This document shows, piece by piece, positions 1-64,000 of a stretch of 64,000 nucleotides of DNA (position 1 is the stretch's first letter; each line of letters begins with the position of its first letter). This DNA comes from Owenia fusiformis (taxonomy: Eukaryota; Annelida; Polychaeta; Sabellida; Oweniidae): positions 9,832,842 to 9,896,841 of the forward strand of contig CAIIXF020000011.1 in assembly GCA_903813345.2 (NCBI GenBank). The letters run 5' to 3'. The notes under the pieces were generated by a model, which searched no databases, was not told the DNA's origin, and saw nothing but the letters and a program-made list of their open reading frames with translations. The position numbers and the translations under genes were made by a program.

Positions 1-560
1 TTCTCAACCTTACTTAAAATTGAACCCTTCAATGACTGTATCATGTCCCATGTAGGTGGGTAGGTGTTACTTCGGTCCAAAGCCTTCTCTATATTCCGGC
101 TTTGAGGAGGAAGATTGAGCTGCCTTAGTATTATAAATATTGTAAATCATTGTGTCACACGCACAGTAAATATGGCATAATAATATGAAATATACCTTTA
201 TGTATAGATTTGAAGAACATCAGCTCACATGCCCGTCTGAATCTATTGTTATATTTGATTTCTTTAAGCGAGAATAATTTCAAATGTTATTCACGTCCAG
301 AACCGGAAGCCATTTTTAGCTACAGCGAGAAAATTTCACCATGTGTCAAACTCCGAAATGAAATTTTGAAATATCTAAATCCAGACAAGCAACGCTTCAT
401 CCTAAATATGATTAATATTCTTTAAAATATTTATAAAATTTATTAAAAATGAGTTCTAGGTGCATGTAGGTGCGTGTAGCACAGTACATACGAAATCAAT
501 GAAGTTTCGTCTAGCTGTAAGCTAGAGACTCGAGTAAGGTAGGTGGGTATGAGGTAGGAG
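1..560. other. No recognised feature
   Basis: AT-rich sequence, presumably a TULP4 intron because the two final exons follow. A short open frame at 210-425 has no recognisable domain and no convincing splice signals. Short near-repeats of TAGGTGGGTAGG and TAGGTGCGTGTAG are present. Confidence 0.4.
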
Positions 561-1577
561 GTTTTTTATACAAAACCCGGGCAATAACTCAAATACCGTT
601 GTCCCGATTTTGTTCATATTTTGTACACATATACCCTATGGGGGTAGAAATTCTGCTCGAATGCCAATTTTCAAAATGGCCGCTCATTCAAAAATGGCAT
701 ACCTGTCACACCTTCTTCCAAAAGCCCCTATGCCCCTTGTACTGACTTTTGCAATGTTTTAAACTTGGGTCCGAGCTGAAATTTGCCCTACTTTGCAAAA
801 TTAATGATTATTCAGCCAGAGATGACTCCCTGTGAATGAATGATATTCCATTACAAAGAGGAGTAATTTGGCTTTTGGTACATTGAATTAAAAGGATGCA
901 GTCAGCATTGGTATTATGTTTTCATCCAATATTGCATCGGGATCCGTACACTGACTTTTGCAATGTTTATAACTTGGCCCGAAGCTAATTTTGGCCCACT
1001 TTGCAAATGGAATGATTACTCGCCCAACCATGACCAAATATTAATGAATGAGATATCATTGTAAAGAGGAGATACGTGGCTTTAGGTTGCATTGAATGAA
1101 ATGAATGCTGTTATCACTGGTTTTGTGCTTTTCCAAGATAACAATCTGTTGCGTTTTTTTGATACGCACTGTATAAGCATGGCACACTGTCTGATGACAC
1201 TTTTGGTAGAAGGCGGCCATTTTGATAAATGGCCACCATTTTAACGTATTTTACTAGAACTCGAAAAGTAGTAGAGTGATTTTGTTCATATTTGGTATGT
1301 GAATACTAGAAGCATGGCACATTGTCTAATGACTTTTTTTGGTAGAAGGCGGCCATTTTGAAAAATGGCCACCATTTTAACGTATTTCACTAGAACTTGA
1401 AAAGTAGTGGGGCGATTTTGTTCATATTTGAATACTAGAAGCATGCCACATTGTCCACATTGGCCATTTTGAAAAATCGCTGCCATTTTTGCTATATACT
1501 TTGTTTGTAAAAATGCCACCCATGGCTGTTCGATGGGATTTGCTACGCTTTGGCGTTGCTGTCTAGTATAAAAATGG
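560..1577 (-). repeat. Family A modular repeat element, reversed copy, with family C units inside
   Basis: Read on the minus strand this starts at the head CTAGACAGCAACGCCAAAGCG followed by ATCCCATCGAAC (1535-1577). It has two tandem units containing CCAAATATGAACAAAATCGC and the palindromic word AAAATGGCGGCC (about 1200-1500), and finishes near 560 with TATTTGAGTTATTGCCCGGG. The (ACGG)n tract seen in other copies is missing. Between about 735 and 1172 lie two ~200-bp units of family C, with the end TTTTTGATACGCACTGTA. Confidence 0.65.
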
Positions 1578-1779
1578 GGGCCATTTAGTGCCGATTTTAA
1601 AATGATTTAGGTACAATATATAAAATTGTAATAGCAAATATGTTTTCAATGTAAAAAATTATATAGGACAATAATAAAGCTAGAATTGTAGATATCGAAG
1701 AAGCACACGGCAGCCATCTTGAAAAATGGCGGTCTTTACACGGTATACAAAAAGGTATTTTTTTACAGTAGTTTGTCAT

Positions 1780-2096
1780 TTTTTTACGGAAAAACGATTA
1801 AATACGGTACGGTACCTACCGTGAAAATACGGTAGGTTGGCAGGTATGCATAAGCATGGCACACTGTCTTATAACATTTTTGGCAATTAGGCGGTCATTT
1901 TTCAAAATGGCCACCATTGACATGTACATGTGCAATTTTGTTGAATGTGCCTTCTTAGAAGCATATTACACTTTCTGATGACAATTTGGATGTAGTGAAC
2001 ATCAATTTTGAAAATGTTGACTATTTTTGTGTGTTATTTTAGGATTGGCTGTTCGATGGGATCTGCTACGCTTTGGCGTTGCTGTTGTCTAGTTTG
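1780..2096 (-). repeat. ACGGGA-type repeat fragment and second family A head
   Basis: 1780-1845 is a fragment with ACGGTA/TACCGT words ending in GGTAGGTTGGCAGGTATGC, as in the repeats near 45.2 and 50.7 kb. It is followed by one decayed family A unit and a family A head (reverse of CAACGCCAAAGCGTAGCAG plus ATCCCATCGAAC) ending at about 2096. Confidence 0.55.
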
Positions 2097-2744
2097 ATGT
2101 GTAATCCACTTTTTTATTGGGGCTTTATTATGTTTATCAAAGCTGTTCCCCAGAGTTACACATATTGTCAAACTTATTTTGAGTTATGATTTTGTAACCG
2201 ATTCATGATTTTGTTAAGATAGAATCTATGAACATACATTAGTGAATCGAGATCGTCAGGTGGAAGATCTATCATTGGTGCAACTACGTTCCCTTTGGTA
2301 CCTCCTGACTTAAATTGAAAAAGGAACTTTTTTATTCATTTTGTACAGCGAACATTGGAAATGAATAGTTTGTGCTTTTTAGCTCACATGTTCTAGTATG
2401 AGTAATTTGTTTTTGCCCACTTCTCTTTGCTCAAGTAGCATCTTAACACTGGAGTTTTCGCCATCCACTTTCTTCCTTTTCACACTCCCACACCCTAATC
2501 ATAATCATATTTTCAAATTGTGAATCGCAAAATAGCAATCTGAACACGTGGAATTTAAATAAATTAATAATACATTAAATTTGGCGAAACAGGTCTGAAA
2601 TGCCTATCATAAGCATAAAAGACTCATAAATCTCATTGACGAAAAGCCATCCTTTTATACATAAACCTAAAAATATTGAATGAAAGAAAAAATTAAATAA
2701 AAAACCTCAGTTTAAGGGTATATAAAATGCCTCTTTTGTTTCAG
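2097..2744. other. Intron sequence before the TULP4 exon, no feature seen
   Basis: AT-rich DNA without recognised coding potential or repeat. The only functional signals are the polypyrimidine tract and acceptor at 2731-2744. Confidence 0.4.
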
Positions 2745-2942
2745 CTACGCAAGGTCAAGTATGTGAAGGGAGAGGTAGAGAAAAGCAGGAGTGACTATGG
2801 GCAGAAGCTGGCTAGGGAATTCACAATGCACAACAAAGCTCCTCTATGGAATGAGAATAGTCAGGTTTACCAATTAGACTTTGGAGGAAGAGTCACACAG
2901 GAGTCTGCCAAAAATTTCCAGATTGATTTAAATGGAAAACAG
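2745..2942 (+). CDS. TULP4: TULP4-like tubby domain protein, penultimate coding exon
   Basis: This 198-nt exon encodes a piece of the C-terminal tubby domain, including [17 protein letters not shown], then [13 protein letters not shown]. That order (K.P.WN, then GRVT..S.KNFQ) is the tubby-family signature. It follows a TTTGTTTCAG acceptor and ends at CAG|GTGAAG. It joins in phase 0 to the exon at 3746, which gives ...LNGKQ|VMQFGRIDG. Tubby domains bind phosphoinositides. TULP4 is the large family member with WD40 repeats and a SOCS box upstream of a split tubby domain, and it is thought to serve as a substrate adaptor for a cullin-RING ubiquitin ligase. The WD40 and SOCS exons are not in this window and should lie to the left. 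The ATG at 2727 is inside the intron and is not a start. Family membership is sure; the TULP4 subtype rests on the sequence of the last exon. Confidence 0.86.
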
Positions 2943-3745
2943 GTGAAGTGTACATATGACCACCTTCAAGGGAAATATTAAAACTACTATGATATCCCAG
3001 CATGAGTATTCTTTACAACTGATGTTTCCAAGTCTGTCTTTTATTAGTGTTTAAAGACATTCGTCAATGTACAAGAGAGGCACTTGTCTAGCATATTCAA
3101 ATCATATGAATCGTTGCAAAAAGATCGCGCACATATTCTTAAAGATTCCACAATGTGACGTTTTTGAGAAAAATGTACATTTATGGAAATCCTTTCGTCC
3201 TCCACATTTGCCTCTACATCTAAAAATAGGTGAATGGCAATTCGCCCCATTTTAATGATTTTTGAAAACCTTTCGTCCTCCACTTTTCCACATACAACAG
3301 GAAACAAATGTTTGCGAACAAAATCAACTATTTATTAATAAACTACAGTTTATGAGCAAAATAATCATGTATGATTTATTAAAAATTGGTCTCATATTTC
3401 AATGTACACCTGAAAAGTTGAAGGTAACAAAAAATGAGCAAAAAGGTCACTGTCGACAGATTTTATTTTTCAAACTATATAACAGCAGATATTTGCCAGA
3501 TTTTGAGGTAAAAAACTCTTTTTTAAAAAAAGAACATGCAAGAATTGTGAAAAGAGTGTACTTGATTTGAAAACTCCATTAATGTAGCTTTAAAATAATA
3601 TATACATTTGATTAGAATAATATCTTATATTTGTTGTAGTATCAATTTGAAAAACTTTTTGAGTTTCAAAAATTCGTTCCAGCGTACTCAGTCATAATAA
3701 CACTTGGTAAAATTAATTAATAAATCTCTCCATTTTACCTTTCAG

Positions 3746-3862
3746 GTGATGCAGTTTGGAAGAATAGATGGCAATGCATACACACTTGATTTCCAGCACC
3801 CATTCTCAGCCCTTCAGGCATTCTCCGTTGCTTTAGCTAATGTAACACAGAGATTAAAGTGA
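3746..3862 (+). CDS. TULP4: TULP4-like tubby domain protein, last coding exon with stop
   Basis: The exon follows a polypyrimidine tract and TTTCAG acceptor and encodes 38 residues plus TGA at 3860-3862. It opens with VMQFGRIDGNAYTLDF and continues with HPFSALQAFSVALANV. This is the final beta strand and central hydrophobic helix that end every tubby domain (..MQFG+...Y..DF..P.SA.QAFA.AL..). Classical TUB/TULP1-3 proteins end in a SFDSKLACE-like tail; here the tail is NVTQRLK, which I associate with TULP4. The intron between this exon and the previous one is 803 bp (2943-3745). No nearby AATAAA is seen after the stop; one lies at about 6489, so the 3' UTR end is uncertain. The last codons sit inside a degenerate 40-bp repeat that continues downstream. 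Confidence 0.88.
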   Translation: MMQFGRIDGNAYTLDFQHPFSALQAFSVALANVTQRLK

Positions 3863-4542
3863 TTCTGTCTGTTTAGCTCATGGAGACATTAGGCTTGCAG
3901 TGTTTGTCACAAATTAACTGTGAACGCAAAGTAAATGAATCAATACAGTAATATGTTTTACGCACATGCAAAACAAGCATTAACTAAGTCTACTTCAGAT
4001 ACCCGATCAGCTTTAGCTTTGTGTTTTGAACATGAGATTTACAATTTCACATTGGTGTCAACAAGAATCATTCTAGTCATGTCTGTTGCTGGCAATTTTG
4101 ATTTCGATGCACGGTATAATGCTTTCTGAAGAAAATGATGTGTGTCATACATGTTTTAGCTCCAAATATCTTACAAAACAGCTGGTTTAAATATGTATCA
4201 TAGAAAACTAGCTTTATAACTATCAATGGCACAATGATGTATAGTCTAAGTAATGTAGTAAACACTGTAACCGAACAGTTGTTTATGTGGGAAAACTATG
4301 TGCATTTGTATAGGGTGATTTATACATACAGGTTGCCATTTCGATTTTAAATGCTTTGCTTAAAGTCTCCATTGTTCCACAAAGACTAAAGTAATTCTTG
4401 TCTGATTAGCTACATGTAATGCCACTCAGACAAAAGTAAGCTCTGTCAAATTAACTTATGCCACACAGAGACTAAAGTAATTCTATCTATTTAGCTCATG
4501 TCACATAGAGACTAAATTAATTCTCTCTGCTTAGTTAGTATG
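3833..4542 (+). repeat. Degenerate ~40-bp repeat overlapping the TULP4 stop codon
   Basis: The words TTTAGCT.ATGTNACACAGAG and A.TAAAGTGATTCTGTCTG begin in the coding end (3833-3872) and start again at 3873. Diverged copies recur at about 4375-4420, 4459-4500 and 4501-4540, with weaker traces near 4770 and 5940. The copies after the stop are non-coding and decayed. This is direct observation; duplication of the exon end as the origin is inference. Confidence 0.6.
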
Positions 4543-4553
4543 GAATTTATTTT

Positions 4554-5548
4554 GTATCAAAATTGGACATTACATGATCCATTGGAAAAATCGAACTATA
4601 TGCATGATGCAATACTCGAACTAATGATTCGAAACTCGCATCATACTATGCGAAATACGCATCATTATATGCTAAACTGGCATCATCGTATGCCATTTTC
4701 AATCCATGTTATACCAACAGTAAATTTTCTTACATAACGTATTTTCATTCACACACGCACTGGTTGTATCAAGTGTCACACAAAGAGTTAGCACTAACTC
4801 CAATCACTTTCCAAAAATCCAAAAGCAATGTTGAAATGTCACACGGATTGTGTTATATATTGCATAGAATACTGAAAGAATTACACATGGATCAAAGTTC
4901 AAACTGGCATAGGATGGTTCCCGCTCGCATAGGCTGTCACAAACAAGTTGCACTTCACATAGGATGGGAGATTTGAAGTCACGTGATATTTACATCCTGG
5001 TTTCTACAATATGGCTCCCTCCGTTGAAATGTTATATAATGTAAATTTCAAAAATTAGAAATATATAATTTAGCCTAATTTGGGCCTCTCCTCTCCGGTC
5101 CCCCTTTCTCCATTTTTCTAATGGATACCCTAGGCCCTTGGCTAGGGAGACGTACAGTGGCCATTTATTGAGAAACTACAAACTAGATGTTATTTCATTC
5201 AGTGCAAAAGAAATGCGAGATTTAGGAAAAAATCTCTAGAAAGCAATTTATGTTACATCAAGGTGCGTGATCGGTACATCAAGGTGTGTGATCGGCACAT
5301 CATGGTTTGTGAAGGGAAAAACGTTTGTGCGAGCAGCATAAGCATTTGTTTGACTTGTGTACCCTGTTCGATGTCATTTTTAAACAATGCATACACAAAT
5401 ACGCTGTACAAGTGTGATTTTACAAACATAGTGTCTGCTAACTCGAACAAACCATGTATGAAATCACACGGATTGTGTATGTATTCTGCTAAACACTATT
5501 TTATGTGTTAGAGATATCACATAAATATAAGATGTCCAATTTTGATAC
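4554..5548. repeat. Inverted-repeat element, 17-bp exact ends
   Basis: GTATCAAAATTGGACAT at 4554-4570 is exactly complementary to 5532-5548. A TCACACGGATTGTGT word occurs inside at about 4839 and again at 5464. No transposase-like frame is seen. A target-site duplication could not be identified, so the boundaries are the matching repeats only. Confidence 0.45.
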
Positions 5549-5559
5549 AGTTTTAACAC

Positions 5560-5815
5560 CACAAGATCAAAGATATCAAATGAGATGTTAATTTCATGTC
5601 TTTGGAATTTCCTTCTGAATTTCCCATAAAATCTCAAGAAGTGATTTTGTCTCAATGTTGATTTTCCGAAAATTCTCTTGAAAGCCCATGGCCAAACTTG
5701 ATATCAAATTATCATCCATAGATTCAAGTTTATGCACATAAAAAATTGGAATGATAGGTATATAAGAAATTATTGCACTTTCAGAGGGTTCTGTTTTTTG
5801 GGTCACCCTGTATCG
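5560..5815 (-). repeat. Probable mariner/Tc1-type element end
   Basis: On the minus strand the sequence opens with TACAGGGTGACCCAAAAAAC, a typical outer TIR word of mariner-like elements, followed by AT-rich DNA. No second end or transposase was found. Confidence 0.35.
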
Positions 5816-6106
5816 CTCATTTGAGGACAAATTATAGCCCCAAAGTAGTCATAGTTGAATCATTTCACTTTTATAGAAAAAATTAGTGTTTTGATCAATG
5901 AAAACGTGTAAAAACTATTTTGTAATTCCCTGCAAATTTAGCTAGTGTCACACAGACTAAACTAAGCTTATGCCACTTACAGAGTAGTTCAAAACAATTT
6001 CACCCAGCAATGTTTTAACACAAAATAACTGAATTCTTATTTGCCTCTAGCTAATGGTACTTGTACATAGGCGCAACGTTGTTGTCATGGATAGTCTGTT
6101 GGTATC

Positions 6107-6447
6107 AATAGGGGGGAACCCCCAGAGTTTCAGCGATGACTGACATATTACGTCTCTTTCGTACCACCTTCGTTTGCGCAAATTCTCACCAGTAAGCATC
6201 GTTATGATGTTTTAACCTATGTAAGCATATTCCTTACATTTTTCTTTAACTTGATATGAAAATCCAAGCTATTATATAACACGCTAGAAATTAGCATAAT
6301 ACTATTCAAAGCGTTATTAGAAAATTTTGAATCTGCCATTTTTGTTTGTCAATTTGGACCAATCAGAGTATACGTCATCTCAATACAGGTTTACATTATA
6401 ATAAGCGTATGTCATCTTTGAACTCTGGGGTTAATCCCTCCCCTGTT
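6107..6447. repeat. MITE-like inverted repeat
   Basis: The left arm AATAGGGGGGAACCCCCAGA with GTTTCAGCGATGAC pairs with the right arm, whose complement reads AACAGGGGAGGGATTAACCC then CAGAGTTCAAAGATGAC. About 340 bp long, non-coding. The arms are imperfect and no clear target duplication was found. Confidence 0.5.
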
Positions 6448-6619
6448 TGTATCCAGAGTATCTATTAAGTTGTATAACAGAACATATAATAAATTCAGTA
6501 TTATAATGCAAAGCAACAAGGCATGTTATTCCGTTTTGTGCAGTAGAATCTGGTAGACATCCTTTTGTGAGTCTGCGAAAAGATTTCACAATCTATTATT
6601 GATATTCCATGCGTTCGAC

Positions 6620-7150
6620 TTTTTTATTTTTTATTTATTTATTTATTCATTTATATTTCAACATCAAATGTACAGTAAACGGGTGACACTTATCGTGTAT
6701 ATTCCCGTGTTTAATATCAAACATGAAATGTACAGATTGGGGATCTGCTTTGTGTGATGAATGCTACTATCTATGACTGACTAATTATGTGTCATATAAT
6801 GCCCACTATGGATATCTAAAATTGATACTATTGATTGATAAAATATTTTTTCAATTCTTTCTTCATAATAAAAATACTTCCAGATGGTGTTATTTCAGTA
6901 GGTAATGAATTCCAAATTGATGGTGCAGTAAAAGATATCAAAGCTTTACCATAATTTGTTCGAATTTTGGGTTTGTCATAATTAACCCTATTTCGGGTGT
7001 TGTAAGCATGTCTCTCTTGGATGGTACTGAAAAGGTTTGAAAAAATTGTATGATAATTATGGAGTTTATTAATCCATTTGTACACGAAAAGGCATTTCAA
7101 CTGCTTATTAATATCAAATATAATCAAAGTGTTCAGTTGTTTAAACATCT
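6620..7150 (-). pseudogene. Non-LTR retrotransposon (CR1/L2/jockey-like) ORF2 C-terminal remnant
   Basis: The minus-strand frame at 7148-6828 encodes about 106 residues with HAYNTRNRVNYDKPKIRTNY, then GKALISFTAPSIWNSLPTEI and a final KKELKKYF. This is the tail of the reverse-transcriptase protein in CR1/L2/jockey-type LINEs (YNTR, RT..G...., GP.IWN.LP, FK..L). A stop lies just upstream in frame, so the element is 5'-truncated. The 3' tail at about 6620-6660 is an (AAAT)n run, typical of LINE 3' ends. It is a dead insertion downstream of TULP4. Confidence 0.8.
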
Positions 7151-7295
7151 TGAAGTTTGGATTTTATTATGGTGTGATAAAAGAATAATGAAAGAAAGAA
7201 AATGAAGTGCTGATTATGCATCCAGCTATTTAATATTCACAAAGATATACGTTACCGCAATGCCGTCAATCTGGAAAAATATTTTGTCATCTGCA

Positions 7296-7345
7296 TGCCC
7301 GTAGCCAGGTTTTGGTAAGGGGGGGGGGCACCCTATCCACACACA
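7296..7345 (+). repeat. Fragment of the CCCGTAGCC MITE family
   Basis: GCCCGTAGCCAGGTTTTGG followed by a G10 run matches the end of the element at 19771-19955. No opposite end was found nearby. Confidence 0.4.
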
Positions 7346-7939
7346 AAATGTTTTCATGCTTAACCAACTTCACATTGTGACCCTAAGGGTGTTATTAACA
7401 GGACACCAGGGATGGCCACGGAAACAAGGGAGGAGACCCAAAAATTTCCGCTTGCACAGAAGAAAATCAGGGCCTAAAGGATGTGTCCGGATATATGCGC
7501 TTTTGGTCCCTCAGTCAAATGTATGTGAAATATGTTTTTTACTGTCCTAGTTATATTTGATAAGTATATTAACTTTTTCATGAGTTTTGATGCATAATTA
7601 ACTCCCTGCTGAGAGTCAGAATAAGTATCTTAACAAAAATAAAATAGTCATTAGAGAGATTTCGCACATAAGTGAAAGTACAACTTATACGTATACGTAT
7701 ACTTTAAAGGGTCGTGTCGAACTATTATATTTACTAAAATCAATTTTAAATTGTACTTAATGGAACATAACTATTCCCGTTATAGAAAAGCTCCACCAAC
7801 TAGAGACTGTGAATGCACTGTCATCTGCACGTGTAGATTATGCACATTATAATTAAATGCTTGCTTCCGTGTCCTTGTAGTTGTAGTGTATTATAAACAC
7901 GATCCTTTAAAGTGAGTCATGATTCTTTAAAGTGAGTCA
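7346..7939. other. No recognised feature apart from a 21-bp tandem duplication
   Basis: AT-rich sequence. The 64-residue open frame at 7356-7550 has no recognised domain. Immediately before the next element, TTTAAAGTGAGTCAT is duplicated in tandem (about 7905-7940). Confidence 0.35.
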
Positions 7940-7942
7940 TTA

Positions 7943-9100
7943 CCCCCGTATCACACCAAACTAGTTCTTACCCGTTCTTGCCAGTCCTACGAAAATGTCG
8001 TAAAACGGGCTCAATCTGGCTGCGGTCGGGATATATGTCTAAAATAATTAGCTAATTCGTTCATAAACAGTCTTCAATACGTCCATCTCATTCGCAGTTC
8101 GTTCAGGTCGCACCACGTCGGTGTGCAACGTAGTATAAACCGTCCCTTAGTCTAGAAGGTCATAATGACCTGATTACAGAACGGCATGGTCGCCATCGAA
8201 TTTTGAATCGATTCAAAATTCTAAATCACGTTCCCCGTCCAGGAAAGTTCATGAAGTTCGTAAACAGACCGTAGAACGTTGTAGCTACGTTCATTCAGTT
8301 CACACACAGTTTAAAGGGTTCCGATTAGCATCCCGTATAAAAACAATATGGCGGCTCCAGGCAAATCAACTGGATCAGTCCATTTTAATTAAGAAATAAG
8401 GGGAGTTCTGTAAAATCCAGTTTATTGAAATTGTCTTTGAGATAAAGTAATCCGTTTATAATGGTTTTGAAAACGTTATCCAAATGGTGATTGTGTTCAA
8501 AGAATACATGTACAACAGCCAATATAAATCCTTGTATTAGAAACCGGTTTGTCTTGCTTTGTTTCATTTGTAGGATATTTCACATGCCAAGCTGTGTGCT
8601 ATTACGTTATGGGGAAATTTAGATGCCAATTTTTCCTTATTGTACACAAATAGAAGATCCTGAAACTTCACCCATAAATGTGGAATTGATTTGTCAAAAT
8701 AAAAATCACCCTTTTATAAATGTGTGACGATCTATAATATACTTATGCTATATAACAGTTAGAGGTGTTGACACAACGACCTCGAACCTGTGAACCCTTG
8801 AGTATTATTCCGGGATCGGGCCTTTTATACTAAACGGTGAGCAACACAAAAAACGAGCGTTCGATTTGCTAAACGATATGCGTTACCCTTTAAAACCAAT
8901 TTGGCAACGTTTTGACGATCACCAGAAATTTTTAGCATGCTCTAAGTTCTGGAGGACCTACTCGTTCTAGTAGTTTCATGAAGTTTTTAAACAGATCCCA
9001 AACGGTTCTTAGTTGGTTCTTAATACGTCAAATCCGTTCGTGTACAGTTTAAGCCCGTTTTCGAGAACGTAGTGAGAACCAGTTTAGTGTGATAGTAGGG
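7943..9100. mobile_element. Non-autonomous TIR element flanked by TTA (Harbinger-like)
   Basis: The left end CCCCCGTATCACACCAAACT pairs with the right end, whose complement reads CCCTACTATCACACTAAACT. TTA flanks it on both sides (7940-7942, 9101-9103). Three-base TTA/TAA duplications are typical of the PIF/Harbinger superfamily. The 1158-bp interior has no transposase frame. A lone right end of the same family lies at 16180-16278. The superfamily name is inference from the target site only. Confidence 0.65.
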
Positions 9101-9103
9101 TTA

Positions 9104-9740
9104 CATAAACAAGTTGATTATTTCAATGTTTTCACGATCAGTATAAGTTCAATGAACTTACAAAACGGTATATTTACGTAGATGATAACGTATACAGTTG
9201 GATCTCCGTATAAAGATTTGCCTACATGTGATGTGGAACAATTGACCGCAAGCATTTTTAAAAATTAATTGGCTGAGTGGTAACAGTATCCAATCAAATA
9301 CTTTAACCATCAATTTGAAACACCAATCAAACCAGTAGGTTCTAGCAATTCCTGGAAACGACCCTTCAGTAGCTCAACAAATGACATACAGGGTGTTTCG
9401 TAACGAGCATCTCCAAAAAGTCAATTTGAGAAGAGATGGGTCTATAACATATGTACTATATATGAGCCTATTTTATTCTAGACAAACTTATTTGGATCAA
9501 CTAAACATGCTACCATTCAAGAAAGTAAAAATGGCATCCCTTTGACCTGTATTTATTACAGTCCGAGAAGATCTTTCCTATAAGTATAAGTATACGTTAT
9601 AAGTTGTACTTTCACGAGGTGCGAAATCTCTCTATTGTCATAGAACAAGTCACAGGACGTGAACGAGATCACACCATCAAATAGGCAGACACTATGAAAC
9701 TGTTCTCCTATTATGTTTACAAATTTCAAGAACAAGAAAA
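9104..9740. other. Mostly unassigned; one possible mariner-type end
   Basis: ACAGGGTGTTTCGTAACG at about 9390 resembles the outer end of a mariner-like element. The remainder is AT-rich DNA with no gene seen. Confidence 0.3.
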
Positions 9741-10255
9741 CAAGATGGCCGCCCAAAAGTTAATCAGCTCTAGTACTTGATATCCTCTATCATTTGTGTA
9801 AATTTGAAGGAAATCCGATGAGCGGTTTTCCTGAAATGGCGATGACAAGATTTTTCGAAAAACCTTCAAAATGGCCACCAGAAAACAAGATGGGCGCCAA
9901 AAAGTTAATCAGCTCTAGTACTTGATATCCTCTATCATGTGTGTAAATTTGAAGGAAATCCGATGAGCGGATCTTCTGAAATGGCGATGACAAGATTTTT
10001 CGAAAAATCTTCAAAATGGCTGCCAGAAAACAAGATGGCCGCCCAAAAGTTAATCAGCTCTAGTACTTGATATCCTCTATCATTTGTGTAAATTTGAAGG
10101 AAATCCAATGAGCGGTTTTCCCGAAATGGGGATGACAAGATTTTTCGAAAAACCTTCAAAATGGCCGCCAGAAAACAAGATGGCCACCCAAAAGTTAATC
10201 AGCTCTAGTACTTCATATGCTCTATCATCTCTGCGAATTTGAAGAAAATCTGATG
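9741..10255 (+). repeat. 145-bp tandem repeat, about 3.5 copies
   Basis: CAAGATGG begins units at 9741, 9886, 10031 and 10176, an exact 145-bp period. Units carry TTAATCAGCTCTAGTACTTG and ATGGCGATGACAAGATTTTT and are highly similar. The apparent 74-residue open frames on the minus strand repeat with the array and are not genes. Confidence 0.9.
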
Positions 10256-10322
10256 AGGACGATCACGATCACGACCACGACCACGATCACGACCACGATC
10301 ACGACCACGACCACGACCAGTA
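10256..10322 (+). repeat. CACGAC/CACGAT hexanucleotide microsatellite
   Basis: About eleven 6-bp units of CACGA(C/T) directly abut the truncated last 145-bp unit. The Arg-Asp-rich or Thr-rich translations of this tract are artefacts. Confidence 0.9.
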
Positions 10323-10439
10323 TGACGACTATATCCCACCGATGGTGTGATAAAAAAACACCAATGGCAATATGTATGACATACAAAGAAGAAATAACTT
10401 TTAAGACCCATGAAGAATTAAAAAGAAAATCATATTTTT

Positions 10440-10900
10440 GAAATATATTTAAGGATTAAAATTTTTTCAACTGAAGGGGGAAAACAAGATGGCTGCCATT
10501 TGATGTAAGAAATATCAGAAAAAAGTATTTTTAGGCTTATTTAGCATTCTGGGCAATTCTGGTGCATTCTGAGCGATTCTAGGATCAAAACTTATGATTT
10601 GCGATTTTTTTAGCGCATTCTGGGCGATTCTGATGCATTCTGATCGTTCTAGGGATCAAAATATATGATTTACATATTAAAAAATCGATTTGACACGTTC
10701 TGAGCGATTCTAGGATCAAAATATATGATTAATAAGAAATCAGGGACATGCTTCCCTGAAAAAGTTCTGGGCTGATTTAGTGCGTTTTTGGCAATTCGAG
10801 GATCAAAATATATGATTTATGTATTTATATAAAAATTGAATATTTAGGCTTATTTGGCACCTTCTGAGCGATTATAAGGATCAAACAAAATATATGATTA
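10440..10900 (+). repeat. Degenerate tandem repeat with GCATTCTGAGCGATTCTAGG
   Basis: GGATCAAAATATATGATT plus GCATTCTGAGCGATTCTAGG recur about five times with variable spacing (roughly 60-100 bp). It begins after another AAACAAGATGGCTGCC word at 10482. Confidence 0.65.
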
Positions 10901-11557
10901 ATTTCCGAATCATTTACTTGCCTCGCTATTCTAGTCAATTTAGAATTTTATAAAAAGAAAGTGGCAATCACATCAAAATACACCGTACATATGTCACCAA
11001 AGGACCTTATACACCTTCCTTTGGGATCTCCCTATGAGAAAAAAATAATTCATCTGATTTTTCAAAGTGAGTATTCTGCTTTAATTATAACATTTATATG
11101 CACACTAGTATCTTGTTGACCTATATTAAGCACTGTATTGATGTATAGGCCACTTATTACAGATTTTACATTTTGGCATGCCAACCTAAGGTCCTTACCA
11201 TGGCATGGGTGCACTAAGGTCCTATCACTTTTGGAAGAGTATTTTCATTCAAAAGGTAGTATAGGAGTCGATACATTTTATAAGCACAACATTTGAATAC
11301 ACACTCAGTGGAGTCAGTTACTTGAATAAAACCTAGACATTGCAAATCTATATAGTAATGTATTAGTATAGTATATAATTTATCAATTGTGCAAAACTAG
11401 ACCCATGCAGAACAGTTCTAGTGATAAAGACAATCTTCCCATTACAAACCAAAGGCTTTACCAAAATGCCCAAAAAATCACTATTGATTTTTCTATTATT
11501 GCAGACATTTATGGTTAGTTTATTGACTAAATTTCACAAACAGGCACAATTCTAAAC
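10900..11557. other. No recognised feature
   Basis: AT-rich DNA without a gene or clear repeat. AAGGACCTTA/AAGGTCCTTA words recur (10999, 11189, 11216) but with no regular period. Confidence 0.35.
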
Positions 11558-12253
11558 CAGAACAACGGCAACGCCAAAGCGTAGCGAATCCCATCGAACA
11601 TTTTTCAAAAGGGGCACCTTCTACCAAAAGTGTCATTAGACAGTGTGCCATGCTTATAATATTCACATACCAAATATGAACAAAATCGCTCTACTACTTT
11701 TCGAGTTAAAGTAGAATACGTTAAAATGGCGGCCATTTTTCAAAATGTCCGCCATTTTTCAAAATAACCGCCTTCTACCAAAAGTGTCATTAGACAGTGT
11801 GCCATGCTTATAGTATTCACATACCAAATATGAACAAAATCGCTCCACTACTTTTCGAGTTACAGCAAAAATCGTAAAATAACGAGTAAAGGCCGCCATT
11901 TTTCAAGATGGCTGCCATGTGCTTTTTTAATATCTACATTTCTAGCTTTATTAATGTCCTATATAATTTTTTTACATTTAAAACATATTGCTATTACAGT
12001 TTTACATATTGCACCTAAATTACTGTAAAATCGGCACTAAAATGGCCGCCATTTTTAAATGAGCGGCCATTTTGAAAATCGGCTTTCGAGCAGTACTTCT
12101 ACCCCCATAGGGTATATGTGTACAAAATATGAATAAAATCGGGCCAACGGTATTTGAGTTATTGCCCGGACGGACGGACGGACGTACAGACGGACGGACG
12201 GACGGACGGAGGCGTTCCCTATATCCCTCCGAACTTCGTTCGATGGGATAAAA
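11558..12253 (+). repeat. Family A modular repeat element, short complete copy
   Basis: Head CAGAACAACGGCAACGCC, then ATCCCATCGAAC. Two tandem ~137-bp units (CTACCAAAAGTGTCATTAGA ... AAATATGAACAAAATCGC ... AAAATGGCGGCCATTTTTC) and a unique block ending in TATTTGAGTTATTGCCCGG follow. It finishes with an (ACGG)n tract and the tail CTCCGAACTTCGTTCGATGG. The start ATCCCATCGAAC and end GTTCGATGGGAT are complementary. No coding capacity. Confidence 0.8.
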
Positions 12254-12276
12254 ATCTTACTTGGAAATGCAAATTA

Positions 12277-13728
12277 AGGTGCTATGGAGGTTAACAGGAA
12301 ATGACAAAACAAAAAATGTCAAAACCATGCTGGATTTTGAAAATTTTTTGAATTTTTTTTATCATCTTTCATATTTATTGTAAGCACAAGTCATTTAGAT
12401 ACAATTACAAGGGGCAAAGCGCTGTAAGCATTAGATGTCCCCTTATATAAATAAACAATAAAGTACAATATTCATTTTAACCTGGATGTCACCTGTAAAT
12501 GGTAGAATGCCTTGCAATGAAACAAAAGATAGGAGGGCTGCTGATATCCTGGGGGGGGGGGGTAGTATGTTGAAAATTGGAAACAGGTCATAGGCAGGAA
12601 AATATTTAGATTCTGGTTGTGTTTTCAATGAGATAATTCGCAACCGGTGAAAATAGATTATCCATTTCTAATTGGGTTAATGATGGATCCCCAAAAAGAA
12701 AAAAGTGAATTTTGTCTTGCTGAGTTCTGAAATGAGTTAATAAGTCCCCATATATCCCTAAAGTATCTGTTATTAATTTATTTCTTTGTTGTTCTTTCAG
12801 AGGGCATTTGAAAAAGAAGTGGGGAAAAGTTTCAGGGGAACCACATAAACAATTTGATGACTCAACTGAGCTCCAATTGTGGGCTTTGAGCTGGGCTTTT
12901 AAAATTAAATCTACCCTGGCTCTATTCAGATAAAGTTCTTGTCGACGAGTTAATTTTAAACAAATTGTTGAAACAACACCAGGGAACAAATTTAATTTAA
13001 GTGTTCTTTTAAAAGATGCAATAGTTGGCAAGAGCTTTTGTTCCAAGGGAACAGATCCTGGATCATTCCATAGGTTCATCATTTTGTATATTGGAGACTT
13101 ACATATTTACATGACCGGTAACACAAGGAAAATGGTCAGAATGACCATAAACATGATGAAATAACCTTTTCAGCCCTCTGAAAATGTGACTGAAAAAAAG
13201 CTAAGAGTAGGTGCCCAGGAAAGGTCACCGAAGAGAATCTTTTGACTTTTTCAGAAAATGTGCCCAATATATTACTCTAAATGATACAATTTTAAAAAAT
13301 TCAGATCATTCTCAGAAAAAGAAAAAAATGAAAAAAAAACTGAATTTAAAATCAATCTATTTTCCTTTTAACTACAGCAATTGTAGTTTCAGACAATTTT
13401 TTAAAATTTCAAAGGTTGTATCATTTAGAGCGATATATTAGACACATTTTCTGAAAAAATCAAGAGATTCTTTTCATTGACCTTTCCTGAGCACCTACTT
13501 TTAGCTATTTTTCAGTCACATTTTCAGAGGGCTGAAAAGGTTATTTCATCATGTTTATGGTCATTCTGACCATTTTCCTTGTGTTACCGGTCATGTAAAT
13601 ATGTTGAACTAGTTAAACTGACTGGAGGTCCAACAGAACTCTGTCATCTTGGTTCAAAAAAAATTCAGAATCCAGCATGGTTTTGACATTTTTTTGTTTT
13701 GTCATTTCTGTTAACTTACATAGCACCT
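12277..13728. mobile_element. Foldback element X (TA-flanked), copy 1, carrying a LINE
   Basis: Left end AGGTGCTATGGAGGTTAACA and right end TTAACTTACATAGCACCT are inverted, and TA flanks both (12275-12276, 13729-13730). The arms run several hundred bases: 13130-13260 (CATGATGAAATAACCTTTTC, AAAATGTGCCCAATATA) mirrors 13430-13560. The left arm is broken by a LINE fragment at about 12350-13107. A second copy at 48685-50044 confirms the ends. No transposase seen; TA targets suggest a Tc1/mariner-type mobiliser. Confidence 0.75.
12350..13107 (-). pseudogene. Non-LTR retrotransposon C-terminal remnant with zinc knuckle
   Basis: The minus-strand frame from about 13106 to 12606 encodes MNLWNDPGSVPLEQKLLP, a Leu/Arg-rich stretch, then CLCGSPETFPHFFFKCP. 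This C-x-C...H...C knuckle followed by FFLFGDPSL and a final helical segment is the usual C terminus of many LINE ORF2 proteins. The 3' UTR holds a 13-base C run on the minus strand (+ strand G run near 12550) and ends in an A-rich tail at about 12350. The same layout occurs at 45351-45766, so both belong to one LINE family. It is truncated at the 5' end and sits in the left arm of element X. Confidence 0.8.
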
Positions 13729-13785
13729 TAAATTGCAAATTAAAATGTGTTGCATGAAACACATTGATGAATTTGTTCATACAAA

Positions 13786-14440
13786 CTGGAGAAAGTATAT
13801 AATTGGGTTCTCCACTTTCAATGAACACATTTTTTTTGTACTTTCTCCTGCATGTATGAATAAATATTTTGTGTCCATTCTCCAACATGCATAAGCAAAT
13901 GATTTGTACTTTCTTCATTGTGCAAAACGTTGTTCATTCTAACGTTGTTAATTAATCAATGTGTCAGAACGAATAAAATGTACCTAAACCAGTGAGTATG
14001 AACGAATTTAATGTACTACAATATCTATAATGTGTATGAAGAGACATTACGCTCTTTCTCCAGTATGGACATGAACCAACACGCCTGTGTATATACTTTC
14101 TCCAGTATGTATGAACAAATATCATGTACTCCATTGTGTATGAACACACATTTTGTATGAACAAATACTATGTACTTTCTCCAGTGTGTATGAACGTACA
14201 GAGTATTGGTTAAATAACTAGTGAAAGTACATAATATTTGCTTATACACACTGGAGAAAGTACATGATATTTGTCAATACACACAGTTAAAATTTATTGT
14301 TTCATATATACACTGGAAAAATATAAATAGTAATCCATACACACATACACAGAAAGTAAATAAAACAATAAAATATTGGTTTAGGCACATGGGAAATTAA
14401 CCTAGTTTCGATTCATACATACTGGAGAAAGTATACACAG
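13786..14440 (-). repeat. Degenerate ~40-bp minisatellite (CACTGGAGAAAGTACAT)
   Basis: Minus-strand consensus GTTCATACACACTGGAGAAA plus GTACAT(A)ATATTTG recurs irregularly, at 13840, 13905, 14060, 14095 and 14175. The same word is on the + strand at 13786, 14242 and 14420, so the array changes orientation. Overlapping open frames here (13613-14249) are products of the repeat. Confidence 0.6.
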
Positions 14441-14517
14441 AGGAGTGTGACTCAGAAAATGTGACTCAAAAACAGTTAAAAGTTGGACTTTTAGAAAGGT
14501 CACCAGACAGAATCTAT

Positions 14518-14612
14518 TGTCCGAAACCCAGTTGTCCGAAACCCAGTTGTCCGAAACCCAGTTGTCACCCAGTTGTCCGAAACCCAGTTGTCCGAAACCC
14601 AGTTCTCCGAAA
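14518..14612 (+). repeat. 15-bp minisatellite TTGTCCGAAACCCAG
   Basis: Six near-exact 15-bp units, one shortened. The same unit occurs in reverse at 23005-23095. Confidence 0.9.
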
Positions 14613-14619
14613 ATTAAAA

Positions 14620-15713
14620 AATTAAATGTCTTAGTAACGAATCTTGTCGCAACCTCGCGAATCAGGACAGCATAACATTGGTATCACGTTGACATCGGTT
14701 AGCCCGGTCAATAATGGGTCCGAAAGTTCACGATCATATATATATTCTTACTAGATTCTCGGCACATAGACTTATATGGACATTCTACAAATTTTGAACC
14801 GCATTGTCCAGCACGAATCGCACTCCTTCTTGGTGAAAATTCAAGACTGCCGCCAACATTTTAGACAATTATCACAGTCGAAGAGAATATTCTGGCGAAA
14901 GGAATATCTATCTCATTAAAATAACGTATGGACGTCCGTGACAATTATATATATTCATTTGATAATTTTTTTCATTCCCTTTTCTCAATAAAATATGGTT
15001 AATTATGTTTTCCAATATCAATTGATAATATTTCTACCCTGAAAAATATCTAAAAATAAAAAGAAGATTTTGGTTGTTCAGTACCACCCATTGTTAAGAT
15101 TTCGTCCAAATTTTCGATAAATCAATAAAATATGCTCATTTCGTATAACTTATATATGTGGCATATATAGGCTTACATATCAGATGTCTATCCTTTTTTT
15201 CATCATAATATAAGAGGTTTGTATGTTTTAGTAGAAACGTATTCCTTTCCAAACATTTAGATTTAAGAATTTCTCGATTGGTGATATTGTTCAAAATCAA
15301 AACTGTGTTTTGCGATATATTGAACTGTTGAAGTAAGCGTGTAATAGTTTGTAGTAGAGCCAAGATTTGATCTGTATCATGTACGTACCCTGCATAAAAA
15401 AAATTCGTTTTTAGTGTGCCATAGATGTCAACCATTAACTATTGCAGAATCAAAAAAAGTTTTGTGAAAAATTAGGATAATGTTTCAAAATTATACACCG
15501 GACAATAAATAACTATACTCAATGCAGACAGGGAGTTTTAATTGCCCAAAAACTGAGTATCAAAATGCATTTGTATCTCTTTTTCTTAGTATCTTGCATG
15601 ACTCGTTCATATGAATTCTTTATTTCTACCTCGTTCCCAATACATTCTGAGACAGTTCAACCTTTGCCCCACGTCCTGTTCGTCGTTAGTACGTTGTCAC
15701 TCGATATAACTGC
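14620..15713. other. Unassigned sequence with one unrecognised open frame
   Basis: AT-rich DNA. The longest frame is minus-strand 15435-15136 (99 residues, starting MVDIYGTLKTNFFYAGYV). It matches no family I know. The upstream sequence TTTGATTCTGCAATAG could act as a splice acceptor, but nothing else supports a gene, and a frame of this length can arise by chance. Confidence 0.25.
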
Positions 15714-16124
15714 CACGCGGTCCTAACTTCGACCGTTAATTTGAATTTTTGACCTACCGGATATTTAAAAATCAAGGATTAGGTTACGAGTCTCATACTG
15801 CACCATTTTCTTCAAACTTGTTCCTTTCAAAGCATGACAAAAATCTCTTTCTGATGGTACGTTATTATCTTAAACAGAGTTCCTACTTCCAGCGTAATTT
15901 TGGTCCCCAGCTGTAAGAAGGCCTTCTAACAGCAGGGGAGTGGGGACCAAAATGCTGCTAGAACGAGAGACTCTTTACAATAAAGTAATGCACTGACAGA
16001 AGTGCAATTTTGTTTTGCTTTTAATGGTATAATGGAAGAAAAACGGTGCAGTATCAGACTCGCAATCCTTGATTTTCAAGCATCTGGTAGGTCAAAATTC
16101 CAATTAACGGACGAAGACCGCGTG
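15714..16124. mobile_element. CACGCGG foldback element, diverged short copy
   Basis: CACGCGGTCC at 15714 and its complement GACCGCGTG ending at 16124 bound a 411-bp inverted repeat. It shares CGTTAATTTGAATTT, AAAATCAAGGATT and TTGGTCCCCAGCTG with the element at 54867-55767. The flanks ACTGC and ATTGC (15709-15713, 16125-16129) match at four of five bases, as expected for an old 5-bp target duplication. The frame at 16002-16184 is part of the arm. Confidence 0.75.
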
Positions 16125-16179
16125 ATTGCAGAAAGTGATGACCACGTGGAAATTTTGGAACTACCCTTTCGAGTAGGCA

Positions 16180-16278
16180 AGTAGACCCCAAACGGTTCTA
16201 AGTACTTCCAATCCGTCCACACAGTTTAAGCCCGTTCTCGAGAGCGTAGTGAGAACTAGTTTGGTGTGATAATAGGGT
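16180..16278. repeat. Lone right end of the TTA element family
   Basis: AAGCCCGTTCTCGAGAGCGT then AGTGAGAACTAGTTTGGTGT and GATAATAGGGT matches the right end at 9048-9100. No left end was found. Confidence 0.6.
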
Positions 16279-16878
16279 CAGATACTGAAAGTGTAAGCAT
16301 GGACGACCTCCCACCGTCCAATGAATACAGTGGGTTCAGAATCAGAAGGCGTTTCAGACGGCGTTCTGAAACAGCTCACTATAGCTTATTCCTTAAATTT
16401 TGGCCTGAATGCTTTGTACGTTGAGAGACGGGACGGGACACGACCAGTGTAACAGCGCCATTAGCATTAGGCGCACGATGGGCACATTTTAACTTGGTAT
16501 GAGTAGGGGATAATTTATGAGGATCAATAGGACTTCCCACGGCAGCCGCACGGTGAATTTTAAATTTCTGTTGATAAATAATACTTTTTTCATTTTATTT
16601 ACATCAGGGCAATTTATAAATGTTATTCATAGTGCTAGGATGTAATATCAAATGAAAAGTGATCGTGAAACATTGACAAATAATGATTCAATCTTGTTGA
16701 GCCAGTTGATTTCTACGGACCTCAGAAATGAACAAATATTATAACTCCGAGTTTCTATACGGCGACCCTGCGGCGTGTGAAAAACTGGATACGCCATACG
16801 GAGGCCCCAAGGCAAGCGTAGTTTTCCTACGCACAGGCACTGTAGCCCCTTTAAACATTATCCTCCGTCAATAGAAGA

Positions 16879-17652
16879 TACACTCACCTCCATAAGTTGA
16901 ATTTTTATTTACTTAACCGGCGATGAAATAACTTATAATATTGATGGAAACGTAACTTGACTTTATTTCCAATACCTTCAAATTTTATCAATTTTTTTCC
17001 TAAATTAAAATAGGTCGAAAATTGATGATAAATTTGATGACTTTTTGAAAATCGTCATTCCCATGTCATCCAATGGGAAATGGTAGATTTACCGCACGTC
17101 ATATGACAGAATATCCATCCATCCGAGTCCTTGCAAAATATGAGTAAGGCAGGCAATTGAATTTGCTAACTTTATTTAACAAAGAATTGATGTGTTTCTT
17201 CAGGTTCAACAAAGTTACAGGGCTTTAAAGTCAAAATTTGTTTTCAAGAAAACTCTCCCATTGAAATAACACAGGAGTCGAAAAATTATTTTCAAAAATG
17301 ACTTTGAAGCGCTATAAATTTAGTATTCATCAAATAAGTTAAACACTTAGTGAACAAAAAAGTTAGACAATTCAATTCTTTTATACCAAAAAAATTTTGC
17401 TGAATCTTTTACTGAAAAGATTCTGATTTGCCCCGAACTCTCTATTTCCTCTTGGATTATACGGGAATGACGATTTTAAAAAATTTATCAAATTTATCCT
17501 CAATTTTCGATCTCTTGTTATGGAGGAAAAAATCTAGAAAATTTGGAAATTTGGAGGTATTGGAAATAAAATAAAAATTCAAACGTAAAGAGACTTTAAC
17601 ACGTAGTTCAATGGGGGAGCTAAGGTTGCCAAACTTATGGAGGGGAGTGTAT
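16879..17652. mobile_element. Palindromic MITE with TA-flanked ends
   Basis: CACTCACCTCCATAAGTT (left) pairs with AACTTATGGAGGGGAGTG (right) and both are flanked by TA. Inner arms also pair: 16950-17070 (TTTATTTCCAATACCTTCAA ... AAATCGTCATTCCC) with 17455-17585. No coding sequence. Confidence 0.65.
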
Positions 17653-19765
17653 AAATACAACTACCGGCTTTTCACGCAAATGAGCCTACTGGGCGTTTAT
17701 TTTGCATAGGGCGTTTATTTGAAAGAACATTTAATTAACGCTCGTGGTACTTTATTAATAGGGAAAAATATTTTTCCGTTTGGGTGGGCGATAAGCTAAT
17801 TGATTCCTTTTTTCGAATGTTTCGCCAATTGTCAGTTAAGTTTTCCTCTTATTAAGAAGTATTCAAAAAACACCAATAGGTCTTTATTAAGAGGGGGAAA
17901 CTTTTCCATACTACCGTTTTTCAAATAAACACCCTTATTCCGTTGAAAATCATTCTTATAGATTTATTACAAAGTTCCTTTGAGTTTAATAAATCAAAGC
18001 CTTGACACATTATTATTATTATTACTAAGAAAACTTTTTTTATTGTTAATTTGAAACGTAACACCATTTGTGAAAATCTCTCCCTATAACAAGGAGAAAA
18101 TAAATAAAAAAGAGATGCATATCATTATTCTACACGTGCTACATTAAAAAGCAACATCATTTATTGAAGCAACATAACTTAAAATATCCAATTAAGTTTG
18201 ATTTGTGCGTATACTATTTCCTAATTTTACCTTACAAGCAGTTATTTTGAAATTATAAACATCAGTGTATAAAGATAATGTTTCTGATTGCACACGGTCA
18301 GAATATACGTATCCAACTGTTGGGCCCGCATTCAATATCCAGACAGTCCGAAATAGTTGGAATGACACAATCATCAATGTAACTCCTCATAGCTGTGAAT
18401 TATACGTTTTAGCTACTGAATATTCACAAATATATTAAGGAATGACCATGTACATTTGTACCTTCAATCATACAAAACGAATGAATATCAAGCAATATCA
18501 AACACAGGATTTGTTGATAAAACCACATATCTTCTATATGAATTTATATTCTTGCGACATATATTTCAACGTATATAATATACATTGCCTCCGTCGGTAG
18601 ATTTGCATGATCTGAACATCGTAAAATTACTTTGATCCAACGTATCTGACATACGTATGAAATATCTAATACATATGAATATATACACAATCACATGTCT
18701 TTTATATGATTCTACATTCTTTCAACATCCATCTAATCTTTATAGCACATATTAGCTCATGTTGTCGTCAGTTGGTATACTTTCATCATATATTCACTGT
18801 AAAATCAATTTGATAAAACTTACATTAAGATACAAAGTCAGGTGTTTCGGTAGACCATTTAAATGAGGATAGGTGCATTCGATTAAAATATACGTGTCAT
18901 TCATATCAACCAATATAAAGGTAATACCTGAAAGAATATTCAGGCCAGCATTGCATTTTTACCTTTTTGAGATATTTGGCGTAAAAACGGTAAAAACAGG
19001 TCATTTTTCTACTTGCTTCAATCCAACCAAATTTAACCCAATTTTAAAAAAGATCATCTGCAATGACGTTCAAATCTCATCCTATATTTGAGATGTTACC
19101 CTTTGCTGACATTCTTCTACATTGGAAAGGTCAAAAACGTTACTTTTGCGTATTGTCACGCATTTGCTGAAGAAATTTAAGTCACACCCGTTTGTTTGCG
19201 TGAAAGAATATGCAACGCAAATTCATACGTATATGTACGCATTTTCTCTGATTATCCTCAAGCATATACATTTCAGGAGAAGAACAAAAAAACAAATGCC
19301 GGAAACGAATGCCGTAAACAAACGTTTGGAATTTTCATGCGAATTGCGTATATGTCACGCAATCGTCTTTAGTCTTCAATTTTTTTGTGGATGGTGTTCG
19401 GCAGTTGGCATTCTGCATTCAGAGACAGCACTCCTTTTTTCTTTTTAAATCATGTATATATTTCTTATTTTATAACTTTGTATACATCAGGTCATTTTAC
19501 AATATTGCAATATTTTTTTTTAATAGATACAATTGCAATTATTTAAAACATTATTACAATAGTTTACAAATATAATGTAACATAAGTTGTTTAACCATTA
19601 ATCAAAATAAGTATACTTAGTGTCTTGTACCTTACCTTAAAGACAAGAGTTTTATACTTTTTCAAGCTTAATTCAATTTTAAAATCATCTAAAATATAAT
19701 TTTCAGGTGGGTCTATTACATTAGTAGGCATACTCTATGATATTGAAAGAACAAATGTTTATAGT
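17653..19765. other. AT-rich stretch with no recognised feature
   Basis: Two kilobases of AT-rich sequence with ATACGTAT-type words. Frames at 18873-19091 and 19122-19448 (108 residues) show no domain, no splice context and biased AT-rich translation, so I do not call genes. GGGCGTTTATTT words near 17690-17720 may be an old repeat. Confidence 0.35.
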
Positions 19766-19770
19766 ATTCT

Positions 19771-19955
19771 CAGGCCCGTAGCCCGAACCCCCCCCCCTGG
19801 CCAAAAATTTTTTCAAAATCATGCAGTTTTTCACCATTTTGAGCACTTTTCAAGTGATTTTGAGCATATTTGGGCCTAAATTGTCAAATGTGAACCCCCC
19901 TGGAAATTTTTGAAAACTGAACCCCCCCCCTTGGCAAATCCTGGCTACGGGCCTG
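19771..19955. mobile_element. 185-bp MITE, 13-bp perfect TIR, 5-bp target duplication
   Basis: CAGGCCCGTAGCC at 19771-19783 is exactly complementary to GGCTACGGGCCTG at 19943-19955. ATTCT flanks both sides (19766-19770 and 19956-19960). Subterminal C runs are present on both arms. Non-coding. Confidence 0.85.
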
Positions 19956-20020
19956 ATTCTACTTGTCTGAAAATATCACACTTGTCATTAACAATTAGTT
20001 TCCATCATGATCTTAGGAGT

Positions 20021-20212
20021 CACTGGCGAACCCAGAAAAAAGACCCTTTTGGTCAACACTGGGTCCTTTAAGGTCTTATTTTTCAATTTCAGGCCAAATT
20101 TTTAAGAAAACGGTCCTCAAAATTTCAAAATTTTGGCCAACTTTTGGGTTTTAGGGAAGTTTTTTCTCTGACCTGAATTTGCCCCCCTTGTTGGTTCCCA
20201 GATCCGCCCCTG
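20021..20212. mobile_element. 192-bp MITE, CACTGGCGAACCCAG type
   Basis: Left CACTGGCGAACCCAG and right CAGATCCGCCCCTG (complement CAGGGGCGGATCTG) form imperfect TIRs. Flanks GGAGT and GAAGT match at four of five positions. It lies 65 bp from the 19771 element. The minus-strand frame 20410-20117 runs through it and is not a gene. Confidence 0.7.
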
Positions 20213-21212
20213 GAAGTAATTGTTTGCATGGTAGAATGTAATGTAAAAGTTTGTATTTGAAATTGGCCACTTTTTATTTTTGGATTGCTTTAAAAGATTC
20301 CAAATATGTTTAGTTGCTATAAGTTCAAGCAAGATTGAATATATGTCTCTAGGACTTGCATGTTTATCCAAAAATCTATAATGCTTCAATTTATTTTTAT
20401 ATTCCGCCATCCATTTGACCCTAGATTTGAGCTTCAGACCCTATATTTAAGGGGTCAGCACCCGGTGTTTGTAACAAATGGCAGGCTGTAACAATGTAAA
20501 TGTTAATGCCTTAATCGTTAATGGATGAAGTGGGATGGGAGGTATCCCACTTATAGAGGTCCATTTAACATTAATGAGTTGGTCTTGGCACTCTGAAATG
20601 TTCCACTTGACATATTTCACTCCAATCCATCCAGCTCTATGAACGAGCACTCTTTCATTAGTAAAGGGTGTATTTGAGAGTAAATATCAACTGAACGATT
20701 CCTCCATGGGCTAGTATTTAGCCTAATAATAACTGTCGAAATATGAAAATACAGGTGATACAGATCTTCAAATAAACAAAGTTAAATTATGCTATTCTCA
20801 TTGCAAAGTGGCGTTTACATATTAACATACATAGGGGTCTACAATTTTTAAACCAATTTTCTTTATGCCCCATGGGACTTTTTGAGAGGGAACAACATTT
20901 TTCCAATGTGTGATGGGCGTTCATAAAAGGGAAATAGTTTTCCCAAGCCAGTGGACATTTATTTAGTAAAGTTGACGTGTACATCTTTTGAAACCAAAAA
21001 TTATTCTTCATTTAGGTACTCTGTTCGAGAAATAGAGATTAAATTCAAAAAGATGAAGTGAGTACATGGCGAAAATGAAACTTCTTGCGAATGGGAGAAC
21101 ATCCAATTTGATACGAGGACAGTCTGTCTTCGTTTCCAGTTAATCCCAAGTGATTACGTTTAGAATGTTAGACTAAGAAATTAAATGCGACGAAACATTT
21201 TGACAACGTAAT
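20213..21212. other. No recognised feature
   Basis: AT-rich sequence without convincing coding or repeat signal. Open frames at 20447-20650 and 20787-21011 lack any recognisable domain. Confidence 0.35.
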
Positions 21213-22666
21213 CACGGTGTTATAGCATGACAGATACGCCACCTCTGAAAACGAGGTTAGTCGTATACGATCACTGATTTATCCAATAAAATGGCCACGA
21301 TGAAACAGAAAGCTAAGGTAGGTGCATTATGTTCTACTTCTGCGTATCAATAAAAGCATGAAAGATTTATGTAAGCGTCGCATTCGGTGATGCATTCAGT
21401 AATGTTTATTTTGAACATAGTCTTTGCAAATCGACGCCCATGGATAACATGAAATAAGCGAAAAACTGTCGAGTTTGAAATTCAAAACTTCATAAAATTT
21501 AGTAATTTGTTTCTTTTCTTCGTTAGGACATGCTCTACATTGCGCAACAACCTTGGTGTATATAAATGTAACCTACATACGATCATACAAAGCCAATTAA
21601 GCATTGTAGACCACTTAATATGTTCTACTCAAGCCATAATAATGTATTTTGAATTTGCGGATACGCCAAAAATTGATAGACAGTTACGCGAACCTCGTTC
21701 ATATATGTAAAACCGAATCATTTCATATCGCTTGTGATCCAAATAAATTGAAATGTTTTTCAACCGGATTTGAGTTTTGTAAGCTATAATAACGGTGGTA
21801 ATAATGGTAATAACGTCATTTCTGCGGGCAAAATAGTGAAATATTGGACCTTGGGCCTGCGGCCCTTGGTCCAATATTTCATATTGCCCGCAGAAATGAC
21901 GTTATTGTACTATTATGAAGATGGTGACATAAACAGCTGAATATGATTTGTAATAATGGTAATATATGTCTAATGTCACTTATGACATCATCAATTAATT
22001 TGGAGTTGTTTTCTTCCGTTGCCTGTTCGTTGTTACTAATTTCTTCCTTTGCCTCTTCATTACAATCATTTTCACTTTCATTGGCTTTCGCTATTTTTTC
22101 CTTGCCCTATAGAGGCTCAAGCAAGAGCGTCTCTTGCGAGTCCTGAAAACTTGCATGTAACCGTCCGCTAACATCTAATGTAAAACTAATACAATGCGTT
22201 GCTGTCCATAAAAAAGCATGCAATACATACGTATCTGTCTAACGACCTTGCGATTGAAACCTTATTATCTACAATATTTACCACATTTCTGTTCTGCATT
22301 TGTCATTTTATGGCTTGTTTATGCACAGTTTACGTACAGTTAGTATTTTGAGTGGCTCTGAGGCACATATACTGAGAAAACACGAAAAAGGACTAAAAAT
22401 TATGAACTGACTTCGAAATCTCAGCTGGGTAGGTTTACAGCTTATATTCTGCTTCTTGTAGACCACACGACAGATTTGACTCAATCTTTAAAACCATTCA
22501 CATATGCATCACCGAATGGAACTAGTTGAAAAGGAAAGCTTATCTGTGAATCTTGCCTACAGGCGAAAAAGAGGACATGCTGTCTTTCCCGTCCGCCATT
22601 TTTTGTTATCGTTACCGCAAAATTTGGCCAATTGCCTTGTCGTATCTGTCATGCTATAACACCGTG
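21213..22666. mobile_element. 1.45-kb inverted-repeat element, 26-bp exact ends
   Basis: CACGGTGTTATAGCATGACA plus GATACG at 21213-21238 is exactly complementary to 22641-22666. The interior is AT-rich, with no transposase, and holds a second palindrome at 21809-21906. No target duplication was resolved because similar sequence (GAAACATTTTGA) occurs outside both ends, so the true element may be larger. Confidence 0.55.
21809..21906. repeat. 98-bp near-perfect palindrome
   Basis: AATAACGTCATTTCTGCGGG ... ATATTGGACC pairs with GGTCCAATAT ... CCCGCAGAAATGACGTTATT around a centre GGGCCTGCGGCCC. A small TGGTAATAA microsatellite precedes it. Probably a short foldback MITE. Confidence 0.8.
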
Positions 22667-23004
22667 GTAATATGTGTACTGTTTATTCTTAAAGTTTTAT
22701 GCGTTAACTTATTTTATCGGTTTCAAAATGTTTCATTTTATTTTGCCTATATAAAATATATTGAATAAGATAAGATCAACTGTTCCGTAATATATATTGT
22801 GTTTTGATGACCTTTTTTAGAATCTCAATGTAAACTAAATCCCCCGTTCCTGTCATTCCGGTAACGCCGTGTAATGGATGCAATTCAAAGTGAGAGAGAG
22901 ATCTACACAGCAGAATGCGTCCATGCCATTAATTTTGCCAAATACATGACATGAAACTGGCTTGAGGTGCATCCCCCTTTATCTGGTAAATTATGACTAA
23001 ATTT

Positions 23005-23095
23005 TTCGGACAACTGGGTTTCGGAGAACTGGGTTTCGGACAACTGGGTTTCGGACAACTGGGTTTCGGAGAACTGGGTTTCTGACAACTGGGGT
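23005..23095 (-). repeat. 15-bp minisatellite (CTGGGTTTCGGACAA)
   Basis: About five units plus a partial one; the reverse of the array at 14518. It abuts the conserved core at 23100. The ETQLS and PKPSC peptide repeats read from it are artefacts. Confidence 0.9.
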
Positions 23096-23099
23096 GCAC

Positions 23100-23520
23100 C
23101 CTAAAGAATTTGACAAATTGATTTTGATTATTACAGGCACGCTTCTTTCTTTTACTCCAAGAAGGATTGGCTCCCATGGTTCATTATCGATACTTTCATA
23201 AATAACTTAAAAGTACTTCATTCCCATGATTCAAATTGCTTTTCTGCGATCAGTTCGGTATAAGTTTGCACACCAAATGTCCACAAACGGGGGCCAGTTC
23301 ATATTCTGTCATACTTCTGTCGGGAGAACACATTTTGTTTTTATATGGCGCCAAACAAAATATTCCCGAAATATAAGGCGCATTATGGGTAGGGACTGCT
23401 GTGAAATAATGAACGTAAGTGACATCTATCTTAGATTATAAGTTCTAATTGATTTATTAACTGCGCATGCGTCATAATAATTTCAACCAATTAAATTGCT
23501 GGATTTAATGCTTATGCGCG
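23100..23520 (-). repeat. Core of a minisatellite-flanked dispersed repeat, copy 1
   Basis: The minus strand reads TTAAATCCAGC ... ATGACGCATGCGCAGTTAAT ... TTCTCCCGACAGAAGTATGA ... GTTTGTGGACATTTGG ... GGAGTAAAAGAAAGAAGCGT. The same order, with high identity, is on the + strand at 44516-44930. Minisatellites of different sequence flank each copy. Boundaries are where the two copies stop matching. Confidence 0.85.
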
Positions 23521-23620
23521 ATCAACCGAACCTAAAAATGGAACCTCACGCAGATTGCCCTTAGCATATAGTGAACGCCACATATACATTTTACTCACTC
23601 AACTTTGATCAATTCGTTTC

Positions 23621-24085
23621 CCAAGTAATAAAAACTCCCGTTTTTTCAAAATCTACCGTAAAAACTCCTGTTTTTTCAGAAATCTACCGTAAAAAACTCC
23701 TGTTTTTTCCGAAATCTACCGTAAAAACTCCCGTTTTTTCAAAATCTACCGTAAAAACTCCAGTTTTTTTAAAAATCTACCGTAAAAATTCCTGTTTTTC
23801 AGATATCTACCGTAAAAACTCCCGTTTTTAAAAAAAAATCTACCGCAAAAACTCCCGTTTTTTCAAAACCTACCGCAAAAACTCCAGTTTTTTCTGAAAT
23901 CTCCCGTAAAAACTCCCGTGTTTTTTCAAAATTTACCGCAAAAACTCCCCTTTCTTTAAAATAGTTTTTTTCAAAAATCTCCGTAGAAACTCCTGCTTTT
24001 TTTCAAAAAACTACCGCAAAAACTACCGGATTTTGAAAAAAACTCCCATAAAAGTACCGCAATTTTTTTAAATCTCCTGAAAAAT
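23621..24085 (-). repeat. ~30-bp minisatellite (ACGGGAGTTTTTACGGTAGA)
   Basis: Around 14 variable units with + strand form CTACCGTAAAAACTCCCGTT. It ends at TTTTAGGTTGGCAAGTCTG (about 24092-24110), the same terminal word as at 45262. The 86-residue frame here is repeat translation. Confidence 0.85.
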
Positions 24086-24119
24086 TTCATTTTAGGTTGG
24101 CAAGTCTGTGCTAATACAT

Positions 24120-25175
24120 AGGGAATTTTAAATCAATTTACCATACTAAGCATGATAAAAAGGCCCCCAAAATGACCCCCTACCCTCAGTTGAAGAAGTG
24201 AGGTTCTTGTGATTATTTTTCTTCACAATTATTTGACAAATCACTGCCATACTTTCTTGATCTATAAAATGATACATGAGTAATGTACATGAGTAATAAT
24301 TTTTCCATTGGTATCAATGTCATACAAAATAAGCTATGAGTAAATATTCTTGTTAATAGGTAAACACAACATTGAATTGGGGGTGAGTAAAACGCTTAAA
24401 ATCCCAAATAAATTTAAAATATCCTGCAAAATGTCTAATATATAGTGAACTTCAAACTAATTGACCATCTTAAGCAGGATAAAAAATAATTTTCATAAAT
24501 AATAAACTCACAAAACATTTTTTCATATAGACCACCCACTCCACTGTTAAAGAAGGGGTGGGGCTGTTGGGATTTTTTCTCTCCATATTAATTCAACACA
24601 TTGCTGTCATACTTTCTGGCTCTACCAAGTGATACTTGAACAAGGTTGTGGAATTTTTTCAGAGGTATTTATGCACTACAACGAAAGTTATGAGGGAATG
24701 TTCTTCAAATTAGATATACTCAAAATTGAATTGAAGGTAGTAAAATGCTTAAATCACAAATTAATTCCAAACATTCTGCAAAATGTCTAATAAATAGTGA
24801 AAACCATACCAATTGACCATCTTAGGTAGGATAAAAAAAACAATTTGCATAAATAATGTACTCACAATTTTTTTTTCATATTGACCCCTACCACACTATT
24901 GAAGAAGGGGTAGGATGATTGGGATTTTTTCTCTCCATATTAAATGTACACATCACTGTCATACTTTCAGACTCTCTCAAATGATATTTGAGCAAGGTTG
25001 ACAACAAAAGTTATGAGGGAATATTCTGGAAATTAGATATATTCAAAATTGAATTGAGGGTAGTAAAATGCTTAAAATCACAAATTAATTCAAAATATCC
25101 TGCAAAATGCCTAATGAATGTTGTCTTCATTAATTAATTGACCATCTTGGGCATAGTTATGTGTAATTTTTTGGA
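24120..25175 (+). repeat. Degenerate ~320-350-bp tandem repeat, three copies
   Basis: TTGACCATCTTA(A/G)GCAGGATAAAA recurs at about 24140, 24460, 24813 and 25138. Between copies come GGGATTTTTTCTCTCCATAT, CATACTTTC and TTAAAATCACAAATTAATTC blocks in constant order. Confidence 0.75.
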
Positions 25176-25184
25176 CATATATAT

Positions 25185-26762
25185 ATATATCTTTTATTGA
25201 CTCAATAACCATGTCATGTAAATGACATATCAGTCACTATTAGTGTACAAAAAACCACTAACTACAACTACATATTACAAAACTACTTTACATCAGTTTC
25301 ACATGTCAGGGTATGATATCAGTGTGGTGTATCCATAATACATGTGTTTTAAAAAAATGTTTACATAATATTAACCATTTTCCAAATTTTTAAAAGAGTG
25401 ATATACAAATTTGGCTAAATGTAAGTTAACATGAGAGCTTTTACTAGACATAATAGTTTCAAACAGTTTATCTGGATCTTTGCACTGTTTCAGATCAGAT
25501 TCTAAAGTTTCAAACAAAAGCTCTCTGTGTTTTAAGTTCTTTGTACAGCTTGTGATAAAGTGAAGCTCATCCTCAATTACCCCACATTCACTACACAACC
25601 TTTCACTTGTGGGTTTTGGCTTTGGTTTTGAGTACCGCCCAGCTTCTATCTGTAATTTATGTGAACTCATCCTGAGCCTAGTTAATGCATGTCTATAATT
25701 TTTATTTTGAATGTTTAAATATAATTCTTTGGTGAAAGTATTTTTGAATTTTATATAAGTTCTAAGAACAGGAAAAGTAAGAATATCCTGTTTCCATTGA
25801 AGTGCATAATTACTTTTTAATTTCTTTGTGATCATTTGAATAAATATATAATCCTCTTCAACATTTTGAGTCAACCAATGAGAGAATAAATCACATTGTT
25901 TTAATATGTCGATAACTTTACTGGACCAAGTGCCAGAGTAACCTAAACCATTCATTTCGAGGTCATACAAATATGATTATTGAGTATATTTTCTTCAGGT
26001 AAACGCAGCCAATATTTAATCAGCTTAATGTTGAAACAAATTTTTAAAGGATAACGTCCTAGCTCCCCATAAACAGCCGGTGTAGCTGTTGATTTTTTCA
26101 CACCAAGCAAACATTTAAGGAATGATAAGTGTATTGCTTCTATAGCTTTTACATGCTTCTTACTATACCATATCTCAGAGGCATACATTAAAATTGGTTC
26201 AACCAAGCTATCAAAAAGATGCAGGGCGACGGAGATAGGAACATTGTTAAATTTTTTATACTGTTGCTTAATTTTAAAAAGGGCTTTCCTTGCCTGTTCT
26301 TGGAGATAACCTATGTGTTTATCAAAATTAATGTTATTATTAAATATGCAGCCCAAATATTTATAGTGGTTAACGCTTTCAATAATGTTGTCATTAAAAG
26401 TGAATTGCACATTGGATTTTGAATTAAAAATTATTGATTTCGTCTTTAATGTGTTAACAATAAGGTGATACCTCTTACAGAACTTAAATAAACAATTTAA
26501 CATTTTTTGCGCTCCATCTTCAGTATTTGACAATAAAATTAAATCATCAGCCCAAAGTAAATGGTTTATCTTATCACCGTCAAATTGAAGTCCATACTCC
26601 TTCGATAAATAGTCTGACAAATCATCAAGAAAGTGGTTAAATAAATAAGTACTAAGGACAGAGCCCTGCATTACACCGGCATCTGTCTCAAAAGTAGGGG
26701 TGATACCATCTTTGAGTTTGAGGCAAGCTTTGGAAGAGTGCCAACAAAAATTTTTCTTTTCG
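25185..26762 (-). pseudogene. Non-LTR retrotransposon reverse transcriptase, 5'-truncated and frameshifted
   Basis: On the minus strand the frame is open from about 26762, reading KACLKLKDGITPTF, AGVMQGSVLSTYLFNHFLDD, then the catalytic motif HLLWADDLILLS (YADD equivalent). The thumb KYLGCIFNNN and the C-terminal ILMYASEIWYS follow, to 25952. A shift of frame moves the reading into 25970-25371, which ends with the knuckle CSECGVIEDELHFITSC. These are the fingers/palm, thumb and terminal zinc knuckle of LINE ORF2; the endonuclease is missing. The 3' UTR ends with TGAGTCAATAAAAG and a (TA)n tail at about 25185. A related 3' end occurs at 52225-52312. Upstream the element stops at a C-rich tract. 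Confidence 0.9.
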
Positions 26763-26810
26763 CCCCCCCCCCCAAATAATTTGGGGGAGGGGGTCTACCC
26801 TCATTTTCTC
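26763..26810. repeat. C-rich/G-rich palindromic tract at the LINE truncation point
   Basis: A C12 run, AAATAATTT and a G-rich arm (GGGGGAGGGGG) form an imperfect hairpin exactly where LINE homology ends. Confidence 0.6.
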
Positions 26811-27236
26811 TTGTTATACCCACCCTTCAACTTGCTCGGGCAGTTAAAATTTATTGCAATATAGTGTTGTTTCATCATACAAAGATTCATGATTTCTGCA
26901 GAACAACGAACAAAATGAAACTTTTGGACGACGAAGATCTTGTACTAAACATCTGCTCTAGACCAAGTTTTAGACGTTCACTGTGGACATTGTACACTAC
27001 GACGGAGAACCACCAATGAGGTTGCTGCTCTCTGCCAGAACCCACAAATGATTCAAAAAGCTTTGTGTGACATGAAGAGATGAGCCAATATCTACTTGCA
27101 GAAAAATGATGGGCATGAAATGTAGTTCGCATGAGTAGTCATTCATAAGATAACAGAAAATGATACAAAATAATCAAATGGCAAATGTTTAACAATTCTA
27201 TTTTATTTAATAATAAAATTATTACATGGCATACTA

Positions 27237-27267
27237 CAGGGTGTTCAAAAATGCAACCCAAAGAAAT
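27237..27267 (+). repeat. Possible mariner-type end
   Basis: ACAGGGTGTTCAAAAATGCA resembles the outer TIR of a mariner-like element; no partner end was found. Confidence 0.3.
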
Positions 27268-27309
27268 CACTATATCTTTGAAAATACTAATCCAAATATG
27301 CTATGGATA

Positions 27310-28251
27310 TACAGTGCGTATCAAAAACAGATTGTTATCTTGAAAAAGCACAAAACCAGTGAAAGCAGCACTGATTTCATTTAATGTACCATAAAGCCAC
27401 TTGTCTTCTTTTTCCAATGGCATATCATTCGTTGATATCGGGTCATGGTTGGGCGAGTAATCCTTTTGCAAAGTGGGCGAAAATTAGCTTGGGACCAATT
27501 TATAAACATAGCGAAAGTCAGTCTACAAGGCCCAATGCAATATTGGAAGAAAACATAAAACCAATGATGACTGCATCCCTTTTCTTCAATGTACCAAAAA
27601 GCCAAATTACTCCTCTTTGCAATGGAATGTCATTCATTCACAGGGAGTCATGGCTGGCCGAATAATCATTAATTTCGCAAGTGGGCAAAATTCAGCTCGG
27701 ACACAAGTTTTAAACAGTGCATGGGGCATAGGGGCTATTTGAAGAATGTGTGGCACGTGTGACATAGACAGTTAAGTGTTCATACTCATACTCTTGCAAG
27801 AATACATCCTATACCCCTCCAAATTGCCACCACTTCTTTGCAAATAAAGATGCGCTTCTCTCTCCATGTCATGCATGGGTCAGCTCTGAGTCATCTGTGG
27901 GTTAAGGCAAAGAAAAGCAGTCCATTGGCAATTCTTTCTCGAAATTTTGCAATATCGGTGGAGGAATAGTTAACACTCTGCTCCTGAAATAGCTTCAAAA
28001 GAAAAAGTCACAACAATTGAGGTCAGGAGAACTTCAACTAGCACTCAGCCCTTGCACTCACTTTTGCAATATTTGAAACTTGGTCCACTGAGCAAAATGA
28101 ATGATTTTTCACCCAACCATATTAACTGCATATGAGTGAATGACATACCATTGCAAAGAGGAGTGACGTGGCTTTATGGTACATTGAATGACATTGATGT
28201 AGTAATCACTGGTTTTGTGATAACTGTTTGTTGCATTTTTTTATACTGTAC
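27310..28251. repeat. Family C inverted pair (ends CAGTGCGTATC / GATAACTG...TACTGTA)
   Basis: From 27312 (CAGTGCGTATCAAAAA) the sequence carries ~200-bp units with GGCATATCATTCGTTGATAT and GCAAAGTGGGC on one strand. From about 27760 the same units (GAATGACATACCATTGCAAA, GTGACGTGGCTTTATGGTAC) run on the other strand, to TTTTTTTATACTGTA at 28250. Units of this family also lie at 735-1172. Looks like a foldback of a Tc1-like non-autonomous element. Confidence 0.55.
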
Positions 28252-28291
28252 ATAGCACTTGGTCATCAGGTTTAACTCCTGACCTCAAGAG

Positions 28292-28950
28292 TTAACTAGA
28301 AAAAAGCAACTCCAAAGAGTAGCAGATCCCATAGAACAAAAAAAAATGAATCAAATCCGTCAACTGGTTTTTGAGCTATCAAAGATTATGTTTTTTTAAG
28401 AAAAGCAGCCATTTTGAAATTCAGGTGCAATCTTGGAAATTTCTTCTTGAGCAGAGCTCCTTTGTCCCTAGACATCAGCATACAATATTTGAGCCAAATC
28501 AGTCAACTGGTATTTGGGTTATCAAAGCTTACATGTTAATGGACAAATGGCAGCCATTTTGATAAAAAGCCACCATCTTGAAAATTCATGTTTGAGCAGA
28601 GCTCCTTCATCATCAGCATATAAAATTTAAACCAAAGTCGTATTTGAGTTTTCCTGTGTCCCTAGGTATCAGCATACAAAATTGATAAAATTCTTCATCA
28701 GGACAGCTCCTTTGTCCTTAGGCATCAGCATATTAACAAATCCGTCAACTAGTACTTGAGTTATCAAAGATTAAATTTTTAACAAAAATGGTGGCCATTT
28801 TGAATTGATCTGCAATGTTGAAAATATCTTCTCGAGTAGAGGTCCTACACCCATAAGGTATAATCCTGTAAAATTGCCACTAAAACCATCAACAGGTATT
28901 TGAGTTATCACCCAGACACATGAATGGACGGATGGACAAACCTGGTAGGG
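28292..28950 (+). repeat. Family B modular repeat element
   Basis: Head CTAGAAAAAAGCAACTCCAA then AGAGTAGCAGATCCCATAGA. Three to four ~140-bp units follow (CAAATCAGTCAACTGGTATT, TTATCAAAG, TTGAGCAGAGCTCCTTTGTC) and it finishes near a degenerate CACCCAGACACATGAATGGA. Related to family A by head and architecture. Confidence 0.65.
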
Positions 28951-29052
28951 ACAGAAAAATTCAAAGTAAATGCCTGACATATTACGCAATTTGCCTGAAA
29001 ACTGCGAACAAACTACGTTCCTTTTTTTCGGTGTTCATGTTTTATGTTCTGA

Positions 29053-29356
29053 TAATGGCATGATATAGTGACACAATAATATTTACATATGTTTTCAGCA
29101 TAACTCTGAAGATATAAATGAAATATTGATGTATTGGGTTATTTAAATTTTTTTATAAAAAATAATGTTTAATTTTTTGTCTGCTGTGACGGAGCAGTTT
29201 CACAGTTCATATTTGGACTGCCCCGTCAAAGCGAACAAAAAAATTAAACATTATTTTTTATAAAATAAGACCCAATAAATCCAGATCTCAATAATACAGT
29301 CAGAGTTATGCTTAAAACATATGTAAATATTATCGTGTCACTATATCATGCCATTA
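29053..29356. mobile_element. 304-bp palindromic MITE
   Basis: TAATGGCATGATATAGTGAC at the left pairs with GTCACTATATCATGCCATTA at the right. Pairing continues through ATTTACATATGTTTT and AATAATGTTTAATTTTTT to a ~40-bp loop around 29200. Non-coding. TAA or TA is the likely target. Confidence 0.75.
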
Positions 29357-29838
29357 AAAAGTTGAACAAGAAATGGTACATTTTAGAGTTTGATACTCTG
29401 GCGCCATTTTCAATAGCTTTCGTTCCTAGCATTATTGGAGTTCAAATAGAAGTGAAGGTTACCTGCAAATGATATATCCATTGCATGGAGTAGGTAATTT
29501 TCTTTGATATAAGGAAACATATGAGTTCAAAAATAAATTGTGGAGTATTCTTAATGTTTTTATGAAAAATAGCATGCTCTGTCACAGCGGAGAGATCTTT
29601 CGATACCAGCCTGTGTATTTGAGGGTTGGATTTCAAAATGGCCAACATGAAGTAGGTATTGAGACAAGAAAAATTCTTCCAGATCTGTATGTACTCAAAA
29701 GTTATCCCTAAAAATTAGAAAGTGTTATCTAGCAGTTTTGGAGAAACTGTCAGATGTACAGACAAACGGACCAACAAATGCACCTAGGCAGACAATATGG
29801 CCCCACACTATATGATGGGGACATAAAAAGTGTCTCAC

Positions 29839-29844
29839 TTTATT
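29839..29844 (-). promoter_or_regulatory. Candidate polyadenylation signal of FAM162
   Basis: AATAAA on the minus strand about 97 bp after the FAM162 stop codon; the first canonical hexamer downstream. Cleavage site not visible. Confidence 0.5.
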
Positions 29845-29940
29845 GGGGACACTTGATAAAGATGTGTTAGTCTAAATAACATTGCAGGAATACCAATAAA
29901 TGAAGTATGAATTTTAATTTAGTCCTTCACAACCTTGATC

Positions 29941-30166
29941 TTATTTAACACTCTCATCTTGTTCTTCTTTCAGTTTAGATTTTAAAATATGTTCCTGTCT
30001 TGCTTCCTCATGCCATCGCAGGGATCGTTTAACAACTGAGTCCCCAGCCTTAGCCGATTTACGCCCCCATATAATAAATCCTGCTGCAGCCAATACAGTT
30101 GCAATCATCATTCCGAAATTCACTTTGACTCTCATCTTGTCTTGTGCTCGTTTCATGGTTTTGTGA
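29941..30166 (-). CDS. FAM162: FAM162 (UPF0389) protein, exon 3 with stop
   Basis: Reading down from 30166, after acceptor TCTGTAATTTCAG, the exon completes a Ser codon and encodes HKTMKRAQDKMRVKVNFGMM. The membrane segment IATVLAAAGFIIWG follows, then RKSAKAGDSVVKRSL and a charged tail RWHEEARQEHILKSKLKEEQ, with TAA at 29943-29941. The basic segment, single hydrophobic helix and (G/S)K..A..GES....L.WH.E pattern are the core of FAM162/UPF0389. Vertebrate FAM162A is a mitochondrial protein linked to hypoxia-induced apoptosis. The phase (needs two bases from upstream) matches exon 2 at 40087 exactly. Residues 105-179 of the deduced 179-residue protein come from here. The ATG at 30156 is internal, not the start. 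Confidence 0.9.
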
Positions 30167-30288
30167 CTGAAATTACAGAGAAAACATGATTTTGATTCAG
30201 TTATCTTTAAAAGAGGACATCATTTTACAAAGAATCTCCCATTTCATACTTTTATCATTCATTTTCAAGAGTGATCATTTATTAAGAG

Positions 30289-30335
30289 TCTAGAACTAGA
30301 AAACAGCAAATCCACAGAGTAGCGAATCCCACCAA
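30289..30335 (+). repeat. Isolated family B head
   Basis: CTAGAAAACAGCAAATCCAC then AGAGTAGCGAATCCCACC; no body follows before the LINE at 30486. Confidence 0.5.
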
Positions 30336-30485
30336 ACAAAACATATTTTGACAAGAACACAAATGTGTAAAATATGTCCCCACCAATGGGTGATCCTTAA
30401 AATTTAGCACAACTGCCCAAAGACTAGGTACATGTAGTTTGGGATTTTCATACAAAGAATAGTATACAAGACTAGACATCGACTG

Positions 30486-31205
30486 ACCTTGAATGCCATG
30501 ACTACAATTTATTATTCAATGATTTATTCTTACCTAAGCTATGGAAACATCTTATGGGGAAATGCCATAAAACTCATTCAGAAATTATTTATATTGCAAA
30601 AGAAATTCTTAAGAGTCATTACGTATTCTGATAGCTTTGCCCCTTCAGGTCCACTATTTCAGAAGCTAAAAATTTTAAACGTATTTGATATACATTCCCA
30701 TCAAACAGCTAGCTTTGTACAAAAAACACTTTGTGAATCGCCTGATTTCCCTTTTAAAAAATTCAACCATCTTTTCTCATTAAGATCAACAATTCACTCA
30801 CATGACACAAAATCAAAAAATGATTTGATTGTTCAACCATTTAGAACAGAATATGGAAGGAAATCAATTGGGACAAGTGGCCCATCAATTTATAACACGT
30901 TATCTTCTGATTTGAGAAACTCAGTTCATATTAAAATGTTTCAACGAAAGTTTAAGTTCAATTTGTTAAGCCATTATTAGTTATTTTGAACCATACTTCC
31001 ACTATGTTACATCAAGATAAAAAAGTAGATCTATGCTTTGTAATTTATGTACACTACAATAACTGTTTTAACATTACATGCTTTGTATATAACACATTAT
31101 ATTTTTTCAAAACATGGAATCCATACACCCCCCGGGGTGTCCTTTTCATATCACTTGTAAATTTATATTGTATGAAAACTAGAATTGAATAATAAAAAAT
31201 GAAAT
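30486..31205 (+). pseudogene. Non-LTR retrotransposon (CR1/L2/jockey-like) ORF2 C-terminal remnant
   Basis: The frame 30489-30980 encodes 163 residues from YYSMIYSYLSYGNILWGNA through LQKKFLRVITYSD to PFRTEYGRKSIGTSGPSIYN. It ends with FQRKFKFNLLSHY. This is the post-palm C-terminal region of a CR1/L2/jockey-type LINE (Y..LI.S.L.YG...WGN; +RT..G..SI...GP..YN.L). The catalytic domain is absent, so it is 5'-truncated. The 3' end is a short tail with ATTGAATAATAAAAAATGAA repeats at about 31180-31205. It is in the same clade as the fragment at 6620-7150 and lies in FAM162 intron 2, antisense to the gene. Confidence 0.85.
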
Positions 31206-31209
31206 TGAA

Positions 31210-31480
31210 TTGGATCATTCCTGGAAATTTGAAATCAAACTGTCAGGAAATCAACTTGCCAGGAAATGTGTAGACAAGACTTTACGGAGAGGATTTCAGG
31301 ATGGCCACCTTAAAATTTACCCAGAATGCAGGAAAATAATCAGTTCCAAGATTTTCATACTAAGAAAACGCAGACAAGACTATACAGACAAGATTTTAAG
31401 ATGGAAAATCCAAAATGGCTGCCTTAACATTTACCAAGAATGCCGAAAAACTAATTAGTTCTAGATTTTCATCTTATAAA
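31210..31480 (+). repeat. Two diverged ~110-bp units
   Basis: GACAAGACTTTACGGAGAGG ... TTTACCCAGAATGC ... CAGTTCCAAGATTTTCAT recurs as GACAAGACTATACAGACAAG ... TTTACCAAGAATGC ... AGTTCTAGATTTTCAT. The 82-residue frame is repeat-derived. Confidence 0.55.
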
Positions 31481-31509
31481 TGTTTCTTACATTGGAATGT
31501 AAGCAGTAA

Positions 31510-32858
31510 TTAATACTAGATAACGGCAACTCCGCGGAGTAGCAAATCCCAACGAACAAAACCAGAACAACGGCAACGCCAAAGCGTAGCGAATCCCATC
31601 GAACATTTTTCAAAAGGGGCACCTTCTACCAAAAGTGTCATTAGACAGTGTGCCATGCTTATAATATTCACATACCAAATATGAACAAAATCGCTCAACT
31701 ACATTTCGAGTTATAGTAAAATACGTTAAAATGGTGGCCATTTTGAAAAATGGCCGCCTTCAACCAAAAGTATCATTAGACAGTGTGCCATGCTTATAGT
31801 ATTCACATACCAAATATGAACAAAATCGCTCCACTACTTTTCGAGTTATAGTAAAATACGTTAAAATGGCGGCCATTTTGAAAAATGGCCATCTTCTACC
31901 AAAAGTGTCATTAGACAGTGTGCCATGCTTATACATATTCACGTACCAAATATGAACAAAATCGCTCCACTACTTTTCGAGTTACAGTAAAATAAGTTAA
32001 AATGGCAGCCATTTTTCAAAATGTCCGCCATTTTTCAAAATGGCCACCTTCTACCAAAAGTGTCATTAGACAGTGTGCCATGCTTACAGTATTCACATAC
32101 TGAATATGAACAAAATCGCTCCACTACTTTTCGAGTAATAGTAAAATATGTTAAAATGGCGGCCATTTTGAAAAATGACCGCCCTCTACCAAAAGTGTCA
32201 TTAGACAGTATGCCATGCTTATACGTATTCACATACCAAATATGAACAAAATCGCTCCACTACTTTTCAAGTTTTAGTAAAATAAGTTAAAATGGCGGCC
32301 ATTTTTCAAAATGTCCGCCATTTTTCAAAATGGCCACCTTCTACCAAAAGTGTCATTAGACAGTGTGCCATGCTTATAGTATTCACATACCAAATATGAA
32401 CAAAATCGCTCCACTACTTTTCGAGTTACAGCAAAAATCGTAAAATAACGAGTAAAGGCCGCCATTTTTCAAGATGGCTGCCATGTGCTTTTTTAATATC
32501 TACATTTCTAGCTTTATTAATGTCCTATATAATTTTTTTTACATTTAAAACATATTGCTATTACAGTTTTACATATTGCACCTAAATTACTGTAAAATTG
32601 GCACTAAAATGGCTGCCATTTTTAAATGAGTGGCCATTTTGAAAATCGGCTTTCGAGCAGAACTTCTACCCCCATAGGGTATATGTGTACAAAATATGAA
32701 TAAAATCGGGCCAACGATATTTGAGTTATTGCCCGGACGGACAGACGGACGTACGTACGGACGGACGGACGTACGTACGGACGGACGGACGTACGTACGG
32801 ACGGACGGACGGACGGAGGCGTTCCCTATATCCCTCCGAACTTCGTTCGATGGGATAA
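31510..32858 (+). repeat. Family A modular repeat element, long copy with double head
   Basis: A CTAGATAACGGCAACTCCGC head at about 31513 is followed directly by the usual CAGAACAACGGCAACGCC head at 31561. About six ~137-bp units, the unique block and a long (ACGG)n/(ACGT) tract (32735-32816) follow, with the tail CTCCGAACTTCGTTCGATGG. The minus-strand and plus-strand frames in this interval come from the units. Confidence 0.85.
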
Positions 32859-32999
32859 TAAAGAATTACTGAATTCCAATCAATTATACTCATTACTGGG
32901 GGTCAGAGTGAAAAACCCGGGATATATGTGAAATAGATAGATGTTGTTAATATACTACCAAAATTTCAAATAATAATATTTATTATTTTGGTTTAAAAT

Positions 33000-33363
33000 G
33001 AAAAAACATAAGATTTTTGCGAAAATTCCCGCCATTTTTTTTACTGGTGGCCATCTTGAAAAAAATATTTTTTGCGTAAAACTGTTCACCAATATACATC
33101 TTTCCATACCCTGCGTGCAGAGTCTAGTTAAACACTGATTGGCGCGGTGAGTTCACAGGTTTATTTTAGTTTGAAAGAGTGAAGACGAAGCTCTCTTTTA
33201 AGAAGTAAAGTCAAACGAATATAAAGGGTAATCTTTCAACCAAATATGAAGAAAATCTGTCGACTAGTATTCGAGTTATCTTCCGGTCAGACGGACGGAC
33301 GGACGGACTGACGGACAGACGGAGGGCTTCACTATATCCCTACAGAACTTCGTTTGTTGGGAT
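33000..33363 (+). repeat. Related modular element end with ACGG tract
   Basis: CCAAATATGAAGAAAATCTG, TATTCGAGTTATCTTCCGG, an ACGG-rich run (33290-33325) and GAACTTCGTTTGTTGGGAT. It has the same tail design as family A with different sequence; the start is unclear. Confidence 0.55.
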
Positions 33364-33950
33364 AAAAATGTTTGACTGTATTTACAAAAGGCTTAGCTAT
33401 CACTAATTACATTAATATAATAGATAGTGAATTTGTTCTCTTTAAAAATGGATTTAGGCATATAAATACAGTTAGTACGAGGATTGTATATAAACATATA
33501 ATTGAAAAAATGTAAAATGGTCAATTGACCTTTTCCCATATAAATGGAAAATAGATGGCATCATGGGTATTGGTAGGGCTATAATACATGTAAATGTATT
33601 GCCAGAGTCACTTAATTTAAGAAGTAATTTCATTTTGATCAACTTTAAACACCATTTTAACGTAGATGATCCTATTGACATGTGGATTGTGATTTCACAT
33701 TTAATTGTGATCCTTGTAAGAGTAAATGGACTTTTAAAGGTTTTTCAGCATTGTGTCAATGGGGATTTAGCCCGACCTTTTTTCGACAACTAGAAATCAT
33801 TAGAATTTGAATAAATGTAAATAACAGTGCAAATCAAGGTTGTTTTGAAAGAAAATTACACAGAGAATTCAAATATGCCATCAAATGGAAGAAAATCTTA
33901 GTCTTCAGTGGTTAAAAATGCAGATCTCCTAAAATCTCATTTATTTAATA
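33364..33950. other. No recognised feature
   Basis: AT-rich DNA in FAM162 intron 2. Frame 33563-33793 has no recognisable domain. Confidence 0.35.
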
Positions 33951-34570
33951 AAGGACCCACGGTCCTGTGCTCACACAGTTTGGAACCTTCAGAGGAATGT
34001 ATATCCTAACTTTCAAACAAAAATATTGATTCGGATTTGTAGTCTCGAATTTGAGAAACTTAGATAGCACAGTTGTGTGACCTAGTTTGATGACCTTTGA
34101 CCTTGAAAACTTTACTTATACAGAGCTTAGTAAGGTCTTTTGTGATTAAGCTGACCAAAATTTACATCCAAAAATCAATTTGAAAAATCAACTTTTTTGA
34201 CCTTTTGAAGGTCACTGAAGGTCAAGCAAAGGTCACATCCTAAAACTAATGTCAATTTTGAACTCCTGACAACTTGTTCATGATTTTCAAAAAAAATTTG
34301 GTCAAATTGAAGCAAGTTGAAAAATAACTTATTTTTACTGTTTTTGACGTCAAATATTGATGCTAACATATATTGAGCAATATGTAGGGAATGCTTAAAT
34401 CTCAGATTTTTCTCCCGGACAACCAGTTATGTCCTAATATAACTGCTCATATAACATCATATATGCCTTGGATATATTTTGAGACCATATCATGAGCACA
34501 GTTTTACCAATATATTGAGAAAATCAACAGGACAACCAAAGAAAAACCAAATGTCTAGAACACAATAAGT
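33951..34570 (+). repeat. Diverged repeat rich in AGGTCA/TGACCT words
   Basis: GACCTTTGACCTTGAAAACT, GAAGGTCACTGAAGGTCAAG and AAAGGTCACATCC occur within 130 bp. CCCGGACAACCAGTTATGTC and AGGACAACCAAAG follow. No coding potential. Confidence 0.4.
34091..34103 (-). promoter_or_regulatory. Perfect DR1-type nuclear-receptor motif
   Basis: The minus strand reads AGGTCAAAGGTCA, two AGGTCA half-sites one base apart. DR1 sites are bound by HNF4 and RXR-partner receptors. It lies in a repeat in FAM162 intron 2, so function is unproven. Confidence 0.3.
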
Positions 34571-34685
34571 CTAAAACAACATACAGTTTTTTTTAGATGA
34601 ATTTATATTGTAAAACCCTTTTAAGTTTTTAAAGTAACATTCTCAAAGGATAAAAATGTGTTGTGATAAAAAAAGAAAAAAAGAT

Positions 34686-34769
34686 TGGCCAAGCCGGGAA
34701 TCGAACCCCAACCTTTTGGACAAAACAGAGGACAGAAGTCCAACGCGCCATCCACTGTGCCACACGATC
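34686..34769 (-). tRNA. tRNA-Arg(TCT)-like gene or pseudogene with short intron
   Basis: The minus strand reads GATCGTG for the acceptor 5' strand, then TGGCACAGTGGATGGC (box A) and an anticodon stem TTGGA:TCCAA enclosing CTTCT plus ~12 extra bases (a possible intron after the anticodon, as tRNA-Arg-TCT genes often have). GGTTCGATTCC (box B) follows. A T7 terminator begins five bases past the 3' end. The acceptor stem has two mismatches and the T stem one, so it is probably a decayed gene or tRNA-derived SINE head. A covariance-model scan would settle this. Confidence 0.55.
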
Positions 34770-35131
34770 ACTGCATGTAAGTTGGTCAAATTTTACAACA
34801 ATATAAATAATTGAAAAAAGTAATATAAGCGTGCAGGACACCTGAAATTATATGTAAAGCTAGGAAATGGGCCAAAAGTGAATTTCACGACACAAAAATG
34901 GTGGCCATTTTTAAAATAGGCGAGCTTTTGAACCAGGAGTCATAGGGGAGTTTTTTGTATTGATGTTGAACAAAAATAATTTACAACTGGAATCCTATCG
35001 ACAGAGGTTTTAACGCAAATGATCCAAAGAGGATTTCGTGAGGCAGATGGACAAATCAATGTTAACTATAACTAAAATGGCTGAAAATGAAAAAACGGAT
35101 ATAATTATTGCCGATTTTTTGTTACAAAACT

Positions 35132-35345
35132 AGAAAAACAACTCCACGGAGTAGCAAATCCCACCGAACAAAACATGTTTTGATAAAAAAAATTGAGCCA
35201 ATTTCATCCACTGGTATTTGAATTATCAAAGATTATGTCTTTATGAAACATGGTTGCCATTTTGAAATTCAGCTGTCATCTTTAGATTTCTTCTTTAGCA
35301 GAGAATGTCCGTCCAATGGTATCTGGGTTATCAAAGGTTATCAAA
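35132..35345 (+). repeat. Family B element, 5' part (interrupted)
   Basis: Head ACTAGAAAAACAACTCCACG then GAGTAGCAAATCCCACCGAA, first units, then broken by the TIR element at 35346. It continues at 38573. Confidence 0.7.
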
Positions 35346-35519
35346 CAGTGGAGACGATGGGCTCGATTGCCGTATCATACTGCATTTGAACGGCGATACG
35401 GCAATTGCCGTATAGAACGTCATTATTTGTAATAACGGTTATCTTTTAAAAATCTAAACAATTCCAGACTTCAAATTCATATTAAATTATATAACATCCA
35501 TAGTAAGTACAATATTAAA

Positions 35520-36005
35520 GTTTATCCCACGATTAATGTGTTATCTGTACAATAACAGCTATTGATATTTCTGATATTATTGAAATCCGTGTGATATTTT
35601 CCAGAAAATCGTTTATCAAACTCATATGCGTGTGATATCGTTTATCTCACGCATATCCGTGTGATATCACATTTGCATTTCGCGCCACAATATTGTTGGA
35701 AATTAGGTCAGATAATTTATTCTCTTTTGAGAAAATAGGTCCGTTAATTTATTCTCTTTAGTTTCATTGGTGTATTGAATTACGATTGTGTATATAATTT
35801 GATTGGAAGGCTGCTTATAATAACGATTAAAAAATGGTATTTATGACAAACTATATCATGTACAGAAAGTAGTGCATATTACTGCGCAGTGGTCGGTGCA
35901 AATTCGTCTGAAGAAGAATTGGCGAATTTCTAGTTTATATTGTCTGCCAATGTCCTGGAAATTGGATCAGAGCAAAAGGACTGTGATTGTGATCATGGGA
36001 TAAAC
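35520..36005. repeat. Nested MITE-like inverted repeat
   Basis: GTTTATCCCACGAT at the left pairs with ATCATGGGATAAAC at the right. Inside are several GTGTGATATC words. Confidence 0.5.
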
Positions 36006-36008
36006 CCA

Positions 36009-36155
36009 ATATCACATAATTTCTCGTGATATCATTTTATCGCCTCGTAGATATCAAATATCAACACTCATTCGCTTCGCTCACTCGTGTTGATATTTGA
36101 TATCAACTCGGTGATAAAAATGATATCACTCAAAATGATGTGATATTCTGTATAT
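36009..36155. repeat. Palindrome with GATATCAAATATCAACAC arms
   Basis: The 18-bp arms 36050-36067 and 36087-36104 are exact inverses around TCATTCGCTTCGCTCACTC; weaker pairing (ATATCACAT, TGATATCATTTT) extends outward. Confidence 0.75.
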
Positions 36156-36739
36156 TTTCCATAAATAGGGGGTTTAAATTTAATGACATGAAATATTTTG
36201 TCCTAGATATCGTTTATTTCTACTCCAGTGCACAAGGGCCGATTACAGCATGAAATCCCTGAAATTGTGAAATTACAACAGACCCTCCTTGTACTTATTT
36301 TCGGCAATATTAAATAAAGAGATGGCATCAATTTTTTAATTCATATTAGAAGAACATATATAAAATAAACTTTTCCTCGCGTGCATTTAAATTCTGCCGT
36401 GTGCAATTACTCCCGTGGGTTCTCAAAGTTTCACTTATTTTAGGCAAAAGACAAAAACGTACTTTGGGGGTTTAGGTGCTCTTCAGACATTCCAGAGGCG
36501 AGAATAACATGAAACCAGACAGGTTTTAATTTTGATTTTATCGTTTTTATAAATAACATCGTCTTCCTGCATGCATTTTGGGTTTGATTCATCCTTTACA
36601 CTGACGTAAAGTCATACTAGATCGCGTTCAGAGTACTAAGTACCGTTCGCATTACTACTGTTCTCAGACGGACAATGCTGCCTGGATAATTTCGTCCAGC
36701 AACCAATTCGCCCAGAAACAAAACCAAGAGACGTATGTA

Positions 36740-37320
36740 GCAAGTTCCATTTCTAGAAACTCAGTTTAGAGTCGGGAAAGTGACTTGAGAATGCAGGAAA
36801 ACTGACCAATCAGAATGCCCGATTCCTCAGTATTTCTAAAGTGAATCTTCGATATTGGAGAAACTTTTCACGTTCGAATTCCACCTGTCTATTGCACGTG
36901 GATCGCTTCAAAAGTGATACAATCGGGAAGCTGGTTTTGTCAGCTTCACTATGACATTATGCTTTTAGAAATCGACCGAGAAATGGCGGAGAAAAAGACC
37001 GAAAAGTGTCATTTCTAAAACGGCGAGTTTGGAGAGCTAAAGTGGATTGGGACTGCAAGAAAGCCGGCCAATCAGAACGCAGGATTTCTTATGTGAAACT
37101 TGGAATTCGAGAAATCGCCTTTACTTTCTATTTCCTCAGTTTTCTCGCAATTTGGTCACTACAAAGTGGAACCATCAGAAAGCTTTAGTTCCGAGCATAA
37201 CCATGGTCTTATTTATTTCGAAATCTGTCCACTAATAGCAGAGTTATAGACTAATAAATGCCATTTTTTAAACAGCCAGTTTAGAGCCAGAAAGTGGATT
37301 CAGACTGCAACAACGTTATG
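36740..37320 (+). repeat. Degenerate ~255-bp tandem, three partial copies
   Basis: CATTTCTA(A/G)AA....CAGTTTAGAG....AAAGTG recurs at about 36749, 37009 and 37263, each followed by a CCAATCAGAA.GC-type or similar block. Confidence 0.45.
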
Positions 37321-37329
37321 CAAATTAGC

Positions 37330-38500
37330 TAGACGTGTCTAGGTTAGTAGCACACGTATGTGGGTAAGTAGGTTTGCTCTGTCAAGGCCGCGCATGTATC
37401 AATATATAAGCAGATCTCGGCCGTTTCAGCATACTTCATACAGGTATGAATCGTTGCGTGTACTTTCACGGAATCCACGCAGATTGAAAAATGTTGATAC
37501 ATATTTGATCATTTCCATTTACTAGTATTAAATTATATTACAGCGGAAATATTACATTTTGCATCGGAAAACCTACTTACTTCAACCTGAGACTAACATA
37601 ATCAGATAAAAGGAATTTTAAACTTTATCCGAGAGTTGTATCTCCCGTGTCGCGGCACCCGCAATTAGATATGTATAGTCTCAGCTTCAACATAGGAGGA
37701 GGAAAGACATGTACATCATACAAACTTCATTCAAATACACACAGTAATAAACTCATAATTATAAAGAAATTCTTGAAACCTTTATTGCAATTGCAAATGC
37801 GCAAAGAAGACTTTATTTCATGTATTTGGTTCCGTAATACTTGTCAAACTATAGGCCTTCATGCACATTAGACTGCCAAGAACGTTTTTATAGCGATCTA
37901 CCACGGGCAATAGATCTACTACTAAGTTTTGTTTTTTCGTGGATAATGACAAATATTCCATTTCCCTTCCCTTCCCATTTCCCAAGGAAAAATCTTTTTA
38001 ACTGAATCTCACAGATTTCATATCGCAAATAAACAGTATCGCATAATATAATCGACAATGTTTTGATTAAATATACTGGCCATACTAACTGACTAATAAT
38101 TGATATATCTTGTCTTGGTTCAGTCTATTTTAGTAATTAAAAATCAGTGATTTAAATGCTATACCTAATTTTGAATATTGTTTATCCAAAGTAAAATTGG
38201 TTGTGAATAGAAATAAAAATGTATTTCAAAGTTTCAGTGTTAAGCGCAGTATTGATTATATTTAAGTATTGCACTACGCTGGAGCCTAGAAAGTATAAAA
38301 ATGACTTTTTAATTTAAACCAGCGTAAAATTGAATTTCGAATTATAATATTTGCTTGAGTCGTGTTAATAGACCTTCCAGGGCTTTTGTATTTGGGCGAT
38401 AATAAAAAATAAATACTCTTAATAAAATTGACGCACGATACCGCAATTGCCGTATTATGCTTTAATAGCGCTGAGTTGCTAGACATGCGCGTTTGGAATT
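37330..38500. other. Interior of the 3.2-kb element, no gene seen
   Basis: AT-rich. Short frames (37647-37871, 38286-38486) match nothing I recognise. Confidence 0.35.
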
Positions 38501-38572
38501 AAAATAAGACGAATTGCCGTATCGTCGTTTAATTGCAATATGATACGGCAATTGAGCCCATCGTCTCCACTG

Positions 38573-39610
38573 TCAAAGATGGCAGCCATTTTGAAATTCA
38601 GCTATCGCCTTTGAAATTTCTTCTGAAGCAGATCTCCTTTTTTCCTAAACATCAGCATATAAAATTGGAACCAAATCCATCCACTAGTATTTAAGTTATC
38701 ATTAATTACGTTTTTTTACGAAAAATGGCGGCCATTTTGAAATTCAGTGGCCATCTTGAAAATTTATTTTTGAGCAGAACTTCTTTGTCTCTAGGCATCA
38801 GCATATAGAATTTGAACCAAATCCGTCAACTGGTATTTGAGTTATCAAAGGTTACGTTCTTTTATGAAAAATGGCGGCCATTTTGAAATTTAGCTACCAC
38901 GTTGAAAATCCCTTCTCAAGCAGAGCTCCTATGTCCCTAGGCATCATCATGTAAAATTTGAACCAAATCCATTCAACGGTAATTGAGTTATCAAAGATAA
39001 TGTTTTTTATGAAAAATGGCCGCCATTTTAAAATTTAGTTGCCATCTTGAAAATCCTTTCTTGAGCAGAGCTCCTATGTCCCTAGGCATCAGCATCTAAA
39101 ATTTAAACCAAATCCAATCAATGGTATTTGAGTTATCAAAGATAACGTTTTTTTATGAAAAATGGCCGCCATTTTGAAATTTAGCTGCCATCTTGAAAAT
39201 CTTTTCTCGAGCAGAGCTCCTATGTCCCTAGGCATCAGCATCTTAAATTTGAACCAAATCCATTTAATGGTCTTTGAGTTATCAAAGATAACGTTTTTTT
39301 TACGAAAAATGGCCGCCATTTTGAAATTTGGTGGCCATCTTAAAAATGACTTCTTGAGCAAGGCTCCTTTGTACCAAGGCAACAGCATATAAAATTTGAA
39401 CCGAATCCATTCACTAGTATTTGAGTTATTAAAGATTATATTTTTTCCGAAAAATGGCCGCCATTTTGGATTAAGCGGCCATATTGAAAATTCCTTCTCG
39501 AGCAGAGGTCCTACACCCATAAGGCATAAGTCTATAAAATTTGAATGACATCCGTCAACGGGTATTTGAGTTATTGCCCGGACACACGAACGGACGGACG
39601 ATGTTGATGT
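38573..39610 (+). repeat. Family B element, 3' part, seven ~143-bp units
   Basis: Each unit has AAAATGGC(G/C)GCCATTTTG, CTCGAGCAGAGCTCCTATGT, CTAGGCATCAGCAT, AACCAAATCCAT and TATTTGAGTTATCAAAG. It ends with GCCCGGACACACGAACGGAC, then is cut. Frames at 39089-39520 and 39162-39392 are artefacts. Confidence 0.85.
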
Positions 39611-39614
39611 CTAG

Positions 39615-39845
39615 GGAAAAAGGAGATCTGCTTAACAAGAAATTTCAAAGCATCAGCTGAATTTCAAAATGGCTGCCATTTTTCATAAAACGCTAATCTT
39701 TGATAACTCAAATACCAGTGGATGGATTTACTTCAAATTTTAAATACTGATGCCTAGATATAAAGGAGCTTTATTAAAGTTTTCCAGTTTAATCAAAATT
39801 GACCAAAAGACATCCTCCTAGACATGTTTCAAAATAGTTATCACA
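39615..39845 (-). repeat. Family B unit, reversed
   Basis: The complement of the family B unit (TGATGCTTTGAAATTTCTTG, TGGCAGCCATTTTGAAATTC) abuts the previous array in opposite orientation. Confidence 0.6.
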
Positions 39846-40086
39846 CATTTCAAATTATGTGATGCAGGAATTTGCTTTCGTTGATTATCCTTTCATGGAA
39901 AATTTCCTGTATGACTGTATACCTACACATGACTGGACAGTTATATAATAGTAAGGAAATATCCAAGTAGAAGGAACACAGACTCGATGCAAAACTAGGT
40001 TGATTTGACTAGTGTGCTTATGAATCGGGTCAACCCTAACCTTAACAAAGATTTCTTAACCTAAAACAGAAGAATATCCGCCCTAC

Positions 40087-40180
40087 CTGACATTGGTTGG
40101 TATATCCTTATCAGATTTATATGTTCCCGACCAGACAAGCACTTTTCTGTTAAAACTGGTCAGATGTCTTGCATCAGATT
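40087..40180 (-). CDS. FAM162: FAM162 (UPF0389) protein, exon 2
   Basis: This 94-nt exon lies between an AATTTTTTCAG acceptor and TCAG|GTAGGG donor. It encodes SDARHLTSFNRKVLVWSGTY then KSDKDIPTNV. The pattern P/LTSF.+K.L.W.G.+K....IP..V is the conserved block just before the basic-plus-membrane segment in FAM162 proteins. It starts with two bases of a codon and ends with two; exon 1 ends with one (giving Glu) and exon 3 begins with one (giving Ser). Introns on either side are 10,070 bp and 9,920 bp. The longer open frame around it extends into intron on the upstream side. Confidence 0.88.
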
Positions 40181-40643
40181 CTGAAAAAATTGAAAAAGCT
40201 TTAAAATAACTGAAATAGAAATGAGTGTTCAAAAAATTTATTATGACATTAACCCTGGGCATTAACATGGGCCACTTATTAGGGTCAATATTCAATCATG
40301 AAGTGTAGAGGCGTAGATGCTAAATCAGCTAAACATTTTGTATCTGTCAAAATCCATTTTCATTCTACTTCATCAATGAAATATAATAGTATAATCTTTG
40401 GATTTACAAAGTTGTATGACATTTGATAATAATAATACAGGGTTTGCACACCATCGACTATGATCTATGATCTATTGAGGATGTGACATTTAATAATGTT
40501 TTATTCAGTTTTCGTTTTGCAAATAAAAAATAAATATTTAATTAAACCTGGCCTTATTATTATTCTGTGTTTATCTTTACTGCTTCCATAAAATCAACCT
40601 CCGATCACAGGGCTTCAAAATCCAGAATATATTCTTTCTTTTT

Positions 40644-40801
40644 ACCCCCTGCGATAAGCAGTTAGCATTTCCCCGATTAAGAACTCGCAATCTGATTGGC
40701 TGTCGCAACACGGCAACAGAAATCATGTCTAATTCATTGCGCATAATAAGATCACGTGATTCAGTTTAATCGGGAGCTTCCAAATTGGTTATAGCAGGGG
40801 G
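40644..40801. mobile_element. 158-bp MITE with CCCCCTGC ends
   Basis: CCCCCTGCGATAA ... CCCCGATTAA pairs with TTAATCGGGAG ... TTATAGCAGGGGG. Upstream of FAM162 exon 2, in intron 1. Confidence 0.6.
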
Positions 40802-41352
40802 AGGAAGGAGGTACGGATTCTGGACCCTTGCGTAGGAGGATGCCATAAAATAGGCCAGATAATATGATGCTGGATAAAAGATATGATATATGCAGTAAGG
40901 AATCATTTCAAATTATATACGTCATGGAACAATTGGATGTATTTGAACAGTCATGGGAGGGGCTGGCATTTAGCATTTAAGTAAGCCTTTTGTTAACGTT
41001 CCCGGGAATTATCAATGCTTGCTTTTCGTCCAGTGCATATTAATAAGGACAATTCAATTATTCTTTTTCAAGCAGAAATTCTATCAATATTGAAACATGT
41101 TATACCCTTGACAGTAATAAACATGGTACCAGGCCAACGATTTATCAGGGTTCTGGTATCAAGCACAGGTATAAAGATTCTACCTACTCGATTGAATGTT
41201 AGTGCCAATGACAAATTGACACTCAATCTAAAAAATCTACCATGGACTTTCCAATCTCCCTCGAATCGAGAATAACATTACATACATGTAGATAATACTT
41301 TTATCCTCTAATTCTACTATTTTGTCTAATAAAGGCCATCTAACCTTTGACA
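40802..41352. other. Unassigned, one open frame without recognised domain
   Basis: The + frame 41015-41275 (86 residues, including INMVPGQRFIRVLVSSTGIK) has a less repetitive composition than its surroundings. It matches no family I know and lacks flanking splice evidence. Confidence 0.25.
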
Positions 41353-42612
41353 ACCAGAACAACGGCAACGCCAATGCGTAGCAAATCCCATCGAACAGAA
41401 ATGGCTGGCATTTTTACAAACGAATAGCAAATATCATAAAACAACACACCAGAAAGGCCACCATTTTCAAAATGGTTGATCACTAGCCAAGTTGTCATCA
41501 GAAGAAAAAATATACTTTTAAGTAGCCACCTCTAAAATCTTTGAAAAATCGCACACGTACTTGTAAAATAACACACATAAAAATGGTGGCCATTTTTCAA
41601 AATGGCCGACTACTCCCCAAAGTTGTATTAGACAATGTGCCATGCTTAAAGCATTCACATATCAAATATGAACAAAATCGCTCCACTACTTTTCGAGTTA
41701 TAGTAAAATACGTTAAAATGGCGGCCATTTTTCAAAATGGCCACCTTCTTCTACCAAAAGTGTCATTAGAAATAGACAGTGTGCCATGCTTATAGTATTC
41801 ACATACCAAATATGAACAAAATTGCTCCACTACTTTTCGAGTTATAGTAAAATACGTTAAAATGGCGACCATTTTTCAAAATTTTTTTCAAAATGGCTGC
41901 CTTCTACCAAAAGTGTCATAGGAGTGTGCCATGCTTATAGTATTCACATACCAAATATGAACAAAATCGCTCCACTACTTTTCGAGTTATAGAAAAAAAC
42001 GTTAAAATGGTGGCCATTTTTCAATTTTTTTTCAAAATGGCCACCTTCTACCAAAAGTGCCATAGGACAACAATACTTTTCGAGTTATAGTAAAATATGT
42101 TAAAATGGCGGCCATTTTTCAAAATTGCCGCCTTCTACCAAAAGTGTCTTTAGACAGTGTGCAATGCTTATAGTATTCACATACCAAATATGAACAAAAT
42201 CGCTCCACTATTTTTTGAGTTATAGCAAAAATCATAAATTGACTAGTAAAGGCCGCCATTTTTCAAGATGGCTACCATGTGCTTCTTTAATATCAACATT
42301 TGTAGCATTGTTAATGTCCTTTATGATTTTTTTACATTTAAAACATATTGCTATTACAGTTTTACATATTGCACCTAAATTACTGTAAAATTGGCACTAA
42401 AATGGCCGCCATTTTGAAATGAGCGGCCATTTTGAAAATCGGCTTTCGAGCAGAACTTCTACTCCCATAGGGTATATGTGTACAAAATATGAACAACATC
42501 GGGCCAACGGTATTTGAGTTATTGCCCGGACGGACGGACGGGCGGACGGACGGACATACGGACGGACGGAGGCGTTCCCTATATCCCTCCGAACTTCGTT
42601 CAATGGGATAAT
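41353..42612 (+). repeat. Family A modular repeat element
   Basis: Head CAGAACAACGGCAACGCC at 41356. About five units, the same unique block, an ACGG tract (42527-42570) and the tail CTCCGAACTTCGTTCAATGG follow. The PSVRPSVRP peptide in the frame 42667-42380 is translated ACGG repeat. Confidence 0.85.
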
Positions 42613-42659
42613 AACAAGTTAAGGCCAGTAAAACTACCAAAAGACACTTGAGTATTATA

Positions 42660-44160
42660 TAACACATCGAAAAAAGTTAGAGTCCAAGAAAGTTACGAAA
42701 AACAGCCAAAGTGACGCTTTTTGCAAAATGCCTACCTAAAAATTCTCAACGATCGATGGTGGAAAAGTTCTAGCTTAAAAAAGTAACGGATATCGACCAA
42801 AGTTACCCTTTTGAAAATTCCTGGCTAAAATGTTCAACACTTGGAGGAATACAGTTAAAAGTAACGTTAAGTGGCCGAATATAAGTGGCCAAAGAAACTG
42901 TTTTGAAAAAGCCTACTGATAAAATTCATCCATTCTGCGTGGAGAAAAGTTTAAGTCCAAGAAAGTTACTGAAAATGGCCAAAGTAACGCTTTTTGAAAA
43001 TGCCTATCTAAAATTCCTCAACGATCGATAGGGTAAAAGTTAGAGTATAAGAAAGTTACGGAAACGGGTCAAAGTTACCCTTTTTGAAAATGCCTGGCTA
43101 AAATGTTCAACACCGTGGCTTGAAGGAAAAGAAAAAAAGTTAAACTCTAATAACGTTATGTTTTTAAGGCAATGTAACGTGTTTTGAAAATAGCTACTTG
43201 AAAATTCATCCATTCTTCGTGGAGAAAAGTTAAAGTTTGATAAAGTTACGTTTTTAAGGCAAAGCAACGTGTTTTGAAAATGCCTTAATCAAAAATCAGC
43301 TATTCTACGTGAAGAAAAGTTAAGCTCTCATAAAGTTTCTTCTAACTAAAGTTACGTTTTTAAGGCAAAGTAACGTATTTTGAAAATGGCTAGATAAAAA
43401 TTCATCAATTGTTCATGTAGAAATGTCAAAGTCCCATAAAGTTATGTTTTTAAGGCAAAGAAACTTGTTTTGAAAATGCCTACATCAAAAATCAGCCATT
43501 CTACGTGAAGAAAAGTTAAACTCTAATAACGTTATGTTTTTAAGGCAATGTAACGTGTTTTGAAAATAGCTACTTGAAAATTCATCCATTCTTCGTGGAG
43601 AAAAGTTAAAGTTTGATAAAGTTACGTTTTTAAGGCAAAACAACGTGTTTTGAAAATGCCTTAATCAAAAATCAGCTATTCTACGTGAAGAAAAGTTAAG
43701 CTTTCATAAAGTTTCTTCTAACTAAAGTTACGTTTTTAAGGCAAAGTAACGTATTTTGAAAATGGCTAGATAAAAATTCATCAATTGTTCATGTAGAAAT
43801 GTCAAAGTCCCATAAAGTTATGTTTTTAAGGCAAAGAAACTTGTTTTGAAAATGCCTACATCAAAAATCAGCCATTCTACGTGAAGAAAAGTTAAACTCT
43901 AATAACGTTATGTTTTTAAGGCAATGTAACGTGTTTTGAAAATAGCTACTTGAAAATTCATCCATTCTTCGTGGAGAAAAGTTAAAGTTTGATAAAGTTA
44001 CGTTTTTAAGGCAAAGCAACGTGTTTTGAAAATGCCTTAATCAAAAATCAGCTATTCTACGTGAAGAAAAGTTAAGCTCTCATAAAGTTTCTTTTTTAAG
44101 GCAAAGTAACATGTTTTGAAAATGCCAACATGAAGTTAAAAGAGCCATATCAAAGTCCAA
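42660..44160 (+). repeat. ~94-bp satellite with 376-bp higher-order repeat
   Basis: Monomers carry GTTACGTTTTTAAGGCAAAG then TAACGTGTTTTGAAAATG and CTACGTGAAGAAAAGTTAA. From 43139 a four-monomer block repeats at 43515 and 43891, an exact 376-bp spacing with few differences. Earlier monomers (42660-43138) are more diverged. A stray monomer follows at 45275-45345. Confidence 0.9.
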
Positions 44161-44161
44161 T

Positions 44162-44515
44162 AAAGTTACATTTTACGGTAGGTTTAAAAAAACGGGAGTT
44201 TTTGCGGTAGATTTAAAAAAAAACGGGAGTTTTTATGGTAGATTTCTGAAAAAACAGGAGTTTTTACGGTAGATTTCTGAAAAAACTGGAGTTTTTACGG
44301 TAGATTCTGAAAAAACGGGAGTTTTAACTGTAGCTTCTAAAAAAAACGGGAGCTTTTACGGTAGATTTCGGAAAAAAAGGGAGTTTTTACGGTCGATTTC
44401 TGAAAAAACAGGAGTTTTTACGGTAGATTTTGAAAAAACTGGAGTTTTACGGTAGATTTCTGAAAAAACGGGAGTTTTTACTTTAGATTTTGAAAAACTG
44501 GAGTTTTTACGGTAG
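44162..44515 (+). repeat. ~30-bp minisatellite (ACGGGAGTTTTTACGGTAGA)
   Basis: About eleven units, the reverse orientation of the array at 23621-24085; it directly abuts the core at 44516. Confidence 0.9.
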
Positions 44516-44930
44516 ATTTATGAGCATTAAATCCAGCGATTTAATTGGTTGAAATTATGACGCATGCGCAGTTAATAAATTAATTAGAACTTATAATCTA
44601 AGATAGATGTCACTTACGTTCATTATTTCACAGCAGTCCCTACCAATAATGCGCCTTATATTGCGGGAATATTTTGTTTAGCGCCATATAAAAACAAAAT
44701 GTATTCTCCCGACAGAAGTATGACAGAATATGAACTGGCCCCCGTTTGTGGACATTTGGTTTGCAAACTTATACCGAACTGATCGCAGAAAAGCAATTTG
44801 AATCAAGGGAATGAAGTACTTTTAAGTTATTTATGAAAGTATCGATAGTGAACCATGGGAGCCAACCTTCTTGGAGTAAAAGAAAGAAGCGTGCCTGCAA
44901 TAATCAAGGTCACAAATTTGTCAAATTCCT
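44516..44930 (+). repeat. Core of the minisatellite-flanked repeat, copy 2
   Basis: Matches the complement of 23100-23520 over its length, ending AAAGAAAGAAGCGTGCCTGC ... TTTGTCAAATTC. The 139-residue frame at 44833-45252 begins in this core and continues into the next minisatellite; it is not a gene. Confidence 0.85.
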
Positions 44931-44935
44931 TTTAA

Positions 44936-45270
44936 ATACGGTAGATTTCGACAGCAAAAAAACTGAGATTTTACGGGAGTTATACCAAGAATACGGGAGA
45001 TTTTACGGGAGTTATACCAGAAAACGGGAGATTTTACGGGAGTTATACCAAGAATACGGGAGATTTTACGGGAGTTACACCAGAATACGGGAGATTTCAG
45101 CAAAAATACGGGAGATTTTACAGCCATATTTTTTAAAAAAATTACGGGAGATTTTAGTAGAAATACGGTACGGGAGTTTTTACGGGAGAAAACGGTACGG
45201 GAGTTTGGTATTTTTTACGGAAAAACAAAAAATTTACGGGAGATTCCCGTAAAAAAACGGGAGGTTGGCA
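44936..45270 (+). repeat. Second minisatellite (TACGGGAGATTTTACGGGAG)
   Basis: About ten irregular units with GTTATACCA(G/A)GAATACGGGA, ending in ACGGGAGGTTGGCAAGTCTG. That terminal word is shared with 24092 and, reversed, with 50660. Confidence 0.85.
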
Positions 45271-45350
45271 AGTCTGCTTTATCTGAAGAAAAGTTAAACT
45301 CCAATAAAATTATGTTTTTAAGGCAAAGTAACGTGTTTTGAAAATACAGT

Positions 45351-45766
45351 TTTTTTTTTTTTTCAATTTCTCATTTATTCCATATATAACATAAAATACA
45401 TTACAATATTATTGCCTACGTTTTTCAACATTGTCGGCAATATACAAAACATATAAAAATGGAAACAATGAAAATACAATAGATAAGGTACATAATATTA
45501 ATGGCAGGGAATGTTAGAGGCTTTCGGGGGGGGGGGGTTAATCTAAAATATCAAGAGCCTGGCAGATGTAATGGCTAACTATATAAATAATTTGTTCATT
45601 ATCAGTTACTGTGAGATTTCTGTCTCCAAATAATAAAAATTAAATTTTTTCATAAGAGTTTAAATTTTGGAAACGATTGAAAAATCCTAAGGTTTTTAGT
45701 CCTGCTAGGAGAGTGCATCTTTCTTGTTGCAGCAGAGGGCAGTTTAATAAAAAGTGATGCGTTGAT
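45351..45766 (-). pseudogene. Non-LTR retrotransposon 3' end with zinc-knuckle remnant
   Basis: The minus strand from about 45766 encodes STHHFLLNCPLLQQER and, after a stop, FLLFGDRNLTVTDNEQIIYI. This is the H...C knuckle end and terminal helix of the LINE family seen at 12350-13107. A C12 run follows the coding end (+ strand G run at 45525-45537) and a poly(A) of about 15 lies at 45351-45365. It is inserted in a 94-bp satellite monomer, and its 5' side stops at a mariner-like end. Confidence 0.75.
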
Positions 45767-45767
45767 A

Positions 45768-46530
45768 CAGGGTGTCCGGAAAGTAAAGATACAAACACTC
45801 TAATTTTAAGAGATTTAGGTTTCTTGTAATGAAATTGCTACAGATTGTAGAGGAACCATATTACAATACATCTGCCAACTTTTATAGCATATAGTCTAAA
45901 CGTGTTCAAGTTACGATTGTCATGGTTACGGTGGTCAGGGGTATGCGGAGCAGTTCCATGATACCGCTAAATTGTCATAAATTGCTCGAATTTAACCATT
46001 TGAAACAGTGTTTATTATTGTATATCCTATCAATGTTTTGTTTTGTTCAATATTGTATTCTTGCTGCCGTAGTATTCTCTTTAGTATAATGATATCTTTG
46101 ATGCATATCATAACTATGTAATGTCACTTATCAGTCTAATCAAAGAAACATTATATAAGTGCTTAGAAAAAAGGTCCCTGGATTAATAGGAAAGTCAATA
46201 GTGCACCTCCACAATGCACCAATTCACAAAGCAAAGAAAACAAACCTTACAATTGAATGTCTTGACATTAAACCTTTTTGTACAATGGCCCATATTACAC
46301 TGATAATGTCCCATTGGACTTCTATATTAATGAATATCTTAGAGCAATATTTGTTAGAAGTTCAATATGAAAATGAAACTCTGCTTGAAGCCAATTTTAT
46401 CAGTAATCTGAGAGATGGACAGCAGCGGCTTTGTCAGGTCTTTGAATCTCTGGTCAAGATGCACCACAAATGTTTAGATAATGTTGGGAAATACATAATA
46501 CTGGATAAAAGTAGTAATGTCAAATGACCA
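45768..46530 (+). pseudogene. Mariner-like transposase remnant, catalytically dead
   Basis: TACAGGGTGTCCGGAAAGTA at 45769 is a typical mariner end. The frame 46159-46527 encodes SIVHLHNAPIHKAKKTNLTI, aligning to the H-D-N-A-P-H catalytic block, but the aspartate is His. The later Y-S-P-D-L-A-P-S-D block has decayed to ITLIMSHWT. The C-terminal pattern (H/R)KCLDNVGKYI matches the usual kC....G.Yf ending. The right terminal repeat was not found. Confidence 0.65.
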
Positions 46531-46534
46531 AATA

Positions 46535-47420
46535 ATGTTATAGTACTACTTCTTTTGCTGTTGTGGTACATAATTTGATGTATAATAGCAACAGATGATG
46601 GAGTGTCAAGATGATATGAGCAGGAGAAAAGAATTTTACAGTGTTAAAACATAAATATCACCTGTGATTTTTTTTAAATTTTTTAGTCAACTTTTAGGGG
46701 TCCCCCACAGCCTTTGAAGTTTGCCCATAGGCTTAACATTAGTGGGCGTCGCCCAAAATCGTACTTTATAGAAGCTTTTTTTCTAGTGATTTATTTATGT
46801 TGTTTGAAGAAAACCAACATTGTATATGATATGATTAGATGTTTAAATCATCAAATTACTCTGTTTCAGAGGCCTGGAACAAATGTAGAAAAGCTGATTT
46901 TTTAGTCATTTATTAGTCTCAGAGCAATATAACATGGAAACCTTCAATCGGCGGCACATAGGTATTAAGAAGAATATTGGAGTGAACCCCCGGGTGCCCC
47001 GGGTCTTACACCTTCTCTGGTGAACCTATTTTCGATATATGCATGTAGGTCCATTCAAAGTCGACATTTGAACCTTTAAAAAGCCAAATTTAGACTGAGG
47101 ATTGAAAAGGTTTTAAGATCTTTTATTCTCGGTAGACCGGAAGTAAATTTATGAGTCGAGTAAAAAGTGATAATGTTCTTTTTATGAAGTGGGGAAGTGA
47201 AAACAGCACTAATCTGCTAATAGAAGTCAAAGTAAGCATTCGAAGATTATTTAGAACCATTTAAAATCAAATCGACGGCAAAATTGAATTGACTGAAATC
47301 TTTATATGTTTTCTTCTTCATCTTCTTCGCGGACCTCAGAGAAGACACTTCCCGTTTAATAATCAGTGATTTTATCGATCAAAAAATATTTCTTTTTGAA
47401 TTTGTCCGATATCTGCTAAT
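46535..47420. other. No recognised feature
   Basis: AT-rich DNA in FAM162 intron 1. The frame 46714-46905 has no domain. Confidence 0.35.
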
Positions 47421-47423
47421 ATG

Positions 47424-48113
47424 CAGGGTCTGACCTTAACTTTTTTCACCAGTAGCAAGGATTTGCTACCTTCTACCAAAACAAGGAGCAAATTCCCATA
47501 TTCAGGTAGCAACAAAAATGCTCCAAGAAAACATTATCAGGTAGCAAATTGCTCATCAAATTCTATTCATGTCTTATAACGAATCCCCGGTTATTTCTCG
47601 CCTTTTTGCACTGAACGAAACTACCATTTTTTACGTTCAAGAGTCGTCTGAGAACAATTTGTGGTTTTTCAGACCAAAATCCGCATGTTTTCATTGAAAA
47701 TAGGAGAATGAATCATCTAATCCTTATAAAGGTAGTATAATCAATTGGGGGTGAAACAAATTATAGCGTATTCGTCGATGAAACATGTTATCGTGCAGGC
47801 AACATGTTTTCGGCAAGAAATTCTGTTTCGCTAAAGCGAGTAAAGTCCAATCAGTCATGTTGTCTTATTTTGTTTCATTTTGGGATCCGTATCAACCAAT
47901 CAGCGTTGAGGTTATATCGCTATCAGAAACGCGATGAAAAATATCGGGAGTGGTAAGTTCCATTGATTCTGTGTGATAGAAGGGTTGAAATACATGAGAT
48001 TCATTGCGTAAATTTGAGGTAGCAAGCATTTGCTCCCAGCCACAAAGTTTTTGGAGCAAAATGTGAAATCAGGTAGCAAATTTGCTCCTTGCTACCGCTA
48101 AGATCGAACCCTG
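47424..48113. mobile_element. 690-bp TIR element, 5-bp target duplication
   Basis: CAGGGTCTGACCTTAA at the left and its imperfect complement (reverse reads CAGGGTTCGATCTTAG) at the right. Subterminal GGTAGCAAATTTGCTCC and GCAAGGATTTGCTACC words also pair. ATATG flanks both ends (47419-47423, 48114-48118). Non-coding. Confidence 0.8.
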
Positions 48114-48224
48114 ATATGGTATATTTGTGCTGATTAATAATTACAAAATAGGTTGGGTATAGAATATGTCAAAGTCGTTTGATCTTGTCCCAGAAGCAAT
48201 ATTTCGTCATTTCTGTCGCCTGGA

Positions 48225-48392
48225 ATTCCTTTAAGGCTCTCTTGCAGAATTGGGTATCAAAATGCTAAAGAGCCTTAAAATGTAAGGCTCTTTAGCCGAA
48301 ATGCTAAAGAACCTTAAAATTTAAGGCTCTTTTTAGCATTTTGGTAACCCATTTGGCTAGAGAGCCTTAAATTTTAAGGCTCTCCAGGCACG
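48225..48392. repeat. Cluster of GAGCCTTAAA/TTTAAGGCTC hairpins
   Basis: AAGAGCCTTAAAATGTAAGG-CTCTTT, AGAACCTTAAAATTTAAGGCTCTTT and AGAGCCTTAAATTTTAAGG-CTCT each fold on themselves. CAAAATGCTAAAGAG and CTTTTTAGCATTTTGG close a larger hairpin. Confidence 0.75.
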
Positions 48393-48684
48393 GCCTAAAA
48401 AAAATAAAAGCGCCCACCTGGGTCACCTGCCCGCCTGTAAAATACAGGTAACCAATCTAAAACATATACATTTATCTAATACTTTTTGAAATATTACGCA
48501 TAAAAGGGAAGCATGGCACTGCTCAAGACATTTTGAAAGTCTCATGTTATTACACAGTTGCATACCCTTCTAATTGAAAGCCCATGATATTTACTTCCTG
48601 CGAAAGCTATTTAGATTTTGATATACTAGCTTTCCCACGGAGCATTTAGACAGCTGAATGATTTTGACCTTTGAAATCGAATTA

Positions 48685-50044
48685 AGGTGCTATGGAAGTT
48701 AACAGGAAATGACAAAACAGGAAGTGACAATTTTTTGCATTTTTAGATATTTTTTGAATAAAGATAACAGAGTTCTGGTTTGACCTCCAGTCAATTTAAC
48801 TATTTCCACATATCATTTACATGACCAGGATCACAATGTGCATGGTCAGAATGACCCTAAACATGATGAAATAACCTTTTTAGCCCTTTGAAAGTGTGAC
48901 TGAAAAAAAGCTAAAAGTAGGAGCGTAGGGATAGTCACTGAACAGAATCTTTTGAATTTTTCAGAAAATGTGCCCAATATAACGCTCTAACTAGTACTAT
49001 CTTTGAAATTTTAGAAAATTGTCTTAAACAAAAATGGCGGTCATAAAAAGGAAAATAGATCGCTTTTCAAATCAGTTTTTTCATTTTTTTTTCTTTTTCT
49101 ATGAATGATATCAAATTTTCAAAGATTGTATCATTTAGAGCAATATATTGGGCACATTTTGTGAAAAATTCAAAAGATTCTGTTCAGTGACCTTCCCTAC
49201 GCTCCTACTTTTAGCTTTTTTTCAGTCACACTTTCAAAGGGCTAAAAAGGTTATTTCATCATGTTTAGGGTTACTCACTTCGAGAGCCATGTTAGATTTT
49301 GAAACTTATGGCTCAAACGGAGAAGTGAACAGCTGATCAATAGTGACCTTTGAAATTGAATTAAGTCGATCCGCGGCTTACTTTTGGTCTCTAACTGTGT
49401 CTTACATCAGTATCATCAATCCGTGTAAGTATTGGAGCGCTGGAGTACTTCTTTTTCGATCAAGACTTGTAAATTGTTCATCGAGTTAAAGTTTTACAGA
49501 CCTATTTCCAATATGGCGGTTTGCTAGGTGCGAGATACGCAACGAACGAAATGAATTTTGAGAATTAGTTAGGTTCGGACAACCTCCGGAGATTTACGAA
49601 AATGTCCGAGCAGAAACCGCCATATTGGAATTTGGCAGTAAAACGATTCCCTTGACTAACAATTACAAGTCTTGATCGAAAAAGAAGTACTCCAGCGCTC
49701 CAATACTTACACGGATTGATGATACTGATGTAAGACACAGTTAGAGACCAAAAGTAAGCCGCGGATCGACTTAATTCGATTTCAAAGGTCACGATCATTG
49801 AGCTGTCCAAATGCTCCGTGGGAAAGCTATTATATCAAAATCCAAATAGCTTTCGCAGGAAGTAAGTTTAGGGTATTCTGACCATGCACATTGTGATCCT
49901 GGTCATGTAAATGATATGTGGAAATAGTTAAATTGACTGGAGGTCAAACCAGAACTCTGTTATCTTTATTCAAAAAATATCTAAAAATGCAAAAAAAATT
50001 GTCACTTCCTGTTTTGTCATTTCCTGTTAAGTTCCATAGCACCT
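48685..50044. mobile_element. Foldback element X, copy 2 (TA-flanked), inside Y
   Basis: AGGTGCTATGGAAGTTAACA at the left and TTAAGTTCCATAGCACCT at the right, with TA on both sides. The uninterrupted Y at 49351 reads GAATTAAGTCGATCCGCGG, which equals the rejoined flanks. Long arms match 12277-13728. It is itself split by the inner Y. Confidence 0.85.
49271..49865. mobile_element. Element Y, inner copy, inside X
   Basis: TTACTCACTTCGAGAGCC ... CGCAGGAAGTAA, flanked by GTTTAGGG on both sides (49263-49270, 49866-49873). The inner arms (about 110 bp, GGAGCGCTGGAGTACTTC) are near-perfect inverses; the outer arms are diverged. No transposase. The 8-bp duplication suits hAT, P or Mutator-like mobilisers. 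Confidence 0.85.
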
Positions 50045-50250
50045 TAAGTCGATTCGCGGCTTACTTTTGGTCTCTTACTGTGTCTTACATCAGTATCATC
50101 AATCCGTGTAAGTATTAGAGCGCTGAAAGAGCATTTGTAAGAGCTGTTCACTTCCCCGTTTGAGAGCCATAAGTTTCAAAATCTAACATGGCTCTCGAAG
50201 TGAGTAACATGATATAGTCTATATCACAAATCAAATCTGCATGTACATAC

Positions 50251-50470
50251 CAGGATCACCCACGTTTGAAGCCATCTCACTAGATGTATGGATTCTACCA
50301 AGACAGCACACTTGTGGAGACGACTTTGCTGGTTTATAGTTGATGCTGAAAGGTAAACAATTTCGTTGGGAAAGAAATTGTGCATGATTTGCAATTTTAC
50401 TGATACAGGAACTTTCTGACGAAAAGCATCGGCGAATTCCCAAAACTGTCCCTCTTTTTATGGCTGCCAT
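50251..50470 (-). CDS. FAM162: FAM162 (UPF0389) protein, exon 1 with start codon
   Basis: Starting at the ATG at 50470 in AAAATGGCAGCC, the exon encodes 73 residues and one base, ending at CCTG|GTATGTAC. The N terminus MAAIKRGTVLGIRRCFSSES is rich in Arg/Ser/Ala and lacks acids for its first 18 residues, as in a mitochondrial presequence; RIHTSSEMASNVGDP precedes the junction. The spliced frame continues into exon 2 without a stop. Presequence regions are poorly conserved, so membership rests on the phase match, position, strand and mitochondrial character rather than on similarity. No TATA box could be assigned upstream; the promoter probably lies in 50471-50660. Confidence 0.78.
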
Positions 50471-50659
50471 TTTAAATCCTTGTATAATCCACGTATTACC
50501 AGTCTTCGACTGCAGTCAGGGGGAAATATTAGACGAGGATGTCGGTATTTTATACTTTGCATATCACGTTCTTCATGTTTTGAGGTCAAACATTCAAACG
50601 GAAGTGGGGTTGTACTAAATACCACCTGAATCTCCCACAACTCTTTCATGTTCTATCAT

Positions 50660-50800
50660 GGTATGCATACCTGCCAACCTACCGTATTTTTACGGGAATC
50701 TACCGTAATTTTTTCGTTTTTTCCGTAAAAAATGACGAACTACCGTAAAAAATACCATTTTTCTCCCGTCTACCGTAATTTTTTTTTTAAGGTGACTGTT
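50660..50800 (-). repeat. ACGGGA-type repeat fragment
   Basis: GCATACCTGCCAACCTACCG then several TACCGTAA(T/A) words; the complement of the terminal part near 45180-45270. It lies upstream of FAM162 exon 1. Confidence 0.7.
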
Positions 50801-50884
50801 AACTTAATCGATTTTCAGAAAAAATTGAAAATTTCACAATCTTGAAATTTTCAAACTCTTCCTGAGAAGTCGTTTTTTAAGAAA

Positions 50885-51012
50885 TATAGACCGAAAAGCA
50901 GGGGTTATATTGTCGAATACACCCCGCAGGGCTAGGCACAAACTCTGTACCCCGAACGACCGAAGGGAGTGAGGGGTTCGAAAGCTTTATTACCCCTGCT
51001 CTGAGGTCTATA
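50885..51012. mobile_element. 128-bp MITE, TA-flanked
   Basis: TATAGACCGAAAAGCAGGGG at the left and CCCCTGCTCTGAGGTCTATA at the right; the centre has CCGAACGACCGAAGG. It is inserted in the LINE endonuclease fragment. Confidence 0.7.
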
Positions 51013-51034
51013 TTACGATTCGATTTCGAACATG

Positions 51035-51480
51035 AAAACTCACCAAATTGTTTCGAGATTTCTAGCTTTAACATTTCGAAAAAGAGCTGGTCATTGATTG
51101 AAAGGGCTACTTGCTGATTATCATTCAAAACCGCATTTACATAGTTTCTGATTGCATATTGATCAAATGTTTCTTTAATTTTGGATTTGACAATATCTAT
51201 ATATTGTTGATCTTTAAGAAGTGAAGTATTAAACTTCCAAAAACCTCTACCTCTATCGGGTAGATCTGTCTTCACAGATAATGTAATAATATTATGATCA
51301 GATCTATATGCCGGCAAAATATTACATTTTTGTGTCAAATTTATTATATCAGCAGTGCACAAAATAAAGTCTAATCTAGCCATCTGACGTGGATTTCGTC
51401 TAAGCCATGTAAATTTTTTCTCTTCCGAGTTAAGTTCTCGCCAAATGTCATTATGACGTGCACGGACCTCATTTATGGCC
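51035..51480 (-). pseudogene. LINE endonuclease C-terminal fragment (L1/Tx1-like)
   Basis: The minus strand encodes IWRELNSEEKKFTWLRRNPR, QMARLDFILC and AYRSDHNIITLSVK. The R...R.D(F/Y)(I/F)L and SDH motifs are the end of the apurinic-endonuclease-like domain of LINE ORF2. A linker GRGFWKFNTSLLKDQQYI follows, then part of the segment before the reverse transcriptase. It is cut at both sides: by satellite-like DNA at about 51480 and by the MITE at 51012. The longer open frame (51569-50877) includes those foreign flanks. Dead fragment on the same strand as FAM162, upstream of it. Confidence 0.85.
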
Positions 51481-51484
51481 ACCG

Positions 51485-52060
51485 GGTCCCAACATGCCAT
51501 GTTCTGCCATGTTGCCAAGTGGTAATATCTACAAGATGCAGTCACTTGGCATATACTTGTTAGTAACATGGCAATATTTTAGCAAGTACCTTTCTGACAA
51601 CATGCTACTGGTCTAGCATGTGAAAGACAGAGCAACTGGCTCAGCATGGCATGTTGAATGTGCAAGTGATTATTCAAGATTTATTCTAGATTGGACATGG
51701 CATCTTGTTTTAGCATGTGTACATGTATCAGAATGCGAGTACTGCCATGTTCGCAAGTTGGATGTGCATGTTGATTTTACATGTTGCATTGGCATACTTG
51801 CCATCTTATATTTGCATGTGTGCCATGTACCTTGATTCAAGTGATCCCAAGTTCACATCTTACCAAGTACAGCATGTTGTCATGTGATAAATATGGCTAC
51901 TGGCCGTAGCATGGCATGTTGGATGTGCATGTTATAATAATGTCCATTAATGCTCTACATGGTTCTACTTGCCATCTTGTATTAGCATCTGTACCATGTA
52001 CCAGAAATGTTGGTGGTGCCATGTGTGCATGTTACCAAGTTCAACAGACATAATCATTTA
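51485..52060 (+). repeat. Diverged CATG-rich satellite-like region
   Basis: Many CATGTT, GCCATGT, ACTTGCCATCTTG and CCAAGT words resemble the 91-bp satellite at 56.5-58.1 kb but without a clear period. Frames 51620-51835 and 52007-52228 are not genes. Confidence 0.5.
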
Positions 52061-52224
52061 TTAGTCCTGGCAATGATCTTTATTCATACATTGTATATGT
52101 GTTGGATGAACATTGTGTCAATGATACATCACACTGATATTTTACATTTTCTTATGCTGTATTTTAAACTTGACTCTATAACTTATATTTTTGCATTTGT
52201 CATGTTGTTTACATTATGTATTTT

Positions 52225-52312
52225 GTAGTTAGTTTAGTCTAAGTTATTTTTGTATATTGTACATTGTACTGACTAATATGTCATTGTGATGACATCTGAG
52301 TCAATAAGAGAT
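52225..52312 (+). repeat. LINE 3' UTR tail
   Basis: TGACTAATATGTCATTGTGA ... GAGTCAATAAGAG matches the 3' end of the LINE at 25185-26762. No coding part is attached. Confidence 0.6.
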
Positions 52313-52319
52313 GTTCGTG

Positions 52320-53760
52320 AACGCTGCTCCTGCCAAGTACACACTATATCATAAGGGTCTGGTACATTATCGCCGCTCCTGCCAAGTTGACCCTGTATCA
52401 TTAGGGTCTGGTACGCGATCGCCGCTCCTGCCAAGTGGACCTTGTATCATTAGGGTCTGGTACGCAAATTCCGCACCTGCCAAGTGGACCCTGTATCATT
52501 AGGGTCTGGTACGCGAATTCCGCACTTGCCAAGTGGACCCTGTATCATTAGGGTCTGGTACACGATCGCCGCACCTGCCAAGTGGACCCTGTATCATTAG
52601 GGTCTGGTACACGATCGCCGCTCCTGCCAAGTGAACCCTGTATCATTAGGGTCTGGTACGCGAATTCCGCACCTGCCAAGTGGACCCTGTATCATTAGGG
52701 TCTGGTACACGATCGCCGCTCCTGCCAAGGTGACCCTGTATCATTAGGGTCTGGTACACGATTGCCGCTCCTGCCAAGGTGACCCTGTATCATTAGGGTC
52801 TGGTACGCGAATTCCGCACCTGCCAAATGGACCCTGTATCATTAGGGTCTGGTACACGATCGCCGCCCCTGCCAAGTGGACCCTGTATCATTAGGGTCTG
52901 GTACACGATCGCCGCTCCTGCCAAGTGGACCCTGTATCATTAGGGTCTGGTACGCGTCCTGTGTCCTCAGTGGGTTGGTCAGGGTTAGGTAATCATTTAA
53001 AACCCCATCTGGTTTAATAGGGATGGGGTTGGTAATTAGGGTTAGGGTTAAGGTTACGGTTAACTCATTTCACTTTGCAGGAGCGGCGTTCATGTGCCAG
53101 AAGCTACTGATAGCGATCGCTGCTCCTGCCAAGTAGACCCTGTATCATTAGGGTCTGGTATGCAAATGCCGCTCCTGCCAAGTCGACCCTGTATCATTAG
53201 GGTCTGGTACACAATCGCCGCTCCTGCCAAGTGGATCTTGTATCATTAGGGTCTGGTACGCGAACGCTGCTCCTGCCAAGTGGACACTGTATCATTAGGG
53301 TCTGGTATACGATCGCCGCTCCTGCCAAGTGGACCCTGTATCATTAGGGTCTGGTACGCGTCCTGTGTCCTCAGTGGGTTGGTCAGGGTTAGGTAATCAT
53401 TTAAACCCCCATCTGGTTTAATAGGGATGGGGTTGGTAATTAGGGTTAGGGTTAAGGTTACGGTTAACTCATTTCACTTTGCAGGAGCGGCGTTCATGTG
53501 CCAGACCCTACTGATAGCAATCGCTGCTCCTGCCAAGTAGAACCTGTATCATTAGGGTCTGGTATGCAAACGTCGCTCCTGCCAAGTGGACCCTGTATCA
53601 TTAGGGTCTAGTACGCAATTGCCGCTCCTGCCAATTTGACCCTGTATTATTAGGGTCTAGTATGCGTCTTGTGTCCTCAGTGGTTAGGTCAGGGTTAGGT
53701 AATCGTTTAAAACCCCATCTGGTTTGATAGGGTTGGGGTTGGTAATTAGGGTTAGGGTTA
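52320..53760 (+). repeat. 49-bp satellite interleaved with TTAGGG-bearing spacers
   Basis: The unit GCTCCTGCCAAGTGGACCCT + GTATCATTAGGGTCTGGTAC + GCGATCGCC recurs every 49 bp (for example 52326, 52375). Three spacers (52967-53115, 53354-53520, 53650-53765) share GTCCTCAGTGGGTTGGTCAG and TTAGGGTTAGGGTTAAGGTT. Low divergence between units. The frame 52311-52502 is not a gene. Confidence 0.92.
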
Positions 53761-54540
53761 AGGTTAGAATTAAATTTTTTTATTATCTATTGACACAGAA
53801 GTTTATTGTATTTATGTAATTCATTTTTTTTATTTATTTCATATTTTTGACACACAAATCATGGTCTTAGGGTTACGTTACAGTTAAGGTTAGGGTTAAA
53901 TTCATTATTTGGTGTCAAATTCATTTTTTGGATTTTTTTGACTCCCAATTTTATTGTATTTATGGAATTCATTTCTTTATTTTTTTGACACACATATTCA
54001 TGGTCTTTTTGGGATGTTTTGACACAGTTTTGTGGTCTTGATGGAATTCATCTTTTTGATTGTTTTGATATTGCACAAGTTCTGGATATACCTCGTTGAG
54101 AAAACATGCAGTCTTCACTATTTTCCTTATTTTAAAGTCCCCATGTTAAGTTTGAAAATATCTTTTTATCATTCATTTACTATTTGTCGTGTTATTTTAG
54201 AGATTTTTTGAAAAAAGTTGTAAGCTTTTTTTTCTCACTTCAATATTTTAGCATATCAAAAATATTTTGCACCCGAAGTCAGATCTGCCAACCTGAAATT
54301 GGTTTTGAACGAGGTCATGGTGATTTATACTTGATTCTGTGATATGAAGAATAGGTTTTAGTTAAATGAAGAGGGAAAACAAAAGAATATGACAAAAATT
54401 AATGAGTAATAAGGCTGATTATTTGACAAGTTGGCCCTGAACAAGTATTATGAGGGTTCCTTTGCTCGCTCAGTTTTTACAGAAAAATACCTATATTTCC
54501 TTAAAAGAAAGAAGTCCAATAATCATTATAATTCTTTTAA
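53761..54540. repeat. AT-rich degenerate repeats, then unassigned sequence
   Basis: TTTTTGACACACA and ATTCATTTTTTTGATT-type words recur four to five times to about 54070, with more TTAGGGTTA at 53870-53910. From 54070 to 54540 nothing is recognised. Confidence 0.5.
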
Positions 54541-54745
54541 AATGCTGTAGATTTAGCTCAAACACGGTAGATTAAGGGAGATTTCAGTCAAAAATACGGG
54601 AGGTTATTACGGCCATTTTCACGGGAAAAAATGGATTCAAAAAAATTAAGGTACATTTTAGTAGAAGTACGGTACGGGAATTAACAGTAGTTTAACGGGT
54701 TAAAACGGTATGGGAGTTTTGTTATATTTACGGGAAAACAAAATA
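54541..54745 (+). repeat. ACGGGA-type repeat, decayed copy
   Basis: ACACGGTAGATTAAGGGAGA, AATACGGGAGGTTATTACGG and ACGGTATGGGAGTTTTG; similar to 44936-45270 but diverged. Confidence 0.6.
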
Positions 54746-54866
54746 TTTTTTCTCGCCTATTTTTGAACCAATTTTCTTAATTTTTCCCCAAAATCATGGG
54801 AGGATGAATGCTATGCATTGGTGTGAATTATCGCTTATTAGAATGTACATGTATATGTTGCTAACT

Positions 54867-55767
54867 CACGCGGTAGTATCTCTTCGGGACGTATCGAAAC
54901 CACTCCGTCCCGAAAAACCGTTAATTTGAATTTAAAACCTACCCCAGTGTTTGAAAATCAAGGATTGTGAGTCTCACACTTCACCGTTTTTCTTCAAACT
55001 TGTTCCGTACAAAGCTTCACAGAAATACCTTTCAGTCGATACATTGTTTTCGTGTACAAAGTACCTCGTTTTAGCGGCGTTTTGGTCCCCAGCTGCGAGA
55101 TAAAGCAAATTTTCATAACTTTCAACTGTAAGTCAAGTTATCTCGCCAGTCTTTTAGCCATTCTCGCTCATAATTTCAGAATGGACTCCCATTACAACCT
55201 TCCATCGCTACGTCTTGATTTTTGGGCATCAAACGCAGCAGTTTCTAAATCATCCACACATCTCTTAAAATTTGACTAATACGTCCCGTTAGAATGCAAC
55301 TCTACGTGTATAGTGATAGACTCGGCGGGGCGTAGTGGCAGATGACGGGACGTATTGGTCAGATTTGAAGCGATGTGTGGATGATTTAGAAACTGCTGCG
55401 TTTGATGCCCAAAAATCAAGACGTAGCGATGGAAGGTTGTAATGGGAGTCCATTCTGAAATTATGGGCGAGAATGGGTAAAAGACTGGCGAGATAACTTA
55501 ACTTACAGTTGAAAGTTATGAAAATTTGCTTTATCTCACAGCTGGGGACCAAAACGCCGCTAAAACGAGGTACTTTGTACACGAAAACAATGTATCGACT
55601 GAAAGGTATTTCTGTGAAGCTTTGTACGGAACAAGTTTGAAGAAAAACGGTGAAGTGTGAGACTCACAATCCTTGATTTTCAAACACTGGGGTAGGTTCT
55701 AAATTCAAATTAACGGTTTTTCGGGACGGAGTGGTTTCGATACGTCCCGAAGAGATACTACCGCGTG
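54867..55767. mobile_element. CACGCGG foldback element, near-perfect 0.42-kb arms, 5-bp duplication
   Basis: Left arm 54867-55289 and right arm 55345-55767 are almost exact inverses around a 55-bp loop. Ends are CACGCGGTAGTATCTCTTCG and its complement. TAACT flanks both sides (54862-54866, 55768-55772). Each arm has the same open frame (MYKVPRFSGVLVPSCEIKQI, at 55052-55279 + and 55582-55289 -). It arises from the inverted arms and matches no family I know. A diverged copy is at 15714-16124. Confidence 0.92.
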
Positions 55768-55772
55768 TAACT

Positions 55773-56465
55773 GTAATATCTAAATATACAGATTTTCAAT
55801 TCTGCATGAATATAGTTATATTCTTATTTCTACTTATTCAAGAATTCAAGATGTTTCTGAGCAGGGAGCCTACATAGTGAACTAATTGACACTCAGATTG
55901 GAACATTAGTACAAGGATACTATTATGTTCACATGTGTTTAGCATTGTGTTAGAATTGTATATGATACAGTGATATGCTGTTCATAGCTTTGTAATATTA
56001 ACAAGTTAATGAACTTTACTGGACAATTATTCCATAATAAAATCATCTCTACATAATAATTTATTCTCTGCAATCTATTTTTGTTTTATGAGAACATAGT
56101 TAGTAATCTATTATTATCATATTGAAAAATTTTACATGTTTTAAGTCGCAGTGAATTCTAAGAAATAATGCAAAGGCAAAGTCAAATCCCTCATGGAATT
56201 CTTTAAAAACAGCCCCCCGCTTCCATCCCTGGCAAAAGCTGAATACTCGCCTGAGAGTGGCAGAATACTAATGTAGTCAGTGTAGTTAGTGTAGTTAGTG
56301 GTCAGCTAACCTAGAATATTGTAGAGGATGATTTCTTCATATGCTTACTACAAAGCTCAAACTTATATATTGTTTATTGTTTCTTTTATTCCCGAAAATT
56401 AATCGGAGCAACAAACATAATAATTACAATACAGTTACTTTATACAATAGAGATGTATAGTTTAA
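55773..56465. other. No recognised feature
   Basis: AT-rich, with a small GTGTAGTTAGTGTAGTTAG repeat at 56275-56305. Confidence 0.35.
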
Positions 56466-58140
56466 ACTTTCCAAGATGCTACTCGGACATGCAACATGGC
56501 AGCATGTCACTTGCTAACTTGGTCCACATGTTGCACATGCGAGATGTATAGTTTAAACTTGGCAAGATGCTATTCGAACATGCAACATGGTAGCATGTCA
56601 CTTGCTAACTTGGTCCACATGCTGCACGTGCGAGTTGTATAGTTTAAACTTGGCAAGATGCTATTCGAACATGCAACATGGCAGCATGTCACTTGCTAAC
56701 TTGGTCCACATGCTGCACGTGCGAGATGTGTAGTTGAAACTTGGCAAGATGCTACTCGGACATGCAACATGGCAGCATGTCACTTGCTAACTTGGTCCAC
56801 ATGTTGCACATGCGAGATGTATAGTTTTAACTTGGCAAGATGCTATTCGAACATGCAACATGGCAGCATGCCACTTGGCAACTTGATCCACATGCTGCAC
56901 ATGCAAGTTGTATAGTTTAAACCTGGCAAGATGCTATCTGTACATGCAACATGGTACCATGTCACTTGGCAACTTGGTCCACATGCTGCACATGCGAGTT
57001 GTATAGTTTAAACTTGGCAAGATGCTATTTGAACATGCAACATGGTACCATGTCACTTGGCAACTTGGTCCACATGCTGCACATGCGAGTTGTATAGTTT
57101 AAACTTGGCAAGATGCTATCTGTACATGCAACATGGTACCATGTCACTTGGCAACTTGGTCCACATGCTGCACATGCGAGTTGTATAGTTTAAACCTGGC
57201 AAGATGCTATCTGTACATGCAACATGGTACCATGTCACTTGGCAACTTGGTCCACATGCTGCACATGCGAGTTGTATAGTTTAAACTTGGCAAGATGCTA
57301 TTTGAACATGCAACATGGTACCATGTCACTTGGCAACTTGGTCCACATGCTGCACATGCGAGTTGTATAGTTTAAACCTGGCAAGATGCTATCTGTACAT
57401 GCAACATGGTACCATGTCACTTGGCAACTTGGTCCACATGCTGCACATGCGAGGTGTATACTTTAAACCTGGCAAGATGCTATTTGAACATGCAACATGG
57501 CAGCATGTCACTTGCTAACTTGGTCCACATGCTGCACATGCGAGTTGTAAAGTTTAAACTTGGCAAGATGCTATCTGTACATGCAACATGGCACCATGTC
57601 ACTTGCTAACTTGGTCCACATGCAGCACATGCGACTTGTATAGTTTAAACTTGGCAAGATGCTATCTGTACATGCAACATGGTAGCATGTCACTTGCTAA
57701 CTTGGTCCACATGCTACACATGCGAGTTGTATAGTTTAAACTTGGCAAGATGCTATCTGTACATGCAACATGGCACCATGTCACTTGCTAACTTGGTCCA
57801 CATGCAGCACATGCGACTTGTATAGTTTAAACTTGGCAAGATGCTATCTGTACATGCAACATGGTAACATGTCACTTGCTAACTTGGTCCACATGCTACA
57901 CATGCGAGTTGTATAGTTTAAACTTGGCAAGATGCTATCTGTACATGCAACATGGTACCATGTCACTTGCTAACTTGGTCCACATGCTGCACATGCAAGG
58001 TTTATCATTGAGACTTTGATAAATTTAAATATGGGACATGGCAGCATGTGACTTGTAACTTGGTCCACATGCTGGGCAACGTGTATACTTCGTACTTGGC
58101 AAGATGCTAATTGTACTTGGTGCACATGGCATGTAGTACC
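56466..58140 (+). repeat. 91-bp satellite, about 18 copies
   Basis: Unit GTATAGTTTAAACTTGGCAA + GATGCTATCTGTACATGCAA + CATGGTACCATGTCACTTGG + CAACTTGGTCCACATGC + TGCACATGCGAGTT. The period is 91 throughout (for example 56995, 57086, 57177, 57268, 57359). Two unit types (GGTACC versus GGCAGC in the centre) are arranged in blocks. Frames at 57315-57609 are repeats. Confidence 0.95.
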
Positions 58141-58162
58141 CCGGTGGCCTTAGCTGACGGAC

Positions 58163-59038
58163 CTGGGGACAATTCGGGAAATACGGGCTAATCTCAGCTT
58201 TGAGCGTTAATCTCTGCCTTATTTAAAAAGCTAACTATGTGTTTTATATATCATTTTAAAGTATTTTTTATTCGCATTTCAGTGAAATTATTTTTCCTTC
58301 AAAATTTTGATGGGATCCAACATTTTTTTAAAGTTAAAAATATCCAGACATCGTCAAATACGCTGTAAGACGTAACACTTTACGCTTATAGGGCTCGTTG
58401 AAATTGAGATAACTTTTGAAATAATGATCAAAATCCCACTAAAATTTCACAATTTATTCAATGGAACATATTCATTTACGACGTCACAATTGCTTAACGG
58501 CTCCCGCTCAAATTATCGTATATGAACGCTTTTAAAATTTTCAAAATTGTGTAAGGTTTTGAAGGCGAATGGGACGAGCAATAAGTTTACCTTTATTTAA
58601 CCTTCTAATTTAAGTCTGATTTGAAAGAAAAATTAACTGCACAATATTGTCATGGCGAAATTTACAAAACAATAATCAGTTTGTTTATTTTGCAATTAAT
58701 ATTAAAATAAGAGCTGGTTTTCGAGACTTGAAAAAATGTGACGCATCGATTTTTTACCACAAATTCCATACATATCAATTTTTACCAACGCCCCGAGTGG
58801 ATTTCTTGACCGTTTTTCAAAATTCAAAAACATTTTAGAAATATTGTCCTCGAGATCTTGCTACCCTGTGAATTTCGTCATGATTAGATAAGGATAAAGT
58901 ATTTTATTTTTAGGTTGACTGAACTTGACAAAAATGTGACGCTTGTCGTTTTTGACGTTGTAAGGCTGTTTGCGCCCTATGCTGCTCATTGTTTTGTCTT
59001 AGTTTTTGACGCCATAATGTTACGCTAATTGTCCCCAG
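58163..59038. mobile_element. 0.88-kb TIR element, 12-bp ends
   Basis: CTGGGGACAATT at 58163 and AATTGTCCCCAG ending at 59038. The AT-rich interior includes TAAGACGTAACACTTTACGC and GACGCTTGTCGTTTTTGACG words. No target duplication or transposase found. It abuts the LINE fragment. Confidence 0.55.
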
Positions 59039-59064
59039 TTTCGTGCGACGTGTACATACAATTC

Positions 59065-59588
59065 GAGTTGCTCGCACATTTCAAGGACTTTTTTCCTCGA
59101 GTTTGGATTATTCAAATGTTTGTAATTAAACGTATCCATATCTTTGTCCATGACCATATTCCAGTCTCCCATTGCGACAATGGAAGCGTTGTCAAAAAGT
59201 TCGATTTTATTTTTTATTTCCGTGTAAAAAGTTGGAGTGTCATTATTTGGCCCGTATACATTTACAAGTGTTAATCTCAAGTTGTCTATTTCGATGTCAA
59301 GGATAACAAAATTTCCGTTTTTATCTATGCAACTGTTATGCACTTTATAATCTACTTGATTACCACAAAAAATACCAACTCCTCTACTATTCCCTCTATA
59401 TGTGCTAATAAAGGCTTCGTTACCCCATTCTGTTGCAAAATTGTGAACTGATTCATTTGAACAATGTAGGTCCTGAAGGCATACAATATCAAACTTTTTA
59501 TTTTTAAGGTAGTCAAAAATGTCAGCTCTTTTTGAGGGTTGCCTAATCCCTGGCAGTTTAAACTGCAAAAGTTCAACCTACCCATCAC
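59065..59588 (-). pseudogene. LINE endonuclease N-terminal fragment, frameshifted
   Basis: The minus strand starts at 59588 with MMGRLNFCSLNCQGLGNPQK, then changes frame at a short A run to KRADIFDYLKNKKFDIVCLQ. It continues with YRGNSRGVGIFCGN, LTLVNVYGPNND and VAMGDWNMVMDKD. NxxGL, (V/L)QE/D.H, VY.PN and GD(F/W)N are the ordered motifs of the LINE AP-endonuclease-like domain; the usual QE is QD here. The reading ends near 59065 before the final SDH block. The reverse transcriptase is absent. Decayed L1-like element. Confidence 0.85.
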
Positions 59589-59719
59589 CTATGTGTAAGG
59601 TCATGTTATGCTGTTTCAACCTGATATATTCCCCTGAAAAAAGTTGACCCCCCCAAGTAAAACATATACGTCACTCGATCTAGAAAAAGAAAAGACCGCG
59701 TTTTGCCGGCTCAACCAAT

Positions 59720-61900
59720 TGAATGCTCGATCGCGAATACTTTTATGTATCTAAAAAAGAACACCAAAATCCTATATACAAAAAAAACAATAATAAAATA
59801 ATGTGCAATATTGTTCACGTATGTGACATACAACATGTGTGTACGAACACCCGAAGCATGATTTATGAAATAAACAATATGTGTCAACATTTAAACCATA
59901 ATACAATAGTACAGTACCACAAGAATATTCAATATAAGTATACTCAATGTCTCCATTTACCAATACGAGATAGCGCTACAGTGGTATACAATGCTATTAT
60001 CGCAAATCGCACATTGTGCGATTATACACACAAAGAGGCATAAAGACAACATATTTCCAACATCTCCTCAAGAACAAACAATGTACAATGCAAATATGTT
60101 TGTAAAGGGTAGTTTGAAATGTCATTGTAACCAAGTTATTAGCACTTGTATTATACCCACATGGAGTCACAATGTCGCTAGATATACTACATCTCATCAT
60201 ATACAATAAGGGTATGCAATGCTGTTATGTTTCTCGACGTTGGTATGTAATAGAATTATAAGCAAGTTATTCGATACCCACATATAGGCACAGTGCCACT
60301 ACATTTACTTTTAATGCACCTCCACACATACAACAAGTATAGGCTATGCTAGTGCATCGGTGGTATGCAATACATAAGTATAGACAATGCTAGTGTATTG
60401 TCAACAGTGGTATGTAATAATATTATACTCAAGTTATACACACTGGAATTATACCTACATAGAAACACATTGTCAATATATTTGCACTACACCTCCACAC
60501 ATACAATATAAGTTGAGGCAATATGGTATGCAATAGTATTATACTCAAGATAAAACACTGGTTTTATATCCACATATAAACATAATGTCAATATATATAT
60601 ATATATATACAATATATCTTCAAACATACAATAAGTATATGCAAAGCTAGTGTATTTGTCACTGGTATAGAGAAAATGGTGTGCAATAGAGTTATACTCA
60701 AGTTACACACACTGGTATAGTACCCGTATGAAAGCACAATGCCAATGCATATGCAATACACCCAAACGTACAATAAGTATGTGCAATACTATTGGATTGC
60801 CAACAATGTCTCGTAGTAGTATTATATTCAAGTTATACACACTAGTATTGTACCTATATAGAGGCACAATGGCAATATATATGCAATACAACCAAACACA
60901 CAACAAGTATATGCAATGCTACTGGATTTGTCAACAATGTCACGCAATAATATTATATTCAAGTTATACGCACTAGTATTGTAACTAAAAAGCGGCACAA
61001 TGGAAATATATATGAAATATAACCAAACATACAATAGATGTATGCAACGCTATTGGATTTGCCAACAGTGTCACGTAATAATATTATAGTCAAGTTATAC
61101 ACACTAGTATTGTACCTATATAGAGGTGCAATGGAAATATATATGCAATACAACCAAACATAATAACTATATGCAATGCTATTAGATTTGTCAACAATGT
61201 CACGCAATAACATTAAAGTCAAGTTATACACACTAGTATTGCATCTATATAGAGGCGCAATGGAAATTTATATGCAATACAACCAAACATAATAAGTATA
61301 TGCAATGCTATTGGATTTGCCAATGCTGTCATGCAATAATATTATACTCAAGTCATACACACTAGTATTGTACCTATATAGAGGCGTAGTGGAAATATAT
61401 ATGCAATACAACCAAAGATACAATAATATTTGCAATGCTATTGGATTTGCCAACAATGTCACGCAATAATATTATAGTCAAGTTATACACACTAGTATTG
61501 TTCCTATATAGAGGCGCAATGGAAATATATATGCAATACAACCAAACATACTATAAGTATATACAATGCTATTTGATTTGCCAATGATGTAATGCAATAA
61601 TATTATACTCAAGTCGTACACACTTGTATTGTACCTATATGGAGGTGCAATGGAAGTATATATGCATTACAACCAAACATACAATGAGTATATGCAAATG
61701 CAATTGGATTTGCCTACAATGCCACGCAATAATATTATACTCAAGTAATACTCACTAGTATTGTACCTATATAAAGGTGCAATGGAAATATATATGCAAT
61801 ATAACCAAACTTACAATAAGTATATGCAAATGCAATTGGATTTGCCTACGATGCCACGCAATAATATTAAACTCAAGTCATACACACTAGTATTGTACCT
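59720..61900 (+). repeat. ~130-bp satellite, left part
   Basis: CACTAGTATTGTACCTATAT + AGAGGCGCAATGGAAATATA + TATGCAATACAACCAAACAT, then GCAATGCTATTGGATTTGCC. Starts of ACTAG at 60841, 60972, 61103, 61232, 61361 and 61491 give a 129-131-bp period. Units become less regular to the left of 60700. The many short frames here are artefacts. A (TA)n run lies at 60592-60608. Confidence 0.88.
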
Positions 61901-61901
61901 A

Positions 61902-63000
61902 CGAGGGGTGATCAATAAGTAATGGACGCTTTTTTACACAGATACTTTTTATAGACCAATCCCTTTGATTTTCCTACCAGTGATACATCATTCAATTATC
62001 TATCAATTCTGAAGATTTGAAGACAAGATATATAATACATATTGATATATCCTTATTTCCGTGAAGGAGGTACAGGTACCCCGGGACCGACATTTACGTC
62101 ACATATTCAGATTTTAGCCAGTTTGGTAAATTTCAGTTAGATTTGAACGTTTTATATGCAACAAGTGTTGTGTTGTTTAAATTTTTTTTGCTGACTGGTA
62201 ACACATAAACAGAAAGTATTGTAATGTCAGAGTGTTGTATGGAAGGGGTTTGCAGGTCAATTTGAGAAAGCATTCAGTGGAAGAAAGGGGTGGTGAGAGA
62301 AGGGAACACCCTACTCCATATGGACAATGCACCTGCCCACAGATCTCAAAATGTTCAGAAAACAATATCCCTGGACCTCAAAATTGAGCCCTTGGCCAAT
62401 GCACCATACTGTCCAGATCTGCTCATATGTGACTTGTTTATTTCTATACTACTTATTTCTATAGAAAAAGGACGCAGGTTAATTGACATTGATGAAATAA
62501 AACAACCCGTGCAACTGCATCTTGCTACCATGTCAGAGAATGGATTCAGCCTTGTCTCACAATCTTGAGTTAAGAGGATGAGGAATTATGTACATGTAGC
62601 ACTTGATGGAAACTATTTAGAAGTCCCTGTGGGATGAATGTGGCTTGAATACCACATACTGATGATAAAATATTCAAAATTATTATATTATTACTATGGC
62701 ATAACAAAATGGGGTAATTCATGACCATAATGGTTTGTTTTGTTCAGCCTGCATTCAACTGCATTGCATGTTAAACAATCTAAAATAGCTTCAGAATATG
62801 TGACGTAAATGTCGGTCCCGGGGTACCTGTACCTCCTTCACGGAAATAAAGATATATCAACATGTAATACATATATTGTCTTCAAATCTTCAGAGTTGAT
62901 AGATAATTGAATGATGTATCACTGGTGAGAAAATCGAAGGGATTGGTCTATAAAAAGCATCTGTGTAAAAAAGCGTCCATTACTTATTGATCACCCCTCG
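61902..63000 (+). mobile_element. Mariner-like element with ~207-bp terminal inverted repeats
   Basis: CGAGGGGTGATCAATAAGTA at 61902 and its complement ending at 63000 begin arms of about 207 bp that are nearly identical (61902-62108, 62794-63000). TA flanks each end. The flanks rejoin to GTACCTATATAGAGG, the intact satellite sequence, so this is a clean insertion. Confidence 0.9.
62290..62568 (+). pseudogene. Mariner-like transposase C-terminal remnant
   Basis: The frame encodes NTLLHMDNAPAHRSQNVQKT and ANAPYCPDLLICDLF, then a short tail. HxDNAPAH and YxPDLxxxD are the second and third catalytic blocks of mariner/Tc1 DDE transposases, with both aspartates still present. The N-terminal helix-turn-helix half and the first catalytic aspartate are missing: only about 180 bp lie between the left arm and this frame. 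It cannot be active by itself. Confidence 0.8.
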
Positions 63001-63002
63001 TA

Positions 63003-63226
63003 TATAGAGGAAATGGAATGCAATGGGAATATATATGCAAGTCGTACACACTAGTATTGTACCTATATAGAGGTGCAATGGAAATATATATGCAATATAA
63101 CCAAACATACAATAAGTATATGCAAATGCAATTGGATTTGCCTACCGTGCCACGCAGTAATATTATACTCAAGTTATACTCACTAGTATTGTACCTATAT
63201 AGAGGTGCAATGGAAATATATACACT
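63003..63226 (+). repeat. ~130-bp satellite, right part
   Basis: Continuation of the array after the mariner insertion, ending at ATATATACACTAGT where the LINE frame begins. Confidence 0.85.
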
Positions 63227-64000
63227 AGTGGTAAGCGAAAATTCTGCTCACTTTTGGGACTGGGGCACAAAACAGGTGGTTTGTCACCCTTAACAGCATC
63301 AAAACTGTACTGGGCCTTTTCTATTCCAACCATGCTGTTTGGGGCACCAGTTATAAATTACCAAGCGTCAGATGTTGAAAAGCTTGAATTGACTCATAGG
63401 GAGATTGGCAAACGTATCCAATTTTTCCCCAAAACCTCAGCCAATCCTAGTGCAACGATGCCGTTGGGATGGTTGTCAATAGACGGCTATATTACAGTGT
63501 TGCAGATGATGTATCTCTGGAGTTTACTTAGGTTTAATAATATTTACAGGGATATAACTATAACACGGTTAGTAAAGATGTTTCATGTCACTTATGACAA
63601 CCATGTCGATATTTTCTCTCCTATCCGGCGCATTTTCCTTAAGACCAAAATGCTAGGAATTGAAAATCTGGTTAAAAATGCGCTGGACTCTGGATATCTT
63701 CCGTCGAAGAGGTCATGGAGACTGCAAATTGTCAATGCTGTAAGATCCGTCGAGGTCAAACAATTTTTCTTGCAATGCTCATGTTATGGCAAACTTTTAT
63801 ACCTACGTGACTATGTCACAGACTTAAAACCTTGCATATGGTGGTTGATTTGTCAGAAATATCCTAAATGTCAAAGCCAGTGTAAAACTATGATGCAATT
63901 GATATGTAACGCCCATGTATTAAATACGAACAACTTCAATGGTTCAAAACGATGTATATTGTGTAACCTCTGTGAAACTGAAACAATTGAACATTTTATA
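63227..64000 (+). pseudogene. Non-LTR retrotransposon ORF2 C-terminal part, open to the window end
   Basis: A continuous frame of 258 codons without a stop runs from 63227 off the edge. It reads LGLGHKTGGLSPLTASKLYW then AFSIPTMLFGAPV, the LINE post-palm pattern (G.....GLNP......Y...V.P.LLYG.E). Further on lie THREIGKRIQFFPKTS and the start of a zinc knuckle, CILCNLCETETIEHFI. The catalytic domain is absent: the left end joins satellite DNA directly, so the copy is 5'-truncated. The lack of stops suggests a fairly recent insertion. It is related in layout to the LINE at 25185-26762. Confidence 0.85.

Follow-up and report, generated by a model that had tools for sequence, protein, structure and literature searches.

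Nests of transposons are common, and nested non-autonomous DNA transposons (MITEs) in introns are known from many plant and animal genomes. Several described groups of such elements are close to the two families reported here. Members of the hAT superfamily include MITEs that are flanked by 8-bp target duplications, and non-autonomous Kolobok members duplicate the sequence TTAA when they insert. The P-element MITEs, for example those of Anopheles gambiae, are short, gene-less and flanked by 8-bp duplications (PMC1562414). A search of the literature on transposons of Owenia fusiformis returned only general MITE papers.

Here we describe a segment of about 1.6 kb in the window, which is the whole stretch of 64,000 nucleotides of O. 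fusiformis DNA that was analysed. Like other nested intronic MITEs, the locus consists of an element within an element within an element and can be dated by its own junctions. It differs from them in that the outer and inner elements belong to the same family (Y), with a member of a second family (X) between them; otherwise there is no difference of principle. We conclude, with a probability of about 95%, that two MITE families made three successive insertions in intron 1 of the FAM162 gene. As a record that dates itself, the nest gives clean evidence that two transposon families have been active in this genome. Y and X are additional MITE families of familiar type, and their nesting is unremarkable; a class of very short Y copies, described in the last section, is a more useful lead than the nest itself.

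Architecture of the nest

The segment is a true nest of three short, gene-less cut-and-paste elements, one within another (Table 1). As the initial annotation had read from the sequence, the outer Y stands between exact copies of CATGATAT, and the inner Y lies within X between its own duplications. The most informative junction is found where X interrupts the outer Y. The inner Y carries the unbroken site GAATTAAGTCGAT, and in the outer Y the same site reads GAATTAA, then X, then TTAAGTCGAT; from these flanks it follows that TTAA was duplicated by the insertion of X. The contrast between intact and split site was noted directly in the initial annotation and does make the insertion and its duplication visible inside the window, but the target had been given as TA, whereas the duplicated bases are the four of TTAA. 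After the inner Y and its duplication are subtracted, X is 755 bp long.

Table 1. Features of the nest and of the adjoining part of FAM162 (window coordinates).
Feature	Position	Strand	Basis or remark
Outer Y, left target duplication, 8 bp, CATGATAT	48583..48590	.	read from sequence
Outer Y including nested elements	48591..50207	-	own pieces 48591-48685 and 50044-50207, with one TTAA copy assigned to either side
Left TTAA, X duplication	48682..48685	.	sequence; TTAA on both sides in other X copies
X, long-inverted-repeat MITE, ends GGTGCTATGG...CCATAGCACC	48686..50043	+	sequence and solo copies
Inner Y, left target duplication, 8 bp, GTTTAGGG	49263..49270	.	read from sequence
Inner Y, 595 bp	49271..49865	+	2/595 positions differ from 20-copy consensus
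Inner Y, right target duplication, 8 bp, GTTTAGGG	49866..49873	.	read from sequence
Right TTAA, X duplication	50044..50047	.	read from sequence
Outer Y, right target duplication, 8 bp, CATGATAT	50208..50215	.	read from sequence
FAM162 intron 1 splice donor, GTATGT	50250-50245	-	read by eye
FAM162 exon 1 frame, last base	50251	-	open frame and in-phase splice
FAM162 intron 1 far end; exon 2 start after CAG	~40181; ~40180	-	by eye; phase matching

When X is removed, the outer Y aligns with the inner Y as a member of the same family, as had been proposed. The alignment also reveals two differences: the outer Y is inverted relative to the inner Y, and about 358 bp of its interior are missing, with 16 bases (50126-50141) standing in their place. 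On the Y consensus in reverse orientation, its pieces align with positions 0-173 and 531-597.

Host intron and predicted RNA folding

The nest occupies the beginning of FAM162 intron 1, which is approximately 10,070 bases long. Its position near the exon 1 donor had been recognised correctly, but 35 rather than 36 intron bases separate exon 1 from the outer duplication, and the element proper begins 43 bases into the intron. Exons 2 and 3 were matched on the minus strand in a tblastn search with a human FAM162A sequence (E values of 6e-4 and 5e-5). The joined exons match Pfam family PF06388 (DUF1075) with an E value of 7.3e-24 over residues 75-168 of 169, a match that covers the part encoded by exons 2 and 3. 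Exon 1 alone matched no protein family, and its putative assignment is based on its open frame and on a splice that keeps the phase.

The inverted arms of the nest had been expected to form strong hairpins in the pre-mRNA, and structure prediction bears this out. When folded as pre-mRNA, the 1,617 bases of the nest have a predicted free energy of -972 kcal/mol, compared with -436 kcal/mol for a single control segment, equally long and taken from this intron too. The folded nest includes an uninterrupted helix of 117 bp formed by the X arms. Other than lengthening the intron by sequence that folds strongly, the nest probably has no effect.

Two dispersed MITE families

Solo copies of both families, each with its own duplications, are found elsewhere in the genome. 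A whole-genome search (498 Mb) with the Y sequence gave full-length matches at 99-100% identity in 40/40 scored places, the window included, from 1,060 candidates. Twenty copies were fetched from the 39 places outside the window; all are top matches and thus biased to young copies. Every one of the 20 is 597 bp long, and 18 have exact 8-bp duplications. A 575-base X query was matched over its whole length at 98-100% in 41 places (1,837 candidates, 40 scored), except that one of these 41 matches misses the first base of the query. Both ends were located in 18 of the 20 X loci fetched, and all 18 have TTAA on both sides.

The exact X-end pattern occurs 567 times in the genome and the exact Y-end pattern 1,114 times, while neither pattern occurs when read backwards; these frequencies are therefore not due to chance. 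With lengths of 597 bp for Y and about 758 bp for X, both families have the inverted arms, constant duplications and hundreds of ends by which MITEs are recognised. The arms of X are about 330 bp long and 96% complementary, and with arms of this length X comes close to being a single long hairpin.

Several further observations concern insertions at TTAA. An older X copy (about 83%) lies in the window at 12274-13731 with TTAA on both sides. It is split by an insert of about 750 bp, which holds a 165-aa frame weakly similar to a reverse-transcriptase zinc-binding domain, below the family cut-off. At 12 places (for example L026 and L034), an X has inserted into the TTAA close to the end of a second X, compared with 567 exact ends; seven of these places are exact and five have one mismatch, with one side of the site counted. 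By a rough estimate, made without a count of TTAA sites, this arrangement is far commoner than a random choice of TTAA would give. In L073, a further copy of Y, the TTAA that X hit is occupied by an element of another TTAA family, whose first bases are GGTGACTGTTAACTT. The first 91 bases of that element, TTAA included, are identical to window positions 50787-50877, a stretch that lies 5' of the exon 1 frame of FAM162.

The string CATGATGAAATAAC (48862-48875) in X equals the start of the Drosophila P-element end. It was considered as a separate insertion and rejected: the flanking arms run on both sides of it, and it is also present in another X copy (L030). The string recurs as an inverted copy in X. 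The match to the P-element end is probably a coincidence.

Candidate transposases

Each family would be moved by a transposase that is encoded elsewhere in the genome and recognises its ends. None of the loci read showed a transposase gene that bears the ends of X or Y; these loci comprised 10 of the 11 P-domain (PF21788) matches, 10 of the 113 piggyBac-domain (PF13843) matches, 10 of the 115 PF20700 matches together with three further places, and all eight MULE (PF10551) matches. These P, piggyBac, PF20700 and MULE loci were scanned for ends with up to three errors; the hAT profile (PF05699) has 138 matches in the genome. At L041, a P-type gene has an X copy (about 84%) next to it, which is taken as a separate insertion; the other X or Y end matches at transposase loci, with three errors each, are taken as chance. 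Facing Y pairs of 836-2,371 bp (L071-L076) and one X pair (L061) were considered as parents and set aside, as their frames are short (157 aa at most). Four additional X stretches were compared with X and Y only: L062 proved to be an X interrupted by about 9.1 kb, L065 an X with about 240 extra bases, and L063 and L064 are halves of one 11-kb stretch with several X pieces.

X is most likely moved by a Kolobok-type transposase. It shares the TTAA target duplication of non-autonomous Kolobok members, both in the 18 two-ended copies and in the window. All 18 of these copies begin with GG and end with CC, where the ends had been sought with a GG-starting pattern and up to 3-4 errors, such that strongly deviating ends would escape. 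Ends of the form 5'-RR...YY-3' beside TTAA are the mark that sets Kolobok apart from piggyBac, according to PMC9587614. X differs from Kolobok in its long arms, which make it almost entirely hairpin.

It is improbable that X is instead a piggyBac-type MITE, even though piggyBac likewise duplicates TTAA and its domain is well represented in the genome. The GG...CC ends of X carry the Kolobok mark, and the C-starting ends next to TTAA that are a criterion for piggyBac are absent from X. At the piggyBac loci, the best TTAA-flanked inverted ends start with C in 5 of 10 cases (L051, L054, L055, L056 and L058), one of which also shows a weaker end pair starting with AA. Moreover, ends of X beyond 3-error matches are lacking at all 10 piggyBac loci read. 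For the favoured Kolobok-type transposase, PF20700 was chosen as a possible proxy, and ends of X beyond 3-error matches were likewise lacking at the 10 PF20700 matches and three further places named above.

Two observations were made on PF20700 sequences in their own right. On C313, C418, C443 and C513, a 711-aa PF20700 protein is encoded in head-to-tail arrays, mostly with a spacing of 3.3-3.8 kb. These arrays are loosely reminiscent of the KolobokP multimers treated in PMC9587614, which names O. fusiformis among the carriers. At L147 (1297-2788), the 8-bp repeat TCTGGACG stands beside 12-base inverted ends with at most two mismatches. A 535-aa PF20700-like frame falls for the most part within this region and extends past one end of it; the structure is either a separate element or chance.

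Y would be moved by some transposase that cuts with an 8-bp stagger and favours palindromic targets, and the candidate superfamilies are P, hAT and Mutator/MULE. Among 57 copies with exact duplications, the target context is palindromic around the 8 bp, with A at -5 (0.67), T at -2 (0.56), A at +2 (0.68) and T at +5 (0.74), and with A or T also at -4 and +4. The length of the duplication agrees with the P superfamily (18/20 exact), but the Y ends, TTACT...AGTAA, are not known to resemble any P end; P ends begin with CA. The same length is shared by hAT MITEs. The hAT duplication has the form nTnnnnAn, although other hAT groups have different patterns, and Y is unlike this form, with T at position 2 and A at position 7 in only 0.35 and 0.23 of the 57 duplications, respectively. 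Eight of the hAT matches lie on C1 below 32.3 Mb, and in a comparison by eye no listed Y end comes within 100 kb of any of them.

Order, age and alternative readings

The order outer Y, then X, then inner Y is fixed by the nesting. A Y element first inserted in FAM162 intron 1, making the 8-bp target duplication. X then entered this Y at TTAA, and a younger second Y finally inserted into X with an 8-bp duplication of its own. Divergence from the family consensus, which is 10/239 for the outer Y, 5/755 for X and 2/595 for the inner Y, agrees with this order. The figure for the outer Y may in part reflect a subfamily difference and not age, because older Y subfamilies exist.

Two other readings of the segment were weighed against three successive insertions. 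It could be an assembly artefact in which repeats were collapsed or misjoined, and the hundreds of identical-sequence ends in both families would lend themselves to such errors. However, each of the three insertions is bordered by an exact duplication of the type seen in its family elsewhere, and a misjoin is not expected to yield the right duplication at three levels. The nest also has exon 1 of FAM162 on one side and exons 2 and 3 on the other, with the exons on one strand. These findings make an artefact very improbable. That the whole 1.6-kb stretch is one larger element, with the 8-bp and TTAA repeats internal to it and with the long inverted repeats of some foldback elements, is scarcely credible given that solo Y and solo X copies occur at many separate places, each with its own duplications, and that the site split in the outer Y is unsplit in the inner Y. 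The sequence of events put forward in the initial annotation is shown by the junctions, and the solo copies of both families remove the one larger element that had been named there as its possible refutation.

Very short Y copies

The listing of Y ends, which covers the first 100 of 1,114 (C1, 0-32.3 Mb), contains 36 pairs that face each other within 5 kb, and 28 ends are without a partner. The shortest pairs measure 59, 69, 69, 73 and 76 bp; these are followed by pairs of 448 and 476 bp, by a cluster at 578-603 bp and by pairs of 836-2,371 bp. All five short pairs have exact 8-bp duplications. When a 69-bp Y sequence was used as the query, 40/40 scored places from 1,137 candidates matched over 63-77 bp, in a set that is biased towards the length of the query. 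The gap in length between short and full-length copies is not absolute: the outer Y of the nest, which is about 255 bp long without X, is an intermediate deletion.

Both ends could be placed in 42 of 44 short loci (L066-L070 and L079-L117), whose sizes are 59-77 bp. All eight duplication bases agree in 30 of these 42 copies, seven of eight in four, and fewer in the remaining eight. In an ungapped count, the copies retain 33-40 bp at one end and 21-39 bp at the other. The lowest figures for the latter end (21, 23 and 27 bp) come from four copies with small changes close to it, and the remaining 38 copies retain 28-39 bp there.

The 31 short copies without apparent inserted bases have 12 distinct junctions, and the other 11 show 1-11 apparent extra bases that stem partly from small end changes. 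No junction lies further than about 40 bp from either end. The two sides of the junction overlap by at least three bases in 21 of the 42 copies; breakpoints drawn at random within this zone would give such an overlap in about 9% of cases. In the commonest junctions (69, 71 and 74 bp), the three ATA positions of one end are joined, as judged by eye, to the ATA of the other end. Random breakpoints over the element would make 0.2% of deletions this short, or 0.5% of those with an overlap of at least three bases. Five of the seven listed pairs of 59-476 bp are this short (P of about 1e-10 or less if independent), where the 476- and 448-bp copies, one diverged and one rearranged, may not be simple deletions.

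The presence of identical junctions at 10 places had raised the possibility of a clonal 69-bp mobile element. This possibility is weakened by the ATA-to-ATA joins at 69, 71 and 74 bp, and also by the diagnostic variants, TGTGG and a change of C to A at position 7, which the short copies have in common with full-length older Y subfamilies. Because these variants occur in full-length older subfamilies, the short copies most likely have many separate origins, and recurrent deletion now seems the better reading of the short-copy sequences.

Either Y end is predicted to fold into a hairpin with a loop of 13-15 bases, and the junctions of the short copies fall at these loops or up to about 5 bases past them, which points to structure-guided deletion. 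Such deletion could occur by slippage across the long inverted arms or, alternatively, by end joining of transposase-protected ends. Taken as a whole, the proposal that Y, in at least two subfamilies, collapses repeatedly by structure-guided deletion to twin-end remnants of 59-77 bp, in which about 28-40 bp of either end and the duplication beside it survive, is tentative, and we consider it possible but doubtful.

With their readable junctions, the short Y remnants provide a natural experiment on the deletion of long palindromic transposons, and they bear on the minimum length at which a transposon is still able to move. Should some of them remain mobile, they would count as exceptionally small among the transposons of eukaryotes. 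In the literature, as far as its texts were available, we recognised no description of very short MITEs or of such deletions; evidence that the short Y class is novel is weak. One locus outside the count (L125) resembles a further short Y copy.
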